From: Sordariomycetes sp. S80-01Y
Lineage: Eukaryota > Ascomycota > Sordariomycetes
NCBI GenBank assembly: GCA_037042185.1
Contig: JAXQJY010000030.1
Location: forward strand, 1,860,001-1,924,000
DNA: 64,000 bases
Direction: 5' to 3'
Positions 1-64,000 of this stretch are shown here, one piece after another. The position numbers were made by a program, and so were the translations under genes. Under the pieces are notes generated by a model. The model ran no database searches and was not told the DNA's origin. It worked only from the letters and a program-made list of their open reading frames with translations. Within the stretch, counting starts at the first letter, position 1; each line of letters begins with the position of its first letter.

Positions 1-831
1 CCAGCCCGCCAGGAAGCGCTGCTGGATCTGCGAGTCCTGCGCAAGGCGAGCCTCACCCACGCGCTCCGAGGCCAAGGCGTACTTCTCGAGCCCGGTGGCC
101 AGGGGGTCCTCGCCGGTGCCGGTGTGGTTCTGGTGCAGCATCTGGCTGCTGGCTAAGCTGGCGCGGGCGATGGCATGGCTGAAGGTCTTGGGCTGGGGCT
201 TGGCGGAGGGGGGAGCGACGAGGGCAGCCTGAGCTTCGGCGGGCGAGGTTGCGGAGGAGAGGAGGGTGACCTTTTCGGAAACGGTGCGGCCGAGGTCCTG
301 GAAGGACTCCTTGACGTTGGCCGGGTAGTCGTAGGTCTCGTTGTTGTAGGTCGAGCTTTATCAGTGCTGTCAGCTACCACATCTGCGAGCTTGTGCGGCC
401 TGAACGGAACTCACGTCACGGCCAGCATCTTCTGATGCGCCTGCTTGAGGGCATCGACGCGCTTCTCGAGGTCGATGTAGTCGGGGGGCAGCTGGGTCTA
501 GCATGATGTCAGCGGTCGAAGCTCGGGCTAGCTGCGCAAGTAGCATCAAGTAACGCAGAATGACGGAGAGGCAAGGCAGACCACCTTATCGTCGGCTTGA
601 CCGAACTGCTCCTTGGTGTACTGGAAGGTACGCGACGCAAATGGGGTGATCTGCGCCCCCAAATCGCTGCGATCAATCCATTAGCTTGCGTTTCGTCGAA
701 TTCGCGGCAACAGACGGGCGCATGTAGGCGTCGGTCGTGTGCGCGCAGATAGCTAGCTACTGGGGAGCTTGAGGGTCGACTCACGAGAGGTTCTTGCCGA
801 AGCTCTTGAAGTCGACGTTGAAAGAATCCAT
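1..831 (-). CDS. BAR-domain protein, Gvp36-like (3' part off window)
   Basis: Partial gene whose N-terminal 189 residues are visible; it runs off the left edge. Exons on the minus strand are 831-785, 666-585, 497-415 and 355 to the edge, all with GT-AG introns and consistent phase. The protein opens MDSFNVDFKSFGKNLS and continues with the acidic and amphipathic helices typical of the fungal Gvp36/YIL041W BAR family (motifs FQYTKEQFGQ, LPPDYIDLEKRVDALK and YALASERVGEARL). BAR proteins dimerise into curved helical bundles that bind Golgi, endosomal or plasma-membrane surfaces and support vesicle traffic. The family call is fairly firm from the ordered motifs. Membrane target and function are inferred from the yeast relative. 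Four exons within 830 bases is typical of this family in filamentous fungi. Confidence 0.82.
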
Positions 832-1333
832 GATGACGATTGTGTGGAGGTATCGAGGGAAATGTGAATCAGAGGTGTAAGGAGAAGAAAGGCGACGCAG
901 GCAGAAGGTTTAGCTTGACGAGGACTCGTGGAGGGTCCTTTAGGGGATGCGGGTGCCGCAATCAGCGCTCGTCACGGTTGGCCGTCAACGGTTGATACGG
1001 GAACTGGGCTCCACTGCCAATGCAGCCTGCGTGGGACGCTGTCAGGGGCAGAGCCTTGCAGAGCAAAGTCACATGATTATTCCTTCCATGACTCTAGTAC
1101 GGTACTTATACTCTCATCTCGTCTATTGATTCTATTTACTTCGTGCGTGCTGATGAGTACCAACATTTGTGCTCGTCGCGGGTATCGTCTCTCCAACAAG
1201 TTGGTCAACTGCGTCGTTCCCAATCGGCTTCCCTCAAAGTTCCACAGGGAGTACGCCGCCTCGTTACCAACTTCACTGGTTCTTCCAATTCAATGGTTGC
1301 CAAGAAACCGTGCTTGGTAATTTCATGTCTGCT
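832..1333. other. intergenic: BAR-gene promoter and NAGS 3' flank
   Basis: Both flanking genes are on the minus strand, so this is the upstream region of the BAR gene and the terminator region of the acetylglutamate synthase gene. Short open frames occur here, but none has a recognisable protein or good codon bias. Confidence 0.6.
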
Positions 1334-3331
1334 CTATTCCAAAATATGTTTGTTGTCGGACCATGATGGCTGGATGGTCCGGCAGACGTATTCGTAATCA
1401 TTCCACATGACGGGCTGCTTTGACAGGTTCGGCGTTGTCCAGAACATGGTCCAACCGCTGTCGCTCAGCTTCGAAGTGCCGGCTGATCTCTCAAAATACC
1501 ACTTGTTGACGGGATTGTCTTTCCGGCTCCGCCAGCAGACACCCTGCGGGAAGCAGTCGTTGACCATGGCGTTGAAGACAATGTCCGCCACGCCGCCGCT
1601 TCCTTGCCTGCTCCTCAAGACCGCAAACTTGTCGAGGTAAGGGACCAGACGTCCTTGCTCGTAGGCAGTCTCTCGATCAAGGCCCTCGGGAACCTCCCAC
1701 GTGAGAATCGCACCGCCCTCGTACTCGCCAGCTATGATGACGCCGGCTAGGTTCTCGTTGACTCGCTCCAAGTAGTCTTGAACATCGAGCTTCCGGCCAA
1801 ATGAGTCTTCGATGAGATATGTCAGCCGCGGTAGGTCGATGCAACTGTCTGTGAGCCGCAAGCGTGTCTCCCCAGGCTTCGGCGGTGTCCATGAGACGAC
1901 CCGAGAGTCCGGATATATGGTCAAGGGCATGCCGCGCTTGATCAATGTTGCCGCAGAGGAGGGTCCAGTGTCGTTCCCATTATAGCCGCCGTCCTGTATC
2001 CGCTGGAACGGGAGAGAAGAGGAGTATACCGGCTTGTCTGTCAACAGATTGTGCAGCAGCGGGTTTCTCCTAGTCCTGGTGGCGACCATGCCGTTGAAGC
2101 CAAAGCCGGACTGCTGGCGTGTTGGCGACAGCTTGGCGCCCTTGGTATATTTTGTGAAGTTGGTTGCAGCGGCAGCGAAGGGGGTCGTGATGAGTGCTGA
2201 AGAGGTTGATGGCAAAATGGACAGCGCTTCTTTGACAAGATGCAAGTTCGAAGTATGCACCGTCGCCGAAGCGGTGCATAGGTCCTTGCGAGCCACTGGC
2301 GAACCCTCTGGACCCATGAGATGCCGCAGAAGAGTGTCATATTCTTGCTCCAGATTAATGAAACGGTGAGAAGCACCTGGGCGCCCTGGTACGGGTGTGC
2401 CGCCCAGGGGGTCTAGAATGATCACCCGTTCAACCGAAGCGATTTTGGCCGGCTGCTTAATGTCGGAGTCAATCTTCTCAATGTCCTCCCACGCAAATTG
2501 CATGCCGGTCAGGTACTTTGTCAAAGTTAGCGCCAGTTGGTTTGCATCGGCCGGTCGAGGCTGGCATGTGTCGTCCAATCGAGAGAGCGAAGGTATGATA
2601 GGGATCATGCCATTTTTGAGGGCGCTCTTCAACCGCCCGAGCCTGTCATCAACCATCATCGGATCTCCCAGTATCGAAGGTGATGGATGCTTGGTCTGGT
2701 GTTGGCCCAGGATGACATCGTTCAAATGTCGCGACCCAGGTTTCGCGAAGGTGTCAATTGCCTCGCCAAGACGGAAAGCCTGATCCTCAAATGTCCATCT
2801 AGACTCTTCGATGCCACAATCGAGGATCACGACGCTCAGGAGCCCCAGAACCCGAAGTTGCGAAAATGTCTTGGCTAGGCCAAGGACGGTCTCATCATCG
2901 AGGAACTGCGGAGCGCGCAGTTTGACAATTGCGACATGTTGCCCTTTCGATGCCTCCTCAACTTTGGCCTCGTCGGCTTTGGTCGGAGCTGGTGCAGCCC
3001 CCTTCTTGGCTTTAGGCCCTTTGGAGGTGTATTTCTGTAAGTAGCCTCGGGCGTCCCGCTTGGTGGCTGATGACTCGAGCACAGAAACAAGAGTATCCTT
3101 TAAAGATAACAGTCAGCCTACATCTTTATCATACACTATGAAACTTACAAAATCCAAGGCCTTTTGCTTCGCCCTCGCCTCGCCGGCAGATGAAAGTGGC
3201 CTGGTTGCCGATGCCGGCACTGAGACAGCAGATGACGTCTGTAAAGCAACCGCTCGCGTCGGGTTCGCGAGGCCACTTCTCACTGTTGTGAGATACGCCG
3301 CAGATCGCAATTGACTGATTTGGGGCGTCAT
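1334..3331 (-). CDS. ARG2: Amino-acid N-acetyltransferase (N-acetylglutamate synthase), mitochondrial
   Basis: Predicted 648-residue enzyme (yeast Arg2, Neurospora arg-14) that acetylates glutamate with acetyl-CoA in the mitochondrial matrix, the first step of arginine biosynthesis. Two exons: 3331-3149 and 3097-1334, with a 51-base intron. Exon 1 encodes an Arg/Ser/Thr-rich, acid-poor leader (MTPQISQLRSAAYLTT) that fits a mitochondrial presequence. The middle is the degenerate amino-acid-kinase-like region. The C-terminal acetyltransferase domain includes the conserved stretch around NDCFPQGVCWRSR near residues 573-587 and WYFERSAG just after it. The frame is open further upstream, but MTPQISQ is the first Met followed by a presequence. 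A TGACTCA element lies 261 bases upstream, fitting general amino-acid control. Confidence 0.93.
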
Positions 3332-4368
3332 GGTGTTGTTTTTAGAGAATTGGCCGCAGCCGGATGCCCTCTTCCAGGTTCGAGTCCAAGTCATTATCGA
3401 GGCGGTGACACATTGTGCCCGTAACCGCGCAGCAGCAGGGCTCCAATGACCTCGGCAACCACCCAGGATCACAGAGTCCTTTAAAAGCTGCGGCCGCTAG
3501 AGATCATTGAGGTGCCATCCTGGGAAGGAGGAAATGAAGGCGCGCCCTACGGATGTTGTTTTCAATTCGAGTTTGAAGTGGGTTCGAATCGTGACTCAAA
3601 AAGTTGTTTGATAGTCGGGTGAAGCTGCCGATATGGGTCGATTCAGGCACGATAAGCTCCGATAAGAGCCCGGCGCGGGCTTGAACTCTCGGCGACTGGC
3701 ACACCGACTCCCACTACATGTCCGAAGCTTGGACGTGATACATTTTGATGCTAATCTGCTTTGGAACCTGTTGGATCTATCACTGGCGCTGCATGTGCAA
3801 AGGCATAAAACAGTAGGAATCATGGCGCCACAGCGCTGTATTGCGCCCGTACCTACCGTGTAAGGTAAAAGTACCGTTGTTTGTTTAGGGTCCGTCTTTG
3901 CACTACATTGACGGGCATGGGGGGGCTGTCCATATTCCAACGGGAAGATCCATTACTGTAGCTCTGACCCCAGAAGCTGTAGCTTTGTTCGTTCTGCGTC
4001 TCGTCCCTACACTAGGATAGTGCTATCCAGACAGCCGCATCGGGCTCTGAAACGATGGCACCTACGGTAACCGGCATGAATATAAAAAGAAGCGCGAAAC
4101 AGGGTAGCCCAAATAAAAGTAAATTTTAGCAGTGAGCCGATGATGAGCTTGTCGTTCAAAGGATGGGAACAGCCATCAGTGGCAGTAGGCAGCCAGCCGC
4201 TCGCTCCTTGCTGACTAAGTCCCGACGTCAGCTCCTTGACCCAGCGACCTCGAACAAGGTACACCAGATGCCATCCATCGCCGACAACCTCAAGCTCTCG
4301 ACCCCCATCCTGCGCCCTCCTTGCGCCAAACAAAACCCATCTTTAGGACATACCGAAAAACACACACC
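3332..4368. other. divergent promoter region, NAGS / VMA9
   Basis: About 1 kb separates the divergently transcribed acetylglutamate synthase (minus) and V-ATPase subunit e (plus) starts. It contains a TGACTCA site (listed separately). I see no convincing gene; tRNA B-box-like strings near 3585 and 3675 lack pairing T-arms. Confidence 0.6.
3592..3598. promoter_or_regulatory. CPC1/Gcn4-type site TGACTCA
   Basis: A perfect palindromic-type TGACTCA lies 261 bases upstream of the acetylglutamate synthase ATG. This is the known binding sequence of the bZIP factor Gcn4/Cpc1/CpcA that induces amino-acid biosynthesis genes under starvation. A seven-base match can occur by chance every few kb, so the assignment rests on its position at an arginine-pathway gene. 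Confidence 0.5.
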
Positions 4369-4723
4369 ATGGCTCAAGGGTAAAATGTCCTTCCCTCAGC
4401 CCCCGCTGAAACCCGACTAACATCCATCACCAGGTACGCCATCTGGATCGGCCTCGTCGTCATCGCCGTCCTGTGCGTCGCGTCCTGGTTCCTCTCTCCG
4501 AAGGGCGAGAACCAAGTGTATGTTTCCACCCTCCTCCTTCTACTCCCTCATATTTCCACGAGCCGCGGCGGAACGTAAGCTAACGAGCTGCAGCCTCTGG
4601 CGGTCGTCCCTCCTCCTCGCCATCATCAGCTGCTACCTCATGTGGGCCATCACCTTCCTCGCCCAACTACACCCCCTGATCGCGCCGCGACGGGGCGACC
4701 TCCGCGAAGAGTTCCTCGAATAG
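4369..4723 (+). CDS. VMA9: V-type proton ATPase subunit e (V0 sector)
   Basis: Predicted 74-residue two-helix membrane protein, too short and too split to appear as one open frame. Exons are 4369-4379 (only MAQ plus two bases), 4434-4517 and 4594-4723. The spliced protein begins MAQGYAIWIGLVVIAVLC, has PKGENQVLWRSSLLL between the helices and ends with LHPLIAPRRGDLREEFLE. The PKGENQ..WRSSL and SCYLMWAITFLAQLHPLIAPRR signatures are diagnostic for Vma9, a small V0 subunit of the vacuolar and Golgi proton pump. Length matches the family (70-75 residues). The 11-base first exon is unusual but typical for this gene in filamentous fungi. Confidence 0.93.
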
Positions 4724-5146
4724 ACGCCGGCCGCCGGGCGCGGAGCTGCTGCTGCTGGGGGGACAAGCGTGAAGCGACCCGACACGACGATGGGGAGGGG
4801 CGGGCTGAGAGCGGCTGTACGATTACTGCACTGCACTGCAACTTGAGAATATCGATTGGCGTTACGGGATAGCATTGGCTTTGCTGCTGTGGGAAGGGGT
4901 GTGAACCCTGTGCTTGGGACGTTAGCTCTGTGAGGGCTGTGGGTACGGGCAACCTTATGGGTTGGCCTGGGCTACGATGTGCGAATTCTAGGTTTCCGAG
5001 TGGCGCCTGTCTAGACCTAGCTGGAGAGCGTGCCGGCAATAGATCGTTCGGCACGTGGTATATGAACCTTCATAATAAGACAAACACCTGAGATCATGAC
5101 ACTTTCAACTTATATTTGTTCGACACCCGCTAGTCAAGATCGTGCA
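4724..5146. other. convergent 3' flanks of VMA9 and ARV1
   Basis: Stretch between two convergent genes. It holds their presumed 3' untranslated regions; no gene or structured element was recognised. Confidence 0.6.
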
Positions 5147-6080
5147 TCATCCCACCGCCAACCTCCCAGCCCAGTCCCTAGCATACACCACCGCCGCCCA
5201 CAGCGCCTCGCCGTCCTTCGCAACGCCGCTCTCCCCAATCCTGTCCACCTCCCCGAGCCCGGCCATCAGCAAGATCGCCCTGCCCACGCACCAGCGCGCG
5301 CTCGCCCCCACGATGGCAAGCAGGAAGGCGGTGTGGTACTTGCAGTCCAGCAGTATCCTCAGCGCCTCCACGTTGTTGGCCACGACGGCCCAGCCCAGGG
5401 ACCGCGCCGCGGCGGGCACGTCGTACTCCCATATTACCATCAGGATCGGGAAGAGCTTCGTGGAGGAGGAGACGAGCAGCGCGGTGCTGACGGAGTTTGG
5501 CCGAGGGTAGTAGGGCGTCAGGCCGAGGAGGTACAGCGGGGACAGGCGGGACGAGGTCAGGAAGCGGATGGATGCGTGGAAGGCCATCGTTGATATCGCA
5601 CAGAGGAACACTGCCCTGTTAGCTCGCGGGTCCTTACCTGGCCAGGTGGGAGAACTTACAGAAGAATACATACTGCAGCACAATCGGCTGCTCCTCCAAC
5701 CGCCCGAGACGATTGCCCTCCATCCCCGCCTCGGATCCATGGGCTGCAGGCGCCGCCGCAGGCAACGTCTGCTTCTCGATCCTCGCCCACGTCAGGTACA
5801 CGTCGAAGAGCAACAGGAGCACGCCGAGCCTCACAATCGCCGGGTCGAAGCGGTCATTCTCCCTCATGAGCGTGTTGTGCAGCAGGTGCCGGTAGACCTG
5901 CGGCTTGATCAAGACCAGGTCGATGAAGAGCACCACGAAGTCGTGCTCGACGTACTTGTCGCAGAAGCGCCCGCAGTTGCGGCAGACGGTGAGGCGGATG
6001 TTGTGGCCGGTGGACTTGTCGCCCGCGCCGGAGCGCCAGAGGGTGCTGACGGGGTGGCGGCATTCGATGCAGATTGGCAT
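5147..6080 (-). CDS. ARV1: Arv1 lipid homeostasis protein
   Basis: Predicted 294-residue ER/Golgi membrane protein required for sterol distribution, sphingolipid balance and GPI-precursor handling. Exons 6080-5660 and 5610-5147, joined as FFLFLCAIS across a 49-base intron. The N-terminal Arv1 homology domain (residues 1 to about 65) carries a zinc-ribbon: CIEC near the start and CRNCGRFCDKYVEHD further on, followed by LVLIKPQVYRHLLHN. Several hydrophobic helices follow (LLLLFDVYLTW, YLLGLTPYY, LLAIVGASARW). The upstream frame stays open for about 65 codons, but MPICIECRHPV is the conserved family start. It functionally touches the GPI pathway of Mcd4 and Bst1 elsewhere in the window; this is a shared pathway, not an operon. 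Confidence 0.92.
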
Positions 6081-6512
6081 GTTGTCATGATGGGAGCATC
6101 GCGCTGCTGGTGTGGAAGGCGGTTGCAGTATGGGGTCGTGTCGCGGGTTAATCTGGGGATACGTTGATGTCAGTCGCGATAAGAGCTCCGATAAGGATCG
6201 AGTGTCGAGCAACAAGGGACTACTTCCTCTGTGGGACGTCACATCAAAAGAATCACGGTCGACGACAAAAGTCAAAGGGACAAATCTGATACTGATTTTT
6301 CTTCATTCTAATCTGAAACAATAAGACACCCGTCAACGCCGCGCATGCCAAAGAAGAAGATGTTCGAAGTTACACTACGCTGGCTTCAAACATTCTATAT
6401 AGGCTCCCCTAGCCATGTTGAATAACGCCGTAATCCAAAGAATGCCACCAAGTCGATACAGAAGCCCCTTGCCAGTGCTGTACCAACTCAATTACGTGCA
6501 GATGCTCTGCCT
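6081..6512. other. intergenic: ARV1 promoter and LysM-gene 3' flank
   Basis: Both neighbours are on the minus strand. I see no additional gene or repeat. Confidence 0.55.
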
Positions 6513-8324
6513 CTAGTCATCCTTCCCGCCCTTCTGCGCGCCAGTTCTTCCCCTCACGGAGGTGCTGCTAGCCTGCCGTCCGCTCGAAGCCAGTGAGAGC
6601 TTCGGGAACGAGTTGTTGGTAATGTCCGCGAGGCGGCCGTCGTCGCTGCCTGTGTCGGTGAGTTCAATGAGATCGCCTGCGCCGTCGTTGCCGCCGGCCC
6701 TGCTTCGCCCTAGAGGTGTTCCCGGAACTTTGGAAAGGGCGCCTTGGAGCCAATTCTCGACGGCCGCTGCCGCCTTGTCCAAGCCTCCGGTTGATCCGCC
6801 CTGCAGTCGATTCAGGTTGCTTGCATCGCGTCCGTCTTCATACGAATTCTCAGCCAGGTTGGAGTCGTTCTGAAAACCAAAGCGTGCCGTCTCAGTACCC
6901 ATGATGGACATAGAAGGCCCTTCGATGTTCAGGCCAGGAATGTGCTTCTGCGTCCATGTATTGAAGACGTCCCTATCCGGTCCCGGTGCCTTGACGCTTC
7001 TGCCCATTGATCCAACGCCGCCTGGCCGCTTCATCCATGCCGGTCGGTTGTCCATAGGATCGCTGCCCATACGACTTCGATTCGAAGTTGGTGTTCCCGA
7101 GAGCTGGGGGCGACTGCTTAGCGAACTGGGGCGGCGCGGTGATGGTCCCTCGGCAGATCCAGGGTTCGGCAGATCGAAGCTCTGGCGTGGTGTCGACAGA
7201 GAGGATATAGTGCGAATACTCTTCCTTCTCCTGGGAGGGAAGTACCCCATCGCACCTCTTGCTACCCTACCAATCTCCACTGGCTCCTCGATGGAGTCAA
7301 TCTTGACCCATCGGACATGTGTCCAGGGCTTCTCGTCTTCTTCCGCTTGTTCCTCGGCGGAGCCATTCACTGAACTGAAGTAGTCGTCGTGCGGAGCCTT
7401 CCCCTTGCCTTTCGAAGCGTCGTCCTTTGCGTTCGGAGTGGGCGCCAGAAGGTCGACGTTGTGGTCGTTGTGCCATGATGGGGCTTCGCAGGGTCTGCTT
7501 CTGGCCTCGCAAGCAGCTACAGGAATGGTCACCCACTTCCTCGTCTGAATGCTGTCCCTCGACCACAGCCCATTCGCCTTGCGGAAGACATCCTCTCGAC
7601 ACTTGTAGCGCAGTATAATCCCAACAAAGGTGTCGTTCGGCTGTACGTGGTGCACGTAGACCAAGTAGTCGTCATCTCTCCTCTCAGCAACCACCTCGTC
7701 CGAGTTCCTCCGCTTGTGTTTTCCCGAGACATCCAGTCCTCCATTCACGCCATCGTGACTCTCGAGGACACTTGCGGTCCTAGCGGCTTTGAAGGCAGCT
7801 TGCCTCTGCTCCAGCGAACCCGCTCCCACATCATTCAGTCCGGGCTTCGAAGACGGTGGCGCAGGCCCCCACGAGGCATTCGCTTTCCTTCCGTTGCCGG
7901 TGCTCAGCCGCCGTCCTCGCGGCCCTGTCTTGAGGGTTTGTTTCCCACCAGGAGTGGGCGTGCCGGAGAAGAGACTGGAGGTCAACCCTTGGACAGAGGA
8001 CCAGCTCTGCGTCCAGGAGTCACTCAAGAACTGCCCGATGTCCCCAGTTGCAGCATTGCTCCGGCTGGGACTCACGCCAGCGCTTCTGCTCGTCCCTCCG
8101 AGAGATGGTAACGGGCTTCCCGTTCGGCTGCTGCTGGCACTGAAGGCAGAGAGCAGGCCGCCACCAAAGATGCTATCCGTCTCCTGGGAGTCCGCTGCAG
8201 CTGCCAGTCGGCGGTTTCGGGGACGTGCAGAAGCCGAAGGTGATTCGGTGGCGCGTGAGGTTGAGGAGATGTGGGATGACGACCGGGCGAGGGGGCTGTT
8301 CCTGCTGCTCGCGCGGTCGGTCAT
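6513..8324 (-). CDS. LysM-domain protein, predicted intracellular
   Basis: Single-exon gene for a 603-residue, Ser/Arg/Pro-rich, mostly disordered protein with one LysM domain at about residues 221-268 (YLVYVHHVQPNDTFVGI, then LRYKCREDVFRKANGLWSRD and KWVTIPV). There is no signal peptide and no membrane helix: the first 40 residues are Ser/Arg-rich (MTDRASSRNSPLARSSSH). This sets it apart from secreted chitin-binding LysM effectors and places it with the cytoplasmic fungal LysM proteins related in layout to animal LYSMD1/2. Ligand and role are unknown. The flanks contain many SP and TP motifs that could be phosphorylated. The start is the first ATG in frame. Confidence 0.85.
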   Translation of the reverse strand: MTDRASSRNSPLARSSSHISSTSRATESPSASARPRNRRLAAAADSQETDSIFGGGLLSAFSASSSRTGSPLPSLGGTSRSAGVSPSRSNAATGDIGQFLSDSWTQSWSSVQGLTSSLFSGTPTPGGKQTLKTGPRGRRLSTGNGRKANASWGPAPPSSKPGLNDVGAGSLEQRQAAFKAARTASVLESHDGVNGGLDVSGKHKRRNSDEVVAERRDDDYLVYVHHVQPNDTFVGIILRYKCREDVFRKANGLWSRDSIQTRKWVTIPVAACEARSRPCEAPSWHNDHNVDLLAPTPNAKDDASKGKGKAPHDDYFSSVNGSAEEQAEEDEKPWTHVRWVKIDSIEEPVEIGRVARGAMGYFPPRRRKSIRTISSLSTPRQSFDLPNPGSAEGPSPRRPSSLSSRPQLSGTPTSNRSRMGSDPMDNRPAWMKRPGGVGSMGRSVKAPGPDRDVFNTWTQKHIPGLNIEGPSMSIMGTETARFGFQNDSNLAENSYEDGRDASNLNRLQGGSTGGLDKAAAAVENWLQGALSKVPGTPLGRSRAGGNDGAGDLIELTDTGSDDGRLADITNNSFPKLSLASSGRQASSTSVRGRTGAQKGGKDD

Positions 8325-9382
8325 TGTGACCGCGTTGGCGGGATGGGCGATCTAGTAGCCGGTCGAAGAGGAGTAATCATGAAGTATCGGGTAGACTATT
8401 GGTGTTTATGCGGTTCGCGCCGCGTGGTCTTGACCCGTGAAGGTTCGGGGGGGTACAAGGGGGTATCAGCTCGACGCCTCGCATCCGCCGTTCGATTCGA
8501 TCGCATTCGATATCGCGTGCAGAGAGCGATGCCAATCAAGAACAGCGCAATTCGAGAGCCAGAGCTCGAAAGTCCATTGCGCGGCTGCTCCAAGTCTTGA
8601 AAGTGGTTGTATCGTCGTCGAGATAAGATGATGAATGCGGTGGTTTGCTTGGCGGCGTGGGAGGTCGGCTCAGTTGCAGGTGGTGGCAGGTGGCAGGTGG
8701 CAGGTGCGGTGCAATTGCTGGCCTCAAGCTTAATGCCGTAATAATGCACTGGCATGGGCGCTGCTGCTGCACTGCACTGCGGGTGGCCGCGTGGAGCCGC
8801 ACCCTCAGGAGGCGATGGGTCCGAGGCCCCCTTTGATTAATCCTCATACTGACTCTACGCCATTCGCATTGTGTTTGCTCTAGAAACAATTGACCGTCAT
8901 GTTGACGGTGACAATATCGGTCTGTTGGTGAAGAGCCAGGCAATTGGGAATTGTCTCTACAACACGTTACTCTCAGGCAATGACTCGGCTGAGACGGTTC
9001 AATTTGACCTCAAGACGTCTACCCCCTGGCAATACTGACACCCTAGCATCGACCATTTATGTTTGATGATCAGCATTATGGCACAAGTTCATCACGTGGC
9101 CTGGGGAAGATATTCCTTGATTCCCCTGAATTTCCCAATCTACGCACTATCCAGGGCTTGCATGCGTTCGTTATTGCGAAGCGAATCCAGGTCCATTGAC
9201 CACGACATGTAATGCCATACGAGCCGTGATGCTGTTGTACGCCAATTCCTAATTTCGACCCAGCGTGTGACGTGAATCACCGCCAACTCAGTACCTATGT
9301 GATGCATGCCAATTACAAGCCTAGGTGCCCATTATATACTTCGCCAAGCAACTGCATCGGAAGACCTACGTCAAACAGTCGC
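8325..9382. other. intergenic: LysM-gene upstream region
   Basis: About 1 kb between two minus-strand genes. It contains a short GGTGGCA tandem repeat near 8682-8702. No recognisable coding sequence. Confidence 0.55.
8682..8702. repeat. 7-bp tandem repeat GGTGGCA x3
   Basis: Three perfect head-to-tail copies of GGTGGCA, followed by a diverged fourth, in the upstream region of the LysM gene. No function is evident. Confidence 0.8.
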
Positions 9383-12300
9383 TCAGCTCAGAGGCGCATC
9401 GAGATTCAGATTGCTGGTGTCGCCGTTGATGCCGAAGAATTGGAACCTGGCGGACGTGTTAGCACCTCCTCCTCATTTAGCAGGGGGGCAAAGCTTACCA
9501 GTCTTCAACGTTGAGTGTTGTTGGAGCGGGCTGCCCCTGAGCTGAGCCAGTGCTCCAACTGTCCGGACTTTGACCATCCTGCAACATGCCGTCAAAGTTG
9601 GGCTGCCACATGTGAGACTGACCACCGCCAAAGGCAAACTGCCCCGGGTTCATTATGTTGTTGTTCGAATGGCTCCTCTGCTGCTGGAATTGACTTTGCG
9701 GCGAATGTTGCTGATGCTGTTGTTGATGATGCTGTGGTTGTTGCTGAGGCATGGCTGACCCCATCGTCGGTGTAGGCATCTGAGCCATCAGGTTGTGCTC
9801 CAGCCCTTGGTGAGTCTGTGTCGGCGACAGGTTGGGGAACGCTGGCATGGCTGAGCTGTCAGGGAAGAGCTGTTCGGGCTGGAAGTTTTCGAGCAATGAC
9901 TGCGATATGTTTGGCGAGTTCCTCGTTACCAGGTATAGATCAGGTGGCGTCGCGGGCACGGAGAAGGATGGGTTGAATGGCGTCGCCGGTCGTGTTTGTG
10001 GTCGAGAGCTGGTTCCGCCCATGAAGGTATCTACTGGCGCTTGCTGGTTAGGAGAATGCATCATGGAGGGCTGGCCGGCGTTCATGGTCTCACCCTTGGC
10101 GCTTGGTGTCTGCGGCCGCGACCGCTCGTACGACTCTTGCGGCGTTGGGGCGTTAGGCGTGAAGTCGATGGCCATGTCGTCGTACTTTCGCTTGCCTGCT
10201 TCCCTCCCGTCCCCGAAACTTTGCATCTTGCGATGTCGTTTTCCGCCTGCTTTTTGTAGTCGCTCCTCCATGCCCTTGTTGCCGATAATGGCCTCAAAGA
10301 GCGTGTAGACCATCTTCGCTACCAGCCAGACCTTTGAGACTTCCTTCATCGCTTGTAAGCAGCTGCGCAGGCGGTCTTGCGTGACTTGCTGGATCGAGGG
10401 TACCGGCGACCTCATCTGGTACACGTGCATGATCAAGGCAGAGAATAGACTGTACACGATAAACGCCGGACAATACCGTAGCTCCTTATGTGCCGACAGG
10501 TTCTCGATAATCGAGGTGATCATGGCTGCGGCCTGGAAAGCGATGTTCCTTGATGGGTAGGGCGATTCGTCCGGTATCGATCTTGAGCCGCCAGGAGGCA
10601 TGTGTGCTCTGTGTAGAAGACATAGTGTTGTGTAGTAGTTCGAGTGTAGCAGAGCTGACCAGAAGTGATGGCGTGGTACCTCCCAGTAAACGATTTTCGG
10701 GCAGTTCTGCAGCCAGTCGGCCAGAGCCATGTCGCTGTGAGTGAGATCAATGGCATTCCTCTGCCGACCTTTGGAAGCAACTGAATATTGTTGCGAAAGG
10801 ACGAGGCCCATGATCTCACACAGCTTGACATATTGCAGGAAGAACTGGACGTGCACGGGATCGGGAGGGAACTCGCCGCCGTCCTCGGAATCGTCCTCGA
10901 TGAAATCATCCTCAGTAACCATTTCGACATCAGAGTCATCCAGGTTGATGTGGACTGGTCGGCCGAGCGCCACGGCCACTGAGCGATCGCGGGTGAACAG
11001 AGTCCACCATATCCTTTTCCACAGTCGCTTGTCGGCTTTGCTCAGCTGCGACTGCTCAACAGTTCTGTGCATTCCGGATCCCTGAGCCACAATAGTAGCC
11101 ACGCGACTCCAGTAGAAGACATTCTTAGTTACGTCTTCGGGGCCCTCCCAGTACCAACCCATCAGCAACAAGGCCTGGACGATGGTGACCCGGTCATCTT
11201 CATAGTTGGCGTCGTAGAGAGCCTTAGCTCGCTTGTAGAATGTCAGAGCTGCCGGGTTCGTCGACCCGTTGGCATCCATCAACTGGGAGTTGTTGCAGAC
11301 TCTGGAGCCAGCAAGAAGCACGGCTTGAAGCAGGAGTAGTGAGGGAGGGTTCTTCGGGTCTCGGTATTGGGTCATGAAACGTGTGCGGTTGATGACTGGA
11401 ACGATAGGATGGACCCATTTGAAGTACGCCTCGATAAGCTCGTCGCAAAGGGCTCGCGGCGGCAGCAGAAAAGCGCCCCTTTGATGAAGGATCTCGATCT
11501 CCACGTTGTCCAGCTCCGTCAACCTAGCTCTCGACCCTCTTACGTTCTCCGGCAAGGGGTAATGCACGACGTCCGCCGAGCCTTGCCTGTCGTGCACGAG
11601 CAGCGTCAAGTTCGAGGACTCGCCGAGGAAAGCTACACGACCGGCTTCGGTGATGGGGGCGCGGGTGAACTTGGGCTTCATCACCAAGTCCAGGTAGGTG
11701 TTGCTGTCGACCTCATCCTTCTTTGCCTGGGCATCGGTCTGGGCGGTGAGGGGCGTGCCTTGAGTCGAATGTGACCCGACTGGCCCTCGTGGGACGAAGC
11801 CGGCTGAGCTTGCTGAGCTCGCATATTGTGGTCGCTCGTCTTGTTCGCCTCGGTCACTGTTGGGCGACTCGGTCAGTTTCGATGGACGCAAGACCATGTC
11901 CAAGGTCCCTACCTGTCTGAGTCCTTGCCGGTTTGCCCTTGTGCATTGCTCTGCTTTTTCCTCTTTGGACTCGGGATGCGACATTCGATCTGGAAGGCGA
12001 CGCAATTCGTGCACGGAACACCTAAACTGGCGGCATCACACCGAACCTTCAGACGACGCGCATTAGTATTCCTGATGGTACGAGCTCCTCCGAAAAGAAG
12101 TAGGCCTTACCTTTCGTGCGTGGCATGTCTGTTTGTCGAAGACATCGTGGTTAGCACTCGACCTTGGCGACGATGACGGGGTGCGAGGGGCATTTGGCGG
12201 GCGCGACCGAGATGCCTCGGCTCACCATCGCGAAGAATGGAGCTCTGCTCTAATGGGGCTGCGATCCAGGCACGCGACAGCTGCGCGCGATGGCACCGCA

Positions 12301-12569
12301 CACCTCAAAGATAAAAGGGGTAATTGATAACGTACCTCGCAGGCCCTTGAGGCTCTTTGCCTGCAATCCGGGGTTAGCCTTGGTTCACGACGACCTGACG
12401 GGCACACAAACCTTCGAAAGCTCACAGATCCGGCCGACGTCGAGGTGGCATTATTGGGAGCGGGGGGGTTCTGGTTCCCAGAGGAGCCGCTGTCGTGCTG
12501 GCTGTTGCTCTGGTCGTCTTGTTGCTGCTGCTGCTGGAACTGCTGTCCCGACGACATGTCAACGTCCAT
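9383..12569 (-). CDS. ctf1: Zn2Cys6 transcription factor, Ctf1/FarA family (fatty-acid regulator)
   Basis: Predicted 918-residue regulator in six exons: 12569-12412, 12360-12336, 12128-12111, 12046-11913, 11856-9499 and 9446-9383. The spliced zinc cluster has Cys at 60, 63, 70, 79, 82 and 89 (C-x2-C-x6-C-x8-C-x2-C-x6-C) followed by a basic IPSPKRKK tail. That string and FRRQRASRACETCHARK match cutinase transcription factor 1 and FarA/FarB. A fungal-specific transcription-factor domain starts around YFKWVHPIVPVINRTRF, and the C-terminal half is Gln/Pro-rich. The last exon adds FQFFGINGDTSNLNLDAPLS; reading through the last intron would stop at once after EDW. Family members bind CCTCGG elements and induce beta-oxidation, peroxisomal and cutinase genes in response to fatty acids. 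Whether this is the alpha (FarA) or beta (FarB) paralogue is uncertain. Confidence 0.9.
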
Positions 12570-14693
12570 GCTGCTGGAGTAGCGCAGTGGGTGAAGAAGG
12601 TGAAGCGAAGCAAAGTGAAGTGAAGTGAAGAGTGTTGTTGTGCTCGAGGCTCAGCGCAGGCAGAGGGCGAGTTTCAGCAGTGGTGGCCTGGCTGGTCAGT
12701 GGGAGGACATGAGGTGAGGTGGACGGTGCGGTGCGGTGCGGTGCGTGACGTTCGCTCCTTCAAAGTTCCTGGGCTCCGTGCAAGGCTGTGTCGACTCTTT
12801 ATCGTTAGCATCCACCTTGTACATAAGGTCATCCGTCAGTGCCAGTGTCTACAGTCAAGCCACAGCTGCATCGCACACGTCTGCAGGAATGCATCTGAAG
12901 CAGCGAGGGCGCCCAAGGTCTGTGACCGTCATTTCCACTGCCTCTGCCTGTACCGACCACACGGCCCTGTAAGAGAGCCTGCTAACGGTCCGGGTCCCCA
13001 CCACCGTTAGCACCACTGGCACCGCATTGGCACTGACAATGGCGCTGGCGCTGGCGCTGCCCGCTGAGGTGACAGTTCCGGCTCCCCGAGGAACCCGCAA
13101 CCCGCAACCCGCCATGCTCCCCTCCCACGCTGGCCTTCACTCTGCCCGTTTGAGCATCCAGCTCGGCACCGGCCAGCCATCAATCAATCAATCACCTTGA
13201 CCAGGAACGACGTTTGCTGAGAGATGCTGCTGTTACGGGTCTTTGCGCAGCCACCTCTGCCGTTTCTGTGTGTGGTTTCAGTGACAAACTGAGCTGCGAC
13301 GGCGCATGAGACGGCACACCCACGTTCGACCGCTTTCCGTTCTATACCAACTCGAGATCTCTGCTCCGAAATGATCGACATATTTCCAATCTGACGTTCC
13401 GCAGTGGCCCCCGGACACCTCCAAAGCTCCGTGTGTCTCCGTCCGTGTGGTCGCTGCGGCGCTTGCCGTCTGGTGCATGCAGCCGACGTCCCATTCACTC
13501 CGTCTCCTCCGTCTCGGCCTGCCTACCCTATGGTGCGAACTCTGATTTCAGGGGCGACGCTTCGGTCAACTGATCACGATGAGCGAGGCTGTGATCTTTG
13601 TTCAGGTCTTCAGTGCATTGATCGGAATCGTGAGCGGGCAGCCCTTCAAACTCATCACTTCACGGGGCTCTCGGTAGCTCGACCCACCCCTCATTTTCAC
13701 ATGCTTTCCAACCCGAACCCGTACACGTAGACCGCAAGCTCTTCCACCACCACCACTTGCCAACGTCAGATCCTTCTCGGAGGCTCACCCAGGCTCAAGA
13801 CCTCCCCGCAGTCCTGCGCGGTCCAGGACTCTTGGCGTTGTCGCTAAGCCCTTGGCCCCGCGGCGTGTCGACTCTGGAGTTGCCTCCCGTTCCACTAATG
13901 CTCACTCCCCGCACCCAGCCCTCACAATAAAGTTGACGCAGGGGGGGTTGGCAGGTCGTATCCCCTGACGGGCGTCGAGCCTAAGGAATCCAGACTTTGC
14001 TCGCAGACGGGGAATATCAGCAGTCCCTCGCAAGCCGCATACCCACTCGTCACGCCCAGCCTCGCAGGGGATGTTGCATGCTTGCCAAAGGCCTAGACAG
14101 GATCACGAAGATTACGGATGGAGTAGGAACGCTTCCCCATGGGGCTGAGCATGGGGTAGCAGAAGGCCTGCAGCGCATGGGACGATCCCGACGCCTCGAA
14201 TTCTCGTCGAATCACCATCTGAGATCCTCCCGAACCAGACGGGTCTTACCGGGGAGAGCACCCCCATGACGATGAAGACTGTGACCGAGTGTGGGAGTCA
14301 TACCCTTCCAGGCTGGAGCCGGGACGTGTGATCTAATTCGACATTGCAGGCCTCCTGTAACTTCACGTGGCCTTAACAAATGCCAAGTACGGAGTATTAA
14401 CCCTGAAAAAGACCGTGTTTCAGCAAAGAATTGACAGGGTGTGGCGTTTGGGATGATAGTCGCGAGCCGTGATTAGTTTGCGGCGTTGCTCTGAGATCAG
14501 CGCGAAAATCTTCACCAAATACTGACCATGGCCGCGACTGAATTATATCCTTGTTCAGCCTACGCAGTGCAATGAATAGTAAACGATTTTAATGTTCTTT
14601 CGACTTCGTATTCGCGTATTAAAGCCTTGTATCTCTGTGTACTCTATGGGACCTTGTAGCCGCAGCATACACCAGCTCACGAGGTCGTTTTGC
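12570..14693. other. long upstream region of the Ctf1/Far regulator
   Basis: About 2.1 kb with no convincing gene, between the ctf1 start and the mcd4 stop (both minus). It contains short repeats: GTGAA copies near 12612-12631, GGTGC x4 at 12725-12744, and TGGCGC copies near 13040. Long leaders and promoters are usual for regulatory genes in these fungi. Confidence 0.5.
12725..12744. repeat. 5-bp tandem repeat GGTGC x4
   Basis: Four perfect GGTGC copies about 155 bases upstream of the ctf1 ATG. A related, interrupted GGTGC/GGTGGTGC cluster occurs at 34549-34584. Confidence 0.8.
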
Positions 14694-17600
14694 CTATGAT
14701 TTCTTGTTTTTCGTCTTGCCGTTCGCTTGCTTCGGCGCTGCTTCCTTCGCACTGTCGTTTGCGACTCGTTCCTTCTTCTCGGTTTCATTCATCTCAATGC
14801 CTGAGATGAATAACGTGCTGACACCCTCAAGCCCCGCTACGAAGACGCACAACATGCTCGCTATGGCGAAATGCGTGATGGTTGATCCAATCTCTAACCA
14901 GCTCCCCTCGTCCTTTACAACCCAGAAGAAATACAGGGTCAGAATATCACAAACTCCCATGCTCAGCATGGATAGAGCGGACGGTGCCACGCCAAGACGC
15001 ATGTTCAGAACGCCCAAGCTCGCGGACAGTAGGCCGAAGGGAATCATGATCTTGAGGACGAGGAGTGCGCCTTGGGAGAAGGGATCGAAGATAGGGATGA
15101 GACGGTTGACGGACTCAAGGCTGAAGGAGGAGATGGAAGCGATGTTGCCGGTGCTGAAGAAGGCAGCTTGAAGGAGAACCATGAAGAAAAGGACAATACG
15201 CGCGTCGGACAAGGTGAGTGGTCGGTCTCCGGCTGGGGCTTGTTCTTTCATGCGGCCGTTTTCGATTGCTTTGGGTGTCGTAAATCCCTGGATGTTGTAC
15301 TCGAGCTTCACCCAGGCAAGAAGGGTGAGGCTAAAAGTCACGTAAAAGAGACCTTCATAGGAGATGGTAAGGATAACAAAGGTCGGGGCGCAGGTCAGGA
15401 AGATAACCATCAAACGATGCATGTAATGCGTCGTGGGATCCAGCTTGTATCCGATTGGCGTCAGGAAGGAGATGATCATGACAAGCCAACCGACCACCTG
15501 ATTTCCGAGCGGAAGGCCTTGCTTTGCTTGGAGCGACAAGGCACTCGAGCGCGTGACAATGATGGCAAGTAGGGTAAGTCCCACCTGAACGCCCACGACA
15601 ACTCTGCCGATGGCTCGGCCAGGTCGTGTATCCGTTTTTCGGTTGGCCCATGAGAAGTCGGCGAAGAAGAAGTCTTCCATTGCCAGGTACAACAGGCCAA
15701 TGATGACCATGACAGCACCGCCCCCGACGCTGCGAACAGTCAGTAAACTCCTTGTAGGGCATAGTATAGATGCTTACATCAGTGGCACATCCTCGACTTT
15801 GTTAGCGGGCAAAAGCGTGAAGGAGCCCATGCAACAGCAGCAAAGAGCCCACCCGGCGCTGAGATACGGGTGCGCCCTCAGGAACGACAAGCCATAGGCC
15901 GCTGGCCAGAAGGCTGCGAGTACAAAGAGCCCGGTTAGGATCTCACGGTGGATATAACCGAGTGCCAACGACTCAATCACCGCAACGTATAAGATGCTGT
16001 GGAAGACAAAGGTCAAGATAGCTCCAGGAGTCTTGATCTTTGCAAAGAGGGTTCTACCACCCTTTGCTAGGCTAACCCTGCGAGCGTATACCTCTTCCCA
16101 GAAAACTACGGGGAAGATGGTATAGAGGTAGTACATCGGAGGCGAGCTCGATACAATGAAGGAGGAGAACAGCGCCACCAGGATCGAAGAGGAGACGGCG
16201 ATGCCCAAGGTATCCCGCTGAGGCTTGACATCTTCCTGGACAACAAACATGTCAATGACTGTCGTGACAGAGTAGGCCATCCAGCCCAAATATCCAATCG
16301 TGATGACCGCGCGCAGGAACAGCCAGTCGTACGTCTGGTAGTAGCGCAGACCCTCGAGCGTGAGCGTGATGAGCGCGTCAGTCTCCTCAACTGCCTCTTC
16401 GAGTTTGCCTTCGTCGATCAAGCGACGGATGCTGCCCAGACGCTCCTCAGCTGTCTGACCCTCCCCACTCAAAGGTCCGTACGGGACGAATCGAAGTTGT
16501 GTGGACTGCTTCATCTCCTCCTTGACACGGTACATCTCCAGTATGCTTTTCGCGTTTACAAGTGATGCTTCAGCTTTCTCCTTGCTGCCCGCGGAAAGGT
16601 AGGACAGAGGAAGCTCTCCAACGGAATTGGCTGGGTACTCCGTGCCAATCAAGTACGCCATGAGAGCAGCAATGTCAGCCTGGGCTACATCATGCCTGCG
16701 TACGTGGTCGAGGCCCCAATCCGAGGAGAACTCATCGTGTCCAGGTGCAGGCGACTTGGGAGAAATCTCGGGCTTCGCGATGCCAGAACCCCATGCGATG
16801 AGCGGCGTCCGAGTATTGTCAGGGTGGCCGTCACCGTGACTTCCCCAATCGCTCATGCCGTGGTCGGCCGTGAAGACAAATGCCGTTCTTCCGTCGCCAT
16901 AGAACTTTTCAATGAGCTCTGTGACCTCCTTGACCCCTTGGTCGACGACCTGGATGTTGTGTAGGTACTCAGCAGAATACGGGCGGTACGAGTGGCCGCT
17001 AGTGTCAATCCCAAGCAGGTGCAAGAAGAACACAACCTTGTCCTGACGCACAGCAGCATCAAGCGCTGGGTTTGTCGCGGCCTCAGTGAAGAAGTCCTTC
17101 ACATGATCAAACACCCAGTAATCAAGATCCAGCGCATCCTTTGAGAAATCCTCCATCTCATGCCCATACATGTACGAGTCGACTCGCCCAGGCACTGCGC
17201 CTGTCTCAAACATGGGCAGGATGTCGGGGCTCCCCCAGCTGTAGGTGTGTCGGCTTCTGTTGAAGACACTATCGAAGTTGACGGGGTTGAGCTTCCAGCC
17301 TGTCGCGACAGCAGATACATCTTCGTATAGACCAGCGATCAGGGCGACATGTCCCGGGCGAGACTCGGTTGGTACTCTCGTGTGGGACACACCAAACGTG
17401 GCTTCGTTGAGGACCTGGTTGCGCAGGAAGGGAGTCAAGGGTCGAGGTTCAAGGTCGGCGTCGGTTTTGGGATAGGGATCGGGGAAGGATTGGAAAGCCT
17501 TGTCAGCTCGAAGACCATCGCCTAGAATATGTTAGCGCTCTGTATGGTGGTCAGTCTAAATGCGACGTACCGACGAAGAGGACTAGCCTGTCCGCAGGCG

Positions 17601-17748
17601 CCTTCTGTTCAGGAGCCCTCTCAACACCATACAGGCGCATCCCAGAAACGATGGGACTAACAAAGTAGATGTCGAAGATGGAGGCGATGTAGACCAGATG
17701 GAATATCATGGCCGTGGCCAAGAAGCCGAAACGAGTGAAAGCCGTCAT
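14694..17748 (-). CDS. MCD4: GPI ethanolamine phosphate transferase 1 (Mcd4/PIG-N)
   Basis: Predicted 985-residue ER enzyme that adds phosphoethanolamine to the first mannose of GPI precursors. Exons 17748-17571, 17521-15778 and 15729-14694. An N-terminal signal-anchor helix (FGFLATAMIFHLVYIASIFDIYF) precedes the lumenal alkaline-phosphatase-like domain. Metal-site motifs are visible: GDGLRAD after the first splice, SHTRVPTESRPGH, and TADHGMSDWGSHGDGHPDN with TPLIAWGSG. The C-terminal half is the multi-helix PigN domain. The tail ends KNKKS, a KxKxx dilysine-type ER retrieval signal if the C-terminus is cytosolic. Length fits fungal Mcd4. Confidence 0.96.
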
Positions 17749-18354
17749 CTTGACAGCGAAGCGACTGCAGTTCTATGGCGTGGAGCGAAGCAGTGGAAGA
17801 AGAAACAGTATTCAATAAGTGGGTTGTGAATCCATAGCTCAGCAACGGAGGGCGACCGCGAGTTGCAAAGAGGCCAGCTGTCTGTCTTATGGGCGTCGTG
17901 ACTCGATGTCGCAAAGTGGGATGTTGTAGCCAAGGATGGTGATTCAGTCCATTGGCACTTATTAAGGGGAGCTCCGACGTCAAAGGGGAGCTTCAAGTTC
18001 GAGGCGCAATGGCAGTGCCAGGGTTAAGGTGGATAAAAATTAAGGACGCGACGCGTGGCCAATCGGAAGCGCGTCGACTGGGTGAACGTGGCGTCATCCC
18101 TGACCCCTTTTCTGGGACTGTGGCTCATTATGGCCTCGACTCGGAGGGCTTTGTTCAACCTTGATGATCACCCAGTGGACGGCAGCAGCCGAAGTCATCA
18201 TGTCACACCTTGATGGTTTCTACCAACGTCGTGCTATCCAACCGTCCAACCGTGATAATACCAATTTGCCCGGGTAACGCCAGCGCCTATGTTCAAGGGT
18301 ATCTAACAATTTCATCGCTGAACCGCGACCTCACACTCTCCCACCGTCTTCCAA
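17749..18354. other. MCD4 promoter and CSM1 3' flank
   Basis: Spacer between two minus-strand genes. It holds ATTGG (reverse CCAAT) near 17951 and a CCAAT on the plus strand near 18059. No gene seen. Confidence 0.55.
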
Positions 18355-19769
18355 TCATTCCGTGAGCGACTTGATCATGCGCCTGTAGAAATTGGAAGCT
18401 TGTGGCCGTGCAAAGGAGATATCCTCGACGAGGAAATCTGGCAGCAAGTCAATCAGGTCTCTGTCGCGGTCCTCGTCGAGTTGAGGGCGGTAGCTGAACT
18501 GCACGTCTTCGTAGTTGTCCCCGCTACCTGTGTCGATGCCCAATTTGAAGTGAAGTGCTAGCAAGAAATTAGCATGCGGCTTTGCTTTTCGAAACGTAGG
18601 TTTCATACTGCCGTTGCGCCCAGTCTGGATGCAGTCAAAGACATCCTCATCGTCCTCCTGCTTCATGCCCCGAATTATCAGCCCCGTGAGGTCTCCGTAG
18701 AGATCCTCCTTGGCTTGCGCTGCCTGCATGACCTCGGCTGATGGTCCGTTGCGACTACCCGCTGCATTCTTCTTCAAAGCGCTTCCAGGCACCTGGCTGT
18801 TGACTTCGGCGTTTCTTGCAGCCGCTAGTTTATTCGTCAAAGTCTTGATCTCGGCCCGGGCAGTCGACAAGCTCCCGTCCAAATCGTTGACCTTAGCTTG
18901 TAGAGTCTCGTTTTTGTTCTCGCTTGCTTCGAGGCGCTTCGATACAGAGTTCTTGGCTGCGATTTCAGCCTTAAGCTCGGCAATCAGTTTATTGGCGGCT
19001 GCCCTGTGTTAGTATGATCGGACGATTTGCAATGTTGGAGGCATTCACCTGTGGTATTCTCCTCTGATTGCTTTTTAAGACGCTCGTAGTTGCGCTCAGC
19101 TTCCTTCACTCCAACATCTCGCAGCTCTTTGTGCCGAGCTTCTAGGCTCTCATAACGTTTCGTGAGGTCTCCCAGTTTCCTGCGTACCGATAGATCGTCT
19201 CCATCAATGTCGGGCATAGTCTCGTCTGCCAGCTCGGGGGTTGGCGTCGCCTCCTTCTCGTCTTCGGTCTGCGCTGGTTCACCCTCCCCATCCTGTGTCC
19301 CGTCTATCTCCATGCTCTCAGGGGAAGGCATCTCGGGTATGTCATCCGCAGGGGCGGGTTCAGGCTTGGCTTTGGGCGGTCGTCCGCGACCAGACTTGGA
19401 CGCAGGTCCTCCTCTCGTAGAAGCGGCGGCTTTAGGTCTGCCGCGTTTCGGTGGCGCAGACGCTTGCTCTTCATCCTCCGCAGCGCCTTCTTCCTCCGGA
19501 TCTGTCTTTGCCTGCTTCTTGGGCCCCTGAGTCCTGTTGTTGTTGCGCTCCTGCAGCGCCTGCCTCGCGGCTCCGCCACCGGCCCGTCCACCCCTTTGCG
19601 CAGGTTTCGTGATGCGATTCGCGCCGGCATTGGCTGCCGGACGACTTCGCGGTTTGCCAGCCATTGTCCGAGAGGGCTGAGTTGGAAGCTCGTCGAAACT
19701 ATCGAAGTCGGGCTCGGAGTCGGATCCTAACAGACTGGCGAAGCCGCCTGGCATTTTCGCGCGAGGCAT
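18355..19769 (-). CDS. CSM1: Csm1/Pcs1 monopolin-complex subunit
   Basis: Predicted 454-residue chromosome-segregation protein. Exons 19769-19049 and 18998-18355, with a 50-base intron whose acceptor follows CTAACACAGGGCAG. The frame is open upstream to 19805 only from a non-ATG codon, so MPRAKMPGGF is taken as the start. The N-terminal half is low-complexity and basic, with AT-hook-like KRGRPKAAA and GRGRPPKAK stretches and an acidic run. A coiled coil follows (from LTKRYESLEARHKELRD through ANKLIAELKAEIAAK to DGSLSTARAEIKTLTNKL). The C-terminal globular Csm1 domain spans roughly the last 150 residues (EDLYGDLTGLIIRGMK, LLALHFKLGI). Csm1/Pcs1 dimers crosslink kinetochore microtubule sites in meiosis I or prevent merotely in mitosis and act at rDNA. 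Confidence 0.88.
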
Positions 19770-20440
19770 CGAGTAGTCCGAAGATAATGGCAACGTGTGA
19801 ATCAAAAGCTGGTGCGAACGTCTGAGACACAGTTGTTGCTACTGTGTGAATCTTCCAATTGCAGCGACAAGCTGGACGGTGATTTTAAGAGAGGTATGCG
19901 GTGACGCGAGCAATGGCGGGGAGGACTGGACGCGTTGCGACGATTGATTTGAGCAAGGTGCCGTTTTGGGCTGAAAGTAAACATCGCGGTTATGCGCTGG
20001 GAATAAAACTATGCACACACTTGTGCAGTGGTGGGACCGCGTGCACAAAATCGGTGTTCCGGCAGAAGCAGCGCCGACTCGAACAGTGACCGAGGCCCCT
20101 AACAAAAAGTGCCTGAGGCAAGCTCGTGCTACGAGTCGAGTCGATGCCCAACAAGCGGCATCTCTCGACCATCATCCTCAAATCTGCTGCACCATCTCCC
20201 ATCACGCTCTCTTTTCACATTTTCCGCGCTTGCAGTATAATTTGTTCTGCACCCAAGAGTGCAAATTGAGTTCGGGGTTGCCGGACACCGCTCTATCGCA
20301 AGCGACCGCTCCTCTTTGCCACCGGCCACTCGACACGTCGCACGCGTTGCGAACTTTCAGACGATACACTCCCAAAGCATCATCAGGTCACAGTCATCAC
20401 CGAATCTTGTTGGCGTGAATACCGGCACACTGGGCGACTG
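19770..20440. other. divergent promoter region, CSM1 / MSP1
   Basis: About 670 bases between head-to-head genes. A single ACGCGT lies at 19930-19935; one copy is within chance expectation. No gene recognised. Confidence 0.55.
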
Positions 20441-21811
20441 ATGAGCGATCAACTGCCGTCCTGGCTGACGTCAGCGCTCAAGATGGGCGAAAGAAGGAGA
20501 CTCGGGGACGTCGCCCTGGATGTGATGCTCTTTGCGGGCATGGTAAGACCTCGGAGCTCTCATGTTCTCGCGCTATCGCTAACGTGCCCTGTTACAGATG
20601 TCGGCGGGTCTCTACCTAGCCAAGACCTTCATCAGCCCGCTCGTTAGCAACTTGATAGACCCGGAGAAGGAGAAGCAAGAACACGCCCGAAATCAAGCAA
20701 AGGCACATCTCGAACGACTTAACCGGCGACGACAAGGACAACTGGAAGATCACGATGATACAAGTGGGAGTTCGAGACGAGGGCCGAGGGTCGAGGACCT
20801 CGCGCTCAACGAGTACGAGAACCTGATCGCATTGGAGATGGTTGCGCCAGAGGATATACCAGTTGGGTTTGACGACATAGGTGGCCTGGAGAACATCATT
20901 GAGGAGGTCAAGGAGGCCGTCATCTACCCTCTTACGATGCCTCACATCTACTCCCGCGGTAGCTCGTTGCTGTCTGCTCCCTCCGGCGTGCTGCTGTTCG
21001 GTCCCCCAGGATGTGGAAAGACCATGCTTGCCAAAGCTGTGGCGCATGAGAGCGGCGCTTCCTTCATTAACCTGCACATCTCGACGATGACGGAGAAGTG
21101 GTACGGAGACTCCAACAAGATTGTCCGCGCGGTCTTCTCGCTCGCTCGCAAGATGCAACCGGCCATCATCTTCATCGACGAGATTGATGCCGTGCTGGGA
21201 ACACGGAGGAGCGGAGAGCACGAGGCCAGCGGCATGGTCAAGGCTGAGTACGTTCCGTGCACAACCGCTTCAGGAGCGCACAACTGACAGTTGATAGATT
21301 CATGACGCTGTGGGACGGTCTAACGTCGTCTGATGCATCTGGCAAGCCCGCGCAAATTGTAGTTCTTGGAGCTACGAACCGTATCCACGACATCGATGAG
21401 GCGATTCTGCGGAGAATGCCCAAGAAGTTCCCCGTCTCGCTACCTAGGCGGGAGCAGCGACGGAGGATCCTGGAGATCGTGCTTGAAGGCACCAAGACGG
21501 ATCCTGACGAGTTCGATATCGACTATGTGGCCAAACTCACTGCGGGTATGTCTGGAAGTGACATCAAGGAGGCATGCCGCGACGCTGCAATGGCTCCTGT
21601 GCGTGAGTACATGAAGGCGCACCGCGCACAGGGACGGCAAATGGGGCCGGTGGACCCGAGCCAATTCCGTGGTATCAGGAGCGACGACTTCTTTGGACGA
21701 CCGGGAGCGGCGACACAGAGCAAGCGCACCAAGGTCAAGGACGCACACCGAAGGTCGTCGAGTGGCGGGTATGAAGATGTGGAGGAACTAGAGCCAGAGT
21801 CACAGGATTAG
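20441..21811 (+). CDS. MSP1: Msp1/ATAD1 mitochondrial outer-membrane AAA ATPase
   Basis: Predicted 421-residue tail-anchored-protein extractase. Exons 20441-20542, 20598-21247 and 21298-21811, all in phase. An N-terminal membrane segment spans roughly residues 22-45 (ALDVMLFAGMMSAGLYLAK, across the first splice). The AAA domain has Walker A GPPGCGKT at 169-176, Walker B IIFIDEID at about 224-231, the pore-loop region KWYGDSNK, and the sensor/arginine region GATNRIHDIDEAILRRMPKKF. The C-terminal tail is Ser- and acid-rich. Msp1 hexamers pull mislocalised tail-anchored proteins and stalled import substrates out of the mitochondrial and peroxisomal membranes. Length and order match the family well. 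Confidence 0.95.
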
Positions 21812-22345
21812 ACGAATGATGACTGTAATGCTATCTTGTTGGGAGCCACAGGCCACTAAGACTCTTGCATCGGGAAGTGAGACGATTCACCGAGCACTCA
21901 AAGTCACGACTGTATTAATTGCAACCCGTCGGTGAGACGGACCCCTGAACTCGGAGTCGGACCCGGACGGTCGGGCCAGTGCGGGGATCGACTGTGGTTA
22001 CTGTATCGCAAGCACGTCATTCCAACAGCCGCTCACGCCGCACCCCCTCGTCTCCGCAATCGGCGCCCACGTTTTGGTGGCAGATTTGGCTCCCGACGGG
22101 CAGCATGACTCTTTGGAGCCGTTAGCCCACAGTGCCAATGGGAGTCAGATGGCGGCGATTTGCAATTGAGCATTGTTGGAGCTAGTTCGCTCATCGTTGA
22201 ATTTCCCCTCTCCCATTCATCCTCACCTCAACTTCTTCCACCGCTTCTCAACTGCCCCCCGACTCGAACATCGTCCAGGCAGACAGTTGATCGCGCAACG
22301 ACTATCCCCTCCAACTCCGACGCCGACATTGTCCTCCCTCCTACA
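21812..22345. other. MSP1 3' flank and cystathionine beta-lyase promoter
   Basis: Spacer between two plus-strand genes. A CCAAT box occurs near 22133. No gene recognised. Confidence 0.55.
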
Positions 22346-23749
22346 ATGGCCGCCCCTACCCCCAATGGCGGCCCTAACAACGGCGCATCCAAGCCTTCCA
22401 ACCCTCTGAAGCGCGTCGACCTCGACGGCCACGACCTACCCCCCTCCCCGGCACCGTCGAGCCCACGGAACGGACGTCGACGATACGCCCTCGCGACCGA
22501 ATTGGTCTTCACGGAAGGCAAGGACCAGTACGGCGCCTCCAGCACTCCCATCTACCAATCCGCAACCTTCAAGCAGACAACCGCCCACGGAGGCCAGGCC
22601 GAGTATGACTACACACGCTCCGGAAACCCGACGCGCACGCACTTGGAGCGTCACCTGGCCAAGATCATGAACGCCAACAGGGCGTTGGCCGTGAGCTCAG
22701 GCATGGGCGCGTTGGACGTCATCACGAGGCTGTTGAGACCTGGGGATGAAGTCATCACTGGAGATGACCTGTACGGCGGGACGCATAGGCTTTTGACCTT
22801 CATGGCTACGAACCAGGGAATTGTGGTCCACCATGTTGACACCACCAACGCCGACGCGGTCAAGGCCAAGATTAGCGACAAGACAGCCATGGTGCTGCTT
22901 GAGACCCCTACGAACCCTCTTATCAAGATTGTCGACATTCCTTCAATTGCCGCCGCAGCGCATGAGGCGAACTCGAAGGCCTTGGTCGTGGTAGACAACA
23001 CGATGCTTTCGCCCATGTTGTTCAACCCGCTCGATGTTGGTTCGGATATCGTCTACGAGTCGGGCACCAAGTACCTATCCGGCCACCACGACATCATGGC
23101 CGGCGTGATCGCTTGCAACGACACAGCTGTCGGCGACCGACTGTTCTTCACAATCAACTCCACCGGCTGCGGCCTGTCCCCCAACGATTCGTTCCTCCTC
23201 ATGCGCGGAGTCAAGACCCTCGCTATCCGCATGGAAAAGCAGCAGGCCAACGCGCAAGCCATCGCCGAGTTTTTGGAGTCGAAGGGATTCCGGGTGCGGT
23301 TCCCAGGTCTGAAGTCGCACCCCCAGTACGATCTGCACTGGTCCATGGCCCGCGGAGCTGGCGCCGTGCTGTCCTTCGAGACCGGCGACCCCAAGGTCTC
23401 AGCTCGCATCGTGGAGGCTGCTAGGCTGTGGTCGATCAGCGTCAGCTTTGGCTGCGTGAACAGCCTCATCAGCATGCCTTGCCAGATGAGCCACGCAAGC
23501 ATCGACGCTAAGACGAGGGCGGAGAGGCAGATGCCCGAGGATATCATCCGTTTGTGCGTTGGAATTGAGGATGCGGATGATTTGATTGAGGATCTATCTC
23601 GTGCTGTAAGTTTCTGATCCGATTCTTCCTTTGATCCCTACTGACAGACTGGACAGCTCGTACAAGCGGGCGCCGTAACCGTCACACTCGACGGTTTCCA
23701 CGCCTCAGGTGCCGCTGAGGAACTCGGCCGGACGCCGATGAGCGTTTAG
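22346..23749 (+). CDS. STR3: Cystathionine beta-lyase
   Basis: Predicted 450-residue PLP enzyme (Neurospora met-2, Aspergillus metG) that cleaves cystathionine to homocysteine, pyruvate and ammonia in methionine synthesis. Exons 22346-23605 and 23657-23749. The PLP lysine is Lys242 in ESGTKYLSGHHD. Other family marks are YDYTRSGNPTR, SSGMGALD, GDDLYGGTHR, LLETPTNPL and VVVDNT. The second exon supplies the C-terminal VTLDGFHASG region, which the longest open frame would miss. The ATG at 22346 has A at -3 and no in-frame ATG just upstream. Cystathionine gamma-lyase is a related alternative, but the overall length and LWSISVSFGCVNSLISMPCQMSHAS pattern favour the beta-lyase; only part of that motif is quoted for brevity. 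Confidence 0.9.
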
Positions 23750-25906
23750 GTCCGCCTCGGCAGCAGTTGGCACGTATCACCGAGGACGCTTTCCCTTCGC
23801 AAGCGATTTGATTTTTTGATTGCGACAGACATCATGCGACGATATTTGGGCCGGAGTTATGGTATTGACATCTCAGAGAGGGAAAAAGATAGGTCAGAAA
23901 AAGGAAATCGTTCTATTTCGAAGACTCGTCCACCCATATGAAGCTAGTATACAGGATCAATCGATCAACATTACCCGTCTACCGGCACTTTTCAAGGCCA
24001 GACAACGTCCCCGGTACCGTCCGAGAACCCCTGGCTCGGGTCGGGGTTCTAATCTTCTCGTCAGGACCGGCCCTTCACAGCGGGGGGGAACCGTGCTCGG
24101 GAGGACACATACCGATCCGTACGTGGCATCCCGATGCAGGACTTCAGCCGTCGACAGGTTGCTGCGCTTGGTCTCAGCTTCCCACACGCGCATCATGGTG
24201 CTGGGCCTCTTCCGAGGAAGGCAGGTCGCGGATCTGGATGTCGACGTCGGGGCTGGGCGAGCGCACCTGGGGGGGAAGAGATGTGTGAGCACCCGTTCTG
24301 CGCACCCTGAGCGCGGCGCCGGGGGCAAGGGCTATATCAATGGCAAGGGTAACTTACGCCTTGCAGCCGTCCTTCTCGTGAGCCTTGTTGGCCATACTCG
24401 GTTCCGTATTCTGTGTTGTTATCTTGTTGTCTCTGGGCTTGGTTGCTTGAGTTGGAGGCTATCTTCCCTTCCACGACCACCTCTTGAGCTCCAGTGCTTG
24501 CCTCCTTTATACCTGCCATCGAGCTTTGCCAGCAAGCATGGAGTTTCCCTCCCTTCGTCTTATGAATCATGCCATCTGTTCCTACATGAAGCTGTACGCC
24601 GGCAACTCAACGCCACCTCGCTAGCACACACCAAGCTCCCGCCCCCTAGCTCGCACCGCAAAGGCCCGCTTTGGTCCCCGAGCGCCGATGGCTTCTCTCG
24701 AGGACCGGTGAGGAAATTCCCACGACAGCAGACAGCTCACCTCGTCAGATCTCACACTCACCCCGGTGACACAGGGCTGCTCCTGACGTCCAAGGAGATT
24801 CTGAGCCGTGACGCCAACCCGCGGCGTGCCCACCGGCGGTGGCCGCAGAATCGTGAGGCTGCCGTGACACGGAGGGGAGGAGATACATCCCCCGGATTTC
24901 CTTGGCAGATATGGTGTCACCGCGAATTACACGTCGAGTCTTGGGGCCGCGGGCCGTCATCGAGGACCGGTATGCGCTGGGTTATCTACCACGGGGGCGT
25001 TCGAGCGTTGCCCGTGGGAAGGACGGCGAGGACGGGGGCTGCGGCGGTGGCCTCCTGATCGAGGTTACACGAGGAGAAGCAAGGTGCAGGTGAGCATAGC
25101 GGACCGCCAGCAAACGCGGGTCTTCAGAGTACGCACCTCGAGCTTCATTTCGCCATCAATCTCTCGAGAAGAACACAGCTCAAAAGAGGAGGCGCTCCCC
25201 ATGGGGAGTCGGAAGAATCGTGAGGTTTCTCGTCGTCTAGGAATAGTCGTACAAGAAAAGCAAAAGGCTCTGTTCCCTCGTCCAGCGCCCTTTGTTCGTT
25301 ACACGAGGAAAACGTTACCTCGCTCGTTGACATGCATTTGACATGAAGCCGTGCGTACGCGCGCCAACCAGGCTGATTGTCGATTATAGTGCCCGATGAC
25401 TTGGCTGTGCATGAGGTTAGGAGACGGCTCGCGGGCTGGTCCTACTACAAGCGAGGAGGACTAGTACTAGTTAGTAAATGGCCGCTGCGTCCGTCCTCAG
25501 CTGACGCCGCCGGTCTGCAAGGTTGGGTCCTTGCCCTGCATGTGAGCAAGGAGAAAAGATCGTAGCATAGATTTGCGATCTTGAGATGGTGGGTGACCCC
25601 GCGTGTCAATGTCGCCATCGAGGTCAACGAGAATAGGATGGTGCGAAGCGACCTGCTTTGACCAGTTTGAGACCGCCTGGTGGAGAGGGCAAGTGGAGAG
25701 CAGGACATGGAAATGCAGATATTTGTTTTCAAAAAGTGCTGAATGTACAATGCTACGAGACCCTTTGCTAACTCAAAAAATGCTTCAAAATGACTAACTA
25801 ATACACATAATTGACACCTGCTCAGACCACAACTCCCATTGCCACGCAAAACGCTGTGCAACCCAAGAACAAGGAGAGAAATGCTCGAGACGAGACGATG
25901 AAGGCC
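23750..25906. other. gene-poor 2.1-kb stretch between convergent genes
   Basis: Lies between the convergent cystathionine beta-lyase and Tms1 genes. It includes a weak small-gene candidate on the minus strand (24174-24395) and an unexplained long plus-strand open frame (23859-25058). Neither resembles a family I know. The remainder, 25060-25906, shows nothing. Confidence 0.5.
24174..24395 (-). CDS. candidate small protein gene (two exons, uncertain splice)
   Basis: Weak candidate, not a recognised family. The start ATG at 24395 has good context (A at -3, G at +4) and opens MANKAHEKDGCK with GC-rich third positions, ending at a strong GTAAGT donor. Downstream, a coding-like frame with high GC at third positions reads VRSPSPDVDIQIRDLPSS and stops at 24174. 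Joining the two in frame needs an acceptor at one of two nearby AGs (after GCGCTCAG or GGTGCGCAG) rather than the more pyrimidine-rich one after TCTTCCCCCCCAG, which shifts phase. A predicted product is about 53-56 residues. It could equally be an untranslated leader or chance. Confidence 0.28.
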
Positions 25907-27453
25907 TCAGGAGAAGTCAAAGCGCTCAGGCAACACGATGGGTGCCACAAGAGTCCAGATGTACAGCGCATGACAAGCCCAGGCACTGACAATCTTGACC
26001 CAGCTGGCTGCATACGTGCGACCTACAGTCGCGAAATTTCCATCCTTGGTAGAATCTTCATGATTCAGAACGAGGAGTGTCGAAACCCAGCATGTAGCCA
26101 TGAAGAAGATGATGTGGAACACGCTGTAGTTGTACTGCGTGCTCGAGCGCTCGTCATCGTGGGAATCCTTGCCGCCGGATTCGCTCTCGCTATCATCCTC
26201 CTGGAGGGCCTCGGCCGGAAGACTGCCCTCCTCGACGGCACGCCGGAGGGCTTCCGCGCGCATTTCACGTCTGCTGCTGGGCTGCTGTGTGATGAGGTCG
26301 TGCTCATCATCGTCTGGTAGGCGAACGCCACCTGAGCCACCTCCGAGACCCAGACTCTGTGTCGCAGCGCGTGTAGTCGTGTAAGCGATGGTCAGCATGG
26401 TGACGATGGCACCCAAAACGACGGATGTAGTACGCGTGCCACGTGCGCGGACCAGGGGGTTGCACATCTTGTCGTCTGGCTCCATGGACACGGCGGACAT
26501 GGTGAGGTAGGTGCAGTAGATGGCGACCATGGCGGCTTGGGCGAGGCCGGCTTTGGGGTTGTGCTCCTGCACGGTGGGGTTGACTGAGATGATGGAGATG
26601 GCGATCCAGAAGAGGAGGTTGATAGTGATGGCTGCCTGGTTCATGCTGCAGCCGGGGCCGGCGAAGAAGATGTACTGGACGACGGTCATGGCGATGGAGC
26701 CGATGTACATGCCGAGGGTTGATCCGATCAGGACGAACCGCCAAACGCGGGAGTCTGTATCTTCGATTTGCGCAAGGCAGTATTCCGCCCAGGTGTGCGC
26801 GAGGTCGACAAGCAGGATGAGGCCCAGCAGCAAGAAAAGCATGGCGCCGATGAAAGAGATGTAGTTGCCCCAGAACATGAAGAACTCATCCGGGATCAGG
26901 AACGAGACTACGATCAGCGCAAGCCATACGATGATCTTGGGGCCCCAATAACCGTTCTGAAGAGCAGCCCGGGGACTCCTGGAGTTCGAAACGCCAAAGA
27001 GGAGACCTGCGAAGACCAGATGGAATAGGCCGAGGGCGAAGTTTATGCGATGGACGGCGAGCCAGCCGTAGCATTGTCCTGTCGGACAGTCGATTTTGAC
27101 ATAGTCCAGCATCAGATGTTGAAGCTTCTCTATTGCCCACGGCGTGAGCATAATCCATGCGATTATCGAGTTGACTAGCAGGAGGAGAGCGTATGCGATA
27201 CGGGTTGCGACGCTGGCGGGTGTTAGCATCATCATCCTAAGCCTCGCTCGGGCACCTTCAGATCTTACCTGTTGCCGCACTTTCCGCACGCGCTGCAGAC
27301 CATTGAGCATGTTGCTGCACCGCAACAGCTCGCGCCGAAGGACACGAGCTGGTCGCACTGTTAGCTGTGGATTGGGCATCGGTGGGCTTCGTCGCAACTT
27401 ACAGTTCCCAAGCTCGGCACCGCGAGCAGCGGCAGCGACAACAGGGCGCCCAT
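25907..27453 (-). CDS. TMS1: Tms1/SERINC family membrane protein
   Basis: Predicted 478-residue multi-pass protein. Exons 27453-27403, 27348-27269 and 27212-25907. The spliced N-terminus MGALLSLPLLAVPSLGT joined to the Cys-rich LVSFGASCCGAATCSMVCSAC and then SVATRIAYALLLL is the SERINC/Tms1 signature; the cysteine cluster is encoded by an 80-base exon. About ten hydrophobic helices follow, with a cytosolic acidic loop (EALQEDDSESESGGKDSHDDERSS) before the last helices, then ATCWVSTLLVLNHED and a short tail. SERINC proteins sit in endomembranes and are proposed lipid scramblases or carriers affecting serine-derived lipids. The exact function in fungi is unsettled. Confidence 0.93.
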
Positions 27454-28556
27454 CTTGAAGCGCTTGCGCGTGCAGCCTTTGTGTGAGTCGTCGCTTGGGT
27501 CGTTGATTCGGGTGCGCGGGGCGTTGAAGTCGCTGTTGATGATGTCGTTGTTGGTTGTCTGCCGGGACTGTTGACGACGATCGAGCCTCTCCACCTTTCG
27601 TCGGCTTTCGTCACGCCGCGCGCTGGGTTCGAGAAGGCGCGGCGCCAAGAGCCTTTGATTACGTAAGGACCAACGTGCGCTAGATTCGGCTGGCGGGCGC
27701 CGGTCTCGGCTCCACTGTAGAAAAGGGTGTTCCTGAGTGTACTTGTCAAGGGACGAGCTTGAGCTTAACAGATGTGCGCGTTCGGCCTAGCTCATAAATC
27801 CAGAAGCATATCTCAATTGACCCCTCGAAATAACAAAGACGTTCAGCTACGAGACAAGTGTCGAGGTCAGGCAAGGGTGGCATCGGTCACGCGAGCGGTC
27901 CTGGAGAACATCATTGAGGTGTTGAAGGCTATGCTGGGTTTGAAGGTTTAAAAGCCAACTCAATCTCATTCGATAGACTATTATTGGAAGTATTTTAGGT
28001 GCTACAAGGCGCATGTTTACAAACGACCGACTAGTCTTATTGTTGCTTCCCTATCTCTAGCACTCGCCTCGACGCAGCCCGAGCCGTGCAAGCGAGGCTA
28101 CGGTGCGACCTCGCCCGAGACGCCGAAAGCCGACCCCGGCGACCGGCAACACGGCCTGGCAAGCCTGGGGAAGCGCTGCCGCTCCTTCGCACTGTGCCCC
28201 AGCGTGCCGGAATGGCTTGAGACAGCACTCACACGACGCTCCCTTGGCGCCATCGTGATCCCTCCCGCTGACACAGTGACCGTCCGGGACACTGTGTGCC
28301 CCTGCAGCTCCAATCTACTGTTATCATCTACGTACGCATTATCTGAACCCCCGATCTCGACATTCTTGGACGAACATCGCTTCAGTGCCATGACACGTTC
28401 TCATTGTCTGGTCTGATTCGAAGTTTCTACGGCTCTTCAGCGCTTTGTGTCTTGTGTGTGTTTTGTTCTGTATTGATCCTCGAGGGCAAATGATTCCCTA
28501 GTATCCTCATTCTCATTCTCATAAACGCCCACCGACGTGGCCGCGACAGCCTCATC
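27454..28556. other. divergent upstream region, TMS1 / MFS transporter
   Basis: About 1.1 kb between head-to-head genes. The block 28059-28416 is open and GC3-rich on the plus strand without an obvious start; see findings. Otherwise nothing recognised. Confidence 0.45.
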
Positions 28557-30285
28557 ATGAAGGCCAACGACGACCTCAGGCGCAAGCGCATCTTCGCCAG
28601 TGTCGCCGCCACTGTCATTGCCCTCGCCTGCGGGTCGAATGTCGGTTTCCACGTCCCGTGAAGCGCGCAACAGCTTACAGTACTTCAGTATGTCTACTCA
28701 GCCTGGGCGCCGCAGTTCGCCGAGAGGCTGAAGCTCTCATCAACCGAGAGCAACCTCATCGGCCTGTTTGGCAACCTCGGCATGTATTCGATAGGCGTGC
28801 CCATCGGCATGTTTGTCGACAATAGGGGGCCTCGACCCGCTGTCCTTGCCGGGTCCGCCTTGCTGGCTGCCGGGTACTTCCCCCTTCACCAGGCCTATGA
28901 CGCTGCCGGAGGATCGGTCGCCCTCATGTGCTTCTTCTCCTACCTCTCCGGAGCGGGAGGTTGCATGGCATTCTCCGCCGCCGTCAAGACCTCGGCGTTG
29001 AACTGGCCTCACACCCGTGGCACGGCTACTGCGTTTCCTCTTGCGGCCTTCGGCCTGAGCGCCTTCTTCTTTGCCACGCTCGGCGGCATCCTCTTCCCTG
29101 GCGACCCGAGCGACTTCTTGTTGCTCCTCGCCGCTGGGACTTGCGGTCTCACCTTTGTCGGCTTCTTCTTCCTCAAGGTCTACCCGCACTCGCACTCCCA
29201 GTACCAGTCGGTGGCCGGTGCCGACGACGACGACGCCGAGTCCGCTGACCGCCCGGCACCCCTGAGGCGCACAACTTCCAAGGAGGCCAAGGCCCAACGA
29301 GACGGCGATCTCGAACCCGGTATGTCGATACCCGCCTCATCATCCTCTAGCACGGATCCCACCACTACCACCGCGGCACCTGCTCCTGGCCGACCAGTCG
29401 ACCAGGATGCAGACGAGACCTCTTCTCTTATGTCCACCTGCTCGTCTACCGCCGAAAACATTTTGGGGAGGAGTAGTGTTGATTTGGATCGGACTCATTG
29501 TGTAGATCTTCGTGGTTTTAGGTTGCTTCGCAGTCTCGATTTCTGGCAGCTGTTCATGATTATGGCCATCCTTGCGGGCATAGGGCTTATGACGATCAAG
29601 TAGGTTTCCCATTTCACCTCTCCCCTTGCCTGGTTGCGAGCGATACCTAGCTAACCTGCTGCCCAGCAACATCGGCAACAACGCCAAAGCCCTCTGGGAG
29701 AAGTACGACGAAAACGTCGACCGGGAGTTCCTCGTCATGCGCCAGCAAATGCACGTCTCCATTCTGTCTGTCTGCTCTTTCCTTGGCCGTCTCTCCAGCG
29801 GTGTAGGCTCAGACTTCCTCGTCAAGCATCTTCATGCTTCCCGCGTCTGGTGCCTCGTCCTCGCAACCCTGATCTTCTTCCTCGCGCAGATCTGCGCCCT
29901 GAACATCGAGAACCCGAACCTGCTGTGGATCGTCTCCGGACTCTCCGGCCTCGGCTACGGCTTCCTGTTCGGCGTCTTCCCCTCCATCGTCGCCGAGAGC
30001 TTCGGCATCCGCGGCCTGAGCCAGAACTGGGGCTTCATGACGCTCGCGCCCGTCGTGAGCTCCAACATCTTCAACATCTTCTACGGACAGACGTACGACG
30101 CGCACAGCATCCTGAGGCCCAACGGGGAGAGGATGTGCATGGAGGGCCTGGAGTGCTACAAGAGCGCGTACTGGGTCACCTTCTTTGCGTGCATCCTGGG
30201 CCTCGTGGTCAGCCTGTGGACCATCAGACACCAGCACGCAAGGCACTTGAAGGAGCAGCACTCTAAGGGCGACGAGGAGGATTGA
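28557..30285 (+). CDS. MFS transporter, nodulin-like family
   Basis: Predicted 537-residue, 12-helix transporter. Exons 28557-28640, 28689-29599 and 29667-30285. After splicing, the first helix runs into CGSNYVYSAWAPQFAERLKLS, the hallmark of the fungal nodulin-like/Mch1-type group, followed by STESNLIGLFGNLGMYSIGVPIG. A long cytosolic loop of low complexity (Asp, Ser and Thr-rich, about residues 205-310) separates the two halves. The second half starts FWQLFMIMAILAGIGLMTINNIGNN and ends in a charged HLKEQHSKGDEED tail. Substrate unknown; relatives are described as monocarboxylate-like or uncharacterised vacuolar transporters. The first donor, GTCGGT, is atypical but gives the only in-phase join to the conserved segment. 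Confidence 0.87.
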
Positions 30286-30907
30286 TTATAGATTGATGCG
30301 TGGTGACTGCGGTAGAGCGAGCGAGTTTGGGATTCTTGATACACTCTGCGGATGGGATGGGGAGGCTTCTGGCAAGCCTAGTGGTATAGACGTTGAGGGT
30401 CCGGCGTCCAAAGCGTCTATTCATCGGTGCGGGTTTCGGCACCATAGACATGATATGTAGCAGCGAAACATGACATTATCTGGGAACACAACAAATAGTC
30501 AAACACCCTGGCGTAAGGGCTTTTTGGAAAGTAATTGTTGGATTATTCACTATATGGGGCACGCCGGCCCCGCCAAAAGTCTAGAGACAGCCACTCCGCC
30601 CATATTCTAACCGTCATTACTCGCCAAGCAAGATTATCGATGTATTCCGACGGCTCATTGTAGAAAAGTCCCCCCAGAACGCCAAGGCAATGCATGAAGC
30701 CGACAAAATGGAATGTGGTGCCAACCGCCCACGCTGGCGCTTAAGTGATTACGTCCCTCCCTCTTCCCGCCTTGTAAGATATGGAAAAAAAAGTTATGAA
30801 AAGCCGAGCCTCCGGTGGGGATATGGAGCGCCCCGGAGCGTGCCTGCTTTCGTTGTATGCAAAAGGCCGTTCAGTGTCGTGTATGTAGTGTGGTTGTATG
30901 CGCCCCA
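30286..30907. other. convergent 3' flanks, MFS transporter / BST1
   Basis: Spacer between two converging genes. AT-richer patches fit 3' untranslated regions; no gene seen. Confidence 0.55.
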
Positions 30908-33900
30908 TCATGGTTTCTTGCCCGATTTCCGCTTCTCGCTCCCGTTCTCGGTAAACATGCCTGATAATGACCAGGAGCCCGAGGTCGAGTGCACGGTGAC
31001 CAGCCATAGGGCGATGATGTTGACGAGATGGTGCAGCATGTAAGCGTGCGAGACCCCGTAGATGGCCGCGCAGAGTGCCGTAGCAAAGAGCAGTATGCTC
31101 GTCACGTGGCGCAACCCGCCCCTCAACTGCGGCACCATCCTCCCTGTGGTGATGTTCTCAACGAGAAGGATGAAGGGCATGATGGACAGAACATTGTGGT
31201 GTGATGAGAAGGACGTCAGCCAATGCACCGCCAGATTGCGAATCCAAACCGCTAAAATGGGTAGGTTGATGGGTAGGATCCACAGCATCAGGAGCAAGAC
31301 CGAATGTGCGTAGTGGTAGTAGTTGTTCGTGGTGGTGCACGGGGCGTTGCGGCTGACGCGTAGGGCTCGTACGACCGTAAAGAGCTGCACTAGGCAAGCA
31401 ACCAGGTACGCGAACTGGTACGGTATCAGGAAAGAGACGAGGAACATTAGCGTGGCTGTAGTGATCATACGTCTCCGTGGGGTAGAGGGCCGGGATTCAT
31501 TGTTGATCGTGGTGGCAGGTGAAGCACCAACCAGATAGTAAATGCCGGCAAAGAGGTGTGTCAAAGTAAGCACCACGTAGTGGAGAACCACGCATACTCC
31601 GATGCATACTGTCCCAATGAGCGGTACGAGGAACCAGAAGAAGGGGTCGTCTGTCCCAATGAGCAAGTCATTGCGATGAAAATCGATCGGTGAAAGGCTG
31701 TGTCTGTTCCTGCCTCGCAGGATCGTTTCACTCGCTGCGCTTACCACTCCGCCGGCTGACATGGACAGCATCGTCATCGAGAGGACCAGTAGCGGAATAG
31801 ATCGTTTCAGAGACAGATCCAAGCTCTCAGAGAAGGCCACAAAGGTACCGGTCTTGTCGTACACCCGGAACTGCTTTCGCAACACAAGTGTAACTATCAA
31901 CAGCGGGAACGCAGCAAAGACCGTTCGGTACCGCATGTACAGCTTCCCGAGGCTGCCAAAAACGTCCACCTCGAGATTGATATGAAGGGGTGCATCGCAC
32001 GTCGGGTCGGTCCAGAACTGGAAAGTCACGCCATCTTCAACTCTGCGCTGTAAAGGCGGAGGCAGGTAAGGTGCGGCTCCGTGAAGACCGACAGAGACGT
32101 GGTTGGCGTTAACGAAGTACCGTGACTCGTAGGGTCGATCCATATACTGGCGTACCAGGGGCGCGAACGCAGGCTTCTTCCCGTGGCACGATCCCTCCTT
32201 GATTTCCAGTGTGTAAGCGAGCAAACTCGAGGCCATACTGGGTATTCTTAGTTCGGCTGCCATGGGTCGGTTCGCGGGCAGAGTTGTGGCAAGGCCGGTG
32301 CTCAGCAAGTTGGTCAAGCTGACATCGCTGACTTGGAGAGCATTCGAGGCATCGCCGAAATCAGCAATCATGAAGCGGTGTTCGGACGCTGCACCCCTGT
32401 CCACAACAGCGATAAAGTGGTATTCAAAGAGCTTCTCGAGGTCATACTGAAGGTAAGAAAAGGGCTGGCTCTCGCCTTCCTTGAGCTGAAACGGGTTTGT
32501 TGTAGACGTAGTTGAGGCGGGAAGGAGTACGATATCATCTGCAGCGTTTCTGCAAACGAGCTTGGTCGTAGCCTCCGATGTTCCTGACAGGTCTACGAAG
32601 GCAGTGAAGGGTGCGTGTGGCTGACTGAAGACGCTGCACAGGAGGATGCTGCGGTCGTTCTTGGAGGACATTCCATCGGTTATGAGAGTAAAGCGCTTGT
32701 GGCCGGGCGACCCCTGAGGGGGTACGGGTATGAGAAAGGCCTTCCCACGAGGGTGTCCTCCGAGACTTGACAGAGTCAAGCGCTCGCCAGCTGCCACAAT
32801 AGCGGTCGAGCTATCGTCCAGAGTCAGGAGAGTGGTCGCCTTTTCCGGTTGCGAACGCTCAGACTTCGCCTCAAGGCCAGTCAGGAATCGTTTCCTGAAA
32901 CTCTGCATCCGCTCAGCCCGTGCCTTGGTCTGGGAAGCCCTGTGAACGTCGATGATGTCGTAAAGAGCCCGTGCAACGACTTTCCTGAATTGATCACACC
33001 ACAGAATAGCTTGATGGTCGGCGCCCGTCCAAACCGTTGGAATGCCAGTGGTAAAGACGGTGAAGCCATGCGTTTCAGGGACGATAGACTCGAGGCTGGC
33101 ATAGTCAGACGGTACTATCGTGTCAAGATTACCGCCCGCGATGGATACCAAAGTAACATCCCGCAGTGGATTGTTGTTTTGCGACTTCTGGGAATACGCG
33201 TTCCTCCAGTAATCGTTGATCTCGTCGTAGAGCTGGACCATTTGACCGTCGAAGGTCACGGCTGCGCGGGCGTGGGGCGCAGACATTGTGATGATGGAGT
33301 TGATGGAGTTGGCCTGGTAGTTGGACTGCACCAACATTGCCCGCGCTACGATTCCTCCCATTGAGTGCCCCAAAATAATGACAGAGGTCGGATCTGGAAG
33401 CTGAGAGCTTCGCACCGAGTGCGCAGGGTCAGAGTATAGCGAGAGTATGTAGCGCACAGCTTCATTCAAGTACTCGGCCTGATCAAGGAGTGTCTGACCA
33501 TGGAAAGCCGTGATGTCCTCGTTGAAGTCAACCGTGAAGAAATCCAAGTTTCGCACGCCATCGTCAAGCGAGTGGCCGTCGTTCATGAGCTGGTTCTTGA
33601 AGTATGTGGCAGCTTCGGCTGCGATAGGCCGCACCTGCTTGTAACTCCCAGCATTTCCTGGGATGAAGAGAACAGGTGTTCCATGCAGCCGATTGGGATC
33701 ATCCGCGCCCTGTTCCCGGTATAGATAAAGAGAGTATTTCGTAGCGAACCTCGTGTGTTCGGTATCGAATTCCGAGAACCGCACGTAGGACGGTCGCATG
33801 TAGGACATTCGGCACCCTTTGGGGTCAAGCTGGCGAGTGACAATGGACCCCAGTATCGTGAGAAGCAGCCCAATGCCTAGCGATGCGATAAGCAGTGAGA

Positions 33901-34210
33901 AGATCGATATTGACCATAAGCCTTGGCGCGGTGAACGATAGGTGGAGTGGCGAGCGGTCTTGTCCATGTCAGAATCGGGCAGTGGGGAGAGAGCTGCTTG
34001 CGACTCTAAAGCGGCTTTGACTACCGCCCCATCCTTCTCCTGGGCTTGTCTTGACTTCCAATTCGAGCCATTGTGTGCCCTGCTCCTCGCCGAAGAGCTC
34101 CTGAGATTAGGCCGCGAGGGTCGGTCGATGTTCTCGGCCGTGGAAGATGTATCGGACTCTATGGACACTTCAGAACCGCCCTCGGCCGAGGAGGTGGCAT
34201 GTGCCTTCAT
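30908..34210 (-). CDS. BST1: GPI inositol-deacylase (Bst1/PGAP1)
   Basis: Single-exon gene for a predicted 1100-residue ER enzyme that removes the inositol acyl chain from GPI-anchored proteins, allowing their ER exit and quality control. The start is the ATG at 34210 (MKAHATSSAEGG). A disordered N-terminus precedes a signal-anchor helix at about 98-120. The lipase domain follows, with FIPGNAGSYKQVRPIAAE and the nucleophile motif GHSMGG at 281-286 (Ser283). The C-terminal third has several membrane helices and ends in a basic tail. Length and layout match fungal Bst1. It acts downstream of Mcd4, also encoded here. Confidence 0.95.
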   Translation of the reverse strand: MKAHATSSAEGGSEVSIESDTSSTAENIDRPSRPNLRSSSARSRAHNGSNWKSRQAQEKDGAVVKAALESQAALSPLPDSDMDKTARHSTYRSPRQGLWSISIFSLLIASLGIGLLLTILGSIVTRQLDPKGCRMSYMRPSYVRFSEFDTEHTRFATKYSLYLYREQGADDPNRLHGTPVLFIPGNAGSYKQVRPIAAEAATYFKNQLMNDGHSLDDGVRNLDFFTVDFNEDITAFHGQTLLDQAEYLNEAVRYILSLYSDPAHSVRSSQLPDPTSVIILGHSMGGIVARAMLVQSNYQANSINSIITMSAPHARAAVTFDGQMVQLYDEINDYWRNAYSQKSQNNNPLRDVTLVSIAGGNLDTIVPSDYASLESIVPETHGFTVFTTGIPTVWTGADHQAILWCDQFRKVVARALYDIIDVHRASQTKARAERMQSFRKRFLTGLEAKSERSQPEKATTLLTLDDSSTAIVAAGERLTLSSLGGHPRGKAFLIPVPPQGSPGHKRFTLITDGMSSKNDRSILLCSVFSQPHAPFTAFVDLSGTSEATTKLVCRNAADDIVLLPASTTSTTNPFQLKEGESQPFSYLQYDLEKLFEYHFIAVVDRGAASEHRFMIADFGDASNALQVSDVSLTNLLSTGLATTLPANRPMAAELRIPSMASSLLAYTLEIKEGSCHGKKPAFAPLVRQYMDRPYESRYFVNANHVSVGLHGAAPYLPPPLQRRVEDGVTFQFWTDPTCDAPLHINLEVDVFGSLGKLYMRYRTVFAAFPLLIVTLVLRKQFRVYDKTGTFVAFSESLDLSLKRSIPLLVLSMTMLSMSAGGVVSAASETILRGRNRHSLSPIDFHRNDLLIGTDDPFFWFLVPLIGTVCIGVCVVLHYVVLTLTHLFAGIYYLVGASPATTINNESRPSTPRRRMITTATLMFLVSFLIPYQFAYLVACLVQLFTVVRALRVSRNAPCTTTNNYYHYAHSVLLLMLWILPINLPILAVWIRNLAVHWLTSFSSHHNVLSIMPFILLVENITTGRMVPQLRGGLRHVTSILLFATALCAAIYGVSHAYMLHHLVNIIALWLVTVHSTSGSWSLSGMFTENGSEKRKSGKKP

Positions 34211-34548
34211 CAAGGCGGCTCTTGGAAGTCTGGTCTGAGCTGTGAACGAGAGTGGAAACGTCGCCTTGATCGGAGCAAAGAGAGCGAGTTCGTAATCGGA
34301 TCGGTCCGAGAGGGCGGGTATCGATTAGAGATAACGACGTTTGCGGGTTTGGACGAGGTCGCGCGAGCGATGGCGACGCATATCGAGGTTTCGGACGGGT
34401 CGAGAGATCAATAAGGAAAGAGAGAAGAAAGTCGCTATCTGGTGGGAAGCCAAAGCGTGGGATGGCTGGACTGGGGATGGACGGATGGATCATGGGGGTT
34501 TCCAGGTTCAAGATGCTGGAAGCGGGTGCCGTGGACGAAAGCAGGATT

Positions 34549-34584
34549 GGTGCGGTGCATTGCGGTGCGGTGGTGCGGTGGTGC
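34549..34584. repeat. interrupted GGTGC/GGTGGTGC repeat
   Basis: A run built from GGTGC and GGTGGTGC units with small interruptions, upstream of BST1. It resembles the GGTGC repeat upstream of ctf1 at 12725. Confidence 0.65.
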
Positions 34585-35096
34585 TAAGGTCAATGGCGAC
34601 ATAATTCCGACGGCAGGCAGTGCCAGCGGTGGAGGCCCTGCGATGGTACTGGCAGCCGCGTTTGGCGGCGCTTTTTTGGTAGCTTGGGTAAGGCTCTGAC
34701 GGTAGTGCGACCACACCGAACTCTATTATTGCCCGACTACGAGGTTTGCGGGTGTCAATGGACACCTGGAGGCGGCTTTGGACATTCCTGGTCATGAAAC
34801 CTTCAGTGTCCTCCTTGCCAAGGGATGATGTTTCGCGGCGAAAGCGGGAAGGGTGCCAGAAAAGACCCATCACTCGATAGTCCAGCATCTAGGCCATTCT
34901 ATGGGACTTTGCGTGTCCGCAGCATCCCACAATTATGCCCATCATCTGCCCCCTGCGTGCCGTGTGTTGATCACCGATCAGCTTCGTATAAAAAAAATAA
35001 AAGATCTTCCTGCACACTTATGCCAGATTAGTCCAGAGCAATGCCGTCCAAGGGCACTGCCGCAAGCGGTGATGGCACGATTCGGTCAATTACCAC

Positions 35097-35120
35097 CCAG
35101 GCTTGCCAGGCTTGCCAGGC
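35097..35120. repeat. 9-bp tandem repeat CCAGGCTTG (about 2.7 copies)
   Basis: Two full copies of CCAGGCTTG and a partial third, upstream of PMS1. No function evident. Confidence 0.75.
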
Positions 35121-35369
35121 CCGCAGCTCCTCATTTCCGTTACTACGTCGTAGAGTCAATTGGAGCGAGTCGCGGGTCTCCCGGGCGCCGTCGTTTGCAA
35201 AGCTTGGCCCCTTGATCCACGTTGGAGCTCAAACGATGCTCGGCGATGAAAATCGCTGGTTGGCAGATGTTGCGCAATAGGAGCGGGTCTGGTGCTTAAT
35301 CCGACCGCAGGCCCCACTCCGTGTGCTGCGAGGGGCGATGACACAATCATCCCTGTAAGCATCCACTTT

Positions 35370-35414
35370 ACGCGTCGGCACTACCAACGTTCACTGTCTC
35401 TGCCGAAGACGCGT
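35370..35414. promoter_or_regulatory. two MluI cell-cycle boxes (ACGCGT) upstream of PMS1
   Basis: ACGCGT occurs at 35370-35375 and 35409-35414, that is 183 and 144 bases before the PMS1 ATG (counted from each site's last base). MBF (Mbp1/Res-type APSES factors with Swi6) binds this core and drives G1/S expression of replication and repair genes. Single copies are expected by chance every few kb here; a pair 39 bases apart at a repair gene is suggestive, not proof. Confidence 0.5.
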
Positions 35415-35441
35415 CTCCAACGGCTCCAACGGCTCCAACGG
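35415..35441. repeat. 9-bp tandem repeat CTCCAACGG x3
   Basis: Three perfect copies directly abutting the second ACGCGT box upstream of PMS1. Confidence 0.85.
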
Positions 35442-35557
35442 CCTGAGGCAGCACAACGTGATCATCAACCACAATCCGGGGGTGAGCTGACCAAAGAACG
35501 GAAGGGTTCAAGCACGCTGCAGCCCACACCCGCCATGTATGGTGTTTATGGTTGCTG

Positions 35558-38500
35558 ATGGCTACAATCAAGGCGATTGATGGTCGGACCGTCAGTTCAC
35601 GTCTCATGTCCATTGCAACGTCCTTCTGCTAATGGAGGATATCAGGTCCATCAAATCCAGTCTGGTCAGGTTATCATCGACCTGTGTTCTGTTGTCAAAG
35701 AACTTGTTGAAAACAGCATAGATGCTGGTGCAAGCAGCATAGGTGCGTCCGCCAGCCAGACTGCCTCAATCCTGCATTGACCCCGAACTGACACTTCGCT
35801 AAGATGTCCGCTTCAAGAACCAAGGCCTCGACCTCATTGAGGTCCAAGACAATGGCGGAGGAATCTCGCCTGCCAACTACGATTCGGTTGCGCTCAAGCA
35901 CCACACCTCTAAGCTCTCAACATACGCCGACATAGGATCACTGGAGACGTTCGGCTTCAGAGGTGAGGCCCTAGCTTCGCTATGCGCTCTGGCCACCATG
36001 ACGGTCACGACTTGCCTTCCCGAAGATGTACCTAAAGGCACTAAGCTTACCTTTGAGGCCTCCGGGAAGCTCAATGGCACAACCGTTGTGGCTTCCCAGA
36101 AGGGGACTACTGTCTCGGTTGAGAAGCTCTTTCATAACCTCCCTGTCCGTCGTCGGGAGCTGGAGAGGAACATCAAGCGAGAATGGCAGAAGGTCATAAA
36201 CCTGCTCAATCAGTATGCTTGTATTCAGACCAATACCAAGTTCTCCGTCTCCCAGCAACCTACAAAAGGCAAGCGAATCGTCATGTTCTCTACCAAGAAC
36301 AATCCGACCACGCGCGAGAACATCATCAACATTTTTGGTGCCAAAGCTACGACTGCCCTCGTCCCGCTTGATCTGACTCTGGAAATGGAGCCGTCATCGT
36401 TGGGGTCTTCATTTCAACAGACCGTCGACGTCCACTCCATTTCGAAGGAAGTCAAGATCATTGGCCATGTATCCCGACCAGCCCATGGTGAAGGCCGACA
36501 GACTCCGGATCGCCAAATGTTCTTCATCAACGGTCGACCGTGCGCCCTACCTCAGTTCGCCAAGACTTTCAATGAAGTTTACAAATCCTACAACTCGACG
36601 CAATCCCCCTTCATATTCGCCGACATACAGCTAGACACCCACATGTACGACGTCAACGTCAGCCCTGACAAGCGCACGATATTGCTCCATGATCAAGGGC
36701 AGCTACTCGACAGCATTCGCTCGTCCCTCATTGAACTCTTCGACTCTCATGAGTACACGGTCCCGACTTCTGAGCTCGCTCGAGCGCAACAGACGCCGTC
36801 ACGGATACAGACGCTGAATAGACCATGGAGCGCATCGACTCCGGTTGCTGAGGACCATGGGTCGTCTACTCAGCGGACACCGCGGCCTGATCAAGGGCCA
36901 TTAGCTACTCCAAGCCTGAGGTCTGGCACAAGACAGGCTGATCACCTCATAGACCGCTGGGTCCAAAGAAAGGCTTCTGCCGAGGATGTGAGCGAGGACG
37001 AGGAGATGGTCACCGACGATGTCCCATCGAAAGTAGATGCTCTCGCTCCACAGCGCACCACTAAGTTTGGTGCGCTGGACATGCGCGATCCTTCACAAGA
37101 AGTGGAAAATGATCTCTACGGAGCCACGCCTCGTGCTGGAGAAAGCAATGAAGCAAACACCGCATCAAGCCCGGAAAGCAACATTCAGGCAGACGAGGAG
37201 GAGGATATGGCGGACTCTAATTACGAGCAGTGGGTATCAAACACGACATCTCGACAGATACCGGCGGTCAAGCATCTTAAGGAGACAGAACGTGGTATCA
37301 ACGGCATGGCGAAACAATCACCAGCGAAGAGGCCGACGGAACCAATTCAGATGCACATCGGTGACCCGTCCACCTCTGGCCCTTCAAAACGTAGGAGGCT
37401 GCGCCATGATATGGAGACTGAACTTGAAGCAGCGCCAGCTGGTGCCGTTGAACAAGAGACAGATGTTGATGAAGAGGACGAAGAAGATGAAGAAGACGAA
37501 GAAGATGAAGAAGAAGGAGGAGGAGACGAAGGAGAAGACGAAGATGAGGATGAGGAAGCTGAAGAAGACCGGACACGGCCATCTTTTGGCACAGGTCTGA
37601 CACAGATGTTTGCCGCTGGGGGCTCGGCAGCGCCTACATCCCTGTTGGGAAGGCATTCAGAGACACGAGCTCGGTCAAGACGAAGGGACTCACGAAGCGA
37701 GTCCGGTCTCTTCGTCGAGGAGGAGGCGTCTGAGAGCGAAGGCGAAGAACGAAGCGATGACGTAGAAGAGCCCGACGAGCTATCCAACCACGAGCCGCGT
37801 GGAAATCCTGAGGGCAGAGATTCCGAAGGACTCGCAGTCACGAATCAGCCGTTAGAGGAGGATACCCAGCAGGGTGAGGATAGCGGCAAGCCAGAAGCCA
37901 CCGACACTCAAGCACTAGCCCGAGCCACGAGCCTCCAAGCCAATGCAAAGAGGAAGGATACGACACTCGATCTCGTCCAGACCATCTCGATGGATGAGCT
38001 CGATGTTGTCAACAGTATGGGGACCTGGACAGAGCACCTGACCCTGCGCGGCACCAGTGCTTCAAGTCAGCCAGGTGTCGAGGACATCACCGCCGCGGAC
38101 GCTGAATCCAAACTCTCCCTCATCATCCAAAAGTCTGACTTTGGCAAGATGCGCGTGGCTGGCCAATTCAACCTCGGCTTTATCATCGCAGTCAGACCGA
38201 GTGAGGGCGCTGAGGGCAGCATGTCTTCTTCCTCCGACGAGCTTTTCATCATCGATCAGCACGCCTCGGACGAGAAGTACAATTTTGAGAGGTTGCAGGA
38301 CACGACGGTCGTGCAGTCACAGCGGCTGGTGCATCCGAAACGACTCGAGCTCACCGCGCTTGAGGAAGAGATCGTCATGCAGAACACAGAAGCCATCGAG
38401 GCAAACGGCTTCAAGATAGACGTCAACACCGACGGTGACTACCCCGTCGGCTCGCGCTGTCAGCTCACGTCCCTCCCGCTCAGTCGCGAAACAGTATTCG

Positions 38501-38826
38501 ACGTGCGCGACCTGGAGGAACTGATCTCCCTCCTCGGCGACGAAGCCTCCGAGTCGAAACACATACCCCGCCCCAGCAAGGTGCGCAAGATGTTCGCCAT
38601 GAGGGCCTGTCGGAGCAGCATCATGATCGGCAAGGCCCTGACGCGGCATCAGATGTACAATGTGCTCGGGCATATGGGTGAGCTAGATAAGCCTTGGAAC
38701 TGCCCGCACGGGCGGCCGACCATGAGGCATCTCTGCCGGCTGCAGAGTTGGGAAGATATGGGCTGGGATGGAGATGGCTTCGGGCGTTCGGATACATCGT
38801 GGGCTGCTTACGCACGGGGACAATGA
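35558..38826 (+). CDS. PMS1: DNA mismatch repair endonuclease Pms1 (PMS2 orthologue)
   Basis: Predicted 1050-residue MutL-alpha subunit. Exons 35558-35590 (11 codons), 35646-35742 and 35804-38826. The N-terminal GHKL ATPase has ELVENSIDAGASSIDVRF, the DNGGGI motif and TFGFRGEALASL. The central linker is disordered and includes a nearly pure Asp/Glu run encoded at about 37462-37570. The C-terminal nuclease domain retains DQHASDEKYNFE (matching DQHAx2Ex4E), ACRSSIMIGKAL and CPHGRP, so it should be nicking-competent. It partners with Mlh1 in post-replicative mismatch repair. Two ACGCGT boxes precede it. Confidence 0.96.
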
Positions 38827-39046
38827 AGAATTGGGTAAAGACTTAGTGAGAAGATTTAGCATATAACCATGCAGTGCCTGTCTGAAACCAAAATACAGCG
38901 ATTAATACCAAACAACATCCGTACATGATCCCACCTGAAATCCAGCTCTACAACAGGGCGCAACGCCGTAACTCCATTTTCCCTCGTACCTTTCCCAACA
39001 CCAGCTACCAAATCACATCCTTCCCAGATCCTGACCCACTGACCCC

Positions 39047-40937
39047 CTACTGCTGTTTGCTCAGACCCTCAAAGTAGTTCCTGTTGCTATAGAACCCATA
39101 CTGCGAGGTCCTGTTCCCAGCTCCCATACTGCTGGCACCCACCATCCCCTCCTCGGCAACCTTTCCACTAACGTTCCTCCTCTGGCTGGCAGGATTGCCG
39201 TAACCAGTACCAAAGTCGTTACCACTCGAGGTCTTGCGATCGTTGCCCACCATTACCGGCGGCGTAGCGCTCTTCAAATCTCCGTACGGCTTGGAGTAAA
39301 ATCCTGAGTCTGCCTGAATGGAGGAATCCCTGTTCCTCGACCACCGCTTGCTGGGGCTCTTCGGTAAGACCGGTAGATCGGGAATGTCGGTGATATCCTT
39401 GCTGTTGGAAGCATGACGGCGATTAGGGGAGATCTCATTCAGAGCCTCATCGGATGAGGCCTTGGGGGAGTGCATGGACGGGTAGAAGGGAGTTTGTGTT
39501 CTGTCGGTGAGAGGGCGAGACGAGCGAGGGGAGTCGGCTCCCATGGGGTTTGAGCCCAGGGGGTTTGGGTGGCGGCTCGAAGAGAGATCTCCATCATTCC
39601 TTGTATAGTCATTCTCGTCGTCATAGTCCGAGTCCGATTCATCCCCATTATACCGCTGTGTCAGCGCAGCATACGCAGCTGAGTTGCGGTTGCTCTGTCT
39701 CCCAGCGGCAGCCTGCTGTCTGTTCCGCTCATTCGTCCTGTTGACCAGCGAATCAGTTGGCGCCCATGTTTCAGTGAACTTTGCAACACGACCGCTGTCG
39801 ACGCTATCGCGGTGGCCGTGAGTGGGTTTCTCGGGATCACCGAGCGGAAGTTCAGCGTACGAGCCGTACGCGGCCGACTGTGGACGGGATGTGCGCTTTG
39901 GCTCAACCAAGGTGGCAGAGTTTCGGGGCGTGTTGCCGGGGATGATCTGGTACTGTCGTTCTGGGTGGTTGGAGTTGCGCGAGGTAAAGCTCGTGCTCGA
40001 GTTTTGCCTTGTATGCATGAAAGGTACAGACCCACGTGGCGACATGTTGGAGAATGATGACATCTCAGAACCGGGCCGTTTTCCGTATGGACCTTCGCTC
40101 TCGGAAGCAACCAGCGTCGACATGGACGACTTGTTGCGCTTGTGGCGCAGGCTTTGAGGACGGGCGGTGAGGTTGTCCTCGAGAGGGTTCATGTCGGGTG
40201 GCATCATGCTGATCTTGCGGAATGCCCAGGCCAGCCAGAGACCAAAGATTAGGGTGACGGCATGGAGAGATCCAGCACCAACGAGTCCATAATAGACTGC
40301 GGGGACGAAGACTTCAGTAAGCTCTTCACGGCCTGAAAGTCTGTTCGTCCAAGTCGCAGACTCCTGATGAGTGGTGAAGGCGCTAAAGGCATACAGTCCC
40401 AAGGTCGCCAGGTCCTCAACCACGGAGAAGACCTGGTAAGCCGCTGAAGAAGATGGCGTCCGTCCATTGGCCTCGCGAGAAAGATGGTAGATTGCATAGA
40501 CAGTATGCAGAATGACAATCCCCGGCGCAATCCTCATAACCCACCCCTTGACCTCATCAATCTTGTCCAACAAGATAAACACCACCAAGATTCCTACCGC
40601 AGCATTCAGCTGTAGCACACGGAGGAAAAGCTGCACTCGTCGTATCCATTTGATCGCGCTCTTAGTGCGGGGACTCATCGGGGAGTACGAGGTGGAGCGG
40701 TGGTTGAGGACCATGTGAGCGCTGTAATCAATATCAGTTTCGTCCTCGCAACTCTGCGGGGGTAGGTGCTCACTCGGGATGACGGTTGAAAGAGATGAGA
40801 GGCCCATTTTGCTTGGGCTTCTGCGGCTTGGGCTCCCAGCTCGCGCGCGTGACGGCCTTGGGATCGAAGGTTGAAGCTGGGAAGCGGGAGTCGAAGCGCC
40901 GGTCGGCGTCGTACATGTAGGGTTGACCGACAGCCAT
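39047..40937 (-). CDS. conserved fungal four-helix membrane protein, function unknown
   Basis: Predicted 612-residue protein, exons 40937-40774 and 40721-39047. The true N-terminus is MAVGQPYMYDADRRFDSR with TFDPKAVTRASWEPKPQKP and ISFNRHPD at the splice. Taking the long open frame instead would read through the 52-base intron and give a false 5' end. Four hydrophobic helices follow in the first half (LFLRVLQLNAAVGILVVFIL, MRIAPGIVILHTVYAIYHL, FSVVEDLATLGLYAFSAF and FVPAVYYGLVGAGSLHAVTL), a MARVEL-like arrangement. The remaining ~370 residues are a Ser/Asn/Arg-rich cytosolic tail rich in SP motifs. I recognise the opening as conserved in filamentous ascomycetes but know no function. Confidence 0.82.
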
Positions 40938-41410
40938 CTTCTTACAGTTCGCCAGATCCTTGGTTCAAGGTGGAAGATCGTGGCTGCTGGAATGTTGATG
41001 TCCCAGACAGCCACCAGTCGCGTGGTTGAGGGGCGCAAGTCGCAAACGAGAGGGGCGACTAGTCGATGTTCAGTCTTCCGTCGCTAGGCTTCAGGTGGAA
41101 GATTGATCAAAATCAGGAACGACCAGACACATCGACGCCTTGAAGCTTCGGAGGATAAATGCGTTGAGGGTGGGGAGACCAAAGCTAAGCGCGCACGAGG
41201 CTGATGTTGATGACGTCCCCTTTCAATGCGGGCGGCTGTTGTTGGCACAGCAACGCGGCCGACCTCAGAGTGTGGGGCCCTTGACCTCACCTCCGTGCGG
41301 CTCTCCGACCGACCTCCGAATCCGATGCACCGAGATTCGAGGATGACTTCAAAAGAGATGCCGCCTCAATGAGAGATGATTCATTCGCTACATTTCCATA
41401 ACCATTCATC
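40938..41410. other. divergent promoter, four-helix protein / ARH1
   Basis: Spacer between head-to-head genes; no gene or repeat recognised. Confidence 0.55.
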
Positions 41411-43013
41411 ATGTGGTCACGAACGGTAACGAGGTCATGTCGAAGGCAATGCCTGACCAACAGTCCTTGCAAGCATCCTACCCTGCGCTTCGCCTCAAAC
41501 CAGTCTCGTAGCCAGGATGCCCCTTTTCGCATGGCAGTGGTGGGCTCCGGTCCAGCAGGCTTCTACACGGCTTATAGGGTCATGAACAAGATACCCAACG
41601 CCAAGGTGGACATGTATGAGGCATTGCCGGTGCCGTTTGGTCTTGTCCGACATGGTGTTGCACCTGATCACCCAGAGGTCAAGGTAGGTTCGTGACAATC
41701 CATGCACGCCGCAATTGAAACTCACATTCTCGCAGAACTGCCAGGACAAATTCGAGGAGATTGCATCCTCACCGAATTTCACTTTCGTTGGTAACGTCTC
41801 GGTCGGTCACCCAGGCCATTCAGCCGACCACTGCACCGTCGAGCTCCAGTCTCTGATGCGCCACTATGACTCCGTTCTCTTTGCATACGGAGCCTCAGCA
41901 GACAAGACCCTCGGAATACCCGGGGAATCTACCCTAAAGGGCATCTACTCAGCCCGTGAATTTGTGGGCTGGTACAACGGTCTCCCGGATTTCGCGAATT
42001 TGGCCCCGGATCTCACTCGCGGCGAGGAAGCCGTCATCATCGGCCAGGGAAACGTCGCGCTGGATGTGGCCAGGATGTTGTTGGAAGATGTAGATGTGCT
42101 TCGAAAGACGGACATCACGGAGCATGCGCTGCAGAAGCTGAGTGAGAGTCGGATTAAGAGGGTGCACGTTGTGGGCAGGAGGGGTCCCATGCAGGCTGCG
42201 TTTACGATCAAGGAGGTGCGCGAGCTGATGAAGCTGAAAGGCGTTGCTTTCCACCCTGCGGAGCGATCTTTGATACCTGAAGACTTGAAGAGTCTGCCGA
42301 GGGCTACCAGGCGGTTGATGGAGGTAGTAGTGAAGGGAACTCCGGAACTAAGCCCGCAAAGTGCGACGAAGTCGTGGTCACTCAACAGTTGTCTTTCGCC
42401 AAAGCATTTCCTAGGTCATGAGGCTCATCCTGGAGACGTGGCCAGTACCGAGTTCGACGTCACGCGACTCATCGACCCCTTCGACTCAAAGTCGAAAGTT
42501 GAGTCCACCGGTGAGACCACGATCCTTCCTTCAGACATCGTTTTCCGCTCAGTCGGTTACAAGTCAATTGGTCTGCCTGGATTCGCGGAAGCTGGGATTC
42601 AATTTGACGAGCGCAAGGGGATAGTTGACAATGATGGCTTTGGACGTGTGACCCGTCTGGTATCAGACGGAACACCTGGGGATTTCGCAACGCAGCAGGT
42701 ACCAGGACTGTACTGCGCAGGCTGGGTGAAGAGGGGGCCTACAGGTGTCATCGCTTCTACTATGCAGGATGCCTTTACCACCGGCGATGCGATTGCAGAG
42801 GACTGGATCTCCGGTGCCTCATTTCTGAGCAGAGATGAGACGGCAGACGGCTGGAACGGAGTCAAGCAGGAAGCTGGCGCCTCGGCGAGACGTGCTGTCG
42901 CCTGGGATCAGTGGCGCAAGATCGACGAGGTCGAAAAGAGCAGGGGACAAGCCAAGGGAAAGGAGAGAGAAAAGTTCACAAATACCGAGGACATGCTAGC
43001 TGTCCTTGGATGA
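41411..43013 (+). CDS. ARH1: NADPH:adrenodoxin oxidoreductase, mitochondrial
   Basis: Predicted 516-residue flavoenzyme passing electrons from NADPH to the matrix ferredoxin for Fe-S cluster and heme A synthesis. Exons 41411-41683 and 41736-43013. The start MWSRTVTRSCRRQCL opens an Arg-rich presequence. FAD-binding VVGSGPAGFYTAYRVM, LPVPFGLVRHGVAPDH, then the NADP-binding IIGQGNVALDVARML and VVGRRGPMQAAF follow, with VFRSVGYKS and the GWVKRGPTGVIASTMQDA motif near the C-terminus. All are standard for the family. It is convergent with the ETF alpha gene, with 55 bases between stop codons. Confidence 0.96.
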
Positions 43014-43068
43014 GCCTTCTTGTAGTAGTTATCGGAGATTTACTGTATTGGTATGTATATACAACACG

Positions 43069-44167
43069 CTATGAGCTCTTCACCTTCTCGGTTAGCTCCG
43101 GCACCTTCTCAAACAAGTCGCCCACCAAGCCAACATCAGCCACCTGGAAGATCGGAGCATCGGCGTCCTTGTTGATTGCAGCGATGACCTTGCTGTCCTT
43201 CATACCCGCCAGGTGCTGAATGGCGCCAGAGATACCAACTGCCATGTACAGCTGAGGAGCGACCACCTTGCCGGTCTGACCGACTTGGAGACTGTTGTCG
43301 GCGTAACCGCTGTCAACGGCGGCACGCGAGGCACCAACGGCTGCACCCAAGGCATCAGCCAAAGGCAACATGACCTTGTCAAAGTCCTCCTTGGACTTCA
43401 AGCCGCGGCCTCCGGATACGACCTTGCTGGCAGTCGCGAGATCAGGACGGTCAGACTTGGCCAAGTCCTCACCAACCCACTCAGACGTAGGCTCAGTCTT
43501 GGGGTCGGCACCAGCTTCCACAGCGGCTGCTCCCGAACCAGCCTCCTCCGCAGCAAAGGCGGTTCCTCGGATGGTGATGATCTTGACCGCGTCGGACGAC
43601 TCAACAGTAGCAATGGCGTTGCCGGCGTAGATGGGCCGAACAAAGGTCTTCTCGTTCTCAATGGAGGTGATGTCGGATATTTGCTGGGAGTCGAGGAGGG
43701 CAGCGACTCGCGGCATGAGGCTCTTGCCGAAGGCTGTGTGGCCGGCAATGACGTGGGTGTAGCCGCCCTTCTTGATGTTCTCAACGAGCAGCGGCGCGTA
43801 GTTTTCGGGAAGACCCTGTGACTTCATTAGAATCGCACGCTCATATTCAGTTTCTGATTAGTCGTACCTTCTCATACGCTGCGTTATCCACGGTTATGAT
43901 CTTCTCGACGCCCTCGATCTTAGCGGCCTCCTGCGCCGCCCCTCCAACACTGCTCCCAGCAATGAAGCCGTGTACACTCCCACCCAGCTTCTTCGCCGCG
44001 GTGAATGCGCTCAAGGATCCATGGTTCAGCTGTCCATCCTTCTGCTCCAACACTGCCAGGGTAGACAACAGACGGCTTCTGGCGTACTGTCGGAACGCCA
44101 GAGATGGGGCTGCGCCAATTGCACAGCTTGCGTGCTTGGCTACAGCACGGCGGACGGCTGGAAACAT
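43069..44167 (-). CDS. etfA: Electron transfer flavoprotein subunit alpha, mitochondrial
   Basis: Predicted 350-residue subunit that, with ETF beta, collects electrons from acyl-CoA dehydrogenases and delivers them to ETF-ubiquinone oxidoreductase. Exons 44167-43868 and 43821-43069. A presequence (MFPAVRRAVAKHASC) precedes the N-terminal domain with LAVLEQKDGQLNHGSLSA. The C-terminal FAD domain shows VVSGGRGLKSKEDFD, ALGAAVGASRAAVDSGY, QVGQTGKVVAPQLYMAVGI and SGAIQHLAGMKDSKVIAAIN, the ETF alpha signature. One CCGAGG (reverse CCTCGG) lies about 125 bases upstream, compatible with a fatty-acid regulator but not significant alone. Confidence 0.96.
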
Positions 44168-44728
44168 CTTGACTTGGGTCGCGATCGACTCGTGGCGTGT
44201 GGGCGTAGTGTAATGGGGAGCCGTGGAATGATCAGAGTGCCCCTCGACAGGATCTCTGACCGGGACTTTAGCGAGCGGTTGGCTACGGCCCGAGGTCTGA
44301 AGTGCAGGGCCTCTCAAGTCGGCGACTCAGCGGAGCGCCGTCATCGCTGCGGGCAGGACCGGCCGTCTCTGGCACGTGTCAAGTCAGCTGATGCAACTCA
44401 CGTGATCACTACCTTCCGGACGGAGGAGAGCTGACCACCCCTGCGCCCAATGCGTGGAACAGCCTGAGAGGCTCCAATTGCTCGTCGCGCCAAATTTCTC
44501 CAAACGCGACCCATCGCATCAACTCCAGTCCATCGGCAGCGCGACCTCATTTGCACCGAAACCCTTCAGCGCATCGATATCCCCACGCACATTGATCCTC
44601 ACGACGTTTCGCTCGTTGACGAACCTCCTGTGCGTCGCCCGAAGCGCCATCGCGACGCGTTCGTTTGTCTCCCTGCGCATTGCAACACAACGACTTCGCA
44701 ACTGCGCCGACTCGCGATCTAGCTCGAG
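44168..44728. other. divergent promoter, ETF alpha / Swi3-like gene
   Basis: Contains CCGAGG at 44290-44295 and ACGCGT at 44655-44660. A plus-strand open frame here overlaps the next gene's first exon in another frame and is judged leader sequence. Confidence 0.5.
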
Positions 44729-46921
44729 ATGGAGGACTCTACGACGTATGGATCCCCAGGAAACGGGGCATCCCCGAGCGACAACCCCCTTCTAGCGCAA
44801 CCGCCTCTGGAGGGCGACGCTGCTGCGGATGATGGTGAGTTAGACCAGCTGACGCTTATTCCCGTCGGAGCAGTGTCGTTGCAACAGTTGAGCTAATTGC
44901 GATGCCTTGTAGATGTCCACATGGCCGAGAACACCACTACCGATGCTGCCGTCAAGCAGGACAGCACAACCCCCGCCCCAGGCGTCTCCGACAACCCCCT
45001 CGATGCCCCTGAGGCGCCACAACCCGAGACCGCGCCGGTCGGCGACGAAGATATGGGTGACGCCCCTGGCGAGGCGAAGGACGAGACAGCGCTTGCAGAT
45101 GGGGCCAACGCCGCTGAGGGCCAGGAGGTCAAGACCAAGGAAACCATCGCCAATGCCGCGCGAGAGCACCTCATCTCGCAGGCTCACGCCATCGTTCTGC
45201 CCAGCTACAGCACCTGGTTCGACATGAACGCGATTCACGAGATCGAGCGCAAGGCGATGGCTGAGTTCTTCAACAACCGCAACAGGAGCAAGACGCCGGC
45301 TGTGTACAAGGACTACAGGGACTTCATGATCAACACGTACCGCCTGAACCCGGTGGAATATCTTACGGTGACTGCCTGCCGGCGAAACTTGGCTGGTGAT
45401 GTGTGCGCCATCATGAGAGTACATGCCTTCCTCGAGCAGTGGGGCTTGATCAACTACCAGGTGAGCAGATGACGTTTAACTGCCCCTATGGGTCATAGGT
45501 GCTAACATACATAGGTCGACGCTGAGCAGCGCCCATCGCATGTGGGACCCCCTTTCACCGGTCACTTCAAGATCATCTGCGACACCCCCAGAGGCCTTCA
45601 GCCTTGGCAGCCATCTGCAGACCCCGTGGTCTTGGAGGGCAAGAAGAACGCCGACACGGACAACAAGGCCAGCGCTGCCAAGCCCGAAAAGGCGGACCTC
45701 AACTTGGAACTTGGACGCAACATCTACGAAGCCAACGCGAAGGGCACACCGGTCGCCAAGGCCGAGAAGACCAACGGAGAGACTCCTACTGCTAACGGCG
45801 TCTCGGGTGACGGAACCAAGACTCCTATCGCGACGGTTCACTGCTACATGTGCAGCACGGACTGCACCCGCGTGTACTACCACAGCAGCACCGGTGCCGA
45901 CTCCGGCTCGAAAACAAAATACGACGTCTGCCCCAACTGCTTCAACGAGGGACGTCTGCCTGCCAACCACACTGCGGCCATGTACACCAAGACCGAGAAC
46001 GAGCGATACACGTCGGTTCTCGACAGGGATGCGCCGTGGACAGATGCCGAGATCCTGCGGCTACTTGAGGGTCTTGAGCGCTTCGACGACGACTGGAGCG
46101 AGATTGCGGAGCATGTTGGCACCCGCACCCGGGAGGAATGCGTTCTCCAATTCCTGCAGCTCGATATCGAGGAGAAGTACCTCGACTCCGAAGCTCCTGT
46201 GCACGCACCCACCGGGCTGTCCATGCTGGGCGGCCACCACAGCCACCTGCCATTCAGCCAGGTGGACAACCCCGTCATGTCGGTGGTCGGGTTCCTGGCC
46301 AGCCTCGCGGATCCTGCAAGCACGGCAGCTGCAGCGAACAAGTCTGCTGATGAGCTCAAGCGCAACTTGCGGAAGCAGCTCGAGAACGGCAAGACTGACG
46401 GAGAAGGCGAATCGGCGGAGAAGGGCAAGGAGGGCGACTCGATGGACATTGACGTTCGACAAGAAACCACGACCACCACAACGACGACGACGACGAAGAC
46501 GACAAGCCTGGCTTCAATCCCGCTCGCCTCCATGGGAGCCCGCGCAGCCGGATTTGCGTCACACGAGGAACGTGAGATGACGCGCTTGGTGTCTGCGGCC
46601 GCCAACGTCACGTTGCAGAAGCTGGAGATGAAGCTCAAGTACTTTAACGAGATGGAGGCTATTCTGCGTGCCGAGCGCCGTGACATTGAGCGTGGGAGGC
46701 AACAGCTGCTCCTGGACCGCCTGGCTTTCAAGAAGCGCGTGCGCACAGTTCAGCAAGGCCTCAAGGAGGCGACAGCGGCGGGTGGACAACAGGGGCTGGA
46801 CATGGCGCAGCAGCTCATCAACCAAGCGCAGGGAGAGCAGCTGAGCCTGCAACCAGTCGCGGATGCCAACGGCTTCGCGCCACCGAGCAACGGTCAAGAG
46901 GTCAAGAGCTTTGAGGCATAG
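44729..46921 (+). CDS. ssr2: SWI/SNF-RSC complex subunit Swi3/Rsc8-like (Ssr2)
   Basis: Predicted 686-residue scaffold subunit of SWI/SNF-type remodellers. Exons 44729-44834, 44913-45460 and 45515-46921. Domains in order: acidic disordered N-terminus; SWIRM domain at about 127-218 ([50 protein letters not shown]); ZZ zinc finger at about 327-366 with Cys pairs in HCYMCSTDC and VCPNC; SANT domain at about 391-436 ([35 protein letters not shown]); and a C-terminal coiled coil ([18 protein letters not shown]). A run of ten threonines at about residue 530 is encoded by mixed ACC/ACA/ACG codons. The order is exactly that of Swi3/Rsc8/BAF170. Confidence 0.95.
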
Positions 46922-47714
46922 AGGAGAGGGGATGGGTGTAATGGAACTACGACCAACAAGGCGTCATGGGACTGGGTGAAGGGTTTCGTTTTCATTTTTC
47001 GTTATCGTGTCTTCTTGGTCTTTCAGAGCTGGTGGACGGCTCATCGCGGGCTGACTGAAGGAGGCTCGCTAAGGGCATCCCGTTTTCCATAGTACCGTGT
47101 ATGTCACATCTAGCTGTACTACCACAGGCGTTCTGGCAGGGGACGAATATATTTTATATCGAGCAGCACGCACAAAGTACACGCCAGGCCATGTCATGCC
47201 ATGCAGTGGAGTATGCGCCAAGCAATACACGACACCCCTGTCCCGAGGACTAATTCCTAGGGGTAATTTGGCCGCAGAATTGACTCGGCTTAAAGGGCTT
47301 TGCGGCGACGGAGTAGGTGGAAGTGCCACCATTTACCTCGGCCCAATGGAGCCCCACCGGGTGAACGGGCCCTGTGGTCTGGGGTCTCCGGCGCGCCAGA
47401 GGGGCACAACGTCACTGCCGCGACCGCCTACGGCCTACCGCCCACCGCCAGCCACGGGCAGCCTGGACCGCCAGCCGAGCCTCACTCACATGCTCGGCTC
47501 AAGCTCCTCTCTTCTATCCAATCCAGTGGGCTCACCAGACAGCCTTGACAAAATCTCCATTCGAACTCCGGTGCCACAAACCCGTCCGTCCCACACTCCA
47601 TCCTCGACAAAACGAGCCTCGGTCTCGTCTCTATTCTTTGCTTCCTGACTTCTTCTCCCCCCCGAGCCTCTTCCCTCTGCTTCTCCTCCACCTCCCGCTC
47701 CAGAGAAGCTTGCC
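46922..47714. promoter_or_regulatory. CAT2 upstream region with three CCTCGG elements
   Basis: CCGAGG at 47243-47248 and CCTCGG at 47336-47341 and 47617-47622 lie upstream of carnitine acetyltransferase. CCTCGG is the core bound by FarA/FarB/Ctf1 fatty-acid regulators. At this base composition one would be expected about every 1.2 kb on either strand, so three in about 380 bases is suggestive. A TATA-like AT run lies near 47146-47162 and a CCAAT near 47343. Confidence 0.45.
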
Positions 47715-49740
47715 ATGTTCGCTTCCAAGACGCTACGCTCCCAACGCGCCTTTACGAGCTTCAGTCCACTCCAACGAGTCCAGACGACCACAGTAAGTCC
47801 CGCGCCTGTTTCTGCCGCTGCGCGGTCGAGGTGCTGACAGCTGCAGCGCGTCAACATGGCACCCGCACGACACAGCAGCTCCCTCCCCGCGGGCTACAAG
47901 GAGGACACGTCCAAGGGCCCCATGCTGCGCTTCCAGGACTCCCTCCCCAAGCTGCCCGTGCCCACCCTCGAGGAGACGGCAAAGCGCTACCTCAAGAGCT
48001 TGCACCCTCTTCTGAGCGCCTCCGAGTACGAGCACAGCAAGAAGGCCGTCGAGGAGTTCATCAAGCCGGGCGGCCCGGGGCCCAAGCTGCAGGAGAAGCT
48101 CGTCGCCAGGCGCGAGCACCCAGACACCAAGAACTGGATCTACGAGTGGTGGAACGACGCTGCCTACCTGACCTACAGAGACCCCGTGGTGCCGTACGTG
48201 AGCTACTTCTACTCGCACCGTGACGACCGCACGAGACGGGACCCGGCCAAGCGCGCGGCTGCCATCTCGACGAGCGTCCTGGAGTTCAAGAAGATGGTCG
48301 ATGCCGGCACGCTGGAGCCCGAGTACATGAAGAAGCTGCCAATTGATATGGACAGCTACAAGTGGATGTTCAATGCGTCCCGCGTGGCCGCCCACCCCAA
48401 GGACCACCCCGTCAAGTTCAACGCCGACGAGCACAAGTACATTGTCGCAATCCGCAAGAACCAATTCTTCAAGATTCCCCACGAGATCGGCGGCAAGCAG
48501 CTCAACACTTCCGAGCTGGAAGCCCAATTCAAGCGCGTCTACGAGCTCGCCGAGCGTGTTCCCGCCGTGGGAATCCTGACCTCTGAGAACCGCGACGTCT
48601 GGGCCGACGCCCGCCAGGTCCTCCTGGATGCCAGCCCCAAGAACAAGGCGGCTCTGGAAGCCATCGAGGCCTCCTCTTTTGTGGTCTGCCTGGATGATGC
48701 CTCCCCCGTCACTCTGGAGGAGCGTGCCCACCAGTACTGGCACGGCGACGGCGCGAACCGCTGGTTCGACAAGCCCCTCCAGTTCATCATCAACGACAAC
48801 GGCACTTCTGGCTTCATGGGCGAGCACTCCATGATGGATGGCACGCCCACTCACCGCCTGAACGACTATGTCAACGACCTCATCTTCGGGAACAAGCTCG
48901 ACTTCGCCGACCCCTCGGTCCGCTCCTCCCTCTCCGACCCGCAGCCCATCAAGTTCGAAATCACCCCCAAGGTCCAGGCCGAGATCGAGCGCGCCACCAA
49001 GGACTTCAACAGCCTGATCAGCCAACACCAGCTTTCCGTGCAGGCCTACCAGGGCTACGGAAAGGGCCTCATCAAGAAGTTCAAGTGCTCCCCCGATGCT
49101 TACGTCCAGATGATCATCCAGCTCGCCTACTTCAAGATGTACGGCAAGAACAGGCCGACATACGAGTCCGCCGCCGTGCGCCGTTTCCAGCTCGGCCGCA
49201 CCGAGACTTGCCGATCCGTATCTGACGAGAGCACCGCCTGGTGCAGGTCCATGAGCGACGCCTCCGTCGACGACAAGACGCGCGTGGATCTGTTCCGCAA
49301 GGCCACCAACGCGCACATTGAGTACATCACGGCCGCGAGCGACGGCAAAGGCGTGGACCGTCACCTGTTCGGCCTGAAGAAGCTTCTGGAGCCGGGACAA
49401 GAGGTCCCTGCCATCTACCAGGATCCCGCCTACGGATACTCTAGCTCCTGGTACCTCTCCACCTCGCAGCTCAGCTCCGAGTTCTTCAACGGATACGGAT
49501 GGAGCCAGGTCATCGACGACGGCTTCGGCATTGCGTACATGATCAACGAGAACAGGTATGTTCCAACCCACCCCCTCTGTCCCAATGAGCGCCCGCTAAC
49601 CGCTTCTTCGCAGCATCAACTTCAACATCGTTTCCAAGGGCCTGGGCAGCGACCGCATGAGCTTCTACCTCAACGAGGCGGCCGGCGAGATGCGCGACCT
49701 CCTCATCCCCACGCTCGAGGCCCCCAAGGCCAAGCTGTAA
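47715..49740 (+). CDS. CAT2: Carnitine O-acetyltransferase, mitochondrial and peroxisomal
   Basis: Predicted 637-residue enzyme that exchanges acetyl groups between CoA and carnitine so they can cross membranes. Exons 47715-47792, 47847-49555 and 49614-49740. Exon 1 encodes a 26-residue Arg/Ser/Thr-rich presequence (MFASKTLRSQRAFTSF). A second in-frame ATG falls at residue 30, three codons into exon 2. The C-terminus is AKL, a peroxisomal PTS1 supplied by the last exon. Catalytic His353 lies in GEHSMMDGTP; YQGYGKG and the substrate motif around RTETCRSVSDES are intact. Both targeting signals in one gene match yeast Cat2, where alternative starts give the two isoforms. Confidence 0.95.
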
Positions 49741-50306
49741 GCCATAGACGTTGCGTACTCATCTCTGAAGAGGAGTTGCTGGAGGGTTGGAAGAGAGGGA
49801 AAAAGCGGAAGACTTGATTTCCACGCGTCTAGATCTGCGTCGGTCCTGCAGGGTATCGTTTAGAGAGCGCTTGCTTCGTGCCATGGGAGAGAGAGAGCAA
49901 GGTGTCGTCTGCTTTGGGTCGTCATTGCGAGGATTGCATTCCATGTTTCGCTGTTTTTTTTTTGTACTTTTTTTCTTTTTGGCATAGATCCAGTCTTTGT
50001 GGGAATCCAAGCTGGCAGGCATTGACTCATTCTCAACATGTTTTGCTCTCATGTCAAATCTTGTTTATCTTCTTATGCGATACGCTGATGCGAAGATGAG
50101 AATAGAGAAAGAGCAGCTTCTTCCAACACCGTATATCCTTTCTAGATGTGTAGTACATGGAGAAACATCTTTGGCTCTGCTCTAGCATACACTGCCCCCA
50201 GACTGCGGCGCTGTGCCCCGGCCGTATTCGTACAACATGCTAATCCACCCGATTCCCGACTACACCTGGGACGCCGGAAACCATCGTCAAGGCGAGCCGA
50301 AAGCCA
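49741..50306. other. convergent 3' flanks, CAT2 / CAP
   Basis: Contains T-rich runs near 49952-49981, fitting a plus-strand 3' untranslated region. No gene seen. Confidence 0.55.
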
Positions 50307-52000
50307 CTAACCCGCATGCGCGACAATCTCATTCACCAAATCCCCCTTATCCTCGTCGTAGTAGGAGCACATCTGACTCGGCAGCGGAACCTCCTTGTAG
50401 TCATCCTCCCCGCTGATAACGTTCAGGTTGATACCCGCGCTCTTGCTGGTGAAGAGCTTCGTCGTGATGCTCTCCTTGCTCAGGTAGATGCTCGCGCCGT
50501 CTACCTGGTCCATCATGACGGTCGGGATCGTGCCCATGACCTGCAGGGCAAAGTTGGGCGCCTTGACGACGTCGACGGTTGATACGAGGGTGTCGACGAC
50601 GAGGGAGAGGCGGTTGGAGTTCTCGACGGTGACTTGGTTGGCCTTGCCCTTGATAATGATGGTGGTGTTGTTGCAGCGGGAGATCAGGACGGAGTGGGAG
50701 AGGGCGGCTTCGATTTCGACGGGTTGGGGCTCCTTTTCGTAGTTTTCCTGGTTCTGGTCAGCCAGAGTAACCTAGCGAGTGACTTTAGAAAGTTGACTTA
50801 CCACTGTCCACTTGTTGCCCTCGAGCTCCTTCTTCGCGGGCTTCTTGACGCGCATGCTCTCGGGCTTGGGCTTCTTCCCTGGCGCGGGGCTCTTAGCCCT
50901 GCTGGCGGAAGTGGCCTCCCCGCCCGCAGCCCGCAAGCTGGGGTTCTTGTGCGTCATCTCGGACTTGTCGACCTTGCGCAGGCCCTTGGTGACAGCCTCG
51001 CCCTTGTTCAGCTCTGAGAAGACGGCGCCGAAGCCACCCGAGGAGTCCTTGGCGGCCGGCGCGGACGCCTGCTCCGTCTTGATGTCCAGCACGGGAGGAG
51101 GACCTGGGGGAGGAGGAGGAGGTGGTGGAGGTGCACCACCAGCAGCGAGAGCGGGGGCACTGGTAGATGCAGTCTTCGTAGGGGCGATAGACTTGGCCGC
51201 TTCCTGGACAGAGCCGCCCTGGGGATTCCAGGGGAGCCCGTTCGGGAGATGGTCCTTGAGCAGGGCGGAGAGGTCTTTGAAGATGGCGTAGAAGGACTGA
51301 ATCCACTCAACGTGCTTAGGATCCTTCTCCTTGTATTCCTTCAACACCCTGTTTCCGTAAAACTGCGCCGAGCCAGCCACCTCGTCAACGTGCTTGAACG
51401 GCCGGTTTGTAACCGCAATCCAGCCCAACAGCATGATCCCATCAGCCACAGACGCGAGGTGGTTCTTGTTCGGATCATTGTGATTCACGTCCTTAATCTC
51501 CATGACAGCCATGACGGCCTTGTTGATGGGCTCGAACAGAGGCGGAAGATCGGCGTCGGAGGGCTTCTTGGACTTTGTGGCAATCAAGACCAACTTGCGC
51601 TGCTCCAAGAAGCCCTTGGACACCTCAGCGGCCTGCTTCTCGACGTTGCCGCCGATCTCCTTGGACAGCTTGACGTACTTGTCGACAGTGGTCTCGAGGA
51701 AGTTGTCGAACTCTTCGACGGATTCGGGGAGCGGCTCGTCGGCGGCTTTGGGGGCCGCTGGAGGTGGCGGAGGTGGCGGCGTCGCGGCGGCTGAGGCATT
51801 GGGCGGCGAGGCTAAGGTCTTGTTCAGCAGAGAGCCGGGTGGAAGGTCGGAGGGCGTGGCAATATCCTCTAGGCGCGAGGTTGCGGCTTCAAGACTGCGG
51901 GTTGTGTCAGCATCGAGCTTCGTGCGGCTGGGCACACACCGAAGATGACTCACCGCTTTATCAAGGTCGTGAGGTTGTGCATGTTGTTAGGGGCCGCCAT
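50307..52000 (-). CDS. SRV2: Adenylyl cyclase-associated protein (CAP/Srv2)
   Basis: Predicted 528-residue actin-recycling protein that also links Ras-cAMP signalling to the cytoskeleton. Exons 52000-51954, 51894-50802 and 50753-50307. The N-terminus MAAPNNMHNLTTLIKRLEAATSRLEDI is the cyclase-binding coiled coil. Then come a first polyproline block, the helical folded domain (EFDNFLETTVDKYVKLSKEIGG, MLLGWIAV, AQFYGNRVLKEYKEKD), a second polyproline run of nine prolines for profilin and SH3 binding, a WH2-like region (TKGLRKVDKSEMTHKNP), and the beta-helix CARP domain (NCNNTTIIIKGKANQVT-like segment and SAGINLNV). The tail ends VNEIVAHAG. Domain order is canonical. Confidence 0.95.
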
Positions 52001-52801
52001 CTTGACTGTCTGTGACGAGGGGAGTCCGACTGCGGGTGGTGGTTGTGTCGGGGAGAGCTTGGTCTTGAACAAGCTGGCGCGATTGGGGTACGCGGCGCAA
52101 CGAGCAGGCAGCGAGCTAGGCCCAGGATCAGGCACCCGGGGTTCTGGTGCTGTACGGAGAGGCTAAAAGCGTATATAGGCAGACACAGCAGCTCGACGAT
52201 CGGCAAAAAGTGTGCTGTGCTGTGCTGGAAAGCGCTGAAGAAGGGTAAATACTGAGACCGACGTCCGAGGTGTCCCAGATGGATGTCAGGAGGTGCCAGT
52301 GGTCTCGCTCAGCTTCGGCACAGACCAATGGGAGCTGGAGGCTGGAAGCTGCCCCTGGTGATGACATGTCCTACCCTGCACCTCCATCTCAGGCTCCTGA
52401 TAGACAGCCTGAAGTACCTGTTATCGGCCCAACGCAGGACACGCCTTGGTTGGGATGCAGTGCAGATGCAGATGCACAATCTGAGTCAACTTCGCATCCT
52501 TCTCTCACCTCCGAGTCGCTTCACCATCGTTTGACTTTTCCTCCATTTCATTTCCTCAGCACACCCCATTTTCTGGCATAGCATCGCGTTATACAGCCCG
52601 TTACGAGCTTGTCTCACGTCTACTTCGCCATCGACGATCGTATCCTTGGACCACGTTTACACCTCATTGCTCGACGACGGGACCGGCCTGAGGAGGGAAT
52701 GCACCACTAAGAGGGAACTCACAGTGGTCACATCGCACCACGCTTTCACGGTGCTTAGTCTGGGGTCTCATTACGCGTCGATGTCGGCCTAGCAGCGCGG
52801 C
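52001..52801. other. divergent promoter, CAP / Mak32-like gene
   Basis: About 800 bases between head-to-head starts. ACGCGT at 52773-52778 is a single copy and not interpreted. No gene recognised. Confidence 0.5.
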
Positions 52802-54343
52802 ATGGACGATGATAACCTAATGAAACCTGCCGAGGCGGCTCAGCCTGCTGGGATCAAGGACAATGAGAAGCATCATGCTGAGGTGAAGATCGAGGGCGCA
52901 GATGCTGCCGTGAATGGCGTTTCTGACGAGGCGACCGAGGCTGGAAACGATGCTTCTCTGGTCAATGGTGCCAACGAGGTAGTCGACACGCAGGAACCGA
53001 TCGTCACGGATCCCGATCAGACGCCACAAGCCGAGATCAACCTCCAGATACCCGAGCCGGATGAGGCTGCGAACCAAGATGACGACGCTAACACCGACTC
53101 GTGGGAGACCAGCGCCGACCAGACTCAGCTCACGGACAGTCGGAGGCCCTCACTGTCCCCCGAGTCTCATCGGCAAATCGACTTCGTCACGTTGGGCATG
53201 TTCATCATCGACGACATCGACTTCATCCCACCAACCCCATCCGTCAAGGACATCCTCGGAGGTGCAGGCTCGTTCGGCGCACTGGGCGCACGCCTCTTCT
53301 CACCGCCGCCCGAGTCGCAGTCTGTAGGCTGGATCGTCGACCGTGGCTCAGATTTCCCCGAGTCCCTCACCGGTCTCATCGACAGCTGGGAGACCTCGGT
53401 GGAATATCGCGACGACCCCTCTCGTCTCACGACGCGCGGTTGGAACGGCTACGAGGGCACCGCCGAAAAGAGAGCATTCAAATACACCACCACCAAGAAG
53501 CGTCTCACAGCAGAGGATCTGACGCCCACCCTCCTCCAGGCACGATCCATCCATCTCATCTGCTCGCCCCTGCGATGTCAGCAGCTGGTCACCGACATCA
53601 TAGCAAGACGAAAGGCGGCCTGTCCAGAGACCTACTCCCGTCCTGTCTTCATCTGGGAACCCGTGCCCGACCTGTGCACCCCGGATGAACTGCTGAACTG
53701 CACCAATACCCTGCCTATTATCGACATCTGCAGCCCCAACCACTCTGAACTAGCAGGTTTCATGGGCGACGACGGCCTTGACCCCGAAACAGGCGAAATT
53801 TCCACCGTGGCAGTGGAGCGATCGTGCGAACAGCTCCTCGCAAGCATGCCATTGCAGTCATTCACGCTTGTCGTCCGCGCCGGCGACAAGGGCTGCTACA
53901 TTGCCAAGAACGGTGGCCGCAAACGCCAGCTCCCTTCGGCGGCCAACCCCAAGCGCAAGAAGAAACACCACGCTCGCGGCGGTCTTCAGATGGACACGGA
54001 CATGGAAGCCTTGTTCGCAGGGCTCCTGCAAGACGCGGACGGGAGCATTGCCAGGGAGGAGATCGAAGTCGACCCCGGCATTGAGCGCTGGATCCCGGCA
54101 TACCACCGCAGCGCGGACAAGGTTGTCGACCCGACGGGAGGTGGGAACACTTTCCTAGGTGGCATGGCGGTTGCTCTGGCCAGGGGACACGGGGTTGAGG
54201 AGGCGGCCGTGTGGGGGAGCGTCGCTGCTAGCTTTGCGATCGAGCAGGTCGGCATGCCGACTCTAGAAAAGGGAGACGACGGGGAGAAGTGGAACGGCGT
54301 TGACGTGATGGCAAGGCTGAGAGAGATGGAAGCACGACTTTGA
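52802..54343 (+). CDS. MAK32: PfkB-family carbohydrate-kinase-like protein, Mak32-like
   Basis: Single-exon, predicted 513-residue protein. An acidic disordered N-terminus (about 1-125) precedes the ribokinase-like fold starting DFVTLGMFIIDDIDF, with GGAGSFGALGARLFSP as the first glycine motif. The closing motif is DPTGGGNTFLGG at 443-454, where classical PfkB enzymes have GAGD: the catalytic Asp is Asn449 here. The same GGGN form is, as I recall, shared by the fungal Mak32 group, suggesting altered chemistry rather than decay. A lysine-rich insert (NPKRKKKHHARGG) interrupts the C-terminal half. Yeast Mak32 is needed for stable double-stranded RNA virus maintenance; its biochemical role is unknown. 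Confidence 0.85.
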   Translation: MDDDNLMKPAEAAQPAGIKDNEKHHAEVKIEGADAAVNGVSDEATEAGNDASLVNGANEVVDTQEPIVTDPDQTPQAEINLQIPEPDEAANQDDDANTDSWETSADQTQLTDSRRPSLSPESHRQIDFVTLGMFIIDDIDFIPPTPSVKDILGGAGSFGALGARLFSPPPESQSVGWIVDRGSDFPESLTGLIDSWETSVEYRDDPSRLTTRGWNGYEGTAEKRAFKYTTTKKRLTAEDLTPTLLQARSIHLICSPLRCQQLVTDIIARRKAACPETYSRPVFIWEPVPDLCTPDELLNCTNTLPIIDICSPNHSELAGFMGDDGLDPETGEISTVAVERSCEQLLASMPLQSFTLVVRAGDKGCYIAKNGGRKRQLPSAANPKRKKKHHARGGLQMDTDMEALFAGLLQDADGSIAREEIEVDPGIERWIPAYHRSADKVVDPTGGGNTFLGGMAVALARGHGVEEAAVWGSVAASFAIEQVGMPTLEKGDDGEKWNGVDVMARLREMEARL

Positions 54344-54757
54344 GGTCCGTGTTTCTCTATCATGTGAGGAAGCCCTTGTAGGGAACCCGTGGCAGACCGA
54401 CCGCGGGTACGATTCGATGAGATTACGCTGGACTTGAAAATTCGCTTAGACATGAAGAGCAGTGATGAGTTGACTTTTGGGACAAACGCATACGCGTTGG
54501 CTGTCAAAAAAGGGGTTGGGACATTTCGTGAATAGAGTCTGCGAGACGCATTGCCGCTTCGTTAGGGAAAACACCCGTAGGGATCATTTCACAGACGTTA
54601 AATACATTGCAGATACATCATCTAGCTCATCTACAACGTCATCATAGTGCCCTATTCCATACTTGGTTGGGGAAAAATCCTATGCCGCCGAAACCAAACC
54701 AGAAACCATCGACGCCTTTGCTCATTATGTGACCATGACACCCCGCGTGCTTGCTCA
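54344..54757. other. convergent 3' flanks, Mak32-like / MCM3
   Basis: Spacer between converging genes; nothing further recognised. Confidence 0.55.
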
Positions 54758-57540
<2,783 letters not shown>

Positions 57541-57929
57541 GGTCGTGAAGTGTGCTGCGCTCAATGCAGAGGAAGCGATCGGTCGGAGAAGGGAAAGGCA
57601 GAAGCTGGGATCGAAAAGTGAAGGGAGGGACGAATAGGTGGGGGAAGAACGCGTCTCATTTCACGCGTCGCGCGTTGCGCTCGCGTAAAGTAATTTCCTC
57701 TTCGAGTGTAGCTTGCCTTTACGTAAGCCAATTCCCCGGCCTAGGATGGACGACCGTTACGGTCAGTGCCAACTCGGACCCATCGCTGCCGAAGCTCTCC
57801 TAGCTCGACGATCGAGCTCCGTACCCCACGACCGTCGTGACAGCATTCTAGCCCTCATCATACTACTGTGATCCAGCAGCCAGTAACCCATTATCTGGTC
57901 CGTCGAGTTGGCAAAATCACCCGCCGACT
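57541..57929. other. divergent promoter, MCM3 / EXO70
   Basis: Compact 389-base promoter shared by two head-to-head genes. It contains two ACGCGT boxes (separate entry) and a CCAAT near 57729. Confidence 0.6.
57649..57668. promoter_or_regulatory. paired MluI cell-cycle boxes (ACGCGT) at MCM3
   Basis: ACGCGT at 57649-57654 and 57663-57668, 14 bases apart start to start and 109-123 bases upstream of the MCM3 ATG. A further CGCG-rich run follows. This spacing and position are typical of MBF-controlled G1/S genes. Confidence 0.6.
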
Positions 57930-59884
57930 ATGGCAGTCGGTCTCGGCCCTCAGAGCAGCCAAGCTGTGGATGAGGAGGCCAGAGCTGAAGTAGACGTTCT
58001 CAACTCGCGGCTCGAGAAGACGACGCAGTTGACCAAGAAGATCCAAGCCAGTCTGGGGCGGCTCGAAGTCAGCGGGAAGAGTGTCGCCGACGTTGCGAGT
58101 CCCCTCAATGGCGAGACCAGGCGTTTGCAGGTTCTCGGCAATAGTACGTCCCGCCGCTCTTGTCTCATGGAGGCTCCCGTTGACAGTTCACAACAGATAT
58201 CGACTCCGTCCTTAGCGCAATCGACCGTCTACGACAGCCTGCTGACAGCAAGAACGATGAGGAGGCCATCATTCGCTCCGGGCCCGACAAGGCTGGCCTG
58301 TCGAACTACCTCGCCTCAATCAAGCGTCTAAACAGGTCTTTCAACGACATGCAAGCATCTAATCTGCGCGCGAACCAGCAGACCATGGCCGACATGGGGC
58401 AGCTCATCAAGTCTGGAAATACGCAGCTGGAAAGTCACTTTGATAGGATACTGAGGACGGAAACTCCCCGCTCCGTAGAACCGCTGCATTACATCACCAA
58501 GAGCCAGCCGTTCCCCGTCTTGACCCAAGACGTGGTCGCCCGACTGGGGCTCGTACACTCTCATGTGGCAGCCAATTCTCAGCAAGGCGCCCAGGACTCG
58601 CCTGTAGCCAAAATCTACGCCGAGATCCGTGGACCATACCTGGCGTCTTCGTTGGCAAACCTCGCCGCGGCCAGCGTCAATACAGCCAAGAAGAAGAACC
58701 CAGGGGCCATGTACCGCGCGGGCACGAACGGGATGGGCACGTACGCCCAGGCCATGGAAGGCATCTTCGTCTCTGAGTACGACAACATCTGCAGCATCTT
58801 CACGCGCGAGGACTGGGGCATTGTCTTCCAACAAACATGTCAGCCTGCGCTTACAGAGTTAGCCAGGACGCTCCGTGAGCTCAACGGTCACATCAAGGCG
58901 CATCTGACGACCGATTGCTTCCTCGCCTACGAGATTACGGAGATCATCTCCGGTCTGTCAGGCAAGCTGGAAGAACGAACGGGCGAGCTCAAAGGGTCAT
59001 TGGCTGCTGCTCTAAAACCAGTGCGCGAAACCGCCAAATCTTCTCTAGGAGAGTTGATCGAAGAAACGAAGCGCAAGGTCGGCGGGCTGCAAGCCTTGCC
59101 TGCAGATGGTGCACCGTCGCCCATAGTATCTGAAACCATGAGGCGCCTGCAAGCGATGGTCGAGTTCCTCCGGCCCATCTCAAGCATCATGGTGTCGCTT
59201 GGAGACGGTGGTTGGAAGTCCGCCTCGGCCGCAAGCCGTCCATCGGATGCGATCCCGAGCCTGGCCTCGTTCGACATTGGTGCAGATGGAAGGGACATCT
59301 TCGCACGCTACTGCCTCGACACTGTCGATACTTTGCTGTCTTCGCTGGAGCAAAAGGCACGCATGACGCTCAAAAACAAATCGGCAATAGGTGTCTTCCT
59401 CGCCAACAGCGTTGTCATAATCGAACGCATGATTATCGACTCGGAGCTTTCACCGCTGCTATCGCAGCGCTTGGAAACTCTCGACCAATGGCGCAAGAAG
59501 TCCACTGTGATGTATACAGACGTCTGCAAGGATCTCTCCATGCACCTGTTCGACACCATTCACACGAATCGCACAGCCCGCCCAACGTCGGGGCCGGCCG
59601 ATTCTGCCTCGGTCGTGAAGGGCCTAAGCAGCAAAGACAGGGACAAGATCAAGGAGAAATTCACGCAATTCAACAACGGGTTCGACGAGATGGTCTCACG
59701 TCACAAATCCTACAGCATGGAGCGCGAGGTGCGGGCCATGTTTGGCGAGGACATTCGGCAGACGATCCAGCCGCTATACGAACGGTTCTGGTCGCGCTAT
59801 CACGAAATCGACAAGGGCCGAGGAAAGTACGTCAAGTACGACAAGTCTCAAATTGCGGCTGTGTTTACGAGCTTGGCATCGTGA
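57930..59884 (+). CDS. EXO70: Exocyst complex subunit Exo70
   Basis: Predicted 633-residue exocyst component that binds PI(4,5)P2 and Rho/Cdc42 and helps tether secretory vesicles at growing tips. Exons 57930-58143 and 58197-59884. The N-terminal coiled coil (EEARAEVDVLNSRLEKTTQLTKKIQ) is joined at LGNNIDSVLSAIDRLR. The helical rods continue through SQPFPVLTQDVVARLGLV, YAEIRGPYLASSLANLA and LKNKSAIGVFLANSVVIIERM. The conserved C-terminus is FNNGFDEMVSRHKSYSM, IQPLYERFWSRYHEIDKGRGKYVKYDKSQI, the membrane-binding end (quoted only in part). Confidence 0.95.
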
Positions 59885-61301
59885 ACGGGGCTCGCTTGCC
59901 CGCAAAGGTACTTAGGTGCCCGAAATGACAAAAGATCTTTTGAGAGCGGCAATGCAACGCTGGATCCTCCCATATGCGGCAAAAACAACCATCAAACGCC
60001 GTCCCAATGTGTGCGTTCCAGCTCGAGCCCAGAACGGGCTTACGAGAGCATCTTTTTGGGGGAGTGAGTTCGGACCATATCCGACCGAGACCTGATGCCA
60101 AGTCAGGTTGCTGTGCTGTTCACTGGTGGAGGACGAGACATACCTGGTGAAGTTGATTTGGTCCTACTGCGCCATGAAAGCAAAAGGCTGCAATTCTGCT
60201 CGTATCAACCGTCGCATTTGCGTCGATTACTTTGAGCAGTGGTAGCAGGTACCGCAGTAGTCGTGAGTGCCGAGGTCACTCGCTTTGCAGCAGCTGATGC
60301 AGCAGTGATTGACAGGCTGTTGGACGTCGCGGGTGGCCATGCTGCAGATCACTCGGCACGGATCGTACGGGACGTAATGTTAATTACCGATGTGGCGCTC
60401 GCGCTCTTTCGTGCTCCGGGCGGAAGTGTGCAAAAGAAACCAAGAAGGGAATGCTGTTGTATTATACTGGCGGGATATCGAGATGTGCGTTTCTTGATAG
60501 TGCGTTTCAAGGATGAGAGGGATATCTACCAGCGGCGTGCGGGATCGTCGGCAGCATTTATACGCTCAGAAGCGGTCGACCCATCAACTCGACAGCTTCG
60601 CGCGCAGCATGTCCCCAGCACCCGAAGGGCAGCATGGGCCACAGCACAGCACAGGGCGAGCGAGGTGGTGGACGAAAGGGACGATGCAACGGTGGTGTCA
60701 GGGAGCAAGTCCCCAGGGACCTTGACCGAGGTGCCCGGGGGCGCAGTGTGAGTCGGTGGGCCGACGACGGCCAGGCTGGGGTGGCACGGCAGCGATGTGG
60801 GCAGGGGTCCCCTTTGCTGGGACTGGATGGATGAAACGTGAAACGGGCTTCAGACGGCCGGGCTCTGGCGCCGTCATGCGTGGGGACGCTGCCGGGATGA
60901 CAGCAACGCTAAGACGGGCGTATGTGTACGGCTCTGAATGGACAGGATAACTTGCACGACACTGGACGGCCACCTCCGTGATCCTTCCAGCTGGGCACGT
61001 GGTGCTTGGCGGCATCGACAGTCGCGGTTGTCCTTCGTCATTCCGGAAGCTTGTCGATACCGACCCTCCAATCTGCCTCGGGCAGGGCAGATCAGAGCAG
61101 AGCGTCCCGTCGTCACGGCCCAAGCCAGCGTGCCGGGACGCCTGCATCCGCAAGATTAGGATGCGCTCTGGCTTTTGCGCCTCGGGGGCCCCCCACTGGC
61201 AGCATCCTGGAGGTTGATCGCATGACATGCGTGAGGCAGCGCGAGGGACATGTGTCGTCGGGGGGGTCAAATGCAAGTCATGTCTGCTATAATTACCTCT
61301 G
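59885..61301. other. intergenic 1.4 kb, EXO70 / RNA-repair gene 3' flanks
   Basis: Convergent 3' region, longer than most others here. A 264-codon minus-strand frame (60698-61489) overlaps the next gene in another frame and lacks protein-like composition. No RNA gene recognised. Confidence 0.5.
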
Positions 61302-64000
61302 CTATCTCGACACGCCGCTACCAAATACGTCGTCCACCCTGGCCCTGCGCTCCCAGACAATGACATCATCGCTTCTACGCTTGAAATAAAGTATCCGGTG
61401 CTGTGGGATAAACTCTTCGTCCGTCTGCTCGCTCTTCCACAGCTCAAGCGCCTTTTCGCGCGTGCCAACGAAGCGATCCTCGTAGCCAATAATGTAGTCG
61501 CTGCTGTCCAGGGCCGCGTCCCATCTGATGCGGTTCATGACGTCCTTTGCTGTGCGAAACTTGCCAGGCACCGAAACGTTCTCGCTGATGATGCCGCCGC
61601 GCTGCCTCAGCTGTCGCGCCTCATCATCATCGTCGTCGTCGTCCTGGCCCTGCTCGTCCTCGTCATCGTCCTCGGGCATCTCCTCGTCGTCTGACATGCC
61701 GTGCTCCCCGAGCGAGTCTCCGGGATGGTAGCGATCGATGCTGAGCGCCGAAACTTCCGCCCGCCGGACCACTTCCGCGCTCATCCAGCAGCTGTCCGCG
61801 TCGTAGTACCTATCGTCGCCGTGGATGCGATTCTCAAACTGCCGCAGGACAGTCTGGAGCGAACCCTCCGCCAGCTTAGCGTCCTCGGTGGAGCGATGCT
61901 CTCTGCTTGGGTCGCTCTGCCACGAGAGACCAATGAGGTAGCACCCGTGGCAGCTGGGCCCGGCCTCGACCTCATCACTGCCTGGATTAGCAGCTTCGGC
62001 CGTGAATCTCTGCGGCCAGATGCGGGCTGCGAGAGATGGTACCTTTCGGTCCAAGTCTAGGATGGGGGTCAATCAAATTCTTCTTCGGCTAGAAGGAAGA
62101 CTTACCGATAAGCAACGTGACACATCTTGATTCGACCCATCCGACAAATTTAGCCCCTGCCGTGGAGGACGATCCCCAATAGTGAACGTTGACTTTGGCA
62201 AAGCTCTTGTAGCCGCTCAGGAAGTCCTCAACACCAGAAGTGTTCTGCCTGTTGCCATCAGTCGTGCTGGGGCCTAGGAAGTAATCTATAGAAACTTTCT
62301 GTTTAGTGATATTGTCGTTGGCGTGGCGAAGCTCTTCTGCTAGCGTCGTTACAGTAGGCACAGAGGCACTCGCCGCGGTGTTGAGACTAGGCCCGTGCCA
62401 GCCGAGCAGACACAGGGGCTCACGGAATGTGCGGTGATATTTCAGCGATTCATGAAAGAAGGGATCGAATACCGCATGTGTTTTCCAGTCGAGACTGGCG
62501 TAGTGTTCAAAGAAGGTGGCAATGACTTCCTCGACGCTTACAGTCCCTAGTTGGAGGGCCAAGGTCTTGCAGATGGGCACCAGCATGACAGTAATATGAA
62601 TGCTCCCCAACAGGCCGAATTTGGCCCCGTACAGACCCCGATTCCTGGCCCACGTGCTGAGGAACAGGTGGACGATGGTGAACTGCGCCAGATCGGGCAC
62701 TGAGCGTTGGAGGTACGACAGGTCCCGCAGCGGCTTCAGCTTGGACAGCACCGAGGGAGGGAGAGCAAAGGCGTCATCATCCGATGGGCGCTTCAAGACG
62801 TCCGGAAATCTGCAGCTATAGTCAGCCTATCCTTGACGTGTCTGGGGGCGGGAACTTACTCGTCCAACAGCGACGGCGCGCTGCAGTACTGCAGGTCAAA
62901 TTTGATGCCCTGCACGTCTAGTTCCAACATCGTTCCGGACGCGGCCTTGACGCGCCTGATGATAGCTATGCCGTAGGCTGCCGCCTTGCGCAGGCGCTGT
63001 ATCGCTAGGGAGAAGAACGTCCGGGAGCTGATCTCCCCGACGCAGAGGCAGTCCACGTCGGATGCTGGCGTCCACAGGCCCATGGCAAACGAACCCACTG
63101 GCAACAGCAACAGACGCGGACCCGCGCGGGGGTCGTACTGTGTTTGCTCCTTGGAGGTGCACTGGAGGATTAGTTCGAGAAGCTGGATGGCGTTCTTTCG
63201 TCTCTGGCCGTCGTCGGCGCTGGGCAAGATTCCGCGGATACGCAGCTCCTCTTTGACCTCGTCGAAGTCGCCGAGGACGTTCTCGCTGCGACACGCGACT
63301 ATTTCCGCTTTTGGCAGGGCTCGTGCATCCTCTGCGTTGGAAGACGAAGCCTCAAATAGACACCTGATACCCCAGTGATCACTTGGGGCTTCGTCCGACT
63401 GGTCAGCGTCAGCCTTGTCCGAGGGCAGCCCGAACATGTTGAACCGCCTAGGCCGAAGCCTACAGTGGCTATTGACAAGAATTCTGTCGTACCGCTGAGG
63501 GCGATTATTGAGCCCGCTCCCGAGCATCCTTGCTGCAAGCTTGTTGACCAAGGGATCAAACGTCGCGCCCTGCTCGCCTTCATACGCGTCCAACAGGCTG
63601 CGTGGCTTCCCGGCCGGCTCAGAAGACTCTCCCGATAGTACCTTTGACGCGATCCAGGCATCCTGCAGCCCGCTCTCCGCTAGCATGGAGTTAAAGTTGC
63701 GGCAGTAGTCGTAAGACCGCGCCGAGAGGTCCGTCTGCCTGCGAGCCGTGTCAAGCGTGTACACCGAAGTTGCGAGGTTGAAATCCCCGGCGATGATCCA
63801 AGGATGGCCTTCGTATCTCAAAGACAAGTGCCTGAGGAGGCCTTGAATCTCGGCCTGCTTAGCATTAACCGCGCCGTCGTTCAGTCCCTGACTCAAGTGG
63901 CAGGCTGCGAGCACCAGGGGCTTCCCGGCATCTGCTCCGCAGCCGGTGAGTGATGGGAAAGTTGCCACGACAGAAGCCTTGTGTTTTCGGTTGCTGCTCA
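61302..64000 (-). CDS. multidomain RNA-end processing protein: EEP nuclease + poly(A)-polymerase-like NTase + MJ1316 (5' part off window)
   Basis: The visible 865 residues are the C-terminal part; coding continues past the right edge. Exons from the edge to 62860, 62809-62106 and 62056-61302. Domains in order: (1) endonuclease/exonuclease/phosphatase fold with HLSQGLND, GDFN, YDRILVN and SDHWG, the catalytic set intact; (2) nucleotidyltransferase with GSFAMGLWTPASDVD and the third acidic site in FDLQY, followed by a poly(A)-polymerase-like central region (FLSTWARNRGLYGAKFGLLG); (3) a linker with VNVHYWG and WVESR, resembling the poly(A)-polymerase RNA-binding region; (4) an acidic run (EDDDEDEQGQDDDDDDD); (5) an MJ1316/DUF504 domain (RIRWDAALDSSDYIIGYEDR, ALELW, IPQHRILYFKR, DDVFGSG). 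MJ1316 has been predicted to recognise or process RNA ends with cyclic phosphate. I infer an RNA repair or end-modification role; the substrate is unknown. Confidence 0.88.

What the first reader, a model, noticed from the sequence alone, without database searches (positions are those of the whole stretch)
61302..64000. Single polypeptide joining EEP phosphatase/nuclease, poly(A)-polymerase-like NTase and MJ1316 RNA-end domain
The catalytic motifs of two different RNA/phosphate enzymes are intact in one chain (GDFN, DRI and SDH for EEP; GSFAMGL..SDVD plus FDLQY for the nucleotidyltransferase), followed by an MJ1316 domain. Comparative-genomics work has predicted MJ1316 as an RNA cyclic-phosphate end recognition or processing domain in RNA-repair contexts. 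The layout suggests an enzyme that trims or dephosphorylates damaged 3' ends, then extends them, with MJ1316 as the end-sensing part. To my knowledge the fungal protein is uncharacterised. More domains, for example a 2H phosphoesterase, could lie upstream, off the window.
Basis: partly seen in the sequence, partly recalled or inferred. Interest (0 to 1): 0.78.

Follow-up and report, generated by a model that had tools for sequence, protein, structure and literature searches.

The report
Fungal RNA-end repair-type fusion enzyme
The end of this window encodes part of one eukaryotic (probably fungal) protein that joins a nuclease-type domain, a poly(A)-polymerase-like domain and a predicted RNA-end-recognition domain; the same three domains occur together in bacterial proteins that often sit beside RNA ligase and kinase genes, so it is probably an enzyme that repairs or re-tails broken RNA ends.

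Summary
On the minus strand, 64000 to 61302, three exons and two short GT-AG introns encode at least 865 residues: the C-terminal half of an EEP domain, a poly(A)-polymerase-like module and a C-terminal MJ1316 domain. Similarity to poly(A) polymerase crosses both introns, the EEP shares exon 1 with the nucleotidyltransferase, and MJ1316 shares exon 3 with the end of the polymerase module: one gene.

New evidence: bacterial proteins carry MJ1316, a TDP2-like EEP, a 2H phosphoesterase and a PAP-like nucleotidyltransferase in one chain (80 of 82 EEP-anchored chains; found with MJ1316-based patterns). A ligase-kinase gene abuts 29 of 30 actinobacterial loci with enough upstream DNA; ligase and kinase genes precede 7 of 17 cyanobacterial ones; none was found in 28 others. 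Window-free profiles of these proteins match the window protein at 8e-16 to 3e-26.

RNA-end repair is the best-supported role; the reaction order is inference. A 2H domain may lie upstream, off the window. The polymerase pocket lacks residues nearly invariant in the bacterial set, so tailing activity is uncertain. MJ1316 fusions to RNA-repair domains are already in print.

The parts
61302..64000 (-). whole visible part of the gene; runs off the window at 64000 (5' end of the gene missing)
62860..64000 (-). exon 1: EEP C-terminal half plus nucleotidyltransferase, one open frame
62810..62859 (-). intron 1, GTAAGT...GCAG, 50 nt; read through, it gives an in-frame TAA at once
   Evidence: PAP similarity continues across it
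62106..62809 (-). exon 2: PAP central domain
62057..62105 (-). intron 2, GTAAGT...CTAG, 49 nt
   Evidence: PAP similarity continues across it
61302..62056 (-). exon 3: end of the PAP module, acidic linker, MJ1316, stop codon
63336..63998 (-). EEP (endonuclease/exonuclease/phosphatase) domain, C-terminal half, residues 1-221; GDFN, TFDPLVNKLAA, RYDRI, SDH
   Evidence: Pfam 0.0024, under cut-off; family profile 4e-16; column counts
62860..63308 (-). poly(A)-polymerase-like nucleotidyltransferase palm, about residues 231-379; D314, D316, D368
62461..62679 (-). PAP central domain match, residues 424-496; S431 stands in a K/R column, I452 in a W column
   Evidence: (under cut-off)
61830..62223 (-). 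PAP RNA-binding-like region, about residues 576-690 (interrupted by intron 2)
   Evidence: weak Pfam 0.14; PDB alignment to 687
61614..61698 (-). acidic linker rich in D and E
   Evidence: read directly
61347..61556 (-). MJ1316 domain, residues 782-851; IPxHR, VWxR and a following D kept
   Evidence: Pfam 4.1e-19; alignment of 50 rows, window included

Best explanation
The gene encodes an RNA-end remodelling enzyme of a eukaryote, most likely a fungus, homologous domain by domain to bacterial proteins of the type MJ1316-EEP-2H-PAP. MJ1316 is predicted to recognise broken RNA ends carrying a 2',3'-cyclic phosphate. A phosphoesterase step (a 2H domain if one lies upstream, and/or the EEP) cleans the end. 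The PAP-like module then adds nucleotides to the cleaned 3' end, either restoring lost bases before sealing by a separate ligase or re-tailing the RNA. Shown here: one gene; the three domains; homology of each to the bacterial proteins; frequent neighbourhood of those with RNA ligase and kinase in actinobacteria and part of the cyanobacteria. Inferred: the substrate, the order of steps, and that the polymerase module is active. From the literature: MJ1316 as an end-recognition domain.
For: Domains and single gene. tblastn of the window MJ1316 against plasmids finds 5 records; the best, from Calothrix, encodes MJ1316, EEP, 2H and PAP in one chain. BLAST aligns the window to that protein in MJ1316 (45% of 76), PAP (26% of 209) and EEP (25% of 212). 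In genome contigs 339 of 375 pattern-matched stretches are relatives; 79 loci were kept. 80 of 82 EEP-anchored chains have MJ1316-EEP-2H-PAP. The ligase-kinase gene abuts 29 of 30 actinobacterial loci with at least 1.5 kb upstream; ligase and kinase genes precede 7 of 17 cyanobacterial loci (Pfam of one such pair). Window-free profiles match the window at 4e-16 (EEP), 3e-26 (PAP), 8e-16 (MJ1316). Of columns at least 95% conserved in 79 bacterial rows, the window keeps 20 of the 22 visible ones in EEP, 6 of 7 in PAP and 9 of 13 in MJ1316. [quoted passage not shown] repair by RNA ligases with nucleotidyltransferases restoring missing bases, and 2H cleavage of the cyclic phosphate to a 2'-phosphate (PMC9503650, in a section on phage RNA repair).
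Against: No ligase, kinase or 2H match among window frames of 40 or more residues. The bacterial domain order differs. No ligase was found nearby in any of 28 loci outside actinobacteria and cyanobacteria (one with only 1.1 kb upstream) nor in 10 of 17 cyanobacterial loci, so coupling to ligation is not general. The window polymerase has S431 where 79 of 79 bacterial rows have K or R, and I452 where 78 of 79 have W. MJ1316 departs at 4 of 13 conserved columns, including W to Q in IPWHR, and EEP at Q37 and K47. The MJ1316 model has no PDB fold match at E <= 0.001, so its role rests on published prediction. The EEP is TDP2-like, and TDP2 acts on 5' ends. The window protein is a very long branch among the relatives.
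Confidence: 0.6

Rival explanations
1. A quality-control tailing enzyme: it cleans cleaved RNA 3' ends and adds a tail that sends the RNA to decay, not to ligation.
For: PAP-like module and end-recognition domain without a ligase match in the window; 0 of 28 loci outside actinobacteria and cyanobacteria have the ligase found nearby.
Against: The ligase-kinase gene beside 29 of 30 actinobacterial and the ligase and kinase genes beside 7 of 17 cyanobacterial loci point to sealing, at least there. A ligase need not be adjacent in a eukaryote.
Confidence: 0.2
2. The polymerase module has become an RNA-binding scaffold and only the EEP and MJ1316 parts work.
For: S431 instead of K/R (79 of 79) and I452 instead of W (78 of 79); Pfam PAP_central 7e-4 in the window against 1.7e-29 in the Calothrix relative.
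Against: The GS motif and the three catalytic aspartates D314, D316 and D368 are kept; 6 of 7 highly conserved PAP columns are kept.
Confidence: 0.22
3. The EEP is a TDP2-like phosphodiesterase for 5' adducts, so the protein handles RNA (or DNA) 5' ends as well as, or instead of, 3' phosphates.
For: TDP2 is the best PDB match of the EEP family by profile (1.7e-22; the profile includes the window row) and by fold of a bacterial relative (1.4e-19, TM 0.72/0.79).
Against: Fusion to a 3'-end polymerase and a predicted cyclic-phosphate recognition domain; fold similarity does not fix the substrate; the window's own EEP, half of which is missing, was not modelled.
Confidence: 0.2
4. Gene-model artefact: adjacent genes wrongly joined.
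For: No transcript data were available.
Against: EEP and NTase share one intronless frame; MJ1316 shares exon 3 with the end of the PAP module; PAP similarity crosses both introns.
Confidence: 0.03

Closest known systems
Bacterial MJ1316-EEP-2H-PAP proteins (e.g. Calothrix BAY66805.1, annotated only as RNA 2',3'-cyclic phosphodiesterase)
   Same: MJ1316, EEP and PAP domains in one chain, each significantly similar to the window protein
   Different: MJ1316 is N-terminal and a 2H domain lies between EEP and PAP; a ligase-kinase is often adjacent. In the window MJ1316 is C-terminal and no 2H lies between EEP and PAP
MJ1316 fusions to RNA-repair domains (Burroughs and Aravind, NAR 2016: not held, nothing read; cited in PMC6514570, passages read)
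   Same: MJ1316 joined to RNA-repair domains in eukaryotes
   Different: Could not check whether this EEP-PAP-MJ1316 layout or the bacterial four-domain protein is listed there
Canonical poly(A) polymerase (PDB 4lt6, 1f5a, 1fa0)
   Same: Palm, central and RNA-binding-like regions in the same order; catalytic aspartates
   Different: The central-domain lysine and GGxSW residues are not kept; fused to EEP and MJ1316
TDP2 (tyrosyl-DNA phosphodiesterase 2)
   Same: Best solved relative of the EEP family by profile and by fold
   Different: Compared mainly through bacterial relatives; the window holds only half of the domain
Pnkp1-Rnl-Hen1 bacterial RNA repair complex (PMC4411300, abstract and section list seen)
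   Same: A multi-enzyme complex that repairs ribotoxin-cleaved RNA
   Different: The abstract names no MJ1316, EEP or PAP component

Membership tests
Bacterial MJ1316-EEP-2H-PAP proteins | MJ1316 domain | tested here: met
   Pfam 4.1e-19; profile 7.6e-16; 9 of 13 highly conserved columns kept
Bacterial MJ1316-EEP-2H-PAP proteins | EEP domain of the same family | tested here: met
   profile 4e-16; 20 of 22 visible highly conserved columns kept; N-terminal half not visible
Bacterial MJ1316-EEP-2H-PAP proteins | PAP-like nucleotidyltransferase | tested here: met
   profile 3.2e-26 across both introns
Bacterial MJ1316-EEP-2H-PAP proteins | 2H phosphoesterase in the same chain | tested here: inconclusive
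   no match in window frames, none between EEP and PAP; the upstream part of the gene is off the window
Bacterial MJ1316-EEP-2H-PAP proteins | domain order MJ1316-EEP-2H-PAP | tested here: not met
   window order EEP-PAP-MJ1316; bacterial order in 80 of 82 chains. So it is called a relative, not a member of that architecture
Bacterial MJ1316-EEP-2H-PAP proteins | RNA ligase and kinase next door | tested here: not met
   no ligase or kinase match in window frames, but the window ends inside this gene, so only one side was seen; not general in bacteria either
Canonical poly(A) polymerase | GS motif and three catalytic aspartates | tested here: met
   G302 S303 D314 D316 D368
Canonical poly(A) polymerase | central-domain lysine (K228 in bovine numbering, recalled) and GGxSW | tested here: not met
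   S431 and GSIHI in the window against solved PAPs and bacterial rows
ANGEL2/CCR4-type EEP | closest similarity to CCR4/ANGEL2 among solved EEPs | tested here: not met
   TDP2 1.7e-22; CCR4-like 2.4e-7; nocturnin 3.2e-7; ANGEL2 5.2e-4
TDP2-type EEP | 5'-tyrosyl phosphodiesterase activity | not testable with these tools
   needs an assay

The most novel reading that the evidence does not exclude
A eukaryotic all-in-one RNA-end repair enzyme that shares ancestry with bacterial ligase-linked repair operons: end recognition, end cleaning and nucleotide addition kept in one rearranged polypeptide, probably with a 2H domain at its unseen N-terminus, relying on a separate ligase for sealing.
Probability: 0.4. 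Interest if true: 0.75.

Novelty: new variant of a known kind. Interest (0 to 1): 0.55.

Why it matters
Organisms that make or meet ribotoxins must mend cut RNAs, and how fungi do so outside tRNA splicing is little known (general knowledge, not tested here). One protein with recognition, cleaning and nucleotide-adding domains would be a tractable entry point, and the bacterial relatives beside ligase and kinase genes give a testable reaction scheme. The link also adds genomic-context evidence for MJ1316, whose end-recognition role is, as far as I saw, a prediction.

Tried and rejected
Tried without result: own-genome search (no genome held). EEP part and MJ1316 part alone against PDB sequences (none; three hits at E about 1, taken as chance). 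Phages (none). Viral contigs with four queries (none). Fold search of the MJ1316 model (none at E <= 0.001). Literature search for HD-Pnk with RNA repair (none held).

Trees of the three domains together. FastTree put the window with L044, L046 and L055 (local support 0.94; with L044 alone 0.49). IQ-TREE on 73 of the 80 rows (near-identical ones dropped) put it with L046 and L055 inside a group with support 67. The window branch is about 1.9 against a median of 0.16, so I draw no donor lineage from this; the window MJ1316 is most like that of L055 (50% identity).

RNA_ligase was found over its cut-off in 20 of 21 genomes searched, but it is a common family (also in 6 of 14 control genomes), so this is not used as support.

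Rejected: an ANGEL2-like reading of the EEP (my own lead), since TDP2 is much closer. Alignments A2 and A7 pair bacterial 2H residues with the window linker; those columns were ignored. A3 and A5 misaligned PAP or EEP rows and were not used.

Bias to know: the two peptide patterns of the genome scan both lie in the MJ1316 domain and one asks for it at the start of the chain, so N-terminal MJ1316 is favoured by the search. Proportions describe this set of best matches. The ligase and kinase profiles were seeded from L002 and L003, which are two of the 29 positive actinobacterial loci.

Full report
What is there. The minus strand from 64000 to 61302 holds one gene, cut at its 5' end by the window edge. 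Exons 64000-62860, 62809-62106 and 62056-61302 join in frame over introns of 50 and 49 nt with GT and AG ends, giving 865 residues and a stop. Of ten other long frames scanned, seven have Pfam matches to ordinary eukaryotic-type proteins (such as MCM3-type, Exo70, CAP, MutL-type, ETF alpha) and three have none.

Domains. Pfam gives MJ1316 at 4.1e-19 and NTP_transf_2 at 2.2e-4 over their cut-offs, and PAP_central (7e-4), Exo_endo_phos (2.4e-3) and PAP_RNA-bind (0.14) under them. Solved poly(A) polymerases match at up to 6.7e-11, with alignments crossing both introns. The EEP shares exon 1 with the nucleotidyltransferase, and MJ1316 shares exon 3 with the end of the polymerase module, so a wrongly joined gene model is very unlikely.

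Relatives. The window MJ1316 domain matched 5 plasmid records. The Calothrix protein found this way has MJ1316, EEP, 2H and PAP in one chain, as do the Nonomuraea and one Embleya protein that I scanned; the gene just upstream in the last two has an RNA ligase domain and a kinase-type P-loop domain. A fourth record, from Streptomyces, has only a short frame with MJ1316 and part of 2H; the fifth (a second Embleya) was not opened. A scan of genome contigs (84,980 species genomes) with the alignment of the three gave 375 pattern matches, 339 of them relatives; the best 80 were kept as 79 loci. Among 82 chains found by their EEP domain (Calothrix counted from both collections, two chains in L039), 80 have the order MJ1316-EEP-2H-PAP. 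The two others are L045, whose frame closes about 200 nt before the contig end, and L066, whose PAP part lies in another frame. Both scan patterns lie in MJ1316, so this set favours N-terminal MJ1316.

Neighbours. Ligase and kinase profiles, seeded from L002 and L003, were run on frames of 90 or more residues in all loci. Of 32 actinobacterial loci 30 have at least 1.5 kb upstream; in 29 (L002 and L003 among them) a ligase-kinase gene ends between 13 nt inside and 51 nt before the four-domain gene, and L083 is the exception. In the two short ones the kinase part is seen. Of 17 cyanobacterial loci with EEP and at least 2 kb upstream, 7 have a ligase gene and then a kinase gene directly upstream; in L009 these are RNA_ligase (1.5e-36) and HD plus AAA_33. 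Two further cyanobacterial loci have only a kinase frame on the other strand. In the other 28 loci, mostly myxobacterial, no ligase was found (one has only 1.1 kb upstream); L028 and L033 have an Omp85-type gene there.

Tie to the window. BLAST aligns the spliced window protein to the Calothrix protein in MJ1316 (45% identity), PAP (26%) and EEP (25%). Profiles built without the window match it at 7.6e-16, 3.2e-26 and 4e-16. Of columns at least 95% conserved in 79 bacterial rows, the window keeps 20 of 22 visible EEP columns (exceptions Q37, K47), 6 of 7 PAP columns (exception I452 for W) and 9 of 13 MJ1316 columns (exceptions M788, Q825, Q833, E850). The kept EEP residues include G, D and N of GDFN, N152 and A155 of the TFDPxxNxLAA stretch, R169, D171 and SDH. 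Against a working polymerase, S431 stands where 79 of 79 have K or R.

EEP type. The family profile (58 rows, window included) finds TDP2 best (1.7e-22), then Beta-hemolysin (1.9e-14), CCR4-like (2.4e-7), nocturnin (3.2e-7) and ANGEL2 (5.2e-4). A model of the Calothrix EEP (pLDDT 93.2) is also closest to TDP2 (1.4e-19). ANGEL2 hydrolyses 2',3'-cyclic phosphates (passages of PMC12265940); TDP2 removes VPg from picornavirus RNA (listing and start of abstract of PMC7077319). The EEP reaction stays open.

MJ1316. The window domain was modelled with 49 bacterial rows (pLDDT 74.8, about 89 in most of the core; one helix and four strands). No PDB fold matched at E <= 0.001. The end-recognition role comes from PMC6514570 (passages) and the Pfam name. 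In 14 control genomes MJ1316 is found only in two archaea.

How it most likely works. In the bacterial systems a broken end with 2',3'-cyclic phosphate would be recognised by MJ1316, opened by 2H, processed by EEP, refilled or extended by the PAP module, and sealed after 5' phosphorylation by the ligase-kinase. PMC9503650 (passages, in a section on phage RNA repair) describes the 2H step and nucleotide refilling with ligases as repair themes. The window protein has the recognition, EEP and PAP parts. Whether it has a 2H part, whether its PAP part is active, and whether its product is sealed or degraded are open.

Novelty. MJ1316 fusions to RNA-repair domains in eukaryotes are in print. Searches of the held library for MJ1316, DUF504, PF04457 and LENG9 listed no title on this layout, but listings were cut (30 of 43 and 10 of 68 shown), of the papers listed there only PMC6514570 was opened, and the main paper is not held. 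I call it a new variant of a known kind, with the caution that it may already be catalogued.

Noticed in passing
L039:4668-11267: Pyxidicoccus fallax carries two four-domain MJ1316-EEP-2H-PAP genes in tandem.
   Followed up: no
L005 and L024: Calothrix brevissima NIES-22 has a plasmid copy and a chromosomal copy; the chromosomal copy's frame is split within the PAP part.
   Followed up: no
L004:3818-4513: A Streptomyces plasmid holds a short frame with MJ1316 and part of 2H only, with transposase genes about 2 kb away: a likely remnant.
   Followed up: no
L009:5826-7845: Cyanobacterial RNA ligase followed by a gene with HD and AAA_33 kinase-type domains, just upstream of the four-domain gene.
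   Followed up: partly
window:35803-59884: Genes by Pfam: MutL-type repair protein, ETF alpha, SWIRM-associated Myb protein, CAP, pfkB kinase, MCM3-type helicase, Exo70.
   Followed up: no
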